Source of the DNA: a virus
Virus record (IMG/VR): IMGVR_UViG_3300031841_000518
Span: 1 to 37,677 of that record
DNA: 37,677 bases
Reading direction: 5' to 3' (one strand)
This document shows, piece by piece, positions 1-37,677 of the stretch. How positions within the stretch are numbered: position 1 is the first letter of the stretch; each line of letters starts with the position of its first letter. Under the pieces are notes generated by a model, which worked only from the letters and a program-made list of their open reading frames with translations, was not told the DNA's origin and did no database searches. The position numbers were made by a program, and so were the translations under genes.

Positions 1-119
1 TGTGTTTTATTTTTTGCATTTCTTATTTCTAATATTGGAGTTCGAGCTTTCCAATATTCTAATAAATCTAACAATTCATTAATTAGATCGTTGTTTTCTA
101 TACGTGTTACTTTAATCAT
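1..119 (-). CDS. Partial gene of unknown function at the left edge
   Basis: The window holds the first 39 codons of a minus-strand gene that runs off the left edge. The protein starts MIKVTRIENNDLINELLDLL and is followed by a polar stretch. Its ATG lies inside the last codons of the 2OG-Fe(II) oxygenase gene upstream (8-base overlap), the coupling pattern used across this operon. No clear Shine-Dalgarno is seen, so expression probably depends on coupling. An N-terminus of this type would suit a small GNAT-like acetyltransferase, but too little is visible to assign a family. Confidence 0.55.
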   Translation of the reverse strand, partial: MIKVTRIENNDLINELLDLLEYWKARTPILEIRNAKNKT

Positions 120-720
120 TTTTAAAATATTGAGGTAATCCTAAGAATGGTCTTGTATCATAAATATAATTTTTATCATCTGTAAAATGAAAAAATACTT
201 GTGCACAATCATCTCCTTCAAAGGCATCTCTCCAGTGTTCTAATTCACAACCTCTGTACATTAGCATGTCTCCTGGATTTAAATTTACCTCTACCCCTTT
301 CTTATTTTCTTTACCTGATGGTTCTAAATAAATGGGCCACTCATCTCCTCCTATATTCATCGTTGTAGAAATTTTACACGATGGTCTATCTTTATGTCTT
401 TTTAAGACATCCCCCTTTTTATATATTCTATAATACGTGTAAGTAGAATACAAATTTAATTTACTTTCTTTTTCTAATATGGGTCTTATATTTTTTTCTA
501 ATAATAAATCAAATATAGGATCACCATACATACCATATGTTTGAGGCACTTGCCTATCACCAAATGATCCATGATCTACACTAAAGTAAGTTATATATTT
601 TTGTTCAAATTTAAATTTAGCAATGTTTCTTTGCAGTAACATATAATCATAAAGAAAGTTAGCAAACTTTGTATCTATTGCATTTGGTACAACTAAATAA
701 TTATCTTCTACAAAACTCAT
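112..720 (-). CDS. 2OG-Fe(II) oxygenase family protein (A)
   Basis: Predicted 202-aa non-haem iron, 2-oxoglutarate-dependent oxygenase. The double-stranded beta-helix core carries the H-x-D iron motif (H109, D111 in RHKDRP) and a distal His (H162 in ELEHWRDAF) after the usual glycine/proline turn LNPGDML. The conserved basic residue that often binds 2-oxoglutarate about ten residues after the distal His is not obvious; HFTDD is there instead, so co-substrate binding should be checked. I chose ATG 720 over an alternative start 24 bases upstream because it overlaps the preceding stop (ATGA) and has AGGAAAG in front. Substrate unknown. Such oxygenases are common in marine phages; here it is the fifth gene of the tailoring cassette, next to a second oxygenase and a carbamoyltransferase. 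Confidence 0.8.
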   Translation of the reverse strand: MSFVEDNYLVVPNAIDTKFANFLYDYMLLQRNIAKFKFEQKYITYFSVDHGSFGDRQVPQTYGMYGDPIFDLLLEKNIRPILEKESKLNLYSTYTYYRIYKKGDVLKRHKDRPSCKISTTMNIGGDEWPIYLEPSGKENKKGVEVNLNPGDMLMYRGCELEHWRDAFEGDDCAQVFFHFTDDKNYIYDTRPFLGLPQYFKND

Positions 721-1289
721 ACAAAATTCTTTCCTCTCAACCACGCTACTGCTGAGTATCTAACCCCTTTGGTAACTGGCATAACTTTGTGCCATAGAAA
801 TGAAGGAAATACTACAAGGCTTCCTTTTGGTTTTATTTCTGAAACAGTTAACTCTTCTCCTGGTTTAACAACATTTGCGTTGCTTAACATAAAACTACCA
901 CCTTCGTATTCTGATGGATCACTTAAAGATATTACAACTGATAACTTTCTAATTGTGTCACCATCTGAATTAAAATCATAATGCCAATCATAATGTTGTC
1001 CTGGTTTGTATTCTGTAAATTGGACTGCTTCAGATTTTTCGTACTGAAAGTTCCAACCAGCATTTTTGTTAGCTTCTGAAACAAATGGAAATATTAAACC
1101 ATATAACCAATCTTCATCTATCCAAGAGATGTTTGAATTTCTAATTTCTAAATTTTGTTTAGCTGGGTCTGTATTGTCACCAGCTAATGCTACATCTAGC
1201 TTCTTATCTTTGCCTACTTTTATTATATCTTCACAAATATTGTTTGGCATGGCTTGATTAAAATACCAATAATTATAATTTAATATCAT
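717..1289 (-). CDS. 2OG-Fe(II) oxygenase, prolyl 4-hydroxylase-like (B)
   Basis: 190-aa protein matching the P4Hc/PKHD-type hydroxylase pattern familiar from marine T4-like phages. Visible motifs are YDWHYDFN (iron ligands H103 and D105), EGGSFML near residue 130, the distal ligand H167 in LWHKVMPV and R177 in GVRYSA, which would bind 2-oxoglutarate. All expected catalytic residues are present and the length is normal for the family, so it is likely active. The start ATG overlaps the stop of the carbamoyltransferase C-terminal gene (ATGA) and is preceded by AAGGAG. The substrate cannot be read from sequence: peptide prolines, sugars, lipids or nucleobases are all precedented in the superfamily. 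Confidence 0.88.
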   Translation of the reverse strand: MILNYNYWYFNQAMPNNICEDIIKVGKDKKLDVALAGDNTDPAKQNLEIRNSNISWIDEDWLYGLIFPFVSEANKNAGWNFQYEKSEAVQFTEYKPGQHYDWHYDFNSDGDTIRKLSVVISLSDPSEYEGGSFMLSNANVVKPGEELTVSEIKPKGSLVVFPSFLWHKVMPVTKGVRYSAVAWLRGKNFV

Positions 1290-1825
1290 ATTAACTCCTT
1301 ACTTTCAGGCAGATATAAATAATCTATCGCAGATTGTTCAACTACATTCTTTGCATCTCTTAAAGTTTGTACAATAGGATAACCTGCCATATTGAATGAA
1401 GTATTAAATAATATTGGAATCTGTGTTAGGTTGTAAAATTCTTTTATTAAATCATAAAAGTTTTTATTTGTTTCTCTTTGCAGAGTTTGAACTCTACACG
1501 TACCATCTACATGTGTGATAGCTGGTATTAAAGATTGTTTAGATTTGATTACATCTACAGCATACATCATAAATGGTGACTCAGTTTGCTTACCTAAATC
1601 AAACCAATCTTTTGCGTACTCGTACAAAACTGTACCAGCAAATGGTCTAAACCATTCTCGTTTCTTTACTGTATTTACTTTGTCTTTACCATTAGGATTG
1701 GCTGGATTGTGTAATATACTTCTATTGCCTAATGCTCTAGGACCTGATTCAGATGCTCCTTGAAACATAGCAATTATTTTATTATCTGCTAATAATTGTG
1801 CAACGTCTTTATGTGTTACGACCAT
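1286..1825 (-). CDS. Carbamoyltransferase C-terminal domain (second half of a split NodU/CmcH-type enzyme)
   Basis: 179 aa corresponding to the C-terminal domain of NodU/CmcH/TobZ O-carbamoyltransferases. It carries the family motifs SGPRALGNRSIL (residues 27-38), KKREWFRPFA, and LFNTSFNMAGYPIV towards the end. In usual family members this domain is fused behind the ASKHA-fold N-terminal domain in one chain of roughly 550-600 aa; here it is a separate gene overlapping the N-terminal gene by 17 bases in another frame. It has its own ATG and a good AGGAG ten bases upstream, so it can be translated independently. No domain residues appear lost at the break. A recent 2-base deletion or a sequencing error is the alternative. 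Confidence 0.87.
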   Translation of the reverse strand: MVVTHKDVAQLLADNKIIAMFQGASESGPRALGNRSILHNPANPNGKDKVNTVKKREWFRPFAGTVLYEYAKDWFDLGKQTESPFMMYAVDVIKSKQSLIPAITHVDGTCRVQTLQRETNKNFYDLIKEFYNLTQIPILFNTSFNMAGYPIVQTLRDAKNVVEQSAIDYLYLPESKELI

Positions 1826-2897
1826 AGTATATATTCTCCTGTTTTCTAATTGTCATATCTTTTGTCTCACCATGATATAACATCTTAGCTGCTCCCATTG
1901 AAGTTCCTGCATCGTTAGATAAAGGTTCTATATACAAAGAAACATCATCTGGTAACGATTTCATTATATCATAATTGGCTACGCAATTCAAGAAATAACC
2001 TCCACTCAAACAAACCTTTTTTGTCTTGGTTTTCTGTACCCAATCTAACACATATTTTTTTACATGCTTTTGAGTTTCTGTTTGTAAGGCATATGCAAAG
2101 TCTGCTCCAGCTTGAAAGTTATCTCTAGCTAAATCCATGTATGGATAATTTTTGTTATTAATAAACATTTTAGTTAGATTGTCATCTATATAAAAAAGTC
2201 TATTATTTAATTTACCATCTGTGTATATTGGCGGAACGCATTCATTAGGTTTGCCATAACTAGCCATACCCATAAGTTTACCAGCGTCCATATGTGCAAA
2301 GCCAAAAAATTCAGAGCTATGTCCAAATGCTTGAGCAGGACTCATGTGATTACTGACATGCATTCGACTATCTATATCTACTTTGCCTTTTATTTCTGTG
2401 GGATAACTTATGTGTTTTTCTAACAATTCAAAAGATGCTGGATAAGAACCTTGAAATACTGAAGTATGTTCTCTGCCATATACTCTTTGACCATCTAGTT
2501 TAAAGTAAACTTCTGAACCCATACCATCTATAACTATACATAAAGCATCTTCAAAACCTGAATTGTAAAAACTGCAAGCAGCATGAAGTTGATGATGATG
2601 ACTACTTAAGTCTGTAGTTTTGAATGGTTTGAATTTAAATGAGCGAGATAAATTATCTACAAGATGTGTAAATATATCTTTACCTTCCCAATAATCTATA
2701 TCTTGTTTAGAGAAAGCTGCTATACCTAATCTGTCTATATGATCTACATACTTGGTTATTTCTAACATAGCATGTATAGGAAGACAGTCGTACTTTATTT
2801 TTGTTAATCTTTCGTTTTCTAAATGTAGTAAGACTTCACCATCTTTAACTAAACAGACAGAAGCGTTATGATTACGATTTATACCTAAGCAAATCAC
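1809..2897 (-). CDS. Carbamoyltransferase N-terminal domain (first half of a split NodU/CmcH-type enzyme)
   Basis: 362 aa with the ASKHA (TsaD-like) fold of NodU/CmcH carbamoyltransferases, which transfer the carbamoyl group of carbamoyl phosphate, via an adenylate, onto a hydroxyl. Motifs: LGINRNHNASVCLVKDGE at the N-terminus, SSHHHQLHAACSFYNSGF (metal/nucleotide-binding histidines), VIDGMGSE, and CLSGGYFLNCVANYD near residue 300. The chain ends in IYYGRNT, exactly where intact homologues continue into the second domain. The start is GTG, overlapping the preceding stop (GTGA). Family members modify sugars and antibiotics, and one phage-type group carbamoylates 5-hydroxymethylcytosine. The acceptor here is unknown. 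Confidence 0.88.
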   Translation of the reverse strand: MICLGINRNHNASVCLVKDGEVLLHLENERLTKIKYDCLPIHAMLEITKYVDHIDRLGIAAFSKQDIDYWEGKDIFTHLVDNLSRSFKFKPFKTTDLSSHHHQLHAACSFYNSGFEDALCIVIDGMGSEVYFKLDGQRVYGREHTSVFQGSYPASFELLEKHISYPTEIKGKVDIDSRMHVSNHMSPAQAFGHSSEFFGFAHMDAGKLMGMASYGKPNECVPPIYTDGKLNNRLFYIDDNLTKMFINNKNYPYMDLARDNFQAGADFAYALQTETQKHVKKYVLDWVQKTKTKKVCLSGGYFLNCVANYDIMKSLPDDVSLYIEPLSNDAGTSMGAAKMLYHGETKDMTIRKQENIYYGRNT

Positions 2898-3439
2898 GGA
2901 ATAGTTACACCAATAGATAATTTTTTATCTGTTGTTTTAACCACCTCGTGTCTTGTAAATCTAGGAACTAACAAAGTATCATTAGCTTTTAATGTAACTT
3001 CTTCTCCAGAAACTAACCAATGTCCTGTTCCATATATTTGTTTAACGACCACATCAAAGTCGTGTTCATGCGTAGTGTAACTTATTTTCTGCCCCCCTGG
3101 CTTGGCAAAAACAAAGTTTGCATTTACTGTATCACCTACTAATTTTTTACAGATTAAATCTAATTCTCTTAATTCTTTTGTTAAATCTAACACACTGTTT
3201 AACACAGTCATAAAACCGTTGTCGTAATACTTCTTCCATTCTTCATAGACAAAGTAACCATCGTAACTGTAAAAAGGAAATACTAATATACCACTGCTAT
3301 TTAATATTTCTACACCGTATTGACCCCATGGATATTTTAAAGGCCATCGTTTTCTTATTTGCAAAAGATCCAATACATCATCTTCCTGTAACGGAATATG
3401 TAAGTCTTTTAATTCTTGTTCTAGTTTATTTAAATACAC
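2894..3439 (-). CDS. Cupin/JmjC-like protein
   Basis: 181 aa with a C-terminal cupin barrel: THEHDFDVVVKQIYGTGHW (about residues 122-140) gives an H-x-H-D metal motif, and VPRFTRHEV near residue 165 gives the distal His. The spacing resembles cupin_8/JmjC-type 2OG oxygenases or a non-enzymatic metal-binding cupin. The N-terminal half has no recognisable domain. It starts at GTG 3439 with AGGAG just upstream, directly after a GC-rich hairpin that follows the glycine-rich fibre gene, so it opens the tailoring cassette. Assignment to the cupin fold is fairly safe; hydroxylase activity is inference. Confidence 0.65.
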   Translation of the reverse strand: MYLNKLEQELKDLHIPLQEDDVLDLLQIRKRWPLKYPWGQYGVEILNSSGILVFPFYSYDGYFVYEEWKKYYDNGFMTVLNSVLDLTKELRELDLICKKLVGDTVNANFVFAKPGGQKISYTTHEHDFDVVVKQIYGTGHWLVSGEEVTLKANDTLLVPRFTRHEVVKTTDKKLSIGVTIP

Positions 3440-3457
3440 ACACTCTCCTGTAAAAGA

Positions 3458-3477
3458 GGGGGCAGTTTCCCACCCCC
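3458..3477 (-). terminator. GC-rich intergenic hairpin after the fibre gene
   Basis: Five G's (3458-3462) face five C's (3473-3477) across a 10-base loop in the gap between the glycine-rich gene and the cupin gene. On the transcribed strand the stem is followed by TCTTTT, consistent with a weak or partial intrinsic terminator that would reduce expression of the tailoring cassette. One arm contains the recurring heptamer GGGGGCA. Confidence 0.5.
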
Positions 3478-3486
3478 AGTGTTAGT

Positions 3487-4536
3487 TTAGCCTGATGTTG
3501 ATTTCCATCTTCCTGCTTCAATTCTGTCGAATACATCTTTTTGATTCCACATACCTGGAGCTATAAATGTTAATCCTGGAACAGCAGCTTCATGTATTAC
3601 TACTTTACCGCTACCTCCATCTCCACCGTCTCTTGGTGGGGAGTTACCTCTTGGGTGACAAGCAGAACCTGCTCCACCGCCACCTCCGCCTGTATTGGCT
3701 GAAGCATCTGATCCGTTTGCATCTGTTCCACCAGCACCAGCTCCACCTGGGCCAGCAGCACCGCCTGCTGTGTTACCTTTTACAGTACCACCTCCGCCAC
3801 CGCCTGCAACAGTAGCTGAATAATTTCCTACGTTAAATGGTGAACCGTTTCCACCGTTACCACCTCTACCTGGTTGAGATCCGTCACCGCCTGATAGACC
3901 AGCGCTACCAGCGCCACCACCTCCGCCAGATCCTGAACCACCAGCTGGGCAAGTGTTTCCACCTGTTCTATCTCCACCTGCGTTACCTTGACCTGGTGCA
4001 TTTGGAGATTCACCGCCTGCAGAAGAAGCTCCGCCTCCGCCTGATCCTCCTTGTTGAGGAGGGGCATTAGAACCGCCACCACCGCCTCCGCCACCTAAAG
4101 CTGTGTATGTTGTACCACCTGCTATAACGACAGAGTTACCTCCTGGAGATCCTGCACTGTTTTGTACACCACCTGGAGTACCAGCTCCACCAGCGCCTAC
4201 AGTTACAGGAACAGCATCCTGAGGAACTGCTACTGCACTATTGCCTGGACTGTTGGTATTTGCACTATTAAAGAGAACGCCTCCGCCTCCTCCACCGCCA
4301 CCTTGACGGTTGTTGTCAGCTCCAGCACCGCCGCCGCCTCCACCAGCAACAATTAATATGTTTGCTGTATTAGAAGCTTGGCCTGCTTGAAATGTACCTG
4401 ACGAGTTAAATTGTGTAGTAGCTGCTGCTTGGTCTTGTGCATATCTAGTTACCTGAGATGGGCCTATTATCCCACCATTATCTTTTGCAAAAGATGAAGA
4501 GCCTAAGTCTTTAGTTATTGTATTTACGCCTGCCAT
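3487..4536 (-). CDS. Glycine-rich tail-fibre / adhesin-like protein
   Basis: 349 aa. Residues about 1-60 form a polar N-terminus, about 61-315 are dominated by Gly runs (repeated GGGGGG blocks separated by short S/N/A/P segments), and a 35-residue C-terminus reads IAPGMWNQKDVFDRIEAG. Such Gly-rich domains occur in phage adhesins (T4 gp38 of T2-type phages folds as a polyglycine-II sandwich) and in many marine phage tail proteins. It is likely the distal receptor-binding part or fibre-associated adhesin. The start is supported by AAGGAG. The coding region is much richer in G+C than its neighbours because of the Gly codons, which also create long open frames in other phases. Confidence 0.78.
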   Translation of the reverse strand: MAGVNTITKDLGSSSFAKDNGGIIGPSQVTRYAQDQAAATTQFNSSGTFQAGQASNTANILIVAGGGGGGAGADNNRQGGGGGGGGVLFNSANTNSPGNSAVAVPQDAVPVTVGAGGAGTPGGVQNSAGSPGGNSVVIAGGTTYTALGGGGGGGGSNAPPQQGGSGGGGASSAGGESPNAPGQGNAGGDRTGGNTCPAGGSGSGGGGGAGSAGLSGGDGSQPGRGGNGGNGSPFNVGNYSATVAGGGGGGTVKGNTAGGAAGPGGAGAGGTDANGSDASANTGGGGGGAGSACHPRGNSPPRDGGDGGSGKVVIHEAAVPGLTFIAPGMWNQKDVFDRIEAGRWKSTSG

Positions 4537-4545
4537 ATTTACTCC

Positions 4546-5040
4546 TTATATTTTAACCCATTCTAAATTAGATGCATCCCAATAAACTTTAAAATCTCCA
4601 AAAACAATATTGTCTTCTTCATCTAAAGAATCTTCAGGACACTCACCTTCCCAACGAGTTTGACTTTCATCCCAATATCTATACACATCTTTTTGATCAG
4701 CTGTACCTTCTTTATAAAAAGTTGTGTTAGGTTCTGCAACTGGTGAATCGTATATTTTTGTAGAAGTATTGAATACCCAAGATGCAAATGGTTTTGGCAT
4801 AATCCATTGATTATACGTATCGCTCCATTCACCACCTATGCCAGCTAGAGTTCCAGCTTCATAAGTGCCGTCTTTACTATAAGATTTAAAACTTACTATA
4901 TTGCCATCTGGACCTGAGCCTACGATGGTTTGACAAAACTTTGCACCCTTTGATTCATCAGGTGCATCAGAACTATCAATTACAATAGTGTTTACGACTT
5001 TGTTGGAAGAATCCAAACAAGCCCAATATGTATCTGCCAT
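4546..5040 (-). CDS. Conserved marine phage tail-fibre-associated protein
   Basis: 164 aa resembling a protein seen repeatedly beside fibre genes of marine phages: an N-terminus on the pattern W-x-C-L-D-x-x-N-x-V-x-N-x-I-V, a middle PKPFASWVFNTSTKIYDSPV (about residues 83-102) and a Trp/Tyr-rich YRYWDESQTRWEGE block followed by another W at the C-terminus. These aromatic repeats look like a small beta-rich repeat domain. No enzymatic motif is present. It lies between two virion proteins, which suggests a structural or fibre accessory role; the exact function is not established. Confidence 0.68.
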   Translation of the reverse strand: MADTYWACLDSSNKVVNTIVIDSSDAPDESKGAKFCQTIVGSGPDGNIVSFKSYSKDGTYEAGTLAGIGGEWSDTYNQWIMPKPFASWVFNTSTKIYDSPVAEPNTTFYKEGTADQKDVYRYWDESQTRWEGECPEDSLDEEDNIVFGDFKVYWDASNLEWVKI

Positions 5041-5057
5041 ATTATAACTCGCTTAAA

Positions 5058-5420
5058 TTAATCTACTAAATCTTCGTATGATATTAAATATTCTAAATCG
5101 CCACTAGCAGATGCTCCACCTTTAATGATATCAGCTTCTTCTAAATAGAAACCTGTATCTTTACTTATTAAAGCTAATGTAGAATCTGCAGGTACTGAAA
5201 TAGTTTTTGCAATATGTCTATCATTTGATCCATCTGATCTTACTGTCATTGTAACGTCTGCAGCACTTGATCCATCAATATTAGAAATTAATATAGTATT
5301 AATTTTATAAACATGATCCGCTGCGCAAGTTAACAATGCAGTAGTTGTTGTAGTGTCCAATGCTCCAGTAACAACTTTACCGTTGATTGTAGCTACGTTA
5401 ACTATATTTGGTACAGCCAT
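5058..5420 (-). CDS. Small virion structural protein
   Basis: 120 aa, predicted all-beta, rich in Thr, Ala and Ser, with alternating hydrophobic strands (YKINTILISNID, DVTMTVRSDG, TISVPADSTLALISKD). This is the pattern of small beta-sandwich virion proteins that marine phages place among tail-fibre genes. AAGGAGG precedes the ATG. No catalytic motifs. The role (fibre, decoration or attachment) is inferred from position only. Confidence 0.65.
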   Translation of the reverse strand: MAVPNIVNVATINGKVVTGALDTTTTTALLTCAADHVYKINTILISNIDGSSAADVTMTVRSDGSNDRHIAKTISVPADSTLALISKDTGFYLEEADIIKGGASASGDLEYLISYEDLVD

Positions 5421-5439
5421 TGTATATCCTCCTTATTGG

Positions 5440-6354
5440 TTAACCAAAGACAATAGCCATTGCTATTGCTTTACCTGTTGTGAACAAAGCAGTTTGTCCA
5501 TCCAACAAATTTAATTCAGTAGCAGTTGATGTAACTAGAGTTCCCCCTAATTTTAAACCACCACTTGATCCGTCGTGTGTAGTAATATCTACAGTTACGT
5601 CTCCGTCTCCAGATGTATGACCTACAATAGCCATACCTTTTGTAACTGTTCCATCTACTTCTGCAACATAAAAGTCTAATCCACCTTCTTCACTACCCGC
5701 TGTAGCGTCTACTGCTTTACCTTCAATACGTGCAAACTCTTGATTGTTTTGATCTGAGTCATCTGCAAAGAAAGTAATAGTACCAGAAAGGTCACCATCT
5801 ACACCAGCTGCACCTCTATCATTTATAAATTTTAAAGATCCTGCTGTTGCACCATTGTTTGTATTTTCAATGTTAATAAACGGTTGACTTGCTGATGAAG
5901 ACGAAGCAGTTATGTTACCGCTTGCTGCAAGTGTAGTCGTTTGTAAATTAGCTAATGCGTTGTGTACTTCATCTGATCCGTCTACATAAATAGCCATGTC
6001 TTTGCCAGGAGGTAAAGTTACTGTTTGAGCAGCACTACCAGCTTTTAAAGTTAGGATAGAGTTAGAATCATTAAGTACGAAATATGTTTTTTCTATGTTT
6101 GGAAAGGTAATGTTTTGTGTACTACCAGCTGAACCAGTGAATACTAAAACTTTATTACGACCATTTTCATCTGCATAAGATGTTGGTTCTGTTGTAAATG
6201 TTAAACTTACCGCTCCTGAAACTGCAACTGTAGCGATACCATCTGATGCGTCTTCGATACGATTCCAGTTATCATTTGTTTGTGCGCCCCAGGTTCCGTC
6301 ATTCTCACCTGTTGCCATTAATCTTATACCAAGATTACTCCATGTTGATGCCAT
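5440..6354 (-). CDS. Tail-fibre-type protein
   Basis: 304 aa. The N-terminal 130 residues form a beta-rich domain starting STWSNLGIRLMATGENDGTW, a pattern common in marine phage fibre N-termini (ENDGTWGAQTNDNWNRIEDA). The centre has repeated strand-turn units, and a TATELNLLDG motif, a hallmark of marine phage fibre proteins, lies near the C-terminus. No intramolecular chaperone domain is seen. It probably forms part of a trimeric fibre that joins the tail hub to the glycine-rich adhesin encoded downstream. Confidence 0.75.
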   Translation of the reverse strand: MASTWSNLGIRLMATGENDGTWGAQTNDNWNRIEDASDGIATVAVSGAVSLTFTTEPTSYADENGRNKVLVFTGSAGSTQNITFPNIEKTYFVLNDSNSILTLKAGSAAQTVTLPPGKDMAIYVDGSDEVHNALANLQTTTLAASGNITASSSSASQPFINIENTNNGATAGSLKFINDRGAAGVDGDLSGTITFFADDSDQNNQEFARIEGKAVDATAGSEEGGLDFYVAEVDGTVTKGMAIVGHTSGDGDVTVDITTHDGSSGGLKLGGTLVTSTATELNLLDGQTALFTTGKAIAMAIVFG

Positions 6355-6363
6355 TGTCTACCT

Positions 6364-6816
6364 CTACGCTATTCTTAAAATTGCTGTTGAAGCACCCGCT
6401 GCAGGAAATTCTACAGTAAACGTACCCCCTGATACAGAAAAGTCTGCACCGAAATCTATAATCATAACAGCGGAGTTACTATCATTTGTATTATAAATGA
6501 TTGCACCTCTTGTTGTAAACGTAGCACTTGTCCATGATGTATCTGCAAAATCTGTAAATGCTGTTGTTCCTGATGTGGTTGGATTTACATTTGTTAATGT
6601 ATTTCCCCCTGATGAATAACCAGTTCCAGTCGTTTCGTCTGAATTACCAGTCACGTCAGAGTAATTAGTTGTTGCGGCACCATAAGTTCCTGAGATGCTA
6701 GCATTAGCTTTAAACAACGCTATTTTAAATGCATCAGCTCCGTTATTAAAATCATGATCCCCTTCGAGCAACTCCTTTTTAAAAGTTGTGCAAATTGCCG
6801 ATGTTAAGCCTGCCAT
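6364..6816 (-). CDS. Virion structural protein, hypothetical
   Basis: 150 aa, Thr/Ser/Gly-rich and beta-rich. It starts MAGLTSAICTTFKKELLEG, continues with ALFKANASISGTYGAATTNY and ends in hydrophobic strands. This type of protein is frequent in pelagic phage structural clusters; its place in the particle is not known to me. Good ribosome site (AAAAGGGG) upstream. It lies between the adaptor gene and the fibre gene. Confidence 0.62.
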   Translation of the reverse strand: MAGLTSAICTTFKKELLEGDHDFNNGADAFKIALFKANASISGTYGAATTNYSDVTGNSDETTGTGYSSGGNTLTNVNPTTSGTTAFTDFADTSWTSATFTTRGAIIYNTNDSNSAVMIIDFGADFSVSGGTFTVEFPAAGASTAILRIA

Positions 6817-6819
6817 ATT

Positions 6820-7518
6820 TTATCCCCTTTTATAAGTTCCCATTTCACCGCTGATAAATTCATCGGTTCGTTTTCTTGTTTGTTCCTGTCCTAAGAAGGT
6901 CTGTAACGCTCTATCATATAAAGCTTGATACCTAGATCCTTGGTCAGCAGTTAATTTCATAAATGAAGCTGCCTCTAACAACGATCCATACAGTAACAAA
7001 TCAGGAGCATAGTCGCCTAAATAACTATTAGCATTAGAACTACTTAGCCCCGTTGGTAGTATAGTATACCCTATTTCTAGTGTATAGTCAACATCTGCAC
7101 GAGGAGAAAATAACCATTTCATACCTCTATCTGAAGCTGAATATGCCCCCTCTCCGTAAAGAGCATAGAACCTTGGAGTGCCTTGTAGATCTGAAACTCC
7201 TGCACTAAAATTCTGTGTAAACTCTCTTACAAATGATTGATCTTTTTCTTCTAAAAATTCACCTGTTAATATTTTTATATATCTTGTAACATATAAATCT
7301 TGTGGTAAATCTAGAAATGTATTATTAGCTGATAATGTAGTTTCAATAGTTTTACGATAAGCTGATATATCTGCCTCCCTGAATATACGCATTTCTGCAA
7401 ACTCAATGCATAAATCTATAGGCGCTACACCAGATCCAGTGGCCGCTGTAAACTCAGCAGCATCGTTTTCTAAGAAATCTTGTATTGCTTGTTTAAGTTG
7501 TACGTATGTCAGTGCCAT
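6820..7518 (-). CDS. Head-tail adaptor protein (phage adaptor-like)
   Basis: 232 aa, mostly helical. The start ALTYVQLKQAIQDFLEND and the internal IETTLSANNTFLDLPQDLY followed by strands resemble the SU10/T7 gp11-type adaptor proteins that ring the portal exit. I place the start at ATG 7518, where it overlaps the upstream stop (TAATG); a TTG twelve bases further upstream is less likely. Together with the 8565-9263 product it probably makes the short tail connecting the portal to the fibres. Confidence 0.65.
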   Translation of the reverse strand: MALTYVQLKQAIQDFLENDAAEFTAATGSGVAPIDLCIEFAEMRIFREADISAYRKTIETTLSANNTFLDLPQDLYVTRYIKILTGEFLEEKDQSFVREFTQNFSAGVSDLQGTPRFYALYGEGAYSASDRGMKWLFSPRADVDYTLEIGYTILPTGLSSSNANSYLGDYAPDLLLYGSLLEAASFMKLTADQGSRYQALYDRALQTFLGQEQTRKRTDEFISGEMGTYKRG

Positions 7519-8564
7519 TAATCGCCCCAATCTCCTTTACCATATTGTCCTTGTCCATAAGGTGATTCATCTATTACAATGTTGATTATACCTTGTTGAG
7601 CTGTCATTGTCAACGTATCTTCACTAGCTCCCCATACACCATCATCATAAGCTTGTTCACCCCAACCACCTACTCCTGGAGCTGGTGCACCTATGCCAAT
7701 TTGTACTTCACCAATGTTTGCTTGAACTTGATCTTTACTAAATCCAAGATCGCCCCAAGCATTTTCACCCCATGAAACGCCTGATGGTGTTCTATCATTT
7801 TGATCTAGTGGTACATTGAAGTTTAATACTACTCCACCATCTTGATCAACTCCATCACCTAGAATTGCTGAAGTTCCTTCTTGTGATACTACAGCACTTA
7901 TCATTGGTACTACAGTTCCTTGTTGTGCAGTTGTTGTTATTTCATCTCTAGTATAAGGGAATGCTCCGTATAAATCTTCACCCCAAGAAATAGAAGTCAT
8001 GTTAGGATCAACTATTACTGGTATGATAACTGTACCTTGTTGAGCAGTTGCTGCTAAACCTTGTGCATCTTCTTGACCACTTATGTTAACAGTTCCTTGT
8101 ACCGCAGTAGCTTCTAATCCTTGTGCTTCTTCTGTAGGATTTATTATTACAGTGCCTATTGCAGATGTTGCAGCTAGACCTGATACAGTAACAACTTGTG
8201 GAACAACAACTTCGTTTGCACCATGTTGTGCAGACATAGATAAACCTTGTGCTTCTTCTGTTACTGATATTTCTACTGGTCTTAAAAATGCACCCGCAGC
8301 AAATGATACTTTGCCATGTAGAGGTCCTAATCTTACTGTTGTAGTTTGACCTGCTAAATCGTTATCTGTTCTAGGTTTAAATAAAACATTACCCCTAGCA
8401 CTCTTTAAATATTTTTGTGGTTCTAGTTGTGGGTGTTTAGGTGTGAACTCTGACTTGTCAACACGCATACCTGTCCACTCGGTACGTGCATTTTTATAAG
8501 GTCTTTTAAATCCTGTACGATCGTCTATGAAGACCGCATGTTTACCTTTTGCGTATTTAGCCAT
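7518..8564 (-). CDS. Repeat-containing virion protein
   Basis: 348 aa. Residues about 100-215 hold tandem units of about 20 residues, with variants AQGLSMSAQHG, SGLAATSAIGTVII, AQGLEATAVQGTVNI, AQGLAATAQQGTVII and TTTAQQGTVV, and another copy (TMTAQQGIINI) near the C-terminus. A second repeat family is Trp-based: WGEDLYGAF, WGENAWGDLGF, WGEQAYDDGVWG. The N-terminal 60 residues are basic and non-repetitive. It sits between two adaptor genes, so it is probably a structural protein of the short tail or a fibre root. Similar repeat proteins occur in marine phages, but I do not know a characterised one. Confidence 0.68.
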   Translation of the reverse strand: MAKYAKGKHAVFIDDRTGFKRPYKNARTEWTGMRVDKSEFTPKHPQLEPQKYLKSARGNVLFKPRTDNDLAGQTTTVRLGPLHGKVSFAAGAFLRPVEISVTEEAQGLSMSAQHGANEVVVPQVVTVSGLAATSAIGTVIINPTEEAQGLEATAVQGTVNISGQEDAQGLAATAQQGTVIIPVIVDPNMTSISWGEDLYGAFPYTRDEITTTAQQGTVVPMISAVVSQEGTSAILGDGVDQDGGVVLNFNVPLDQNDRTPSGVSWGENAWGDLGFSKDQVQANIGEVQIGIGAPAPGVGGWGEQAYDDGVWGASEDTLTMTAQQGIINIVIDESPYGQGQYGKGDWGD

Positions 8565-9263
8565 TTAGTAAACCTGTGGTTGTACGTAGAAACTTACTCT
8601 CTCCCTATCCTCATCTTTTGCTTTGGCCCAGTCTTCATCATAAAAAGGTTTTAATACCTGCAATCTATCAGGAGCTTTTTTCATAGCTAGCTCCACTGCT
8701 AAACCACTAATCAAAGCTGGTAAATATCTTTTTGGTATCTGTGGATTTTGTGAATACGTAGCAGATACATCTTCTGGATATTTAATTGACCAAGCAACAA
8801 ACTGATAATATGTTTGATCTGGTATTGGCCATAGATAAATTTTATGAGTTGCTGTACCGCTTGATGTGAATTGAGCATTTCTCTCTACAGAAAATTGAAC
8901 TGGTTTACCTGTATCACTTTTTGTTGGTATTTGTAAATATTCGTCAAGACTTATTCTTTCTAAAGAAATGTCTTGTGGGCTACTAGCATCGGAGTTATCC
9001 CTAATTACTCCATCTAATATATCAAGATGACTGCCTGCACTTACTGTAATATGATCTTGATCTTTAGTCATAGCTATTGTTTCTAAGTTTAATGTAAATA
9101 AATTTACACCATCGTTAACCCATTTTGTTAATAATAGGTTTAAAGAACGTCTAGCTGTTTTTAAATCATAACCACTTTTAGTTTCTATTCCACAACGTTC
9201 ATACGCTTCTTGTATTATTTCAGCTGTGTCTAGATTAAAAGTATGTGTACCAGAAGTGACCAT
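8565..9263 (-). CDS. Tail accessory / adaptor protein (P22 gp4-like region)
   Basis: 232 aa. Helical N-terminus EIIQEAYERCGIETKSGYDL followed by ARRSLNLLLTKWVNDGVNLF, the pattern seen in P22 gp4-type tail accessory factors that bind the portal. The middle is beta-rich (IYLWPIPDQTYYQFVAW) and the C-terminus is helical (LISGLAVELAMKKAPDRL). Probably one of two rings closing the portal in a short-tailed virion. The ATG is preceded by TAGGAGG. Function inferred from pattern and position. Confidence 0.65.
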   Translation of the reverse strand: MVTSGTHTFNLDTAEIIQEAYERCGIETKSGYDLKTARRSLNLLLTKWVNDGVNLFTLNLETIAMTKDQDHITVSAGSHLDILDGVIRDNSDASSPQDISLERISLDEYLQIPTKSDTGKPVQFSVERNAQFTSSGTATHKIYLWPIPDQTYYQFVAWSIKYPEDVSATYSQNPQIPKRYLPALISGLAVELAMKKAPDRLQVLKPFYDEDWAKAKDEDRERVSFYVQPQVY

Positions 9264-9272
9264 CTAGTCCTC

Positions 9273-9479
9273 CTATCCCATGAATACTGTTTTAATTAAC
9301 CAAACAAATTGTGCAAAAACCATAACGCCAACAGTCCATATAATTTTCTGTATACTATTAATTGCTTTTTCCATGTGCCATAAATCGTTACTCTTGATAG
9401 TATCTATCTTTTGATTTAACAATTTTAGCTCACCTTTCATTTCGGTAATCTCTAGTTTATTGTTTATTTCTTCAGACAC
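9273..9479 (-). CDS. Small membrane protein with coiled coil, holin/XhlA-like candidate
   Basis: 68 aa. Residues 1-45 form a charged heptad-like helix (ITEMKGELKLLNQKIDTIK), followed by one hydrophobic segment, IIWTVGVMVFAQFVWLIKTV, that can span the membrane. This is the arrangement of XhlA-type holin-associated proteins, the only hint of a lysis gene in the window. The start is GTG, one base after the preceding gene, without a strong Shine-Dalgarno, so translation is probably coupled. No endolysin is adjacent, which weakens the holin reading. Confidence 0.6.
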   Translation of the reverse strand: MSEEINNKLEITEMKGELKLLNQKIDTIKSNDLWHMEKAINSIQKIIWTVGVMVFAQFVWLIKTVFMG

Positions 9480-9480
9480 G

Positions 9481-10095
9481 TTATGCTATAAATGATGTAA
9501 GACTTTCCATCTTACCTACTTCAAATTTAGCATAAGCACCATTTGGAAATAATACTCCTTCATCTGGAACTGTGATATCTCTAGTTACAGTTGCTGAAGC
9601 TACAGTTCCTACTTTCATCAAGTTGGTTCCTGTTGGTGATCCGTCATTAAATTCAACCGTACCAGCTGCTGCATCATTTACAATGTATGCACCTTTTAAT
9701 CTAATACGTCCTGCAAAAATTACGTCTGCTGCGCTATTGTTTATACCTGCAGAAACGTTTCCTGCGGCTGCACCACTAGCAGCAATTTGTGTTACTGTTT
9801 TAAAATAACTTGAACCAGTTGCAGTACCTGCGTTTGCCCCTGTTATAACCTCTGTTTGTGCGTCTCCATTTACGTCTGTGCCTGTAACAGTGAATGTTAT
9901 ACCACTGTCATTACCTGCACTTAAAATAGTGACAATTCTTCCTGAAGATAAAGTTACTGATCCACCATCTGCTAAAGCTCCACCAAGGGTTAAGTTTCCT
10001 GCACCACTTACTGAAGCAGCACTAGAAATACCATCGGCATCTAAAGCGGTAGTATCAGAGATAAACTTTGATCTTGTATCTGATTTTCCAACCAT
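9481..10095 (-). CDS. Virion structural protein, hypothetical
   Basis: 204 aa, rich in Gly, Ala, Thr and Ser with many short predicted strands (NLTLGGALADGGSVTLSS, ITFTVTGTDVNGDAQTEVIT). The C-terminus (PDEGVLFPNGAYAKFEVGKM) is better ordered. No catalytic motif. It resembles small beta-sandwich proteins encoded after the capsid gene in pelagic phages, perhaps a head fibre or decoration protein. AAAAGGAG precedes the ATG. Confidence 0.6.
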   Translation of the reverse strand: MVGKSDTRSKFISDTTALDADGISSAASVSGAGNLTLGGALADGGSVTLSSGRIVTILSAGNDSGITFTVTGTDVNGDAQTEVITGANAGTATGSSYFKTVTQIAASGAAAGNVSAGINNSAADVIFAGRIRLKGAYIVNDAAAGTVEFNDGSPTGTNLMKVGTVASATVTRDITVPDEGVLFPNGAYAKFEVGKMESLTSFIA

Positions 10096-10119
10096 GTTAA
10101 CTCCTTTTAATTGTTATGA

Positions 10120-10137
10120 GGAGGTTTTTACACCTCC
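10120..10137 (-). terminator. Intergenic hairpin between two virion genes
   Basis: GGAGGT (10120-10125) pairs with ACCTCC (10132-10137) across a 6-base loop. It fills the 55-base gap between two virion genes on the minus strand. The sequence after the stem is only moderately T-rich, so attenuation or mRNA stabilisation is as likely as termination. Confidence 0.45.
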
Positions 10138-10150
10138 CCATATTATAACA

Positions 10151-10861
10151 TTATCTTTCTACTGCTGCAAATACGTAATCAATTGTCATTGATTTTGCTG
10201 CGGCTTCACCGTTCTGAATACCAAAAGAAATTGTCAGTTCTTCATCATCAGGTATATTTGTTAGTGTAGTTTCTTCTGCTACTAATGCATCATCAATAAA
10301 TATTCTTACTGAACCATTTCCGCCATTACCTGTTGGGTCATAGTGAAATGCTACTGTTACGAATGTATCATCAGAGATAGTTGCTACTGAAGAGTTCGTA
10401 GTCGCAGTGTTGTTCTTTTCAATTAAATGATCCATAGTTGCTGCACCATCTGCTTTGATAAAGAAAATACCATCAGTTGTATCTAATGGAGTAGTATCTG
10501 TGATACCTAATCCCATTACAAAATCTGATTGTGTTGCGTCACTTACTTTAAATTTAGCTTTAAAAAATAAATTTTTACCAGCTACGTATTTAAACGCTTC
10601 GCCTTTTAATTGTAAGAAATCTAAATCATTATCAGCGGCATCATTTGTAATTAATAATGCACCACCAGCTTGTGAAGTTAGCGCTTCAGTAGCATCTCCT
10701 CCACCTGCTTCAGTTGTAGTGATAGTCCACTCGTCTGCATGATATGTGAAAAAATCGTTTGCATATGAATAATATTTAAACGGGTCTAAGTATGGGTACT
10801 CAAATAATGGATTCCCTGGAATCTGATTTGATACTCCATTTCTAAAATGTGTAGTCGGCAT
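10151..10861 (-). CDS. Virion structural protein with lectin-like beta-sandwich
   Basis: 236 aa. It begins PTTHFRNGVSNQIPGN, a start I recognise from marine phage structural genes. The remainder is predicted as a jelly-roll: LFFKAKFKVSDATQSDFVMG, then strands ending SMTIDYVFAAVER, reminiscent of concanavalin/laminin-G-like folds. It follows the capsid gene after two hairpins and has AAAGGAGG upstream of ATG. A capsid-surface or tail role is likely; ligand and location are not known. Confidence 0.65.
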   Translation of the reverse strand: MPTTHFRNGVSNQIPGNPLFEYPYLDPFKYYSYANDFFTYHADEWTITTTEAGGGDATEALTSQAGGALLITNDAADNDLDFLQLKGEAFKYVAGKNLFFKAKFKVSDATQSDFVMGLGITDTTPLDTTDGIFFIKADGAATMDHLIEKNNTATTNSSVATISDDTFVTVAFHYDPTGNGGNGSVRIFIDDALVAEETTLTNIPDDEELTISFGIQNGEAAAKSMTIDYVFAAVER

Positions 10862-10885
10862 ATGAACAGCCCTCCTTTAAGGCCA

Positions 10886-10900
10886 GTGAGATAAACTCAC
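10886..10900 (-). terminator. Small hairpin upstream of the lectin-like gene
   Basis: GTGAG (10886-10890) and CTCAC (10896-10900) form a perfect 5-bp stem with an ATAAA loop, between the GC-rich hairpin after the capsid gene and the Shine-Dalgarno of the next gene. With its neighbour it forms a tandem structure that could protect the abundant capsid mRNA or modulate read-through. Confidence 0.35.
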
Positions 10901-10917
10901 CATTCATGTTAGTTTGA

Positions 10918-10941
10918 GGGGGCACTCGTTAAAATGCCCCC
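10918..10941 (-). terminator. GC-rich hairpin after the major capsid gene
   Basis: GGGGGCA (10918-10924) pairs perfectly with TGCCCCC (10935-10941), 7 bp with a 10-base loop, directly downstream of the capsid stop codon. No long T-run follows, so it may act as an attenuator or as a 3' mRNA stabiliser that lets capsid mRNA accumulate. Both arms are copies of the heptamer that recurs throughout the window. Confidence 0.55.
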
Positions 10942-10949
10942 CTAGGTTT

Positions 10950-11858
10950 TTAGCTTGGGTTTGATGCCCAAATACCACGCCAGTCAGAGAACCCAAAAGA
11001 GTATCTCTCTCTAGCTTTGTATCTTACGTTTCCAGTTTCAAAGTCGCCTTCCATGGAAGTAGCAATTCCAGCTCTGTTGAACATTTTCATTCCGTGTGGA
11101 GAATCTGTTCTAATGAACCATCTTTTGCTGCCAGTAAATCTGTGATTTACGTGGTATCCACCAGGTAGCATACCTTTAGATACTAATGCATTCACATCGT
11201 TATCTGCAGTTGCTGGTCTGTATGGAGACGCTAATAGTCTTTCCGCAACGAATACTAACTGTCTTGGAATGTGTAAAGTTTTACCTTGAAGAGCCACTGG
11301 AATGTCTCTATCATCAGTAAAGCCTGCAATACCAATTAACGCATCTTCCAAAGAAGTTTCTGAAAGTTCCGCTTGTGTAGTGAAAGTGTTCGCTTGAGTT
11401 GTACCACTTTGAAGTGGGTGCGCAGTTGACGCTAATACAACACCGTCTCCACCTAATTGAGTAGAGTCAAATGCTTTATTAAATACGCTTGCTGCTTTTG
11501 TTTGTTTAGCTGATGCCATTGATCTAGCTAACGCTTTTGTAAGTCTAGTAGAAAGTTTATCATAAAGATTGTCTTCCATAGCTTCCTCAGTAATTGAGAA
11601 TGCCATAGCGACAGTTTCATGATTATATCTTGCTACCCAACCTTCTCCAGTGTCAGCATAGTTTACAGCTTGACCTTCAAATTTTACAGAAGCTTCTCCA
11701 AAACCTGGAAAAAGAACTTCTTCTTCGAAGGCTCTATTTGATGTTTCCTCATCGAACAGCACGGCATGCTCGTTTTCGTATCTAGAATACTCTGTTCCGA
11801 AAATTGCATGTAACCCAGGTACTAGTTCTTTAAGGATTTGACCTCTTGATATAGCCAT
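10950..11858 (-). CDS. Major capsid protein (Mu gpT-like, HK97 fold)
   Basis: 302 aa resembling Mu-like gpT major head subunits. Typical features are the N-terminus FGTEYSRYENEHAVLFDEET, GFGEASVKFEGQAVNYADTG, the helical AFSITEEAMEDNLYDKLSTR, TAHPLQSGTTQAN, and LHIPRQLVFVAERLLASPYR. The C-terminal SFGFSDWRGIWASNPS is the usual end of this group. No cleaved delta domain is visible, fitting the separate scaffold gene upstream. TAAGGAG precedes ATG. Gene order scaffold, unknown, decoration-type, capsid supports the call. Confidence 0.88.
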   Translation of the reverse strand: MAISRGQILKELVPGLHAIFGTEYSRYENEHAVLFDEETSNRAFEEEVLFPGFGEASVKFEGQAVNYADTGEGWVARYNHETVAMAFSITEEAMEDNLYDKLSTRLTKALARSMASAKQTKAASVFNKAFDSTQLGGDGVVLASTAHPLQSGTTQANTFTTQAELSETSLEDALIGIAGFTDDRDIPVALQGKTLHIPRQLVFVAERLLASPYRPATADNDVNALVSKGMLPGGYHVNHRFTGSKRWFIRTDSPHGMKMFNRAGIATSMEGDFETGNVRYKARERYSFGFSDWRGIWASNPS

Positions 11859-11876
11859 AGTTATTTACTCCTTATA

Positions 11877-12482
11877 TTACGCAATACCTGTAACGCCTGT
11901 AGCGCCCAAACGGTGTTGATGTGAATTGATTCTTACTAGAATGTCCATAGTAGTTCCAGCAGATGAGAAACTTAAATCAGTTTCAGCACTACCTAAAAGT
12001 TGTAGTGGGAAAGTGTTTGTAGTTGCTATCGTGCTAGAGTCTGCTACGAGACCACTCTTGAAAGTTACTGTTGAGCCTGATGGTGATGCTACGATTTGTA
12101 GGTTATTTCCAACGTTAGCTGCAGTTAATGCGCTAGACGCTTGATCTGCTTGGATCTTAAACAAAGTGTTTGGATCGTCATACACATAAGCTTTGAATTT
12201 AGCTTTAGCAACTGTGCTTGCTGGAATTGAACGTACAAATTTAACATCGCCAGTAGAATTGTCTGAGTATTCAGCTCCGAAGAAAACACCTACAACTGCA
12301 CCAGGGGATGCTGATCCCATGTCAGTTACAATGTTTCCAGAAGAATATTGTACTAAGTCGCCTTCAAAAAAAGCTGAAGGTGCTGTAGCTGCTATTCTAT
12401 ATCCGTTACCGTCACAGAAATTATTGGCTCTGATTGTTCCGCCAGTAGCTTGTCTTACTGGTTCTAATCCGTATCCTGCCAT
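11877..12482 (-). CDS. Head decoration / capsid-associated protein
   Basis: 201 aa, beta-rich, starting MAGYGLEPVRQATGGTIRAN. The middle YSSGNIVTDMGSASPGAVVG and the aromatic GVFFGAEYSD, then FKAYVYDDPNTLFKIQAD, are typical of a conserved marine phage protein encoded directly before the major capsid gene. A cementing/decoration role is inferred from position. Strong ribosome site (TAAGGAG) suggests high expression. Confidence 0.65.
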   Translation of the reverse strand: MAGYGLEPVRQATGGTIRANNFCDGNGYRIAATAPSAFFEGDLVQYSSGNIVTDMGSASPGAVVGVFFGAEYSDNSTGDVKFVRSIPASTVAKAKFKAYVYDDPNTLFKIQADQASSALTAANVGNNLQIVASPSGSTVTFKSGLVADSSTIATTNTFPLQLLGSAETDLSFSSAGTTMDILVRINSHQHRLGATGVTGIA

Positions 12483-12540
12483 AATTTTCTCCTTATTGCA
12501 AGTTAAAAGTTTATACGATTCTCAGAGCCAATCTAATGAT

Positions 12541-13014
12541 TTACTCTTCGAACCTTGGTTTTTGTCCACCGCCTGTAGTGACAGAAGTTTTGGACTCGTC
12601 TCGAACTGGCATCGATGAATTTTGATTTTGCATATATTCACTACTGTATGCTCTATCCATTTTTCTAGTTTGTTCGCGGTAAAACTCTTCTTTCTGTTCA
12701 ACTAATTCTTTTGAGTTTTTCATAAGAATTAAATCGCCAGAACGAACAGTGCCCTCGTGTTTGCCAGCAGATAACACGTCAGCGTGATAGTCTCCCCCAA
12801 GTTCATTAGGTTGAACAGGCACGTAGCCTTCGCGTAATCTTTCGTGGACATTTGAGTCATCTGGATTATTCAACAATTCGTGTCTAACCCATATGTATTC
12901 CATGTCCGCTTCTTTTTTTGATTCAGGAATCTCTAATCTTTTTAGTGGTTCCCAAACCTTTTTTCGAGTTGCCGAAGCCCGACTTTTACGGCTTGTCTTA
13001 GTTGCTTGTGTCAT
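12541..13014 (-). CDS. Conserved phage protein between scaffold and capsid genes
   Basis: 157 aa, hydrophilic. The N-terminal 30 residues are basic and disordered; the core reads EYIWVRHELLNNPDDSNVHE, REGYVPVQPNE and SGDLILMKNSKELVEQKEEF; the C-terminus is Ser/Gln-rich. The core pattern is conserved in marine phages at this position, but no function is known to me. A minor head or assembly factor is plausible. CGGGAGG precedes ATG, and the gene begins two bases after the scaffold gene ends. Confidence 0.6.
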   Translation of the reverse strand: MTQATKTSRKSRASATRKKVWEPLKRLEIPESKKEADMEYIWVRHELLNNPDDSNVHERLREGYVPVQPNELGGDYHADVLSAGKHEGTVRSGDLILMKNSKELVEQKEEFYREQTRKMDRAYSSEYMQNQNSSMPVRDESKTSVTTGGGQKPRFEE

Positions 13015-13016
13015 TT

Positions 13017-14012
13017 CTAACCTCCCGCCTGTTGGCGCACTTTTTGTCGCGCATATTCCTGTAAGGAAACTCCTAGTCTGTTAGCCATATCAACTTCTGA
13101 TTTGGTTAACTTAACTTGGTTTTTCCCGATAGCAGAGCGCGTTCCGCTCAAAACTGTTGGAACTTTTTTAGCTGCCTTAGTTTTAAACCTTTCAGGAAAT
13201 TCATCCCTGATTCGAGAATCAAGTTCGTTATAGTATTCATCAGCATTTGTTGAAGGTACAATACCTTCATCAACTAATTCTTTGTGAATAACCATAGCGG
13301 CTTGAGTCATTATCCGATCTTTAGTAGAACTACCACCAAACCATTCATTTCGTTTTTGCCAATTTAAAGCTTTACGATCTGGAGCATAGTCTTGTTTACT
13401 TTGCTCTTTCTTTGGTTTATCTGTTTGTGGCTTTTCTTTTTCAACACCAGATTCAGCCCTTACTTTATACTGTTGTGCAATTAAAGTTTCTGCTTTGACT
13501 GAAGCTAAAGCATCTTGGGCTTTAATTTCTGAGTCAATATCTCCTGCTTCTTTTGCTGTTTTCAGTGCAGATAAGGATTGTTTCTCTTGAGCTTTTAATC
13601 TTTCTATGTACGAATTAATAGCCTGCAGCTCGGAATCCCTAGATTTAGTTTGAAGTTCAGTTCTTTCTGAAGTCCAAGATTGCTCTTGTTCTTGCAAATT
13701 TTTAAGTTGAGCTTCTAACTCTTTCTTTTCTTTAACAAGACGTTTGATTCTTTTCTCAGCCCTCTTGCCAAATTGTTTTTTATCTTTGGGTTCCTCGATA
13801 TCATCAGAGCTTTCTGTATCTTCATCTTCATCAGACGGTTCCTCGTCTTCAGATTCTTCTTCTACAACTTCTTCTGATTCGACTGGAGCCTCCTGTTCAG
13901 TTGGCTCTTCAGGTTTGGTTTGTTCCGTACCTTCAGATTCTTCTCCTGGAAGATCAACAATTATTTCTTCTTGCTCTTCCTGTATTTCTTCTTTTTTAGT
14001 TTCGTCTACCAT
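13017..14012 (-). CDS. Scaffolding protein
   Basis: 331 aa. Residues 1-75 are extremely acidic (Glu/Asp/Ser/Pro), 80-200 form a long charged coiled coil (KRIKRLVKEKKELEAQL and further heptads), then a Lys-rich linker and a compact C-terminal helical region ending MANRLGVSLQEYARQKV. This architecture, plus location just upstream of the capsid genes, is that of podovirus scaffolds, whose C-terminal helices bind capsid subunits. A consensus AAGGAGG precedes ATG, and a promoter lies immediately upstream. Confidence 0.82.
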   Translation of the reverse strand: MVDETKKEEIQEEQEEIIVDLPGEESEGTEQTKPEEPTEQEAPVESEEVVEEESEDEEPSDEDEDTESSDDIEEPKDKKQFGKRAEKRIKRLVKEKKELEAQLKNLQEQEQSWTSERTELQTKSRDSELQAINSYIERLKAQEKQSLSALKTAKEAGDIDSEIKAQDALASVKAETLIAQQYKVRAESGVEKEKPQTDKPKKEQSKQDYAPDRKALNWQKRNEWFGGSSTKDRIMTQAAMVIHKELVDEGIVPSTNADEYYNELDSRIRDEFPERFKTKAAKKVPTVLSGTRSAIGKNQVKLTKSEVDMANRLGVSLQEYARQKVRQQAGG

Positions 14013-14055
14013 TAGACCTCCTTCGGTTGCGATCCGCGTTTTTCGCTTGTCCTAT

Positions 14056-14084
14056 ATAATATACTAATATTATAATATATGCAA
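14056..14084 (-). promoter_or_regulatory. Putative sigma70-like promoter for the scaffold/capsid genes
   Basis: On the minus strand TTGCAT (14079-14084) and TATTAT (14056-14061) are separated by 17 bases in a very AT-rich tract between groES and the scaffold gene. Transcription from here would give the head genes their own mRNA. The AT-rich context offers alternative -10 boxes, so the exact pair is uncertain. Confidence 0.5.
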
Positions 14085-14086
14085 GT

Positions 14087-14416
14087 CTATTTATGTGATA
14101 TTTTCGACGGATCTGGTACTACAGCTAGCACTTCATCGTCATTAATCATCGAGTATTCTTCTCCTTCGTACTTGAATTTTAACCCAACATACTTAGCAGT
14201 AAGAACCCAATCACCTATTTTACACCACGATTCGTTCTTATCATGATAACAATCAGATCCCATAGATATAACTTCAGACACAACACAAGAAAATTTAGCT
14301 GCTTCTCTTGAATCATCAGTTAATATTATGCCCCCTTTTGTTTTCTCTTCTACTTGCCTGGCTTTTAGTAAGACTCTAAAACCTGAAGGTTTTGGTAGCA
14401 ATAATTGTTTAGACAT
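14087..14416 (-). CDS. groES: GroES-like co-chaperonin
   Basis: 109 aa with the Cpn10 fold: PSGFRVLLKARQVEEKTKGG, then GIILTDDSRE, the mobile loop that docks on GroEL, then KIGDWVLTAKYVGLKFKY and a C-terminal DDEVLAVVPD. T4 gp31 and other phage co-chaperonins replace host GroES to fold the large capsid protein; this one lies directly before the scaffold and capsid genes. I chose ATG 14416 rather than one 36 bases upstream because AGGAGG sits six bases before it. It overlaps the preceding gene by 8 bases. No GroEL gene is in the window, so it would use host GroEL. Confidence 0.9.
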   Translation of the reverse strand: MSKQLLLPKPSGFRVLLKARQVEEKTKGGIILTDDSREAAKFSCVVSEVISMGSDCYHDKNESWCKIGDWVLTAKYVGLKFKYEGEEYSMINDDEVLAVVPDPSKISHK

Positions 14417-14615
14417 TGTTTGCCTCCTGTTTGTATAGTTTTTGATACTCATCTTTTACTCTAGATTTCATATCTTGCAAGGTATGTCCTATACCCAGCA
14501 TATATTTGTATGAAGCAAAATCATCGGCACCCACACCAGATAGTTGATCTTTGTTGGCGTCTATTGCTTCATCCAAAGCCTTTAATAAATTGTCTTTTAA
14601 TGTATTAGCGTTCAT
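14409..14615 (-). CDS. Small hypothetical helical protein
   Basis: 68 aa, mostly helical: LLKALDEAIDANKDQLSG, then DDFASYKYMLGIGHTLQDMK and a charged C-terminus. AACAGGAG precedes ATG and the gene overlaps groES, so both are translated together. The ADDFASYKYMLG block resembles small phage proteins next to chaperone or structural genes, but I cannot name a family. It lies between two chaperone genes. Confidence 0.6.
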   Translation of the reverse strand: MNANTLKDNLLKALDEAIDANKDQLSGVGADDFASYKYMLGIGHTLQDMKSRVKDEYQKLYKQEANNV

Positions 14616-14631
14616 GTCTCTCCTGTTGAAG

Positions 14632-14649
14632 GGGGCAGTTTTATGCCCC
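14632..14649 (-). terminator. GC-rich hairpin after hsp20
   Basis: GGGGCA (14632-14637) pairs with TGCCCC (14644-14649) over a 6-base loop, seven bases after the hsp20 stop region and upstream of the 68-aa gene. It could attenuate transcription so that hsp20 is made in excess of downstream genes. One arm carries the recurring GGGGGCA heptamer. Confidence 0.5.
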
Positions 14650-14655
14650 GTCCAT

Positions 14656-15066
14656 TTACTTAATGTCTACTGTTTTAGGTTTTTTCTCCTCTGGTACAAT
14701 CTTTTCAATATATATTGAAAGTAAACCATTTTTTAGATTTGCATCTGTCACTATCATATCATCTCCTAATGCAAATGATCTGATAAATGATCTTTGTGAA
14801 ATACCCTGATGCACTACATTTTTATCTTCAGTCTTTTCTTTTTTAATAGATTGTACTGTCATAGTATTGTCTGCATACTCCACATTAATATCTTCTTTAC
14901 CAAAGCCTGCTACAGCCATTTCGACTACATAGTGCAAAGCATCTAATTTTTTGATATTGTATGGTGGGTAGTTTGGTGACTCAGTTTTTATATCCATGAG
15001 TCTATCTAGTATTGAATCGAACCCAACTGTAAATGGTCTGTAAGGTTCCCAATTTATAATATTCAT
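14656..15066 (-). CDS. Small heat-shock protein, Hsp20/IbpA type
   Basis: 136 aa. The alpha-crystallin domain spans about residues 35-125: YVVEMAVAGFGKEDINVEY, the short loop to SQRSFIRSFALGD, then the signature DANLKNGLLSIYIEK and an IbpA-like C-terminus (VPEEKKPKTVDIK). Such ATP-independent holdases occur in marine cyanophages and pelagic phages, probably keeping virion proteins soluble. It has CGGAGG before ATG and its own promoter upstream, so it can be induced separately from the portal operon. Confidence 0.9.
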   Translation of the reverse strand: MNIINWEPYRPFTVGFDSILDRLMDIKTESPNYPPYNIKKLDALHYVVEMAVAGFGKEDINVEYADNTMTVQSIKKEKTEDKNVVHQGISQRSFIRSFALGDDMIVTDANLKNGLLSIYIEKIVPEEKKPKTVDIK

Positions 15067-15116
15067 ATAACCTCCGTTAAGCGTTATGTTATGATCCCAT
15101 TATGGCGATCGATGTT

Positions 15117-15145
15117 AGTATAACACGTTATTTATTTTTGTTCAA
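15117..15145 (-). promoter_or_regulatory. Putative sigma70-like promoter for hsp20
   Basis: On the minus strand TTGAAC (15140-15145) and TATACT (15117-15122) are spaced by 17 bases, at the end of the preceding gene. It would start transcription about 45 bases before the hsp20 ATG and serve hsp20, the 68-aa gene and groES. Confidence 0.6.
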
Positions 15146-15770
15146 GGAATTTATAAAAATAATTTGTATCATCACCTGCAGTCCATTTACTTACAGATTC
15201 TACATTATATTCTATAGTAGATACTTTAAAATCTGGTTGCTTTGGTTCTGATGGTGTTAATGATTTATCATAAAACAAAGTTCTATTATTAGGTTGTGCT
15301 GCAAAATGTCCGTTATCTAATTCTATAATATTAAAAGATTTATGTTCTGCAGGAACTTGTGAATAATTTATATTAGGTAAATTGTGATCTGCATGACAAC
15401 TATCGATTGTAAATAAATATTCTCCTTGGTACCATTGTTTTGCTGGTGACAAATATTTAGCCCTAGGTGGTACAGTTGTTTTTTCTATTACTGTTATGTG
15501 ATAACTAAATGCATCCCAAAGTTCTAGTTCTTCTAATGGAAGATCATCTTTAACATCAGGGGAATTAACAAAAGCACTGATAGGGAGCTTATCATATAAA
15601 GCAGCATACTCTGGCAAATACGTTTCAAAGTAGAGCGCTCTACCCTGGATTGACTTAACAGTAGCCCAAACACCTTCTACAAATTCTCCATGTCCTTTTT
15701 GATGATCATATAAATATTGTTTCTTAACATAAACTTTTACAGGTGGTACGTTAGCAACTAAAAATGACAT
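15132..15770 (-). CDS. Conserved marine phage protein of unknown function
   Basis: 212 aa, starting SFLVANVPPVKVYVKKQYLY, then HGEFVEGVWATVKSIQGRAL, EYAALYDKLPISAFV, AFSYHITVIE and QGEYLFTIDSCHAD. I recognise the pattern from cyanophages and pelagic phages, where it is annotated only as hypothetical. There is no transmembrane segment or known catalytic motif; the aromatic content suggests a compact alpha/beta fold. It overlaps the small membrane gene upstream by one base (TAATG). Confidence 0.7.
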   Translation of the reverse strand: MSFLVANVPPVKVYVKKQYLYDHQKGHGEFVEGVWATVKSIQGRALYFETYLPEYAALYDKLPISAFVNSPDVKDDLPLEELELWDAFSYHITVIEKTTVPPRAKYLSPAKQWYQGEYLFTIDSCHADHNLPNINYSQVPAEHKSFNIIELDNGHFAAQPNNRTLFYDKSLTPSEPKQPDFKVSTIEYNVESVSKWTAGDDTNYFYKFLEQK

Positions 15771-15865
15771 TACTTTTTAAACTTACGCCCTACAAAGAAA
15801 ACAATTAAGTTTTGTATTGTGTTTAGTGTAACCATTAAAAGTAACCACGCCTCCCATAACTCCAT
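15770..15865 (-). CDS. 31-aa single-span membrane peptide
   Basis: A short frame between two real genes encodes MELWEAWLLLMVTLNTIQNL followed by a hydrophobic stretch ending VGRKFKK: one membrane span with a basic C-terminus. Its ATG follows the stop of the upstream gene by one base and its own stop overlaps the next ATG (TAATG), strong evidence that the frame is used even without a clear Shine-Dalgarno. Function unknown. Confidence 0.6.
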   Translation of the reverse strand: MELWEAWLLLMVTLNTIQNLIVFFVGRKFKK

Positions 15866-16159
15866 CTATTTAGTTTTGCCACGAGCTTTTTTTAAAGCTT
15901 CTTTGCCTCGTTTTGCAATCGCAGCTTGTTCTTTCTTGCCTGCAACTTTAGCACGTTGTTCTACAACAGTCAAGATTTGTATCTTACGTGCGTACGGTTT
16001 ATTAATTCTTTTTACTTTAGCAACAGTAGCCCTAGCATCTGCAGGTGTTGCATACTTAATACTGACTGTATCTTTTGGATTCTCATCTGTATATAATCTA
16101 CGATCAGAACCTTTTGGTTTTTTACCAGTACCGACTTTTGGATCTTTTCTTTTTACCAC
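15866..16159 (-). CDS. Small basic conserved phage protein
   Basis: 97 aa, about one third Lys/Arg. GTGKKPKGSDRRLYTDENPK followed by DTVSIKYATPADA and a Lys/Ala-rich C-terminal helix. The RRLYTDENPKDTV motif is shared with cyanophage hypothetical proteins. Starts at GTG overlapping the previous stop. The charge suggests DNA or RNA binding, possibly packaged with DNA; this is inference. Confidence 0.65.
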   Translation of the reverse strand: MVKRKDPKVGTGKKPKGSDRRLYTDENPKDTVSIKYATPADARATVAKVKRINKPYARKIQILTVVEQRAKVAGKKEQAAIAKRGKEALKKARGKTK

Positions 16160-16437
16160 TTACTTCTATTTGCCCAATATGCCGCAGACATTTTACCTTT
16201 TGCAATATTTTTTGCATGTCTTGCTTTAAAAGATTTTCTTTTCTTTTTCATTCTATCAGACTCTCCTGCCTTTGGTTTGCCAGCAGTCTTTGCTCCTTGC
16301 TGACCATACCTAATTGTTTTAACTTTATCACCTTCTTTAGCAACTACTATGTGTGACTTCTTAGGGTGATTAGGTGTACGCTTTGGTTTATTAAAACCTG
16401 TAACACCTGCTCGTTTTAATCTTGGATCTTTAGCCAT
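16153..16437 (-). CDS. Small basic conserved phage protein
   Basis: 94 aa, strongly basic. GVTGFNKPKRTPNHPKKSHI, VVAKEGDKVKTIRYGQQGAK and a C-terminus KARHAKNIAKGKMSAAYWAN, a pattern I recognise as widely conserved in marine cyanophages. Function not established; charge and small size suggest nucleic-acid binding. The start overlaps the preceding stop (TAATG). Confidence 0.72.
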   Translation of the reverse strand: MAKDPRLKRAGVTGFNKPKRTPNHPKKSHIVVAKEGDKVKTIRYGQQGAKTAGKPKAGESDRMKKKRKSFKARHAKNIAKGKMSAAYWANRSKW

Positions 16438-16676
16438 TATCTATACGCCCTTGTTTTCTTTGCAATCCCTTTCGGTTGCTTCACAAACTGTTTGCCCTTT
16501 TTTGTTCCTTTTCGCTTTGCCTTTGTCGTTGCCGCATACTCCGCAGATGACAGAGCTTTGATCGCTTTCTCGGGTAGATATCTTTCCCCAGTAACGCTTG
16601 ACTTCTTCCCAGACTTCGTTCGCCATTTTTGTTTACCCCAGTCTTTTAAACTCTTTTGTGATTTAGCTAACGGCAT
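16437..16676 (-). CDS. DUF5872-like small basic protein
   Basis: 79 aa: SQKSLKDWGKQKWRTKSGKK, then GERYLPEKAIKALSSAEYAA and KKGKQFVKQPKGIAKKT. The W-x-K-Q-K-W-R-T-K-S-G-K and GERYLPEKA motifs match the DUF5872 pattern found in phages and giant viruses. Function unknown. AGGAG precedes ATG; the gene overlaps its upstream neighbour by 14 bases. Confidence 0.72.
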   Translation of the reverse strand: MPLAKSQKSLKDWGKQKWRTKSGKKSSVTGERYLPEKAIKALSSAEYAATTKAKRKGTKKGKQFVKQPKGIAKKTRAYR

Positions 16677-16875
16677 CCCAGTGTCTCCTTATGACATCAA
16701 GTTTGTCTTCAGCATCTGCCACACTTCCCATAAGTTTATCTATCTCCTCCAGGTGTTGGGGATGTTCCCCAATACCCACAGGATTTGACAAATAAATATT
16801 TATAGTAGCCTTTGCCTCAGCTATTTGAGCCTCATACTTTTTGCTAAGAGCATCTAGTATTTGTTGTTTATGCAT
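16663..16875 (-). CDS. Small helical conserved phage protein
   Basis: 70 aa: KKYEAQIAEAKATINIYLSN, PVGIGEHPQHLEEIDKLM, then a coiled-coil C-terminus. I recognise the NPVGIGEHPQH motif from marine phage hypothetical proteins. It is probably a helical hairpin that oligomerises. Its ATG comes two bases after the ATG-proximal stop of the 34-aa membrane peptide. Unlike its neighbours it is acidic to neutral, so it could partner the basic proteins. Confidence 0.65.
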   Translation of the reverse strand: MHKQQILDALSKKYEAQIAEAKATINIYLSNPVGIGEHPQHLEEIDKLMGSVADAEDKLDVIRRHWDAVS

Positions 16876-16980
16876 TTATAAAATAATTATAAGTGCTAAT
16901 ACGATTACAGCTATGCCTAGAATTTTTTCTTTTCTAGAACTGTCTTTAATCATACCCCAAACATTTTTTATCTTATCCAT
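16876..16980 (-). CDS. 34-aa single-span membrane peptide
   Basis: MDKIKNVWGMIKDSSRKEKI followed by a 14-residue Gly/Ala/Val/Leu/Ile stretch to the stop: a basic N-terminus and one membrane anchor. AGGAGT lies at a proper distance upstream of ATG and the stop abuts the next gene. Comparable tail-anchored peptides occur in marine phages; function unknown. Confidence 0.62.
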   Translation of the reverse strand: MDKIKNVWGMIKDSSRKEKILGIAVIVLALIIIL

Positions 16981-16988
16981 GAGTACTC

Positions 16989-17135
16989 CTATTTCTTTTT
17001 CTTTTTCATTTTAAGCATCATAAAATCTTTTTTAGAAATTTTACCATCCTTGTTTGCGTCTATTTTTTTCTGCTTGCCCTTTAAAGGTTTTTTATTCTTT
17101 TTGGCAGCAGGTGTTTTCATTGCATATCCTGGCAT
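16989..17135 (-). CDS. 48-aa EF-hand-like micro-protein
   Basis: Lys-rich peptide whose centre IDANKDGKISKKDF (about residues 25-38) is a full EF-hand loop: Asp, Asn and Asp at positions 1, 3 and 5, Gly at 6, Ile at 8, Ser at 9 and Asp at 12. The flanks are Lys-rich (KKNKKPLKGKQKK and KMKKKKK). A single calcium-binding loop of dockerin/EF-hand type in a DNA-binding-like peptide is unusual. ATG overlaps the upstream stop (TAATG); GGAGGA lies just before. A structural role with calcium or packaged DNA is speculation. Confidence 0.65.
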   Translation of the reverse strand: MPGYAMKTPAAKKNKKPLKGKQKKIDANKDGKISKKDFMMLKMKKKKK

Positions 17136-17329
17136 TATTTGTATCCTCCTCCAGCTTTTTTATAGGCTTTGGCCATTGCTTGCGCCTTACGCGCACTCCA
17201 TTGTCCTGCACCCGTTCCATGTGAAGCTTGTGCTTTAATACGATTAAAGATTCGCTTCCTTAATCCAGGCTTAGTATAATTACCAGCTTGGTTAACTTTT
17301 GATTTACTTTTTGTTTTTGCTTTTGCCAT
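17135..17329 (-). CDS. Small basic conserved phage protein
   Basis: 64 aa: VNQAGNYTKPGLRKRIFNRI, KAQASHGTGAGQWSARKAQA and a GGGYK end. The AGNYTKPGxRKRxFxxIKA and HGTxAGQWSARKAQ motifs are shared with many phage small proteins. Role unknown; strongly basic like its neighbours between the portal and the Hsp20 operon. Confidence 0.72.
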   Translation of the reverse strand: MAKAKTKSKSKVNQAGNYTKPGLRKRIFNRIKAQASHGTGAGQWSARKAQAMAKAYKKAGGGYK

Positions 17330-17423
17330 TCTTTAACATTCCTTGTAAAGTTTTAGCTTGACCCGCATGAGTCTTTGAAGCTTTTTTCAATCCCTTAATT
17401 ACTTTCTTAAGTTTCTTTTTCAT
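17304..17423 (-). CDS. 39-aa basic peptide
   Basis: MKKKLKKVIKGLKKASKTHA followed by GQAKTLQGMLKNG, an amphipathic Lys-rich helix. ATG overlaps the portal stop (TAATG) and AAGGAG is well placed inside the portal end. It overlaps the next gene by 26 bases. Similar peptides follow portal genes in marine phages. Probably nucleic-acid or membrane binding; not known. Confidence 0.6.
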   Translation of the reverse strand: MKKKLKKVIKGLKKASKTHAGQAKTLQGMLKNGKSKNKK

Positions 17424-19831
17424 TAAACTCTCCTTACGGTTGTATTGATTATACCTTCAATATTAGAAGTCATATCAGCTGCAGCATCCATTCCGATCTG
17501 TGCTTCTTTTAACTTACGATCTTGATCTTTATTTTCATCATCAATCATTAATTTACTTTCTTCTAAGTCCATTTTATCTTCATGTACTTTCATATCGTTC
17601 ATTAATTTTTGTGCACGTAAAGCTAAATCTTTTCTTTGTATATCTAACTGTTCTTCAGCTGTAGTTTTATTTTCACCAGCCATAATTTTTTGTTTCTCTT
17701 CATCAAACTGATTTACTTTATCTGCAGCCTGTGCTGCCATTATTGCAATTTGATTTTCCATTTGAGGTGGCATCTGTTGACCAGCCATAATCATTTGTTG
17801 TGCTTGAGGATCTTGAATCATCTGTGCCATTTCTTGTTGATACTTTAATGCAAGGTGATCTTGTATATGCGACATTAATAATTGTTGCATAGCTGGATTA
17901 CTTTTATACGCAGGGTTTTGTAAAAACATACCATGTGTAACAATGTGTGCATCATGATTTTGATCAGGTCTTGGTTGTAAAGGTGCCCCCTTTAACGAAG
18001 CCATGTTCTCTGAAATAGGATCAGCAGTGAAAGGTTGTTGTTGTTGTTTTAAATATCTTTGTGGTTCGTCCACGCCCATCGCTGAAAACAATTCCATACC
18101 TATTTGCTCCATGTTGTAAGCAGCTGGGTTTTGTTGAGCGATGGACATGATGGCGTTTATTTTTGCGATCCTGTGTGCCTCAGTCGGCATATTAGGATCT
18201 GATACAGGAATTACATCAATACTTTTCAGATTGAAATCTTTCCTAAATATCTGCTGTGCTCCACCTGCCACTTCGTAGGGATACAAATCAGGAAGAAACT
18301 CCGAATCTAATCTAGTTAGAATACGAAGATCTTTAGTCTGTGCGGCATGTAATCGTTTATGCACAGCATTGAACAGCTTTGAAGACTGCTCAAGCAGGGC
18401 CATGGTTGTGCCAACTGGCCCATAGTTTGTTGCATTTTCTACTACGTTATCAGTAGAGTCTGCAAACTGGGATGCGAGTTTAGACGCATAATCCATTAAA
18501 TTAAATAAAGTTGATGATGGTTCTTTAAACGGAAGTATTTGTAAAGACTTTCCTAAATCACCAGCGGGTGCATTTACTTCTCTAAATTCACCTGGAGCAA
18601 TAGGCTCGTCAGGTGCAAGGACACGTAAACCGTGAGCCTTGAAACCACCTGGCAAGTTCGCAAAGGTTCCAGCATCAATTAATTGACGCATAGAGGAAGT
18701 AGCTGTTTTAGTTAATCCACCAATTAAGTGTATGTAACCGTAACCATAAAAACCTAAACCTGGAATCATTGTGTAATGCGTAAAGTACATTTTCTTTTTA
18801 CGCATAGGATCATCTTCATCATAATTTCTTCTAATTGCTAAAACTGTTCCGTCTCCAGTCATGTGAACAATGTATGGTAATTTAATGCCATCTTGATCTT
18901 CATATCCAGGTAAATCTAAATTAGTATGCATCTCTAATATTTCTACATAGTCATCATTTTCCCCTGGTTTAGAAACGCCTACAATTTCATCTGAAGTTTC
19001 ATCAGCTGAACTTTGTTCTACTCCATAGTCTGCATCAATGTCTACATCTAAAAACATTCCTGCAATTTGCATTTTCTTAATTTCATTTTTAGATATTAAA
19101 TATTTATGAGTATATCTTTCTGCACTTTCTAAATTAGAAGCAAAATAATCTACAAAAAAATCTTGTGCTTTGATAAATTCTGTAACTGGTCTTTGTAATG
19201 CAGGATTAAAAGAAGTTTTCTTAAACGCTGTTCCATATAGCGCTACATGAAATAACATCTTGTCTAACTCAGGGCCATACTCTGGCATTTGTATTTGTGT
19301 TTGCCAATTTAAAAATTGTCTTACACGATTGGCTTGTTCTAATTTAGGTTGAGTTTGTGTGCCCATAATTCTAGTTCTAACTGGGCCTTCAGTTGGAAAT
19401 AATTCTTTATATGCTTTAGCTTGAAACTTTACAACTGCTTGTGCAAGAACTGGGTGTGTAACACCACTTGCTCCTGGAAATGCACCAGCACCTTCATCAT
19501 ATTTCAAACCTAATAATTCTATACCTTCTTCAGCTATTTCATCATACTCTTCTCTTGATGATTTATCTCTATCGTAGCCTTCTTGTAAATTTTTTGAAAC
19601 TTCTTGTACCTCTGCTTCAGACATTGTTTCTGCTAAGTTAGCATCGAAGTCCCCCGTCATCATAGGTTCTTCGTCCATGAGACCCATGGCTGTTGCTTCG
19701 TCGATTTCTTGTTGATCAGTTAAAGTTATTTCTGCTCCACCATCTGGTGTTTCAGTTACATCTTGATCGCTAGGCATGCTTGCAGATATTGCATCATCAT
19801 CCTCTAATTCTATTCTTTTTTCTATAGCCAT
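17423..19831 (-). CDS. Portal protein
   Basis: 802 aa, long for a portal. Acidic disordered N-terminus (1-60), then the portal core: AFPGASGVTHPVLAQAVVKF, the wing region ending MLFHVALYGTAFKKTSFNP, FIKAQDFFVDYFASNLESAE, the stem/crown signature LGFYGYGYIHLIGG, and GPVGTTMALLEQSSKLFNAV. From about residue 600 a Gln/Met-rich helical extension (QQQQPF, MAGQQMPPQMENQ) fits the long C-terminal barrel of P22-like portals. Forms the dodecameric DNA gate with the terminase upstream and adaptor proteins downstream. AAGGGG precedes ATG. Confidence 0.9.
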   Translation of the reverse strand: MAIEKRIELEDDDAISASMPSDQDVTETPDGGAEITLTDQQEIDEATAMGLMDEEPMMTGDFDANLAETMSEAEVQEVSKNLQEGYDRDKSSREEYDEIAEEGIELLGLKYDEGAGAFPGASGVTHPVLAQAVVKFQAKAYKELFPTEGPVRTRIMGTQTQPKLEQANRVRQFLNWQTQIQMPEYGPELDKMLFHVALYGTAFKKTSFNPALQRPVTEFIKAQDFFVDYFASNLESAERYTHKYLISKNEIKKMQIAGMFLDVDIDADYGVEQSSADETSDEIVGVSKPGENDDYVEILEMHTNLDLPGYEDQDGIKLPYIVHMTGDGTVLAIRRNYDEDDPMRKKKMYFTHYTMIPGLGFYGYGYIHLIGGLTKTATSSMRQLIDAGTFANLPGGFKAHGLRVLAPDEPIAPGEFREVNAPAGDLGKSLQILPFKEPSSTLFNLMDYASKLASQFADSTDNVVENATNYGPVGTTMALLEQSSKLFNAVHKRLHAAQTKDLRILTRLDSEFLPDLYPYEVAGGAQQIFRKDFNLKSIDVIPVSDPNMPTEAHRIAKINAIMSIAQQNPAAYNMEQIGMELFSAMGVDEPQRYLKQQQQPFTADPISENMASLKGAPLQPRPDQNHDAHIVTHGMFLQNPAYKSNPAMQQLLMSHIQDHLALKYQQEMAQMIQDPQAQQMIMAGQQMPPQMENQIAIMAAQAADKVNQFDEEKQKIMAGENKTTAEEQLDIQRKDLALRAQKLMNDMKVHEDKMDLEESKLMIDDENKDQDRKLKEAQIGMDAAADMTSNIEGIINTTVRRV

Positions 19832-19840
19832 GTATCCCCT

Positions 19841-21394
19841 TTAGTAGAATTTTCTACTCTCCCTATTATAAATCTCTTGCTCTCGTTTGTCAAGCCAAGT
19901 ATCAGCTCCATGTGAAACATACCCACCATTTCTCATCCATATCAATGCTTGTGTAAGTGTGTCCATATAATCATCATGAAGTCCTGCTGGAAAAGCTCTA
20001 GTTTCATCTATAACTTCCATAGCCCAATCTTTTTTAAAAGGGGCAAATATTCGTCTGTTATGAAACAAAGATGTTATAGAATATGCTCTAGCAACTTTAT
20101 CTCTGTCTGGTTGAAACTCAAATATAGGCAAACCTGTTAAACGTAAGTCTTGTATCAAGGATTGACCCGAAGCTTTCTTCTCTATCAGTATAGAATCTGG
20201 ATTATGTTGATTATATTTTTTAACTGCTTTCTCTCTAAGTGTCGGATAATCCCATCTTCCTTTTTCTGCCCCCAATAATATTAAGTTAGGTATATCTAAT
20301 CCTTTAGTAAACACACCCCATGTAGTTATCGCAGAATAATCTGCAGTTGTTCGTGTAGAAAATGCAGTATCCCATGATTGTATTATGTATTCACACTCAG
20401 GTGGGTCTGGATTCTCCCAGTTCTGCCACCAATCTAGTTTTATTATGTTACCTTCTTCTGCAGATGGAGCTTGACCGTACAATGCATCAAATTTAAATGG
20501 GGGTGTATTGTTTTTTGTGCGGATTATTTCTTCAGTTGACCAATGAAATCCGTTTTTCTCGTCAGGTTCTGGCCAAAATGACTCACCTAACTGCAATTCT
20601 GTGTATTTTTCCGATAAATAACCCTGTTTAATTAGTTTTTCACGCGCATCTTCTAGTTTTTCTAAAGAATCTGTAGTATTTAGGGCAGGAATACGCACAA
20701 CTTCCCACGAATCTGACATAGGAGAGCTATCTTCTAAAGATAATAGGTGTCCAGCTAAGTCTCTTTCATGCCATCTTGTCATAACTATAACAACTTTACC
20801 ACCAGGCATAAGTCTTGTACGCAATCCAGAAGCATACCACTCGTTTAGAGCCTCCCTTCTAGCTTTTGAAAACGCATCTTGCTCTGATATTGGGTCATCT
20901 ATGATTGCTAAGTGTGCACCAAAACCTGCAATACCAGATCCTGAACCAGCTGCTAAGAATGAACCTGCATCTTTACCTTTGTGTTGAAGACTCCAGCTGT
21001 TAGCAGAACGATTATCTTTACGAATGTTTATTTGTGGAAAGATAGATTTGTATTGTGGGGTATTTACAATATCACGTATGGCGCGGCCGAACCTTGTTGC
21101 AAGATCATCACTGTGTGATACAGCAATCTCTTGCCAATATGGATTCTTACCCAGTGCCCATGCGGGAAAATATGTAGATGTTATTAATGATTTGCTTGAA
21201 CGGGGGGCAACAAATACCATCAAACGGTCTGACTCCCCACTTGCAATTTTCATTAGTTGATCACATAGCAATCTGTGATGCGGCCCAACACTAAAGGATG
21301 GGTTCATCAACATAACGAAAGCCAAGAGATCTTCTCTTGCTTGTTGTACGGCTACTCTGGTAGCGGCGTTTCTATCTTCTGTCGTTAAGGACAT
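19841..21394 (-). CDS. terL: Terminase large subunit
   Basis: 517 aa packaging motor. The N-terminal ATPase has a degenerate Walker A (VAPRSSKS, about residues 62-69, rather than PPRHGKS), Walker B LAIIDDPI near 162-169, and coupling motif VIVMTRWHE. The C-terminal RNase H-type nuclease has acidic motifs QSWDTAFS, DSILIEKKASG and LHDDYMDTL. I place the start at ATG 21394 with GGTGA upstream; a GTG twelve bases earlier also fits. Lies between terS-linked genes and portal, the standard packaging order. Confidence 0.93.
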   Translation of the reverse strand: MSLTTEDRNAATRVAVQQAREDLLAFVMLMNPSFSVGPHHRLLCDQLMKIASGESDRLMVFVAPRSSKSLITSTYFPAWALGKNPYWQEIAVSHSDDLATRFGRAIRDIVNTPQYKSIFPQINIRKDNRSANSWSLQHKGKDAGSFLAAGSGSGIAGFGAHLAIIDDPISEQDAFSKARREALNEWYASGLRTRLMPGGKVVIVMTRWHERDLAGHLLSLEDSSPMSDSWEVVRIPALNTTDSLEKLEDAREKLIKQGYLSEKYTELQLGESFWPEPDEKNGFHWSTEEIIRTKNNTPPFKFDALYGQAPSAEEGNIIKLDWWQNWENPDPPECEYIIQSWDTAFSTRTTADYSAITTWGVFTKGLDIPNLILLGAEKGRWDYPTLREKAVKKYNQHNPDSILIEKKASGQSLIQDLRLTGLPIFEFQPDRDKVARAYSITSLFHNRRIFAPFKKDWAMEVIDETRAFPAGLHDDYMDTLTQALIWMRNGGYVSHGADTWLDKREQEIYNRESRKFY

Positions 21395-21485
21395 ATACTT
21401 CGTCACCCCAAATCACAAGTTGCGTAAAAGCATCTTGTGGAGGATTGTTCGGATCGTATATATCCAGATCTGGATTTAAAATCAT
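21372..21485 (-). CDS. 37-aa acidic peptide overlapping terL start
   Basis: MILNPDLDIYDPNNPPQDAF then TQLVIWGDEVYVLNDRR. It is Asp/Pro-rich with a short hydrophobic strand. AGGAG sits eight bases before ATG and the frame overlaps the terL start, a coupling arrangement. No family recognised; possibly a translational leader or a minor packaging factor. Confidence 0.5.
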   Translation of the reverse strand: MILNPDLDIYDPNNPPQDAFTQLVIWGDEVYVLNDRR

Positions 21486-21514
21486 GCTCGTATCTCCTGT
21501 TACTTTTACTTGCA

Positions 21515-21718
21515 TTAAAACTTTTTATTATAACTAATACCTATTTTATTTTTACCAACGTCTAGTGAAAATCCAGCGTCTTTCATTTTGCCAGCTACAC
21601 CTTTTACTTTAGTATAGCCAGGTATTTTAGATGCTGCCTTATCTGCTTTCTTCAAAACTATTTTCTTTAGCGCATCAGCTGGATTAGCCATCTTATCATT
21701 AGTTGTTGTGTTTGACAT
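21515..21718 (-). CDS. Small hypothetical protein
   Basis: 67 aa, basic: NPADALKKIVLKKADKAASK, then GYTKVKGVAGKMKDAGFSLD and a strand KIGISYNKKF. Overlaps the upstream stop by one base. No domain recognised; it lies between terS and terL with another Lys-rich gene, so a packaging or DNA-binding role is possible. Confidence 0.6.
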   Translation of the reverse strand: MSNTTTNDKMANPADALKKIVLKKADKAASKIPGYTKVKGVAGKMKDAGFSLDVGKNKIGISYNKKF

Positions 21719-22197
21719 TATCTACTCTTTCCAATCTTAGCTGTTGTCATTTTTTCTTTTCTTGCTTTTCTTTGAGCATCTGTTTCGCCCGTTGCAGCTT
21801 TGGCTATATCAACTTTAGTAGCTGTCCCACCAACCTGATCTGATACTGCACCTGATTCAATTTTCTTCATATTTGATTTAAGTTTTTTGTCCATTGGTGA
21901 ACCTGCGTGTCTTCCTGCAGTTCCAATAGTTTCCATGCCTTTAGCCATCTTCTTACGAAGTTTGTTTTTAGCTTTGCCCTCTGCCCCTCTATCGAACGTG
22001 CCTCCACGTTCTTGTTTCTTAACCATTTTAGAAAGATCACTAAATTTTAATCCTTCGTCTTTCATTCTTTGTTTTAGTTTATTCATTTGAATTTGATATT
22101 TGTTTCTACTATCGCCTTCAACTTTAGTTCCAACTAATTTATCTTTATTAGATAATAAAGCTTTATATTGTTTTTGATAATCTTCTACTTTAGCCAC
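21718..22197 (-). CDS. Lys-rich hypothetical protein in the terminase operon
   Basis: 159 aa, highly basic and low in hydrophobics: YQKQYKALLSNKDKLVGT, KYQIQMNKLKQRMKDEGLKF, then GTAGRHAGSPMDKKLKSNMK. Probably extended or helical. GTG start overlapping the terS stop (TAGTG), with GGAGG just before. I do not recognise the family; DNA binding during packaging is inference. Confidence 0.62.
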   Translation of the reverse strand: MAKVEDYQKQYKALLSNKDKLVGTKVEGDSRNKYQIQMNKLKQRMKDEGLKFSDLSKMVKKQERGGTFDRGAEGKAKNKLRKKMAKGMETIGTAGRHAGSPMDKKLKSNMKKIESGAVSDQVGGTATKVDIAKAATGETDAQRKARKEKMTTAKIGKSR

Positions 22198-22652
22198 TAT
22201 TTACCTCCTACGATTTTTAATTTTGGTGCAGCAATTTTCTTTAGACGTTCAACATCGCGTTCGATATCTTCCTCAGAGTTGCCAGTAGAGAATGCGTTTT
22301 GCACATTCATCTCGGTTACATTCTTATCAGTCCACATTGCTTGATGTTTACCTAATAATTCAAGGGAGCGGATAGCCGCGTTATAATCGCCCTCCTGCTC
22401 GGTCTTCTCAGCGATACGTACTAGGCGGCGCAATATATCATCCGCTTCAATTTTAGTACGCTTTGTCTGGTCGGCTTTAAGTTCTGATATTCTTTTTGCC
22501 ACTAGTGGATTGCGAATCATAGTCCATGCGTTTTTCTTTGCATGTTGTTCGCCGTATCCAGCACGAATTGCTGCAGGAACAGCCGCCAAGTCTTTAATAA
22601 ACTCTTGACAGAACTGCTCTTGTTGTGGAGTTAGTGTATCGCCTTTAGCCAT
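22197..22652 (-). CDS. terS: Terminase small subunit
   Basis: 151 aa. LTPQQEQFCQEFIKDLAAVP, AAIRAGYGEQHAKKNAWTMI, RNPLVAKRISELKADQ is the classic Terminase_2 (XtmA-like) N-terminal helix-turn-helix, followed by a helical oligomerisation region (ADDILRRLVRIAEKTEQEGD, AIRSLELLGKHQAMW). It recognises phage DNA for packaging. First gene of the minus-strand operon; the promoter lies only a few bases upstream, giving a very short or nearly leaderless mRNA. Confidence 0.88.
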   Translation of the reverse strand: MAKGDTLTPQQEQFCQEFIKDLAAVPAAIRAGYGEQHAKKNAWTMIRNPLVAKRISELKADQTKRTKIEADDILRRLVRIAEKTEQEGDYNAAIRSLELLGKHQAMWTDKNVTEMNVQNAFSTGNSEEDIERDVERLKKIAAPKLKIVGGK

Positions 22653-22659
22653 ATTAAAT

Positions 22660-22688
22660 ATTATAACTCAAAAGGTATTGTAATTCAA
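22660..22688 (-). promoter_or_regulatory. Leftward promoter for terS and the structural genes
   Basis: On the minus strand TTGAAT (22683-22688) and a perfect TATAAT (22660-22665) are separated by 17 bases. Expected transcription start is within a few bases of the terS ATG at 22652, so the mRNA would be leaderless or nearly so; no Shine-Dalgarno is visible between. Confidence 0.68.
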
Positions 22689-22744
22689 GGCTAGGTGGGT
22701 TATAATATTCTTGTATGGTCGCAAGATCATACGTCTCCTGTATA

Positions 22745-22806
22745 GAGGAGAGGAAAACAGCGTTACATATCACACACACACTTCACACAATAACGCTCCT
22801 CTCCTC
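22745..22806. repeat. Long bulged inverted repeat (hairpin)
   Basis: GAGGAGAGG (22745-22753) pairs with CCTCTCCTC (22798-22806), and AGCGTTA (22759-22765) pairs with TAACGCT (22791-22797). This gives a 16-bp stem with a five-base one-sided bulge (AAAAC) and a 25-base CA-rich loop. Not followed by a T-run on the plus strand; an A-run (22813-22822) follows. It may be a structured RNA, a pause or anti-termination site, or a protein-binding cruciform. Confidence 0.65.
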
Positions 22807-22937
22807 AACTTTAAAAAAAAAACGTCAAAATTTGAAAAAATTTTTTGAGGTGTATATGTGTGTGTATACGCGCGTAGATTTTTCCCTCCCCCCACCTCGA
22901 CTTATCGACCACCCCGACCACATAGGGTGCGACATTC

Positions 22938-22963
22938 TGTCACATGTGACAACTTGTCAAGTT
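22938..22963. promoter_or_regulatory. Two adjoining perfect palindromes (candidate operators)
   Basis: TGTCACATGTGACA (22938-22951) is a perfect 14-base palindrome, immediately followed by AACTTGTCAAGTT (22951-22963), perfect around a central base. They share one base. Such paired dyads are typical of dimeric repressor or activator sites. No regulator gene is recognised nearby, so the binder could be host encoded. Confidence 0.6.
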
Positions 22964-22997
22964 CTGAGTATCAGCAGGGAGTTTGCGTATGCGTTTT

Positions 22998-23016
22998 TTG
23001 CATATCAGTTATGCAA
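22998..23016. repeat. Inverted repeat TTGCATA / TATGCAA
   Basis: TTGCATA (22998-23004) and TATGCAA (23010-23016) are perfect inverted copies around TCAGT. The half-site TATGC reappears in the promoter dyad at 23186-23202, suggesting one regulator recognising both. Confidence 0.5.
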
Positions 23017-23127
23017 TCTTAACATAATACTTGCCTTATTGATGCCACAATTTAGTGCATAATGGATTTTATAACGGGATCAGAAGACCTAGTTAAACCT
23101 TGAGCAATACGGCTCATTGTTTGAAAC

Positions 23128-23148
23128 TTATTCACAGCCTGTGGATAA
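23128..23148. promoter_or_regulatory. Inverted DnaA-box-like pair (candidate replication origin)
   Basis: TTATTCACA (23128-23136) and TGTGGATAA (23140-23148, reverse complement TTATCCACA) both satisfy the bacterial DnaA consensus TTATNCACA and face each other with a 3-base gap. AT-rich DNA follows. This is compatible with an origin recruiting host DnaA, or with DnaA acting as a transcriptional regulator of the rightward promoter 17 bases away. Confidence 0.6.
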
Positions 23149-23164
23149 CTTTTAAAAATAGTTC

Positions 23165-23202
23165 TTGACTTGGTTTTTTATTCTGTTATGCTGTAAGCAT
23201 AA
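23165..23202 (+). promoter_or_regulatory. Rightward early promoter with overlapping dyad
   Basis: TTGACT (23165-23170) and TATGCT (23187-23192) are 16 bases apart. The -10 box forms the left arm of a perfect dyad TTATGCT / AGCATAA (23186-23202, 3-base centre), so a protein bound there would block or bend the promoter. It drives the four small genes from 23222. Confidence 0.62.
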
Positions 23203-23221
23203 TAAAAAAGTGAGGTTTTTT

Positions 23222-23482
23222 ATGGCTAATTTTTCAAATGGGAATAGTGTGTATTCTCAAAAAATGACACCTGTTGGAAAAAGTTTAGTTTACAACAGTA
23301 TTAAAAATGAGTGGCAAGATTGCTCAGATCCTAACAAGCTAGTGACTAGGTATCCAAATCACAAAGTTGATTGTAGTGAATACAGAATTGCCAACTTTAA
23401 TCAGCATAAGGTTGATGAGGTTTTAAAACAAGCAAGAGCCAAAAAAGGTAGAAAACCAGCATGGCTCAAAATGTTCAAATAG
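23222..23482 (+). CDS. Small early-type protein, unknown
   Basis: 86 aa, basic and hydrophilic: ANFSNGNSVYSQKMTPVGKS, then TRYPNHKVDCSEYRIANFNQ and a Lys/Arg-rich tail. No recognised family. I chose ATG 23222, just after GTGAGG, not the upstream in-frame ATG which would precede the transcription start. It is the first gene of the rightward unit, where phages often put host-takeover proteins. Confidence 0.65.
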   Translation: MANFSNGNSVYSQKMTPVGKSLVYNSIKNEWQDCSDPNKLVTRYPNHKVDCSEYRIANFNQHKVDEVLKQARAKKGRKPAWLKMFK

Positions 23483-23493
23483 ATTGGGGTAAT

Positions 23494-23712
23494 ATGAGCA
23501 ATAACAATATAGTAGATATTAAGGACAAGAAAACATTAACAAGATTATTAAGAAATTGTTACTATGTTTATGGTTGGGTTTTGTTATCTGAACATGATGG
23601 TGTTTATATCAAAATGCAAAAAACCGACTTAATGAGTAATCTAATCGATGGCGATTATGATTTGAATAAATTTACATATGATACTAAAGAGAATATCATA
23701 TATATAAACTAG
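23494..23712 (+). CDS. Small early-type protein, unknown
   Basis: 72 aa from ATG 23494 (TTGGGGT upstream); an alternative ATG at 23461 would overlap the preceding gene by 22 bases and add 11 residues. KTLTRLLRNCYYVYGWVLLS and EHDGVYIKMQKTDLMSNLID form alternating strands and helices, a compact small domain. Not recognised. Confidence 0.6.
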   Translation: MSNNNIVDIKDKKTLTRLLRNCYYVYGWVLLSEHDGVYIKMQKTDLMSNLIDGDYDLNKFTYDTKENIIYIN

Positions 23713-23724
23713 GAGATAATTAAT

Positions 23725-23931
23725 ATGGTTAGAAAATACAACGCTTTTAATCCTTGCATAAATGCAAAAAAAGTATTGAAAAAATATGATCCCAAATGGG
23801 TTATGAAGTTATCAAGTTTAGAAGTCATTGATCATAAGTTTGATGACCTAACAGATAGTGAAGTGCAATTGATCAATAAAGATTTAAAAACTGAATTTGG
23901 AATAGATAGAGGAATAAAACAATGGTTATAA
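23725..23931 (+). CDS. Small early-type protein, unknown
   Basis: 68 aa, basic: RKYNAFNPCINAKKVLKKYD, then a helical region LTDSEVQLINKDLKTEFG. TAGGAGA precedes ATG. No family recognised. Overlaps the 36-aa gene that follows by ten bases. Confidence 0.62.
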   Translation: MVRKYNAFNPCINAKKVLKKYDPKWVMKLSSLEVIDHKFDDLTDSEVQLINKDLKTEFGIDRGIKQWL

Positions 23932-24032
23932 GTTTTACAGATTGGGTATTGCAATTCCAAGAAGATCATCAAGAGTTATTATCTGAAGATAATTATGATG
24001 ATGTTATGCTTGAAAAAGCTGAAGAAAAATAA
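23922..24032 (+). CDS. 36-aa acidic peptide
   Basis: MVISFTDWVLQFQEDHQELL followed by SEDNYDDVMLEKAEEK. Strongly acidic helix with an aromatic N-terminus. GAGGA lies eight bases before ATG in the end of the preceding gene, supporting translation. Small acidic phage early proteins often inhibit host enzymes or mimic DNA, but nothing specific can be claimed. Confidence 0.6.
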   Translation: MVISFTDWVLQFQEDHQELLSEDNYDDVMLEKAEEK

Positions 24033-24035
24033 TAC

Positions 24036-24063
24036 TTGACAATGCTAATTATATCTTTATGAT
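24036..24063 (+). promoter_or_regulatory. Promoter for the amidoligase operon
   Basis: TTGACA (24036-24041) and TATGAT (24058-24063), spacer 16. It sits four bases after the preceding stop and about 57 bases before the amidoligase ATG, so this gene set has its own transcription start. Confidence 0.7.
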
Positions 24064-24119
24064 TGGCATTTTCAAATATTAGATGAGCTGATATTTGTAA
24101 TAAATTGTGTGAGGTAAAC

Positions 24120-25304
24120 ATGACTTTATTAACTTATTTAAGAAATGATCTTTTGCTAGATGATCATGCGGTTAGAGATTTTGCAAGAGGTATTTTGCCA
24201 GATCATATCTCTCATGAATATGACTACGAGCAATTGGCTAGATTTTTTAGACAATTGAGAAGATTTAATCTTAGAAATCATGGTGGTTTTATTTATGATT
24301 TGATGAGTAATGCTGATCTTGATGAATGTGGGGATTGTGACTCTATCATGTCAATGTGTGACAGCTATTCAGTAAATCACGGAGATAATCATGTATGTCA
24401 AAGTTGTTGTGATGAAAATTATTATTATTCAGAACACGGAGATACATACAGACACAATGATGAATATGATGAGTATGAGGGCTATGATGAATATACAGGA
24501 ACTTATAGCTATGATACAAATGTATTAGATTATTGTGGTTTCAACAAATTACCTAACGAAAATGCTAGTCAATTTTACGGTATTGAGTTAGAAGTTGAGA
24601 GAAGAAAAGACTGTCCAAGTGATATTGCAGATGACATAAATCGTATGTATAACGGTTTTGCTATCTGTAAATCTGACGGCTCACTTGACAATGGCTTTGA
24701 GATTGTGACAGGTCCAAGCACTATTGGATATCACAAACTCAAATGGGAAGAGTTTTTCAATTCTAAAACTTGTCAAGAGAATCTTAAAGGTTGGAATACT
24801 GATACGGCAGGATTGCATATCCATATTGGTAGAAAACATTTAACACCTTTGAACATTGGTAAGATACTTGTCTTTATCAATGACAACAGCAACTATCATT
24901 TTATTAATGATATTGCAGGTCGATCTTCGGATCAATGGGCAAGGAAATCACCCAAAAAAGTATCTGATGTAATGCGACCAACAGGGGAAAAGTATGAAGC
25001 TGTGAATACAAATCATCACGCAACTATTGAACTTCGTATATTTCGATCTAATATTACAAGGCATGGTTTCTATCGTGTCTTGGAATTTACAGATGCTATG
25101 GTAAACTTTGTCAAGCAAACCAATTGCACGACTACAAGTTTACATTACACAGCATTTTGTCGCTATGTTGCAAGAGAGCAACAGCGATCACAATATCCTA
25201 ACCTCTTGGCTTGGCTTATTCGTAAAGGCTATGTCAAAGATGTTAAACCCTCTCGTATCGTGGTTGATACGGAAGAAGAAACAGTTACTAACCAAGTGGG
25301 GTAA
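24120..25304 (+). CDS. Amidoligase-like enzyme with N-terminal Cys-rich domain
   Basis: 394 aa. The C-terminal two thirds match the putative amidoligase family (glutamine-synthetase-like carboxylate-amine ligases): FYGIELEVE (152-160), KSDGSLDNGFEIVTGP (184-199), TAGLHIHIGR (229-238), and TIELRIFRS (302-310), which hold the acidic metal ligands, the His-x-His and the terminal Arg expected. Before it is a Cys cluster (C70, C73, C80, C93, C96, C97) resembling a zinc ribbon, and an Asp/Glu/Tyr-rich linker. The ATG at 24120 has GAGGT five bases upstream. Followed after two bases by a glutaminase-type gene, suggesting glutamine supplies the amine. Substrate unknown. Confidence 0.78.
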   Translation: MTLLTYLRNDLLLDDHAVRDFARGILPDHISHEYDYEQLARFFRQLRRFNLRNHGGFIYDLMSNADLDECGDCDSIMSMCDSYSVNHGDNHVCQSCCDENYYYSEHGDTYRHNDEYDEYEGYDEYTGTYSYDTNVLDYCGFNKLPNENASQFYGIELEVERRKDCPSDIADDINRMYNGFAICKSDGSLDNGFEIVTGPSTIGYHKLKWEEFFNSKTCQENLKGWNTDTAGLHIHIGRKHLTPLNIGKILVFINDNSNYHFINDIAGRSSDQWARKSPKKVSDVMRPTGEKYEAVNTNHHATIELRIFRSNITRHGFYRVLEFTDAMVNFVKQTNCTTTSLHYTAFCRYVAREQQRSQYPNLLAWLIRKGYVKDVKPSRIVVDTEEETVTNQVG

Positions 25305-25306
25305 TT

Positions 25307-26266
25307 ATGTGCTTAATAATAGCAACTAAAAATCCAAAGCAACTTTCATCAGCTTTAATGGAAACAGCTTATGAAAACAATTCCGACGGCTTTGGTTTGA
25401 TGTTTGTTCACAAAGGACAACTTCATACTCGGAAGATCGTTCCAAAAACTTTCAACGATATTGAAAAGTTATGGGATAAATATAAATCTATGGATACACC
25501 TATGGGTATTCACTTTAGATTTGCAACCAATGGCGATACTAATAAATCAATGTCACACCCTTTTGAAGTATTATCAAAAGCAAAAGGTGATGACAGGGAT
25601 CTATGGGTAATGCACAACGGACCACAACTACCAACACCTATGATTGACAATAACAAATCTGACACACATCAGTTTGTCAAATGGATACTACGACCTCAGT
25701 TGTCAGCTAATCCTAAATTGCTTTACAATGCAGAATGGCAAGAGATGATTGAGGAACTCATTGGTACGGACAAGTTATTATTTCTTGACAGCAAGACCAA
25801 GGAGTTTGTTATCTTCAATGAAGATCAAGGTACTGACATGGACAATGTGGGTTGGTTATCCAACACTTATTCCATACAGCCTACATCATATGGTAAGCGT
25901 GACAAATACTATGATGACAAAACAGATACAATCAAAGATGTATCGGATAGTAGCAAGTGGTGTTACGAAGATGATGATTGGGGTTATGGTAGCTACGGCA
26001 ACATAACACGACATCACTACGGACATTATAATCGTAATGGTGTAGAAGTTAAGCCTACACCTTTGGCTAGTGGTATCGGAGTTCAAGAACAATTGAACAT
26101 ACCATTACCAAAGCAAGACGCAGATGAAACTATGTGGAATGGTAAAACATTACGCATGGAAGACCTGTATCAAATGGACAAACAAGAAATAATAGAACTG
26201 TGCGAGGAGAATCCTGTTGGTGTGGGTTGCCTTGTCAGTGAAGAAATTGTGGGGAACAGAGCATGA
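25307..26266 (+). CDS. Class II glutamine amidotransferase-like protein
   Basis: 319 aa Ntn-hydrolase. The mature N-terminal nucleophile would be Cys2 after Met removal (MCLIIATKN). Supporting motifs: NNSDGFGLM (24-32), GIHFRFATNGD (67-77), HPF (84-86) and MHNGPQL (102-108), the class II glutaminase signature. Catalytic residues appear intact. Residues about 190-250 are Asp/Tyr/Gly-rich and unusual. It likely releases ammonia from glutamine for the adjacent amidoligase, or acts as a related amide hydrolase. Confidence 0.78.
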   Translation: MCLIIATKNPKQLSSALMETAYENNSDGFGLMFVHKGQLHTRKIVPKTFNDIEKLWDKYKSMDTPMGIHFRFATNGDTNKSMSHPFEVLSKAKGDDRDLWVMHNGPQLPTPMIDNNKSDTHQFVKWILRPQLSANPKLLYNAEWQEMIEELIGTDKLLFLDSKTKEFVIFNEDQGTDMDNVGWLSNTYSIQPTSYGKRDKYYDDKTDTIKDVSDSSKWCYEDDDWGYGSYGNITRHHYGHYNRNGVEVKPTPLASGIGVQEQLNIPLPKQDADETMWNGKTLRMEDLYQMDKQEIIELCEENPVGVGCLVSEEIVGNRA

Positions 26267-26979
26267 GCAATAAATATTTTAAACCAAGCATTGCATATTG
26301 GTGGAATGAGCCAATCACTTTTGCGATCTCTTTATCAAATCGCACAAAAGAATTTGGCAAGACTAAAGTTTTAGGCTCAAGAGTAAATACTAAAGACAAG
26401 TTTGAATATGTGTGGGCAGATCCTGTGAAAGCAGGATTGCCTAACAACATACATCTAAAGAATATTAGCTATGGGTATGTGCCTAGTGGCGAATCTTCTA
26501 CTTCAATTAGGTGGCTTGATCGTGACGGTAAGATACCTGTAGATATTATAAAGTATATTGTATTCAATGGTATTCGCATACGCAAAGCAGAATATGATGA
26601 GTTATACGATCCTAATACTAAACAATATCCAAGGACTCTTGTAAATCTAAAAAGCAATAGTACTTTACAAGTATCTTTACCACAATTAGTTGATAAATTA
26701 AAACGAATGGGTGAGTGGAATCTTATTGGCAACAAGCAATTAACTTCTACATCTATTAGAAAATTTGATTTATCTGAATGGATTGGTAACTTTCAAAGAG
26801 GTCACGCTACTGACAGGTTACGAATACTGAAAGCGTGGGGGCATAGTATCAATATACCTAAGAAAGCTATGGCATTATCAATGCACAGAGCAAACTATCA
26901 AGATAAGTTTAGTAGCTTTGCGTGTCTGTTTATGGAAGGACAACACGCAAGTGTAAAGGCTTATGACATGGTAGTATAA
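26263..26979 (+). CDS. Unknown protein of the amidoligase cluster
   Basis: 238 aa, basic, no recognised domain. Contains KPSIAYWWNEPITFAISLSN, WADPVKAGLPNNIHLKNISY and a C-terminal helical region IPKKAMALSMHRANYQDKFS. The start overlaps the glutamine amidotransferase stop (ATGA), so the two are co-translated and may act together. It could be the acceptor-recognition protein or an unrelated phage protein. Confidence 0.6.
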   Translation: MSNKYFKPSIAYWWNEPITFAISLSNRTKEFGKTKVLGSRVNTKDKFEYVWADPVKAGLPNNIHLKNISYGYVPSGESSTSIRWLDRDGKIPVDIIKYIVFNGIRIRKAEYDELYDPNTKQYPRTLVNLKSNSTLQVSLPQLVDKLKRMGEWNLIGNKQLTSTSIRKFDLSEWIGNFQRGHATDRLRILKAWGHSINIPKKAMALSMHRANYQDKFSSFACLFMEGQHASVKAYDMVV

Positions 26980-27151
26980 CACCGACATGACACCGACAGA
27001 ACACGAGGGTACTATGCTTACTGTCAAGGGGGCAGTTCAGTGTAATATTATAATAAAAATAATAATAAATTTTAAATCGTTAATAGGGATTGCACATGCC
27101 CCCAACCCTCGATATGTTGACCTATCGAGTTCTTTCGGTGTTCTATCGGTG
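26980..27151. repeat. Mirrored 11-base repeats around an AT-rich core (origin or regulatory element)
   Basis: Left: CACCGA at 26980 and 26991. Right: TCGGTG at 27135 and 27146. Both pairs have exactly 11-base spacing and face each other; consensus unit CACCGAyAGAA. Inside are further inverted pairs: CGAGGGT (27004-27010) with ACCCTCG (27105-27111), and GGGGGCA (27028-27034) with TGCCCCC (27097-27103), enclosing an A/T-only-like core (about 27042-27085). A dyad CTCGATA / TATCGAG lies at 27108-27129. No gene fits here. Confidence 0.68.
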
Positions 27152-27160
27152 CTTTTTCTA

Positions 27161-27188
27161 TTGACAAATTACAGGAGTATGCTATGAT
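27161..27188 (+). promoter_or_regulatory. Putative promoter after the mirrored repeats
   Basis: TTGACA (27161-27166) and TATGAT (27183-27188) with a 16-base spacer, the same boxes as the promoter at 24036. If used, transcription starts past the ATG of the 30-aa frame at 27184, so that frame would be read only from upstream transcripts. Confidence 0.5.
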
Positions 27189-27276
27189 TATAATTACATT
27201 ATTAACTTTTATGTGTGGTATGGTATGTGGCTTTATCGCACTCGGAACTTATACCTTTGTGAAGGGGGGCAGATGA
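27184..27276 (+). CDS. 30-aa membrane peptide
   Basis: MIIITLLTFMCGMVCGFIAL then GTYTFVKGGR: one hydrophobic span with basic end. AGGAG lies eight bases before ATG. It ends two bases before the next membrane peptide. Overlaps the -10 of a putative promoter, which makes either call uncertain. Confidence 0.5.
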   Translation: MIIITLLTFMCGMVCGFIALGTYTFVKGGR

Positions 27277-27277
27277 A

Positions 27278-27352
27278 ATGGAAATTGACAACTCAGTTTT
27301 GTATCTTATTTTTAGTCTTATTGGTATACTCATCATCTGGTATCTGAAATGA
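27278..27352 (+). CDS. 24-aa membrane peptide
   Basis: MEIDNSVLYLIFSLIGILII ends WYLK: single membrane helix with acidic N-terminus and a Lys end. Stop overlaps the next ATG (ATGA) and a G-rich stretch precedes the start. A frame one base shifted (ATG 27273) is also open for 24 codons but is less membrane-like at its end. Function unknown. Confidence 0.5.
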   Translation: MEIDNSVLYLIFSLIGILIIWYLK

Positions 27353-27867
27353 TTATCGGAAAGTATATACCTGACAATGCGATACAAGTTAGATATGTTC
27401 ATCCTCAGTATGAACAAGATGAAGACGGCAACGAATATGTATGGAACGAAGAAGAAATGACAGATGTTGAAGCCTTGATTCGTGAAGTTAACAGAAATCA
27501 AATACCTTTATACTATCGTCGCAGAGTATCTGACTATGCTCGTGAAGATACGCGTAGGTGGAACAGATATATCAATGATAATAACCGACACTATAAAGAT
27601 AGTCTTTTATATGTTCGTGTTAAGAAAGTAGGTAGACGAGTTCTTGTTGTCTATGACAAAGCCTATTGGGATAAGATACTTGCTTCTGGTAAAAAGATTA
27701 CAAGTAATATGGGTGCTGTGAATCGCAACAACATAAGACACAGACCTCGTCACATAGTAATGTCACCAGATGTATCACCAGATGTACAAGAATCTATAGA
27801 AGATTTTGTAAGATCGTTGGATGAAAATACGCATACAACATGGGGGGAGGATCATGAAGAAAGATGA
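27349..27867 (+). CDS. Hypothetical protein
   Basis: 172 aa, charged. YEQDEDGNEYVWNEEEMTDV, a basic region YYRRRVSDYAREDTRRWNRY, then strands LLYVRVKKVGRRVLVVYDKA and a C-terminal SPDVSPDVQESIEDFVRSL. No family recognised. Translationally coupled to the 24-aa membrane peptide (ATGA). Confidence 0.6.
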   Translation: MIIGKYIPDNAIQVRYVHPQYEQDEDGNEYVWNEEEMTDVEALIREVNRNQIPLYYRRRVSDYAREDTRRWNRYINDNNRHYKDSLLYVRVKKVGRRVLVVYDKAYWDKILASGKKITSNMGAVNRNNIRHRPRHIVMSPDVSPDVQESIEDFVRSLDENTHTTWGEDHEER

Positions 27868-28120
27868 ACTACAGATTGTATTGATTGATTGGCTCGACGC
27901 TATGTCGGATGATAACTCATGGCAAGAGTTAAAAGAATTAGAAGAACAAAAGCTAAGACCTGTCACAAGTGTCGGATATGTTATCAAAGAAGATAAGGAT
28001 TCCGTCATTCTTGTGTCATCTTTTGATGAAGAAAGTCAATGTGGTGGTGGGGGTGTTGTTATCCCTACCAATTGTATTACAAATAAAACAGTATTGAAAG
28101 GACAAATTAATGTCGAATGA
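27854..28120 (+). CDS. Conserved small phage protein
   Basis: 88 aa from ATG 27854 (GGGGAGGATC upstream), overlapping the previous gene by 14 bases. Pattern: IVLIDWLDAMSDDNSWQELK, then TSVGYVIKEDKDSVILVSS and VVIPTNCI. The D-W-x-D-A ... T-S-V-G-Y-x-I-K-E-D arrangement is familiar from many phage and prophage hypothetical proteins. Likely a small beta-barrel; function unknown. Confidence 0.65.
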   Translation: MKKDELQIVLIDWLDAMSDDNSWQELKELEEQKLRPVTSVGYVIKEDKDSVILVSSFDEESQCGGGGVVIPTNCITNKTVLKGQINVE

Positions 28121-28526
28121 TTATGATTGGAGAACTAATCTATTCGTCTATGGCACACTAAAAAAGAACGGCAGATTACACAGCGTGCTAGGTAATTCAT
28201 CTGAATTTGTTGGCACATATGTGACAGCAGATAACAAGTATGATTTGTTTAGTTACGCAAAAAGTTTTCCTATTCTTGTGGCAAGAGAGAAAGGATTTAG
28301 AATACGGGGTGAGGTGTGGTCAGTCACACCAGAAACTATGGATAGAGTAAATGCTATCGAGAGTGGATCATCATACTACCCTTTCCAAATAGATGTGATG
28401 AATGAAGTAACAAAAGAATATGAGGTTGGATCTGTGCTAGTCTTTATGTTCCCAGGGAACAACCATAGGCTTATGCCTGTTAAAGATATTGAAGCAGTAG
28501 ACAACATCAAGGAGTGGTCAATATGA
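28110..28526 (+). CDS. Gamma-glutamylcyclotransferase (AIG2/YtfP)-like protein
   Basis: 138 aa with the GGCT fold: LFVYGTLKKNG (11-21, the YGTL substrate loop), FVGTYVTADNKYDLFS, FRIRGEVWSV (63-72) and the catalytic acid region VNAIESGSSYYPF with E84. These enzymes cyclise gamma-glutamyl amines to 5-oxoproline, or work as gamma-glutamylamine cyclotransferases. In the same operon as an amidoligase and a class II glutaminase, it may remove or process a gamma-glutamyl intermediate. Overlaps its neighbours on both sides. Confidence 0.82.
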   Translation: MSNDYDWRTNLFVYGTLKKNGRLHSVLGNSSEFVGTYVTADNKYDLFSYAKSFPILVAREKGFRIRGEVWSVTPETMDRVNAIESGSSYYPFQIDVMNEVTKEYEVGSVLVFMFPGNNHRLMPVKDIEAVDNIKEWSI

Positions 28527-28702
28527 TTATAGATTATGCGGCTTACATTTTGTTTATGTTAGGCTTGACAGCCTTCCCATTAATCTCTATTGTAGGTTTT
28601 ATTACTGAAGAAGAAATGCGAAATCCGTTCGTGTTTATTATGATAATATGTTATATATTAATAGGAGTTAGAATATGGTCGAACCTTACAAGAAAAAAAT
28701 AG
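28523..28702 (+). CDS. Two-span membrane protein
   Basis: 59 aa. Span one IILFMLGL-type stretch (about residues 6-27, IDYAAYILFMLGLTAFPLIS), a short acidic loop TEEEM, span two FVFIMIICYILIGVRIW, basic C-terminus. ATG 28523 overlaps the GGCT stop (ATGA) with AAGGAG upstream, so I prefer it to the GTG at 28514. Holin-like topology, but no lysis genes adjoin. Confidence 0.62.
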   Translation: MIIDYAAYILFMLGLTAFPLISIVGFITEEEMRNPFVFIMIICYILIGVRIWSNLTRKK

Positions 28703-28920
28703 AACAAGACGATGACATCTTAGAAGATGGTGACTTTGTATTAGATGGATACACAGTTAATATCGAAGACACATCTAAACATAATGACGATTTAAGTTTA
28801 GATCACAATGACTATGAACATATACAGGAGGAATATGGCGTACAATCCGAAGACATACAACCTATTGCACTCGACAGATTTATCGAACGCATTGGAAAAA
28901 GCCGTCGATCATCTGGATAA
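28675..28920 (+). CDS. Acidic hypothetical protein
   Basis: 81 aa, very acidic in the middle (EQDDDILEDGDFVLDGYTVN, NDDLSLDHNDYEHIQEEYG) with a basic end. AGGAG precedes ATG. Overlaps the genes on both sides (28 bases upstream, 86 downstream), so one of the frames may be shorter than drawn. No family recognised. Confidence 0.52.
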   Translation: MVEPYKKKIEQDDDILEDGDFVLDGYTVNIEDTSKHNDDLSLDHNDYEHIQEEYGVQSEDIQPIALDRFIERIGKSRRSSG

Positions 28921-29155
28921 TAGTGAGAGCGACGAGCCTTGTATATATCTAAGGCATGACAAACCATTTGCTTTGAAGATGAGATTGTATAGATATGTCA
29001 AAGCATATCGTACACAAATGAAAAGCAAAGACAGTGTAGATGAAATGCGATATGATCATTTAGTGTTTGACATTAAAAATGATTGTGTTACAATTACATC
29101 TTCATTAGAATCAAAATCATTTGACATGACAGATGAGGAAGGAAATAAACTATGA
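28835..29155 (+). CDS. Hypothetical protein
   Basis: 106 aa from ATG 28835 directly after AGGAGGAAT, one of the best ribosome sites in the window. STDLSNALEKAVDHLDNSES, then YLRHDKPFALKMRLYRYVKA, a helix-strand pattern ending SFDMTDEEGNKL. The RLYRYVKAYR stretch resembles phage proteins of unknown role. Overlaps the 81-aa acidic gene by 86 bases. Confidence 0.6.
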   Translation: MAYNPKTYNLLHSTDLSNALEKAVDHLDNSESDEPCIYLRHDKPFALKMRLYRYVKAYRTQMKSKDSVDEMRYDHLVFDIKNDCVTITSSLESKSFDMTDEEGNKL

Positions 29156-29475
29156 GCAATGACTTAAATAAAGTCCAACAAAAATTGTTTACTGATTGTT
29201 TGGAAGACTTAAGAAAACCTATTGCAGATTTATGTATGAAGTATCCCATGGCAGTTGTTGAATCAGCACTGATTGAACTGGGTATGCGAATGATACTAAC
29301 ATCAGCAGGTAGTTTGCCCGCGTTGCATATGTTATCAGTGTGTGTACAAAATGCAACTTCGATAGGACATTTAATTGAAAAGGACCTGGCTTCCATGAGG
29401 GAAGAGGGGCAAGAACCAGACGCATTGGAGGATTGGCTATACAATGCAAACATTACAGGAAAGACCATACATTGA
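29152..29475 (+). CDS. Hypothetical helical protein
   Basis: 107 aa, mostly helical: KVQQKLFTDCLEDLRKPIAD, then AVVESALIELGMRMILTSAG and LHMLSVCVQNATSIGHLIEK. No motif recognised. Start overlaps preceding stop (ATGA) with GAGGAAGG upstream. Confidence 0.6.
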   Translation: MSNDLNKVQQKLFTDCLEDLRKPIADLCMKYPMAVVESALIELGMRMILTSAGSLPALHMLSVCVQNATSIGHLIEKDLASMREEGQEPDALEDWLYNANITGKTIH

Positions 29476-29626
29476 TCATGTGCCCACACAACTTAAGTAT
29501 TGGGCAGATAAAATGTATGACGCAGAGTTCGAAGGTAGGTGGCGGCAATACCACGAAGCAAAGTCACTCTACCTTCGCTATAAAAAACTAAGTGAAGAAG
29601 GAGTGGAGTATGAACCTAATTTTTAA
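29444..29626 (+). CDS. Small hypothetical protein
   Basis: 60 aa: PYIDHVPTQLKYWADKMYDA, then EFEGRWRQYHEAKSLYLRYK, a helical hairpin with many aromatics. GGAGGATTGG lies upstream of ATG within the previous gene (32-base overlap). Function unknown. Confidence 0.58.
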   Translation: MQTLQERPYIDHVPTQLKYWADKMYDAEFEGRWRQYHEAKSLYLRYKKLSEEGVEYEPNF

Positions 29627-29720
29627 TTTAATAAAAAAACTTATTGACAAATTTTTTAAACGTGATAAGTATAAACCTCATAAAAAATATATGAGAGGAG
29701 GGAGACAAGATGAAGTATGA
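29610..29720 (+). CDS. 36-aa basic peptide
   Basis: MNLIFNLIKKLIDKFFKRDK then YKPHKKYMRGGR: an amphipathic N-terminal helix with Lys/Arg tail, typical of membrane-surface peptides. AAGGAG precedes ATG; it overlaps both neighbours. A TTGACA (29644-29649) inside could be a -35 box but its -10 is poor. Confidence 0.5.
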   Translation: MNLIFNLIKKLIDKFFKRDKYKPHKKYMRGGRQDEV

Positions 29721-29973
29721 TGTTACAACTAGCCACATGTATACGCAACACTGGACAGTGGAAGCTAAGACTAAAGAAGATGCGGCGAAACAAGTAATGG
29801 AATCAAACATGAAGTTTGATAAAGTTACTCGTAAATATGTATCTAATAAATTACCTATGGGTTTGGTTACAATACCAGACGCAAAGATTATGTCAGTTGA
29901 ACCGTATGATACGGCAGGCTTAGATGAACCACAAATAGATACAATTAGTTATGGAGGAACAGATCCAGAATGA
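29710..29973 (+). CDS. Hypothetical protein
   Basis: 87 aa: YDVTTSHMYTQHWTVEAKTK, EDAAKQVMESNMKFDKVTRK. The W-x-V-E-A-x-x-x-E-D-A-x-x-Q pattern is that of small phage beta-alpha proteins that use a strand followed by an A-x-x-x helix. GAGAGGAGGG upstream. Function unknown. Confidence 0.62.
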   Translation: MKYDVTTSHMYTQHWTVEAKTKEDAAKQVMESNMKFDKVTRKYVSNKLPMGLVTIPDAKIMSVEPYDTAGLDEPQIDTISYGGTDPE

Positions 29974-30197
29974 GTGAAGAACTAGAGATACCAACAGAAC
30001 TATTAGAGAAAGATCCTATGGAACTTGCAGACAGCCAGAAAGATATTGATACAATCATTGAGTATCTACAAAAGACTCGTGAGAATATTAGAGCGGCAGA
30101 GAAATCTGGTAAAAGAATAACAGGCAAGGCGGCAAGAACTAAAGCCAAACCTGTGACAGAAGGTAGCATATTAGATGTGTTAGTTAAAGATGTCTAA
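29970..30197 (+). CDS. Small helical hypothetical protein
   Basis: 75 aa. Acidic N-terminus EELEIPTELLEKDPMELADS, helix DIDTIIEYLQKTRENIRAAE, basic C-terminus KRITGKAARTKAKP. Lies directly before the Cas4-like nuclease and overlaps its start; a nuclease partner is possible but unproven. ATGA junction. Confidence 0.6.
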   Translation: MSEELEIPTELLEKDPMELADSQKDIDTIIEYLQKTRENIRAAEKSGKRITGKAARTKAKPVTEGSILDVLVKDV

Positions 30198-31149
30198 ACC
30201 AGATAGGATTCCAAAGTATGTTTATGTAGATGATAAACCTAAACAAGTGGTGTGGGATACGTCAAGTCTTTCAACTTTCTTGGCGTGCCCCCGTCTATAC
30301 AATCTAACAAACTTGCGTGGGTATAAACTAAAAAGTTATGGCACGGTTACGGGCTTTGGCTCTGCGGTACACGACGCATACGAGATCTTAGATAGGGGTA
30401 GGTTTCATAACAAAAGTAAACAAGATACATTGCGTGAAGCAATTGAGTTTACACTTAAAAATTATGGAGCAGACTTATCCTTATCAGAAGATAAAGCCAG
30501 GGGATTGGAAGCCGCACTGCGTGCAATTGTGTGGAGAGTAGATGAATACTGGGATGATAACATAAAGATTGCGGCTATGCCTAACGGTGAACCATGTCTT
30601 GAGAAAAGATTTGAAGTACCCTTCGGTAACACAGGCAAAAGATTTTCTGGTAGGATAGATAAGATAGTAGAGTTTGAAGGTGGCTTGTATCTGTGCGATA
30701 CAAAAACAACTAAAGCTTCTTTAAGTGATATGTACTTTAGAAACTATCAACCAAACAACCAAGTGTATGCATACTTGTGGGCGGCGAGACACATATTAAA
30801 TTTACCTGTGCGTGGATTTATTATAGATGCAGTTCAAACTGGCGTACACTTTTGTAGATTCAATCGTTCAGTATTTAATGTATCTAACTTATCCATCGAT
30901 GAGTGGTACGCTGATACGATACACAGTTTAAATATATCTGAGGCTTACTGGGATAGTCAGTATTATCCTGCTAACTTTACATCATGTGGAAACTATGGTG
31001 GTTGTAAGTTCAGGGAAGTGTGCGCCGAATCACCTGACCACCGTGTCACGTTGTTAAGAGAAGACTTTGAAGTTGCGTTGCACGATGACCTGACCAGAGA
31101 AGCAGAAGTCATACACGCAGAAAATTTATTTGGTAAAAAAACTTCTTGA
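30190..31149 (+). CDS. Cas4/RecB-like PD-(D/E)XK exonuclease with Fe-S cysteines
   Basis: 319 aa. N-terminal TSSLSTFLACPRLYNL supplies Cys33; the catalytic core runs FGSAVHDAYE (H61), CLEKRFEVP (E138), FSGRIDKIV (D157), LYLCDTKTT (D170-T-K172) and QVYAYLW (Q191, Y195); the C-terminus has C266, C272 and C278 (SCGNYGGCKFREVC). Four cysteines in this order are the 4Fe-4S cluster of Cas4/AddB-type nucleases. Such enzymes resect DNA ends. Immediately upstream of a Sak4-like ATPase and ssDNA-binding protein, so probably the exonuclease of phage recombination. No Cas gene or CRISPR is present. Confidence 0.85.
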   Translation: MSKPDRIPKYVYVDDKPKQVVWDTSSLSTFLACPRLYNLTNLRGYKLKSYGTVTGFGSAVHDAYEILDRGRFHNKSKQDTLREAIEFTLKNYGADLSLSEDKARGLEAALRAIVWRVDEYWDDNIKIAAMPNGEPCLEKRFEVPFGNTGKRFSGRIDKIVEFEGGLYLCDTKTTKASLSDMYFRNYQPNNQVYAYLWAARHILNLPVRGFIIDAVQTGVHFCRFNRSVFNVSNLSIDEWYADTIHSLNISEAYWDSQYYPANFTSCGNYGGCKFREVCAESPDHRVTLLREDFEVALHDDLTREAEVIHAENLFGKKTS

Positions 31150-31173
31150 CAAAAATTTTAATTATGCTAATAT
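31146..31173 (+). promoter_or_regulatory. Promoter for the recombination/replication genes
   Basis: TTGACA (31146-31151) overlaps the nuclease stop; TAATAT (31168-31173) follows after 16 bases, in AT-rich DNA 22 bases before the next start codon. Same spacer as the other rightward promoters. Confidence 0.55.
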
Positions 31174-31194
31174 TACAAAATACAGGAGATAAAT

Positions 31195-32010
31195 ATGGCA
31201 AGTATAAAAAATCATACATCAGTAGATGTAACCAAGTTACTACTCGTAGGGGATAGTGGCTCTGGTAAGACGGCTTCATTAGCTACCCTTGCGAACGCAG
31301 GATACAAGTTACGTATCTTAGATTTTGACAACGGCTTAGACATTTTGCCCGAGTTCTTAACAGACACAGGTGTCAACAACGTTTCTTATGTTTCGTTGAA
31401 AGATCCTATGGGCAAAGCGGAGGCGTTTCGTAAGGGTGCAACTTTAATTTCTAATTGGAAAGATGAAGATGAAGAATACGGTCCTGTTTCTAAATGGACT
31501 AATAAAGATGTGTTAGTTATTGACAGCTTGACATTGATGGGCGAGGCTGCACTTCGTGCTGCTCTTGTTTTCAATAACAAGAAGTCAACTGATCAAGCGT
31601 CGCAACCCGAATGGGGAACGGCGGCTCGTGATGTGCAACATATCATACAGTACATAACAGGATCGGAAGTGCCTTGTAACGTGGTTGTTACAACGCATAT
31701 GCAATACATGGAAGGAGACATGGGCGTGTCCAAAGCGTACCCAACTAGCGTAGGTTCTAAACTATCTACAAAGCTAGGCAGATACTTCAACTGTGTGTGC
31801 AGAATTGATACACGTTCTTCTAGCAAAGGAACCGAGAGGACTTTGCGTACTGTGTCTGATCACAGGATGGATCTCAAAGTTACTGCACCAAGTCTTATTG
31901 GTCAGACAACTGAATTAGATCTAGCTAAATTGTTCAGTGCAATACAGCAAAATGCTCGCAAGAAATTGTCAGCAGACAATGTAATCAACTTAAATAAAGG
32001 AGGTAATTAA
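31195..32010 (+). CDS. Sak4-like RecA-fold ATPase (recombinase)
   Basis: 271 aa. Walker A GDSGSGKT (19-26), Walker B DVLVIDSLT (105-113), polar motif VVVTTHMQY, compact RecA core without the large C-terminal domain. This is the pattern of phage Sak4 single-strand annealing proteins (AAA_24), which stimulate strand pairing with a partner SSB. TACAGGAG precedes ATG. Next gene fits the partner. Probably central to recombination-dependent replication. Confidence 0.85.
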   Translation: MASIKNHTSVDVTKLLLVGDSGSGKTASLATLANAGYKLRILDFDNGLDILPEFLTDTGVNNVSYVSLKDPMGKAEAFRKGATLISNWKDEDEEYGPVSKWTNKDVLVIDSLTLMGEAALRAALVFNNKKSTDQASQPEWGTAARDVQHIIQYITGSEVPCNVVVTTHMQYMEGDMGVSKAYPTSVGSKLSTKLGRYFNCVCRIDTRSSSKGTERTLRTVSDHRMDLKVTAPSLIGQTTELDLAKLFSAIQQNARKKLSADNVINLNKGGN

Positions 32011-32450
32011 TGGCTGAAATATCAGACTTTTTATCAATGAATCCAGATGACGTACAGGAACAGATGCCTTTACCAGAAGGTAGCTATGACTTCGTTATCA
32101 CATCTTATCGTACGGATAAGGTAGGTGAAAACCAAAACGAGATCGTAAGGATCAATGTCAAGGCAAATGCTGTCTTGGAATCTGAGATCACCGACTCGGA
32201 CTTGGATCACTGTGAGCCAACCAGAATGGAGTTCTGGGCAACTTCAAGAGCGTTAGGACAGGGCAACCCTGTGATTTCTATTAAGAAATTCCTAACCAAA
32301 ACACTCGGTATGGGTGGTGCTAACTTTGGCGAGATGCTAGAGCAAAGCATAGGTCAAACATTTTCTGGTGTTGTGAAGCACGAAATGGTGGGCCGAAACA
32401 AAGACATACTACAAGCTTCTATTAAACGAATAATTAATAAGGCGGCGTAG
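32010..32450 (+). CDS. Probable single-stranded DNA-binding protein
   Basis: 146 aa. PLPEGSYDFVITSYRTDKVG, then EIVRINVKANAVLES, MEFWATSRALGQGNPVISIK and FSGVVKHEMVGR give the strands of an OB-like fold as in DUF669-type phage SSBs. It overlaps the Sak4-like stop (TAATG) with GGAGG before the start. Sak4 proteins are typically encoded beside such SSBs. The family call is moderate; no lysine/aromatic binding site can be verified. Confidence 0.65.
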   Translation: MAEISDFLSMNPDDVQEQMPLPEGSYDFVITSYRTDKVGENQNEIVRINVKANAVLESEITDSDLDHCEPTRMEFWATSRALGQGNPVISIKKFLTKTLGMGGANFGEMLEQSIGQTFSGVVKHEMVGRNKDILQASIKRIINKAA

Positions 32451-32454
32451 TAAT

Positions 32455-33531
32455 ATGGGTGAGTATGCAGTACACAAGAATGTAACTTCTAAATTAATCG
32501 ACGGTGCAAAGATTGCAATCGTCATGGACTATCCAACAGTTAACGAAGTTCGTTTAAATAAAATACTTGCAGGAGATTACATTCTAGGCAAGGTATGTAA
32601 ACTAGCGGGGATACAGCTGGAAGAATGCATGCTCACCCACGTCTTTCAAAGACGACCAGCACAAGAAAACTTACAAAACTTTTTTCACAAGAGAAGTGAA
32701 TACAAGGCTTTGTGCAAGACAACTGAGTGGCGATCACCCTATCCGTCTTCGACGATGGGGTTTCTTAAACAGGAGACGCAACCACATCTAGAAAGATTGT
32801 ACAAGGAAATCAATGACGCTAAACCTAATGTTGTAATAGCACTGGGGGCAGTATCGTTGTGGGCACTAACAGGGTACGATAAGATTGGAACTTATAGAGG
32901 GGCGCTCATCTCCTCTAACACCTCACACATCAATGATGATATAAAAATAGTTCCTTCTTACGCCCTGTCTAGTGTGTCAAAAAATTATGCATTGAGATCT
33001 ATATTATATTCTGATTTCAAAAAAGCAAAACAAGAATCCGAAACAAAAGAAATAAAAAACATCGAAAGAGAACTCTGGATCGAGCCGAGTATAAACGACC
33101 TAAATAAATTTAAAGAAGACTTCATAAGAAGAGATAACGCAGATCATCCTTTGGCATTTGATATTGAAACAGCAGGTGGGCGAATAACATGTATAGGGTT
33201 TGCCCCCTCATCTACCCATGCCATTGTAGTACCATTCACATATGGATACTGGAAGAAAGATGATGAAACAAAAGCGTGGAATTGGGTTAAAGATTTATTA
33301 GAAGACAAACAAATTGCAAAGGTAGCACAGAATCAATCTTACGATGTATCATGGTTAAAATATAAACAGGACATAGAAGTTAAAGGTATAGTGCATGACA
33401 CGATGCATGCACAGCATTCGTTGCAACCAGAAATGGAAAAAGGTTTAGGCTTCTTAGGCTCCATATACACTAACGAGGGTGCATGGAAAACTCTAGCCAA
33501 GTTTTCTCACAGCACGAAAGCCGATGAATAG
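32455..33531 (+). CDS. UDG-like domain fused to the front half of a polymerase A 3'-5' exonuclease
   Basis: 358 aa with two regions. Residues 1-185 resemble uracil-DNA glycosylases of the family 4 type (GKVCKLAGIQLEECMLTHVF; VVIALGAVSLWALTG; GTYRG), but the acidic GEAPG-like motif is replaced (MDYPTVNE) and the usual HPS is PSY, so glycosylase activity is doubtful. Residues 230-345 carry exonuclease motifs I (FDIE, D236, E238) and II (NQSYD, N293, D297). Motif III (YxxxD) is missing here and is found at the start of the polymerase gene 536 bases downstream. Thus the exonuclease is split between two proteins. Confidence 0.78.
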   Translation: MGEYAVHKNVTSKLIDGAKIAIVMDYPTVNEVRLNKILAGDYILGKVCKLAGIQLEECMLTHVFQRRPAQENLQNFFHKRSEYKALCKTTEWRSPYPSSTMGFLKQETQPHLERLYKEINDAKPNVVIALGAVSLWALTGYDKIGTYRGALISSNTSHINDDIKIVPSYALSSVSKNYALRSILYSDFKKAKQESETKEIKNIERELWIEPSINDLNKFKEDFIRRDNADHPLAFDIETAGGRITCIGFAPSSTHAIVVPFTYGYWKKDDETKAWNWVKDLLEDKQIAKVAQNQSYDVSWLKYKQDIEVKGIVHDTMHAQHSLQPEMEKGLGFLGSIYTNEGAWKTLAKFSHSTKADE

Positions 33532-33899
33532 TGAAGCGACCAAATTATTTCTCTGCCAAAGATGTAGACGAGAAGTGGGAAGAACAAATAAATACAATAC
33601 GTTTATGGCGTGCTGTATTAGATCAGACACTGCAAGATTTAGTTTACGAAGGTAAAGGAAAAGAAGATAAGAAGGCTCATTTATCTGCATGGGAGTGGGT
33701 GAATGATGACAACGAGGACAGTGATTTTAATTTTATCTGTGACTTAGCAGATCTAGATGGAAGAACAACTCGTAAAGAAATTTATAAACTAATGGAGAAA
33801 TTTTATGGTAGTAAGTATAGAAGAAAACTTGAAAGAAGCCTTGAAGATATTAAAAGGTCCAAGAGAGAAAGAGTACGGAGACAAAAAAGAAAATCATGA
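33531..33899 (+). CDS. Conserved phage protein, inserted between polymerase halves
   Basis: 122 aa, GTG start overlapping the previous stop (TAGTG). Core IRLWRAVLDQTLQDL, then LSAWEWVNDDNEDSDFNFIC and DLADLDGRTTRKEIYKLME. This is a familiar phage family (W-x-x-V-L-x-Q-A-L-x-D-L ... F-x-x-I-C-x-L-x-x-L-D) usually near replication genes; role unknown. The very basic tail overlaps the next gene by 95 bases, unusually long for this genome, and may be frame-dictated. Confidence 0.62.
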   Translation: MKRPNYFSAKDVDEKWEEQINTIRLWRAVLDQTLQDLVYEGKGKEDKKAHLSAWEWVNDDNEDSDFNFICDLADLDGRTTRKEIYKLMEKFYGSKYRRKLERSLEDIKRSKRERVRRQKRKS

Positions 33900-34083
33900 T
33901 AACATAGCTACACTGTGGACAGCGTATTTAGGACCTACTATTACGGCACACGATGTGGCAGTCATGATGTTATTATTAAAAGTAGCAAGGACTAAATCAC
34001 CTAACCCAACAAAAGATACTTATGTAGACATGGTAGGATATTCAGCTATAGCAGGAGAATTATTAAATGATAAAAGTAAGTAA
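33805..34083 (+). CDS. DUF6378-like phage protein
   Basis: 92 aa: ILKGPREKEYGDKKENHDNI, TLWTAYLGPTITAHDVAVMM, KVARTKSPNPTKDTYVDMVG. This matches the conserved phage domain DUF6378 (R-x-x-x-Y-G-D ... W-x-A-Y-L-G ... D-V-A-x-M-M ... D-x-W/Y-V-D-x-x-G-Y) found beside nucleotide metabolism and replication genes. GGAGAAA precedes ATG. It overlaps both neighbours and lies between the two polymerase halves. Confidence 0.8.
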   Translation: MVVSIEENLKEALKILKGPREKEYGDKKENHDNIATLWTAYLGPTITAHDVAVMMLLLKVARTKSPNPTKDTYVDMVGYSAIAGELLNDKSK

Positions 34084-35596
34084 TAATAATTTAGATCTAT
34101 CACCTTACAACGATGATCAGATCAACTGGATATATTGTGCATTAGATTGTGCTTTGACTCAAGAGATATGGGAAAAAATATCTGAAGACTTTGATGATAC
34201 GACAAGAGGCACATATGATTTTGAAATAAAAAGTTTAAAGCCAGCTATGGCTATGACCTTGCGTGGCTTACGTGTTGATGAAGACAAAGTAAAAGCAATT
34301 AGAAAACCTTTACAAGAAAAAAGATTACAACTAGAAAGAATGTTACATTTGTTTTCAAGATCTGTAAATGGCAAAGATTTAAATCACAATAGTCCAGTGC
34401 AACTTAAAAAATTATTATACGAAGATCTTAACTTACCACCTGTAGTTTCATACAAGAAAGGTAAACAAAAAATATCTACGGATCGTGATGCTTTAGAATC
34501 GTTAGCAGAATCCTATCCAAGAGCAAGACCTTTTTGCAAAACTATCCTGGCGTTGCGTGACATAGATAAAAATCTTTCAGTTCTTAGCTCCAAGCGTGAC
34601 ACGGATGGAAGAATAAGATGTTCATACAATGTGGCAGGTACAGAGACAGGCAGATGGTCTTCAAGAGAATCACCGTGGCGTACTGGCACAAACTTACAGA
34701 ACATAACAAAAGATTTACGAGAAGTATTTATACCTGATGAAGGTAACAAAATGTTTTATGCTGACTTAGAACAAGCTGAGTCTCGCGCCGTTGCATACTT
34801 GGCTGCCGATCAAAACTATATAGATGTATGTGAGAGTACAGATTTGCATACCGAAGTTGTGAAAATGGTATGGCCCAATCTAGGTTGGTCAGATGATCCC
34901 GTTCAAGACAGAGCGTTAGCTGATAGAAAATATTATTTACATCATACCTACCGTGACATATGCAAACGAGCAGGACATGGAACTAACTATGGAGTGTCAC
35001 CTCACTCTTTGGCTAGACAAATAAAGATCAAAGTGTCGCAGGCTACACGATTTCAGTTGCTTTATTTTGGTGGTGTGGTATCATCCACATCTTTAGAGAG
35101 ATGGCATAAACAAGATCCACAAGGTGGATACAAAGAATTAATAGATCAAGGAGAGAAGATAGGAAAAGATACACTAAAGATAAGGGGGGCATTCCCAGGC
35201 ATACGAGTATGGCATTCAGCTATACAAAGAGAGTTGCTTGAGAAAGGTAGTCTTGTCACGCCTATGGGTAGACGTAGACACTTTTGGGATAGACTTAAAG
35301 ATGCTTCTACTTTACGTGCGGCGATAGCTTTTGTCCCACAGTCTACGATAGGTGACTTACTTAATCTAGGATTGTGTAGAGTATATGATGAACTGAAGGA
35401 CTCTGGTATAGAAGTGTTAGGTCAAGTGCATGATGCGATACTAGGCCAGTGTCATAAAGATAAGATAGATGAACTCATGCCAATGGTGCTTGAGAAAATG
35501 CACAATCCATTGACGGTCAATGGGCGTGAAATGATAATACCATCCTCTGTAGAAGTGGGTGATAACTGGAAGGACATGATAACATGGAAGAAATAA
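34067..35596 (+). CDS. polA: Family A DNA polymerase, polymerase domain with exonuclease motif III
   Basis: 509 aa. Residues 23-27 (YCALD) are exonuclease motif III, separated from motifs I and II encoded upstream. Polymerase motif A: YADLEQAESRA (D233). Motif B: R296, K300, H304, Y308-G309, the R-x3-K-x3-X-x3-YG helix with His at the position of E. coli F762. Motif C: QVHDAIL (H455, D456), with Ala where Glu is common. TGRWSSR and NLQNI are present. AGGAG precedes ATG, so the half is translated on its own. Replicates phage DNA; the split likely requires assembly with the 32455 product. Confidence 0.9.
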   Translation: MIKVSNNNLDLSPYNDDQINWIYCALDCALTQEIWEKISEDFDDTTRGTYDFEIKSLKPAMAMTLRGLRVDEDKVKAIRKPLQEKRLQLERMLHLFSRSVNGKDLNHNSPVQLKKLLYEDLNLPPVVSYKKGKQKISTDRDALESLAESYPRARPFCKTILALRDIDKNLSVLSSKRDTDGRIRCSYNVAGTETGRWSSRESPWRTGTNLQNITKDLREVFIPDEGNKMFYADLEQAESRAVAYLAADQNYIDVCESTDLHTEVVKMVWPNLGWSDDPVQDRALADRKYYLHHTYRDICKRAGHGTNYGVSPHSLARQIKIKVSQATRFQLLYFGGVVSSTSLERWHKQDPQGGYKELIDQGEKIGKDTLKIRGAFPGIRVWHSAIQRELLEKGSLVTPMGRRRHFWDRLKDASTLRAAIAFVPQSTIGDLLNLGLCRVYDELKDSGIEVLGQVHDAILGQCHKDKIDELMPMVLEKMHNPLTVNGREMIIPSSVEVGDNWKDMITWKK

Positions 35597-35793
35597 AAAA
35601 GATATATGTAGAAGATGGCATGATTGTGGTCAAAGAAAAAGACACACATACTAAATGTCACGGACTGGATATCAAAGGACCAAGTGAAATGAAATCAGAT
35701 GAAGATGGAAACATTTGGATTGAGACAACAGCAGACCTGGAGAAAATCGTGAGGATACATCCAGATAATATTCGTACGGCTAATGCTAATTAA
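35584..35793 (+). CDS. Small hypothetical protein
   Basis: 69 aa: KIYVEDGMIVVKEKDTHTKC, GLDIKGPSEMKSDEDGNIWI. Beta-rich, no motif. Overlaps the polymerase end by 13 bases and the next start by one (TAATG), so part of the replication transcript. Unknown. Confidence 0.58.
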   Translation: MEEIKKIYVEDGMIVVKEKDTHTKCHGLDIKGPSEMKSDEDGNIWIETTADLEKIVRIHPDNIRTANAN

Positions 35794-37049
35794 TGCCACG
35801 AAAACACAAAGATTTTGTTGAGGCATGTGTTGACGCTGTAAAAGATAGTCCGATACCAAAGCCGTTTGCTAAGTGGACAGCCTTGTCTGCTGTAGCAGGT
35901 GCTCTGGGTAGGAAGGTATGGTTTCCTATGCCTAACTACAACATCGGTTCTAATTTATTTGTAATACTCATAGCTTCTCCTGGCAGAAATAAATCTGTCA
36001 GTTTAATACTGCCATTCTCAAAGGTGTTTAGCAGATTGACTTCACCTGTTGGTGCAACAGAAGACGATCACAATTTTAACACATCTTTAGATGACTATGG
36101 GTTGCGTAAGTTTCCGTTGTATACTATCCAAGATAGGATAACACCAGAGAAGTTGGCAGTAGACATGACTAAAATTACACGTATGGATATGCGTCTAATG
36201 AATGAAGAGAACCCAGAGTTCTATGATTCATCTTTAACTTTAGTTACATCTGAGTTTGGTACATTCATGGGTCGTAACGAAAGATACTTACAAATGTTTT
36301 TAACAGACATGTGGGATGCTAAAGATTCTTACAGTCACAAAACAAAAACTGCTGGTGAATATATAATACAAGGTCCGTGTTTGAATTGGATAGCTTGTGC
36401 TACGCCTACACAGTTTGTAGATAACTTACCAGAAGATGCTAAGTCACAAGGTTTATTATCTAGAATCATACCTGTGTTTTATGAAGGGGAAAAGATACCA
36501 CAAGATCTTAGACAAAAAGTTATTAGTGAACACACTATCAATGAACTGCGAAATGATTTAAGTAGTGTGGCTAAAATGTATGGACCTATGGAGTTTGAAA
36601 GAGATGCGTTTGACTTGGCTAATGCAGATATCTTTGATGGTGTGCAACCAGAACCTACTGATCCACATCTGTCGGAGTATTGTCAAAGACGTGTGTCACA
36701 CTTTTTAAAAGTTGCCATGTCTGTGTCAGCTTCACGATCTTCTAGTCGTAAGATTACAATTGATGATTGGGAAACTACAAAAGAGATTATGTTTGACATG
36801 GAGAAGTATATGCCTAAAGCTTTGGAAGGTTTTGGTATGGCGAAGACAGGTAGGATTGCTCATGATATGAAGGTGTGGCTAGATGCCACACTTCTATCTG
36901 GTAACAAGAACCACATGCAGTTACGTTTCTTCAAGCGAGAACTGCTGAGAAAGATACAGAATCCTGGTGAGTTAGATCAGACTATCAAAGCTATGCAAGA
37001 TTCTGGATACATAAAGTTGGAGGGGAATTTAATTTTTCCAAAAAAGTAA
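35793..37049 (+). CDS. DUF3987-like P-loop ATPase (replication)
   Basis: 418 aa. N-terminus AKWTALSAVAGALGRKVWFP then NLFVILIASPGRNKSVSLI (Walker-A-like ASPGRNKS, residues 61-68). SLTLVTSEFGTFMGRN and IIQGPCLNWIACATPTQF are typical of DUF3987 proteins, which often accompany phage or plasmid primases and helicases. DAKSQGLLSRIIPVFYEG corresponds to the sensor/arginine-finger region. C-terminal winged-helix-like (LLRKIQNPGELDQTIKAMQD). Likely replicative ATPase or helicase loader; no separate helicase is visible in the window. Confidence 0.72.
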   Translation: MPRKHKDFVEACVDAVKDSPIPKPFAKWTALSAVAGALGRKVWFPMPNYNIGSNLFVILIASPGRNKSVSLILPFSKVFSRLTSPVGATEDDHNFNTSLDDYGLRKFPLYTIQDRITPEKLAVDMTKITRMDMRLMNEENPEFYDSSLTLVTSEFGTFMGRNERYLQMFLTDMWDAKDSYSHKTKTAGEYIIQGPCLNWIACATPTQFVDNLPEDAKSQGLLSRIIPVFYEGEKIPQDLRQKVISEHTINELRNDLSSVAKMYGPMEFERDAFDLANADIFDGVQPEPTDPHLSEYCQRRVSHFLKVAMSVSASRSSSRKITIDDWETTKEIMFDMEKYMPKALEGFGMAKTGRIAHDMKVWLDATLLSGNKNHMQLRFFKRELLRKIQNPGELDQTIKAMQDSGYIKLEGNLIFPKK

Positions 37050-37078
37050 TTGCGTGCTGAAATAAAAAATGTTATACT
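37050..37078 (+). promoter_or_regulatory. Promoter for the ribonucleotide reductase gene
   Basis: TTGCGT (37050-37055) and TATACT (37073-37078) with 17 bases between. The start of transcription would lie about 25 bases before the ATG at 37109 and GAGAGGAAAT. Located in the 59-base gap after the ATPase gene. Confidence 0.68.
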
Positions 37079-37108
37079 GCGCACCTTGTGTGTAAATAGA
37101 GAGGAAAT

Positions 37109-37677
37109 ATGAAATTAAACATTGATATAAGTAAAGACGAAATGTTGCCCAAGAATGCTGTGGATATCTTGCGTGACAGGTACATGCTACCAGAAGAAAT
37201 AAGCCCACAAGAATCATTTGCCAGAGCCTGCATGGCTTTCGCAGATAATAAGGCACATGCCGAGAGACTGTACAAATATGTATCTAATCTGTGGTTTATG
37301 TTTGCCTCACCGCTGTTATCCAATGGTGGTACAGACAGGGGTTTACCTATATCATGTTTCTTAAACTACGTACCCGATAGCAGAACAGGACTGGCTGAAC
37401 ACTATACAGAAAACATCTGGCTATCTAGCATGGGGGGCGGAATAGGGGGTTATTGGGGCCATATTCGCTCACAGGGACAGTCAACTAGTAAAGGTAATAA
37501 AACCACAGGGGTCATTCCATTTATGCACGTAGTGGACTCACAAATGGTAGCATTCAACCAAGGATCTACAAGACGTGGGTCGTATGCTAGTTACATGGAC
37601 ATATCACACCCAGAGATTATAGAGTTTATGGAAATGAGAAAGCCTAGTGGTGGTGACGTTAACAGAAAGAATCTAAA
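37109..37677 (+). CDS. nrdA: Ribonucleotide reductase large subunit, class I type (partial)
   Basis: First 189 codons; runs off the right edge. No ATP-cone domain precedes the catalytic N-terminus. FASPLLSNGGTDRGLPISCF places C83 as the first redox cysteine; SSMGGGIGGYWGHIRSQGQS, MHVVDSQMVAFNQGSTRRGS and HPEIIEFMEMRKPSGGD are signature regions of NrdA/NrdE-type alpha subunits. Absence of an ATP-cone implies lack of dATP feedback inhibition, useful for phage DNA synthesis. Class I versus II cannot be fully settled without the rest and the beta subunit. Confidence 0.88.
   Translation, partial: MKLNIDISKDEMLPKNAVDILRDRYMLPEEISPQESFARACMAFADNKAHAERLYKYVSNLWFMFASPLLSNGGTDRGLPISCFLNYVPDSRTGLAEHYTENIWLSSMGGGIGGYWGHIRSQGQSTSKGNKTTGVIPFMHVVDSQMVAFNQGSTRRGSYASYMDISHPEIIEFMEMRKPSGGDVNRKNL

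Follow-up and report, generated by a model that had tools for sequence, protein, structure and literature searches.

The 37,677-nt stretch of viral DNA analysed here (the window) carries a divergent, reduced version of the phage cassette of amidoligase, class-II glutamine amidotransferase (GATase) and gamma-glutamylcyclotransferase (GGCT). We favour, with a probability of about 0.5, a role for this cassette in amide formation whose most probable target is the peptide carboxylate of peptidoglycan precursors, modifying the host envelope early in infection. The genes are clustered within 4.4 kb of the early/replication region (Table 1) and are followed on the 3' side by exonuclease, SSB-like and DNA polymerase genes, which supports the early-type setting proposed in the initial annotation. 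The ORFs and coordinates given there are correct, and its assignment of the three enzyme families is borne out by profiles, folds and the catalytic residues tested.

Table 1. Coding and non-coding features of the cassette region, in window coordinates.
Feature	Position	Strand	Basis
Promoter-like site TTGACA-16-TATGAT before the amidoligase	24036..24063	+	Conserved non-coding gap
Amidoligase, divergent glutamine-synthetase (GS) fold, N-terminal CxxC...CxxC (zinc-ribbon-like) domain	24120..25304	+	ORF, family profiles, model
Class-II glutamine amidotransferase, Cys2 nucleophile, C-terminal part variable	25307..26266	+	ORF, alignment, profile
p238, orphan fast-evolving 238-aa protein; start overlaps amidotransferase stop	26263..26979	+	ORF, relatives
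Conserved non-coding element, potential long hairpin, compensatory changes between lineages	26977..27160	+	Conservation and covariation
Second promoter-like site TTGACA-16-TATGAT, conserved in relatives	27161..27188	+	Relatives' pattern TTGACA-16-TANNAT
Conserved 30-aa hydrophobic (membrane-type) ORF	27184..27276	+	Relatives
172-aa protein, position conserved	27349..27867	+	ORF, relatives
99-aa protein, position conserved	27821..28120	+	ORF, relatives
Gamma-glutamylcyclotransferase (GGCT/GGACT, PF06094)	28110..28526	+	Pfam, motifs

The amidoligase ATG at 24120 is preceded by a GTGAGGT that is conserved in close relatives. Against PF12224 by itself, the window protein scores 13.8–13.9 bits, below the curated Pfam cut-off of 22. 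PF12224 is matched at E ≤ 0.1 by 18 of the 31 members of the amidoligase family (best E-value 3.5e-30), and other members pass the cut-off. The predicted model ranks YbdK and its relative first (Z 11.4–11.5), ahead of glutamine synthetases, PafA and plant glutamate-cysteine ligase at Z of about 9–10.3, and GmaS is also among the structural matches, which cover residues 146–372 approximately. Since the window protein is sub-threshold while its relatives pass and the fold agrees, we name it a divergent GS-fold amidoligase rather than a curated PF12224 member. Its catalytic residues are intact in the alignment, and the previously noted Cys-rich domain is present, with C70, C73, C93 and C96 invariant in 27 sequences. 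A search of the record itself with PF12224 and PF14395 was silent, as were its controls, and a scan of genome contigs with the amidoligase returned one remote locus in a Clostridiales MAG and no host clue.

The amidotransferase belongs to the class-II (Ntn) family, with an N-terminal cysteine and intact glutaminase motifs. All 21 sequences compared share C2, R71, T74, H84, N104, G105 and D119, and its profile matches GlmS/GFAT structures with an E-value of about 2e-6. GGCT matches PF06094 (E = 2.9e-13) and conserves the YGTL motif, as YGTLK, together with the acidic catalytic residue, a glutamate near residue 84. The catalytic residues tested are intact in all three enzymes. Because tblastn of the window GGCT against phages gave no match, the fusion protein of Phage C75C1 was used in its place.

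The coupling of the 238-aa protein to the glutaminase is confirmed by the overlapping start at 26263, and p238 follows the amidotransferase in all marine relatives that cover the region. It is the fastest-evolving member of the set: in distant lineages it shows mostly 15–27% identity to the window p238, against about 43–54% for the amidoligase and 55–68% for the amidotransferase in the same comparison. Searches of p238 with Pfam, PHROGs, PDB sequences, phage tblastn and PADLOC gave nothing useful. For its model (pLDDT 68), neither Foldseek against PDB and BFVD (E ≤ 0.001) nor VIA-align (Z ≥ 2) returned a match, a negative that is weak evidence given the model's low confidence. Three candidate identities for p238, as a hidden cassette ATP-grasp, as a COOH-NH2 ligase and as a cassette protein of a Melvirus, were dropped, as no similarity was found.

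The promoter proposed for the set at 24036 sits in a non-coding gap conserved in close relatives. A dyad, AATGCTAAT...ATTGGCATT, lies over the site, and its two arms covary among the relatives, but promoter-like sites as a class are only modestly more frequent than in shuffles (47 versus 35 ± 6). A structured element (26977–27160) and a second promoter-like site (27161) separate the amidoligase, amidotransferase and p238 genes from GGCT. The element is supported by conservation and covariation, not by energy alone; it has no Rfam match, and in the whole-window scan the 25 lowest-energy 190-nt windows, most of which fall in one minus-strand stretch at 3.6–4.4 kb, do not include it. Conservation of the second site is ambiguous, because the RBS and start codon (ATG) of the 30-aa ORF overlap the 3' part of the site. 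The description of the set as one operon is supported only in part, given the structured element and conserved promoter-like site ahead of the GGCT-side genes. From these positions, GGCT may belong to a second transcription unit.

The source phage is marine. Gene order is kept in every marine relative with a contig spanning the region. Two or three of the enzymes are also clustered in unrelated phages of Mycobacterium, Arthrobacter, Sinorhizobium, Salinivibrio, Aeromonas and Methylophilales, and all six records opened among those reached by GGCT similarity alone show clustering. In two phages, C75C1 and MW202828, the GATase and GGCT are fused, directly linking two of the three enzymes. The 574-aa protein upstream in MW202828 was not accepted as an amidoligase, since its alignment is a 15-residue stretch only. 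Neither refuting condition named in the initial annotation is borne out: the catalytic residues are intact, and related phages mostly do not scatter these genes, although some carry partial sets. Bacillus phage 055SW001 has amidoligase and GGCT; in C. difficile phage AR1086-1 and in a Microcoleus phage, neither a GATase nor a GGCT was recognised near the amidoligase. The families had been linked before, as the initial annotation says, but an amidoligase is not always accompanied by the other two.

According to later papers, a phage peptidoglycan modification cassette was reportedly described by Iyer et al. in 2009. The set is now well described in phages (PMC5498523, PMC10580990, PMC6256558, PMC3890496, PMC11945000), under that same name in PMC5498523, PMC6256558 and PMC11945000, so the association of the three enzymes is not new. 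As in phi-RIO-1, phiEco32, LUZ24/tf/UFV-P2, CW02, phiM6 and PSA-HP1, a GS-fold amidoligase, a class-II amidotransferase and GGCT cluster among early genes. Unlike that cassette, the window holds the orphan p238, the 172-aa and 99-aa proteins and the conserved non-coding element, and its amidotransferase is shorter than the LUZ24/GAP52 type. A RimK-type ATP-grasp was not found in the window by a search that detected its controls; no COOH-NH2 ligase was recognised, PF14395 having no window match in a search that did not detect its controls either. Both the ATP-grasp and the phiEco32-type COOH-NH2 ligase vary between cassette phages, the ATP-grasp not being universal. As the search did not find the RimK-type enzyme in the window and p238 is unlike the cassette ATP-grasp, we do not file the set under the full (RIO-1/LUZ24) form.

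In sequenced phages, the protein relatives that rank among the closest, at about 27–31% identity, include those in OM43 phages MEP401/MEP402 and Mycobacterium phage Marvin. These share the amidoligase followed by an adjacent or overlapping amidotransferase, but have other neighbours, and no GGCT was found beside the pair. Arthrobacter phage Salgado (Laroyevirus), like the window, carries the three enzymes alone, with no ATP-grasp or COOH-NH2 ligase annotated alongside; its similarity is remote, and its genes are all adjacent in a different order, GGCT–amidoligase–amidotransferase. Phage C75C1 has the same three predicted activities and each domain is similar to its window counterpart, but amidotransferase and cyclotransferase form one polypeptide and its amidoligase alignment lacks CxxC...CxxC.

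The reaction scheme proposed for glutaminase, amidoligase and GGCT is plausible as joint chemistry, given the intact residues, gene linkage and two fusions observed directly. The reaction itself, its direction, the channelling between partners and the target are what we infer, with the chemistry taken from families and folds. The amidotransferase, through Cys2, would hydrolyse glutamine and pass ammonia or a glutamyl group to the neighbouring amidoligase, which would use ATP to convert a carboxylate, via an acyl phosphate, into an amide or isopeptide bond on the target. The zinc-ribbon-like domain, and perhaps p238, may aid target binding, and the cyclotransferase would limit or recycle the product by releasing gamma-glutamyl groups as 5-oxoproline. 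The host envelope would then be altered early in infection, for example against superinfection.

That a host component is modified, as first suggested, is likewise our inference. For the target, peptidoglycan precursors are the leading published hypothesis, offered as conjecture in the papers; we found no biochemical test of the cassette reaction or its target in the literature searched. Phages with the cassette infect Gram-negative as well as Gram-positive hosts, which would fit a universal target, for instance peptidoglycan. MurT and GatD are a Mur ligase and a class-I amidotransferase, and so differ in family from the window's enzymes. Lipid II amidation by this pair in Staphylococcus aureus is a functional analogy only, in which a glutaminase and an ATP-dependent ligase act on a peptidoglycan glutamate carboxylate (PMC3267633). 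In Pseudoalteromonas phage HP1, the cassette is transcribed immediately after infection (PMC7082346). When a P. aeruginosa phage was put through directed evolution, both evolved lines had missense changes in the genes for the amidoligase and the amidotransferase (PMC11450229), consistent with joint function.

The enzymes could instead modify host or phage proteins, placing ammonia, an amine or an amino acid on side-chain carboxylates in a PafA/glutamylation-like manner, with p238 serving as their substrate or adaptor and with gamma-glutamyl links undone by GGCT. The amidoligase fold also matches PafA/Dop, and p238 is translationally coupled to the amidotransferase and evolves fastest, as a host-specific adaptor might. 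However, PafA (Z 9.2) does no better than metabolic ligases (GS about 10) and YbdK (11.4) comes first, no protein was identified that could be the carrier or tag, and the p238 model has no known fold; we regard this reading as possible but unlikely. A particular form of it, which we hold to be doubtful, makes the amidoligase–amidotransferase core a protein-modifying machine with p238 as a specificity factor or dedicated substrate chosen against the host target. If true, the set would amount to a phage ligase whose adaptor can be exchanged, instead of a cell-wall enzyme set. The first rank of YbdK, which we take to be a small-molecule gamma-glutamyl ligase, and the presence of GmaS among the matches point elsewhere, to auxiliary metabolic genes that would synthesise and break down gamma-glutamyl amides or glutathione-like compounds and steer nitrogen to the phage. 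Phage-ZRK32, with the same enzymes and a glutathione synthase, is proposed to aid host nitrogen use (PMC10945688); in the parts of that source considered here, the proposal is based on whole-phage growth effects and no enzyme tests are reported. The additional zinc-ribbon-like domain points rather to a macromolecule as target, and a small-molecule role seems to us improbable.

Amidoligase-type enzymes have been suggested to act in base hypermodification, and here the ligase could decorate a modified base to evade nucleases. The cassette does lie among early replication genes, and a 2OG-Fe(II) oxygenase and a carbamoyltransferase are also in the window, but both lie on the structural side, which is on the opposite strand, at its far end, and none of the ORFs scanned resembles the usual base-modifying enzymes, leaving DNA modification with very little probability. 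Nor do we give much weight to chance neighbourhood, in which three independently acquired accessory genes share no pathway. Single enzymes or pairs of them do occur in some phages, and the 172-aa, 99-aa and small ORFs intervene between p238 and GGCT; against this, recurrent clustering in many unrelated phage groups and the GATase–GGCT fusions make chance unlikely, as does the exact adjacency of all three genes in Salgado.

The cassette spans phages of very different hosts, and the fusions make it difficult to dispute that the enzymes share a pathway. The lineage described here represents a small version, with one ligase, one glutaminase and one cyclotransferase, all with intact catalytic residues. 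Its cultivable minimal relatives, Marvin on M. smegmatis and Salgado on Arthrobacter, make the question of the target directly testable.

The amidoligase, class-II glutamine amidotransferase and gamma-glutamylcyclotransferase (GGCT) genes of this phage are best read as a divergent, reduced variant of a known phage cassette. The ORFs proposed in the initial annotation are all present at the positions assigned to them, and the enzyme identities hold. PF06094 identifies the GGCT clearly (E 2.9e-13), and it also matches PDB 1v30. The amidotransferase by itself falls below Pfam cut-offs; its family profile matches GlmS/GFAT structures (E about 2e-6), and C2, R71, T74, H84, N104, G105, and D119 are invariant among 21 divergent sequences. 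The window amidoligase by itself lies under the PF12224 cut-off that its phage relatives exceed. Its assignment is further supported by 12 residues invariant in 31 sequences (G154, E156, E158, D186, S188, E194, H233, H235, R268, N296, E304, and R306) and by a predicted model (pLDDT 76) that resembles YbdK, glutamine synthetases, glutamate-cysteine ligase, and PafA over residues 146-372 (Z about 9-11.5; top Foldseek E = 1.3e-4). The Cys-rich part claimed for this protein takes the form of a CxxC...CxxC motif whose cysteines are unchanged in all 27 sequences compared.

Features of the amidoligase–amidotransferase–GGCT region
Feature	Position	Remark
Amidoligase	start ATG 24120	GTGAGGT immediately 5' of the start, kept in close relatives
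Amidotransferase	25307-26266	2 bases after the amidoligase
p238 (orphan protein, 238 aa)	26263-26979	start overlaps the amidotransferase stop
Conserved non-coding element	26977-27160	between p238 and the GGCT-side genes; long hairpin possible
Hydrophobic ORF, 30 aa	27184-27276	conserved
Hydrophobic ORF, 24 aa	around 27273-27352	
GGCT	28110-28526	
Hydrophobic protein, 59 aa	28523-28702	conserved

The three enzymes had been placed in one operon. Amidoligase, amidotransferase, and p238 are indeed tightly linked, but an intergenic stretch separates p238 from the small hydrophobic ORFs, which are followed in order by genes for a 172-aa protein, a 99-aa protein, the GGCT, and the 59-aa hydrophobic protein. 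The GGCT side is preceded by the structured element in this stretch and by a TTGACA-16-TANNAT site found 3' of it in most relatives; in close relatives, the 30-aa ORF begins inside the 3' part of that site. Given where the element and the site lie, the GGCT may be transcribed as part of a second unit. The tiny 30-aa and 59-aa hydrophobic proteins flank the 172-aa, 99-aa, and GGCT genes, and might bring the GGCT side to the membrane.

The promoter proposed at 24036 corresponds to a promoter-like site inside a conserved non-coding gap. It is covered by a dyad, AA[T/A]GCTAAT...ATTGGC[A/T]TT (24036-24075), whose arms covary between the window and its relatives; present as a single copy within the window, it is a possible operator.

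The element between the two gene groups (minimum free energy -57.2 kcal/mol, z -4.5) contains nested inverted repeats, ACCGA/TCGGT iterons spaced about 11 bases, GGGGGCA/TGCCCCC inner arms, and a core that is AT-rich and conserved. The arm sequences vary from lineage to lineage, and compensatory changes keep them complementary. The own-arm pairing summed over ten lineage groups was reached by 0 of 20,000 reassignments of these related, not fully independent sequences, and RNAalifold finds two-sided changes in 15 of 21 pairs. A regulatory or structured RNA, an RNase III-type processing site, or a DNA or replication element such as an origin could each account for it. The plus strand folds better in 15 of 23 cases (mean difference -7 kcal/mol), which speaks mildly for a gene-strand RNA; in the window's own subgroup the strands fold about equally. 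The element has no Rfam match, and a pattern built from divergent members occurs once per contig, in the window's lineage only.

Genes for an exonuclease, an AAA ATPase, an SSB-like protein, and a split family-A DNA polymerase lie 3' of the set, which points to an early-type setting. The polymerase occupies two ORFs (32455-33531 and 34067-35596; region 32455-35596) with a DUF6378 protein between them. On the minus strand, the structural-gene side encodes a carbamoyltransferase N-terminal domain protein and a 2OG-Fe(II) oxygenase (1809-2897 and 717-1289). The terminase large subunit (19841-21406, minus strand) is nearest to those of Pelagibacter phages HTVC027P/HTVC023P (37-40% identity), a likeness that gives a weak hint of the host.

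Scans of viral contigs returned 15 amidoligase, 35 amidotransferase, 3 p238, and 22 GGCT loci, in partly overlapping sets. The order amidoligase, amidotransferase, p238, 172-aa, 99-aa, GGCT is retained in every sufficiently long contig of the window's lineage; in one (L036) the GGCT is broken into two frames. Since the entire early region is syntenic, this constancy is weak evidence, and independent phages argue more strongly for the set. Amidoligase adjoins amidotransferase in MEP402, MW202733, Marvin, and viral contig L015, and in Salgado all three genes adjoin directly, in the order GGCT, amidoligase, amidotransferase. Amidoligase and GGCT lie a few kilobases apart in phiM6, a Melvirus, LAh_9, CW02, Slicky01, and MW202615, most of which also carry the amidotransferase, while GAP52 combines GGCT, amidotransferase, and ATP-grasp. 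All six opened GGCT-only records reached by GGCT similarity have further cassette genes close by. In Phage C75C1 (L019:6001-6897) and MW202828 (L067:5001-6218), amidotransferase and GGCT form a single polypeptide; these fusions are annotated merely as gamma-glutamyl cyclotransferase. Some phages depart from this pattern: Bacillus phage 055SW001 has no recognised amidotransferase near its amidoligase and GGCT, and in C. difficile phage AR1086-1 and a Microcoleus phage neither partner is recognised near the amidoligase.

The RimK-type ATP-grasp gene of the fuller peptidoglycan modification cassettes was not found in the window by a search whose controls were detected; a COOH-NH2 ligase search gave no match in the window, nor for the controls of that search. 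From established family mechanisms, the set would derive ammonia from glutamine, form an amide at the expense of ATP, and remove gamma-glutamyl groups. Peptidoglycan precursors are the leading hypothesis for its target. The main rival is that host proteins are modified, with p238 as the adaptor. In every relative that covers the region, p238 comes after the amidotransferase, even though it is the fastest to diverge when compared with amidoligase and amidotransferase. It has no recognisable relatives beyond the window's lineage in Pfam, PHROGs, PDB sequences, phage tblastn, or PADLOC, and its predicted model (pLDDT 68) gave no reliable fold match with Foldseek in PDB/BFVD (E<=0.001) or with VIA-align (Z>=2), a weak negative given the model's confidence.

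The literature searched yielded no direct enzymatic test of the set, which is listed for OM43 phages (PMC10580990) and LUZ24-like phages (PMC3890496). It is transcribed immediately post-infection in Pseudoalteromonas phage HP1 (PMC7082346), and after directed evolution of a P. aeruginosa phage, the genes for amidoligase and amidotransferase carried missense changes in both evolved lines (PMC11450229). For a planctomycete phage with these enzymes, an aid to nitrogen metabolism has been proposed (PMC10945688). Published work calls the set a peptidoglycan modification cassette and proposes that it changes the host surface against superinfection (PMC5498523, PMC6256558, PMC11945000).

Follow-up and report, generated by a model that had tools for sequence, protein, structure and literature searches.

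The element described here lies in a 37,677-nucleotide stretch of DNA from a marine phage (IMG/VR record IMGVR_UViG_3300031841_000518), which was analysed at its full length and is called the window below. It occupies the non-coding interval between a gene for a 238-aa protein, which ends at 26979, and a 30-aa ORF, which starts at 27184. The features of the locus, and the two replication genes that are referred to later, are as follows.

26263 to 26979, + strand: upstream 238-aa protein of no known family; always adjoins the element
26980 to 27012, - strand: left iteron array (L1, L2 and degenerate L3)
26980 to 26990: L1, CACCGACATGA
26991 to 27001: L2, CACCGACAGAA
27002 to 27012: L3, degenerate; in the second lineage of relatives TACCGAGCGTA
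27028 to 27034: inner inverted pair, left half, GGGGGCA
27043 to 27077: pure A/T run of 35 bp, candidate DNA-unwinding element
27049 to 27088: core of 40 bp, identical in both lineages
27097 to 27103: inner inverted pair, right half, TGCCCCC
27119 to 27151, + strand: right iteron array (degenerate R1, R2 and R3)
27119 to 27129: R1, degenerate, TATCGAG; in the second lineage TTCGGTG
27130 to 27140: R2, TTCTTTCGGTG
27141 to 27151: R3, TTCTATCGGTG
27161 to 27188, + strand: promoter-like TTGACA-16-TATGAT, conserved, 9 bp past R3
27184 to 27276, + strand: 30-aa membrane-like peptide directly downstream, with SD AGGAG; conserved in relatives
27349 to 27867, + strand: downstream 172-aa protein of no family
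34067 to 35596: PolA-type polymerase
35793 to 37049: primase-helicase-like DUF3987 protein

An earlier sequence-only reading had placed CACCGA at 26980 and 26991 and TCGGTG at 27135 and 27146 with 11-bp spacing, and on re-checking the match was exact. TCGGTG is found nowhere else in the 37.7-kb window and CACCGA has two lone extra copies. When the layout was defined as any hexamer repeated at +11 whose reverse complement is likewise repeated at +11 within 250 bp, the window gave exactly one match whereas 300 dinucleotide-preserving shuffles gave none, and the mirrored layout is not attributable to chance. Each array has two strong 11-bp units and one weak unit and the design is therefore 3+3. 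The further nested pairs of that reading correspond to the weak third units, L3 and R1, and to the GGGGGCA/TGCCCCC pair, in which four of the G-C pairs of GGGGGC/GCCCCC are invariant in 13 of 13 aligned rows. What it had called an AT-only core is the pure A/T run of 35 bp at 27043 to 27077. No A/T run in the genome is longer, the runner-up being 23, the 40-bp window that contains it is the least stable of all, and the A/T core is the strongest unwinding candidate that the genome has. The region was also correctly described as non-coding: a chance 66-aa frame varies at codon positions 1, 2 and 3 at 14, 17 and 12 sites, respectively, and it was rejected as a gene because its variable sites have no third-position excess.

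Absence of the repeats from close relatives had been named as the observation that would refute the element. A gap pattern for the layout matched 17 IMG/VR contigs, while an independent alignment search with the upstream 238-aa gene found 19. Since two of these 19 contigs stop within the gene and all 17 that extend past it carry the element, the absence test does not refute it. The contigs fall into two lineages, the second being made up of L010, L012, L017, and L019. In this second lineage the left units are CACCGA, CACCGA, and TACCGA, the right units are TTCGGTG, TATCGGTG, and TATCGGTA, and the weak units are stronger than those in the window; thus, both lineages have three units on each side. 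The span of the six units is 172 or 175 bp depending on the lineage and, as in iteron origins, which have three or more repeats in helical register, all relatives have such units on each side, two strong and one weak. Between the lineages there are no differences in 27049 to 27088, whereas the 238-aa protein is 39% identical and the nucleotide identity of its gene is 41-58% per 100 bp. Because some nearby coding stretches are equally conserved, the core is conserved relative to its upstream neighbour but not uniquely so. The arrays adjoin an AT-rich candidate unwinding element, as iterons do in iteron origins, and its core is invariant between the lineages. A DNA search among annotated phages found no relatives, a second search gave only matches with E 3 or worse, and the distant phages Kuura and PaP2 have no equivalent layout. 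Two contigs with 18-base core matches, L049 and L050, were rejected as chance matches in other sequence. In a single case, a contig starts inside the A/T core (L025:1-33, IMGVR_UViG_3300034407_000943), and this is probably an assembly break.

The 238-aa protein is a possible DNA-binding partner of the element. Relatives of its gene were not found in bacterial genomes, and its predicted structure, with a pLDDT of 37, was unusable. The 172-aa protein has a confident predicted fold over residues 10-120, with which a fold search found nothing below E 0.4. The TATGAT of the promoter-like site runs into the ATG (27184) of the small ORF that follows, so that use of the site as a promoter is uncertain. 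A second promoter-like TTGACA-16-TATGAT site lies at 24036-24063, upstream of an amidoligase-like gene, and is conserved in L013 and L018. The genes around the element, in 24105-28526, code for a weakly amidoligase-like protein, a class-II glutamine-amidotransferase-like one (N-terminal MCLIIAT) and a gamma-glutamyl cyclotransferase (Pfam GGACT, E 3e-13); they look like a peptide-tagging cassette and are kept in the relatives. At the late-region end, on the - strand of 112-2897, there are two 2-oxoglutarate dioxygenase-like proteins and a carbamoyltransferase-like protein spread over two ORFs, assigned by sequence judgement only. The phage replication genes, namely, those for PolA, the DUF3987 primase-helicase-like protein, a Sak4-like ATPase, and a PD-(D/E)XK nuclease, are in the + strand region that they share with the element.

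A scan for three TCGGTG at 11-bp spacing found 62 contigs, only four of which belong to the family of the element and about 58 of which are unrelated (L051-L108). By our own estimate about 5 would be expected at random even at 87 Gb, a figure that composition bias and tandem repetition raise. In many of these arrays the hexamer is fixed while the five spacer bases vary, which is the pattern expected of binding sites. Compared with PHROGs, 16 of 30 array-spanning ORFs matched replication initiation, lambda-O-like, DnaD-like or replisome-organizer families (15 distinct matches, because L088 and L099 score identically), whereas none of 10 control ORFs from the same contigs matched an initiator, one of these controls being a helicase loader that adjoins the array. 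The element thus has, in CACCGA-N5, an iteron unit in common with the initiator-linked arrays of other phages. The other 14 of the 30 matched no initiator family, and CACCGA arrays may serve other functions too. When initiator genes were fetched by protein homology, in-gene arrays of 11-12 bp were present in at least 4 of 12 clear cases (L109, L110, L111, and L120) and A/T-rich sequence adjoins some of the arrays. The homology-picked genes bear other 11-12-bp motifs, ACAACAGACGG and CTCGCGAGACC, and so what the arrays have in common may be the period and not CACCGA itself. Tandem repetition at 11 bp therefore recurs as a mark of phage origins, with CACCGA among its motifs. The 15 arrays in initiator genes showed a weak polarity of A/T-rich flanks (AT 0.57 vs 0.52, Wilcoxon p=0.026) and other arrays showed no such effect. 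No description of a CACCGA iteron origin was found in the open literature searched. In L091:10110-10215, a GC-rich contig of an unrelated phage, three CACCGA and three TCGGTG are mirrored around a spacer of about 40 bp in non-coding DNA between structural genes, which is an independent instance of the mirrored layout. Its place among structural genes is a further reason to suspect that CACCGA arrays may do other things.

Given the excess of initiator-like proteins spanning the arrays over the controls, an origin is the best reading of the element, and it is probably a replication origin of this marine phage family. The sequence-only reading had proposed a candidate second origin. The arrays linked to initiator genes and the unwinding core argue for the origin, but nothing supports calling it the second, in the absence of a known first one. 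In lambda-type origins, the initiator gene contains iterons together with an AT-rich tract (PMC7466680). The element is like them in having short tandem candidate initiator sites beside an AT-rich unwinding region, and CACCGA at an 11-bp period also occurs in the lambda O, DnaD-like, and replisome-organizer genes of other phages. However, the lambda-type array is part of the initiator gene and all its units point the same way, whereas the phage element lies between genes, with two arrays in mirror image around the A/T core, and searches of the window and of a 38-kb relative found no O-like or DnaD-like homologue. That a homologue of the iteron-bearing initiators was not found in these two sequences counts against the origin reading, and so does the finding that there is no GC-skew switch at 27 kb. 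The mirrored layout resembles that of HSV oriS, where inverted boxes for the origin-binding protein flank an AT-rich spacer in an imperfect palindrome that forms a hairpin on unwinding (PMC12543377). The phage element likewise has inverted boxes flanking an AT-rich spacer, to which by analogy an initiator would bind, but virus and sequence are unrelated and oriS has single boxes where the phage has three 11-bp units per side. In the phage satellite PLE, a RepA_N-type origin made of non-coding repeats has been experimentally shown and is bound by the encoded initiator (PMC7145576). Its repeats are non-coding like those of the phage element, but the iterons are semi-palindromic, the RepA is known, and there are no mirrored arrays.

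The best rival to an origin is a looping operator, in which a phage regulator bound to the arrays would repress or activate the promoter-like TTGACA-16-TATGAT site just past the right array and the left array would be an auxiliary operator. TTGACA and TATGAT show no variation in either lineage, and TTGACA follows the end of the right array by 8-9 bp, as this explanation would have it. However, the overlap of TATGAT with the start codon that comes next would give a transcript without that start, the array-to-array distance differs by 3 bp between the lineages and the helical phase is thereby shifted, and the invariant A/T core is left unexplained, and we regard an operator as unlikely. The arms could instead be a structured RNA in an early mRNA, such as a regulatory hairpin or one for RNase III processing, in which they would form a long stem and the 11-bp period would be one A-form turn. 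The RNA fold z-scores of -4.4 in the window and -7.4 in the second lineage are in keeping with this, and in both lineages the pairing of the arms exceeds that due to the fixed hexamers. But the + and - strands fold equally well, the lineage changes at pairs fit G-U equally often on the + and the - strand, and a two-sided change is present at 1 of 41 pairs, which is below the shuffled expectation, so that the compensatory changes expected of a structured RNA on the transcribed strand were not found. Rfam gave no family match, the one sub-threshold match, at 15.7 bits vs 60, falling far short of its gathering score. Since a mirrored DNA site yields an equal fold, it accounts for the folds as well as an RNA does, and an RNA is quite unlikely.

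A site-specific recombination, partition or packaging site (attP-, parC- or pac-like) is very improbable. The recombination element that the sequence-only reading had offered recalls attP in its arm sites around a core, but searches for a tyrosine integrase (PF00589) and a serine resolvase (PF00239) gave no match while their controls were positive, in records that may be incomplete, and a 29-base core pattern, which an attP would have in common with a bacterial site, had no match in 84,980 bacterial species genomes, although a shorter common core may exist. Its partition-like element is not supported. The parC of plasmid R1 consists of two blocks of 11-bp direct repeats that flank a central segment with a promoter, and the phage element similarly has two 11-bp repeat blocks around a centre. 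But the repeats of parC are direct, beside parM and parR, whereas the phage arrays are mirrored; no par genes were found and ParB in particular was not found. The ParM search has no bearing on partition because its control was silent. As for packaging, the ends of the contigs lie scattered, with no clear clustering at the element.

If the element is an origin, a phage initiator would bind the CACCGA units in both arrays, whose one-turn spacing would stack the initiators on the same side of the helix. Two initiator complexes would then face the A/T core from opposite sides and melt it, and the melted core would receive the primase-helicase-like protein (35793-37049) and the PolA-type polymerase (34067-35596). 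A hairpin role during opening is possible, in that the extra complementarity of the arms, beyond the hexamers, would let the single strands fold into a hairpin as the DNA opens, as compared with OriS* of herpesvirus. We infer the initiator, its binding, the opening, and replication at the element. A more specific proposal, which we put forward only tentatively, is that this is a phage origin with oriS-like symmetry, in which two mirrored sets of three 11-bp sites face one A/T core, the initiator belongs to an undescribed family, and a single palindromic site has two forks loaded in opposite directions. Such a mirrored origin design would be unusual for a phage. To our knowledge, the origins of nearly all uncultured marine phages are unknown. 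The element is compact (about 210 bp) and conserved and is suited to testing as a cloned segment, and 11-bp CACCGA-N5 arrays are a simple sequence handle for locating phage origins in metagenomes.
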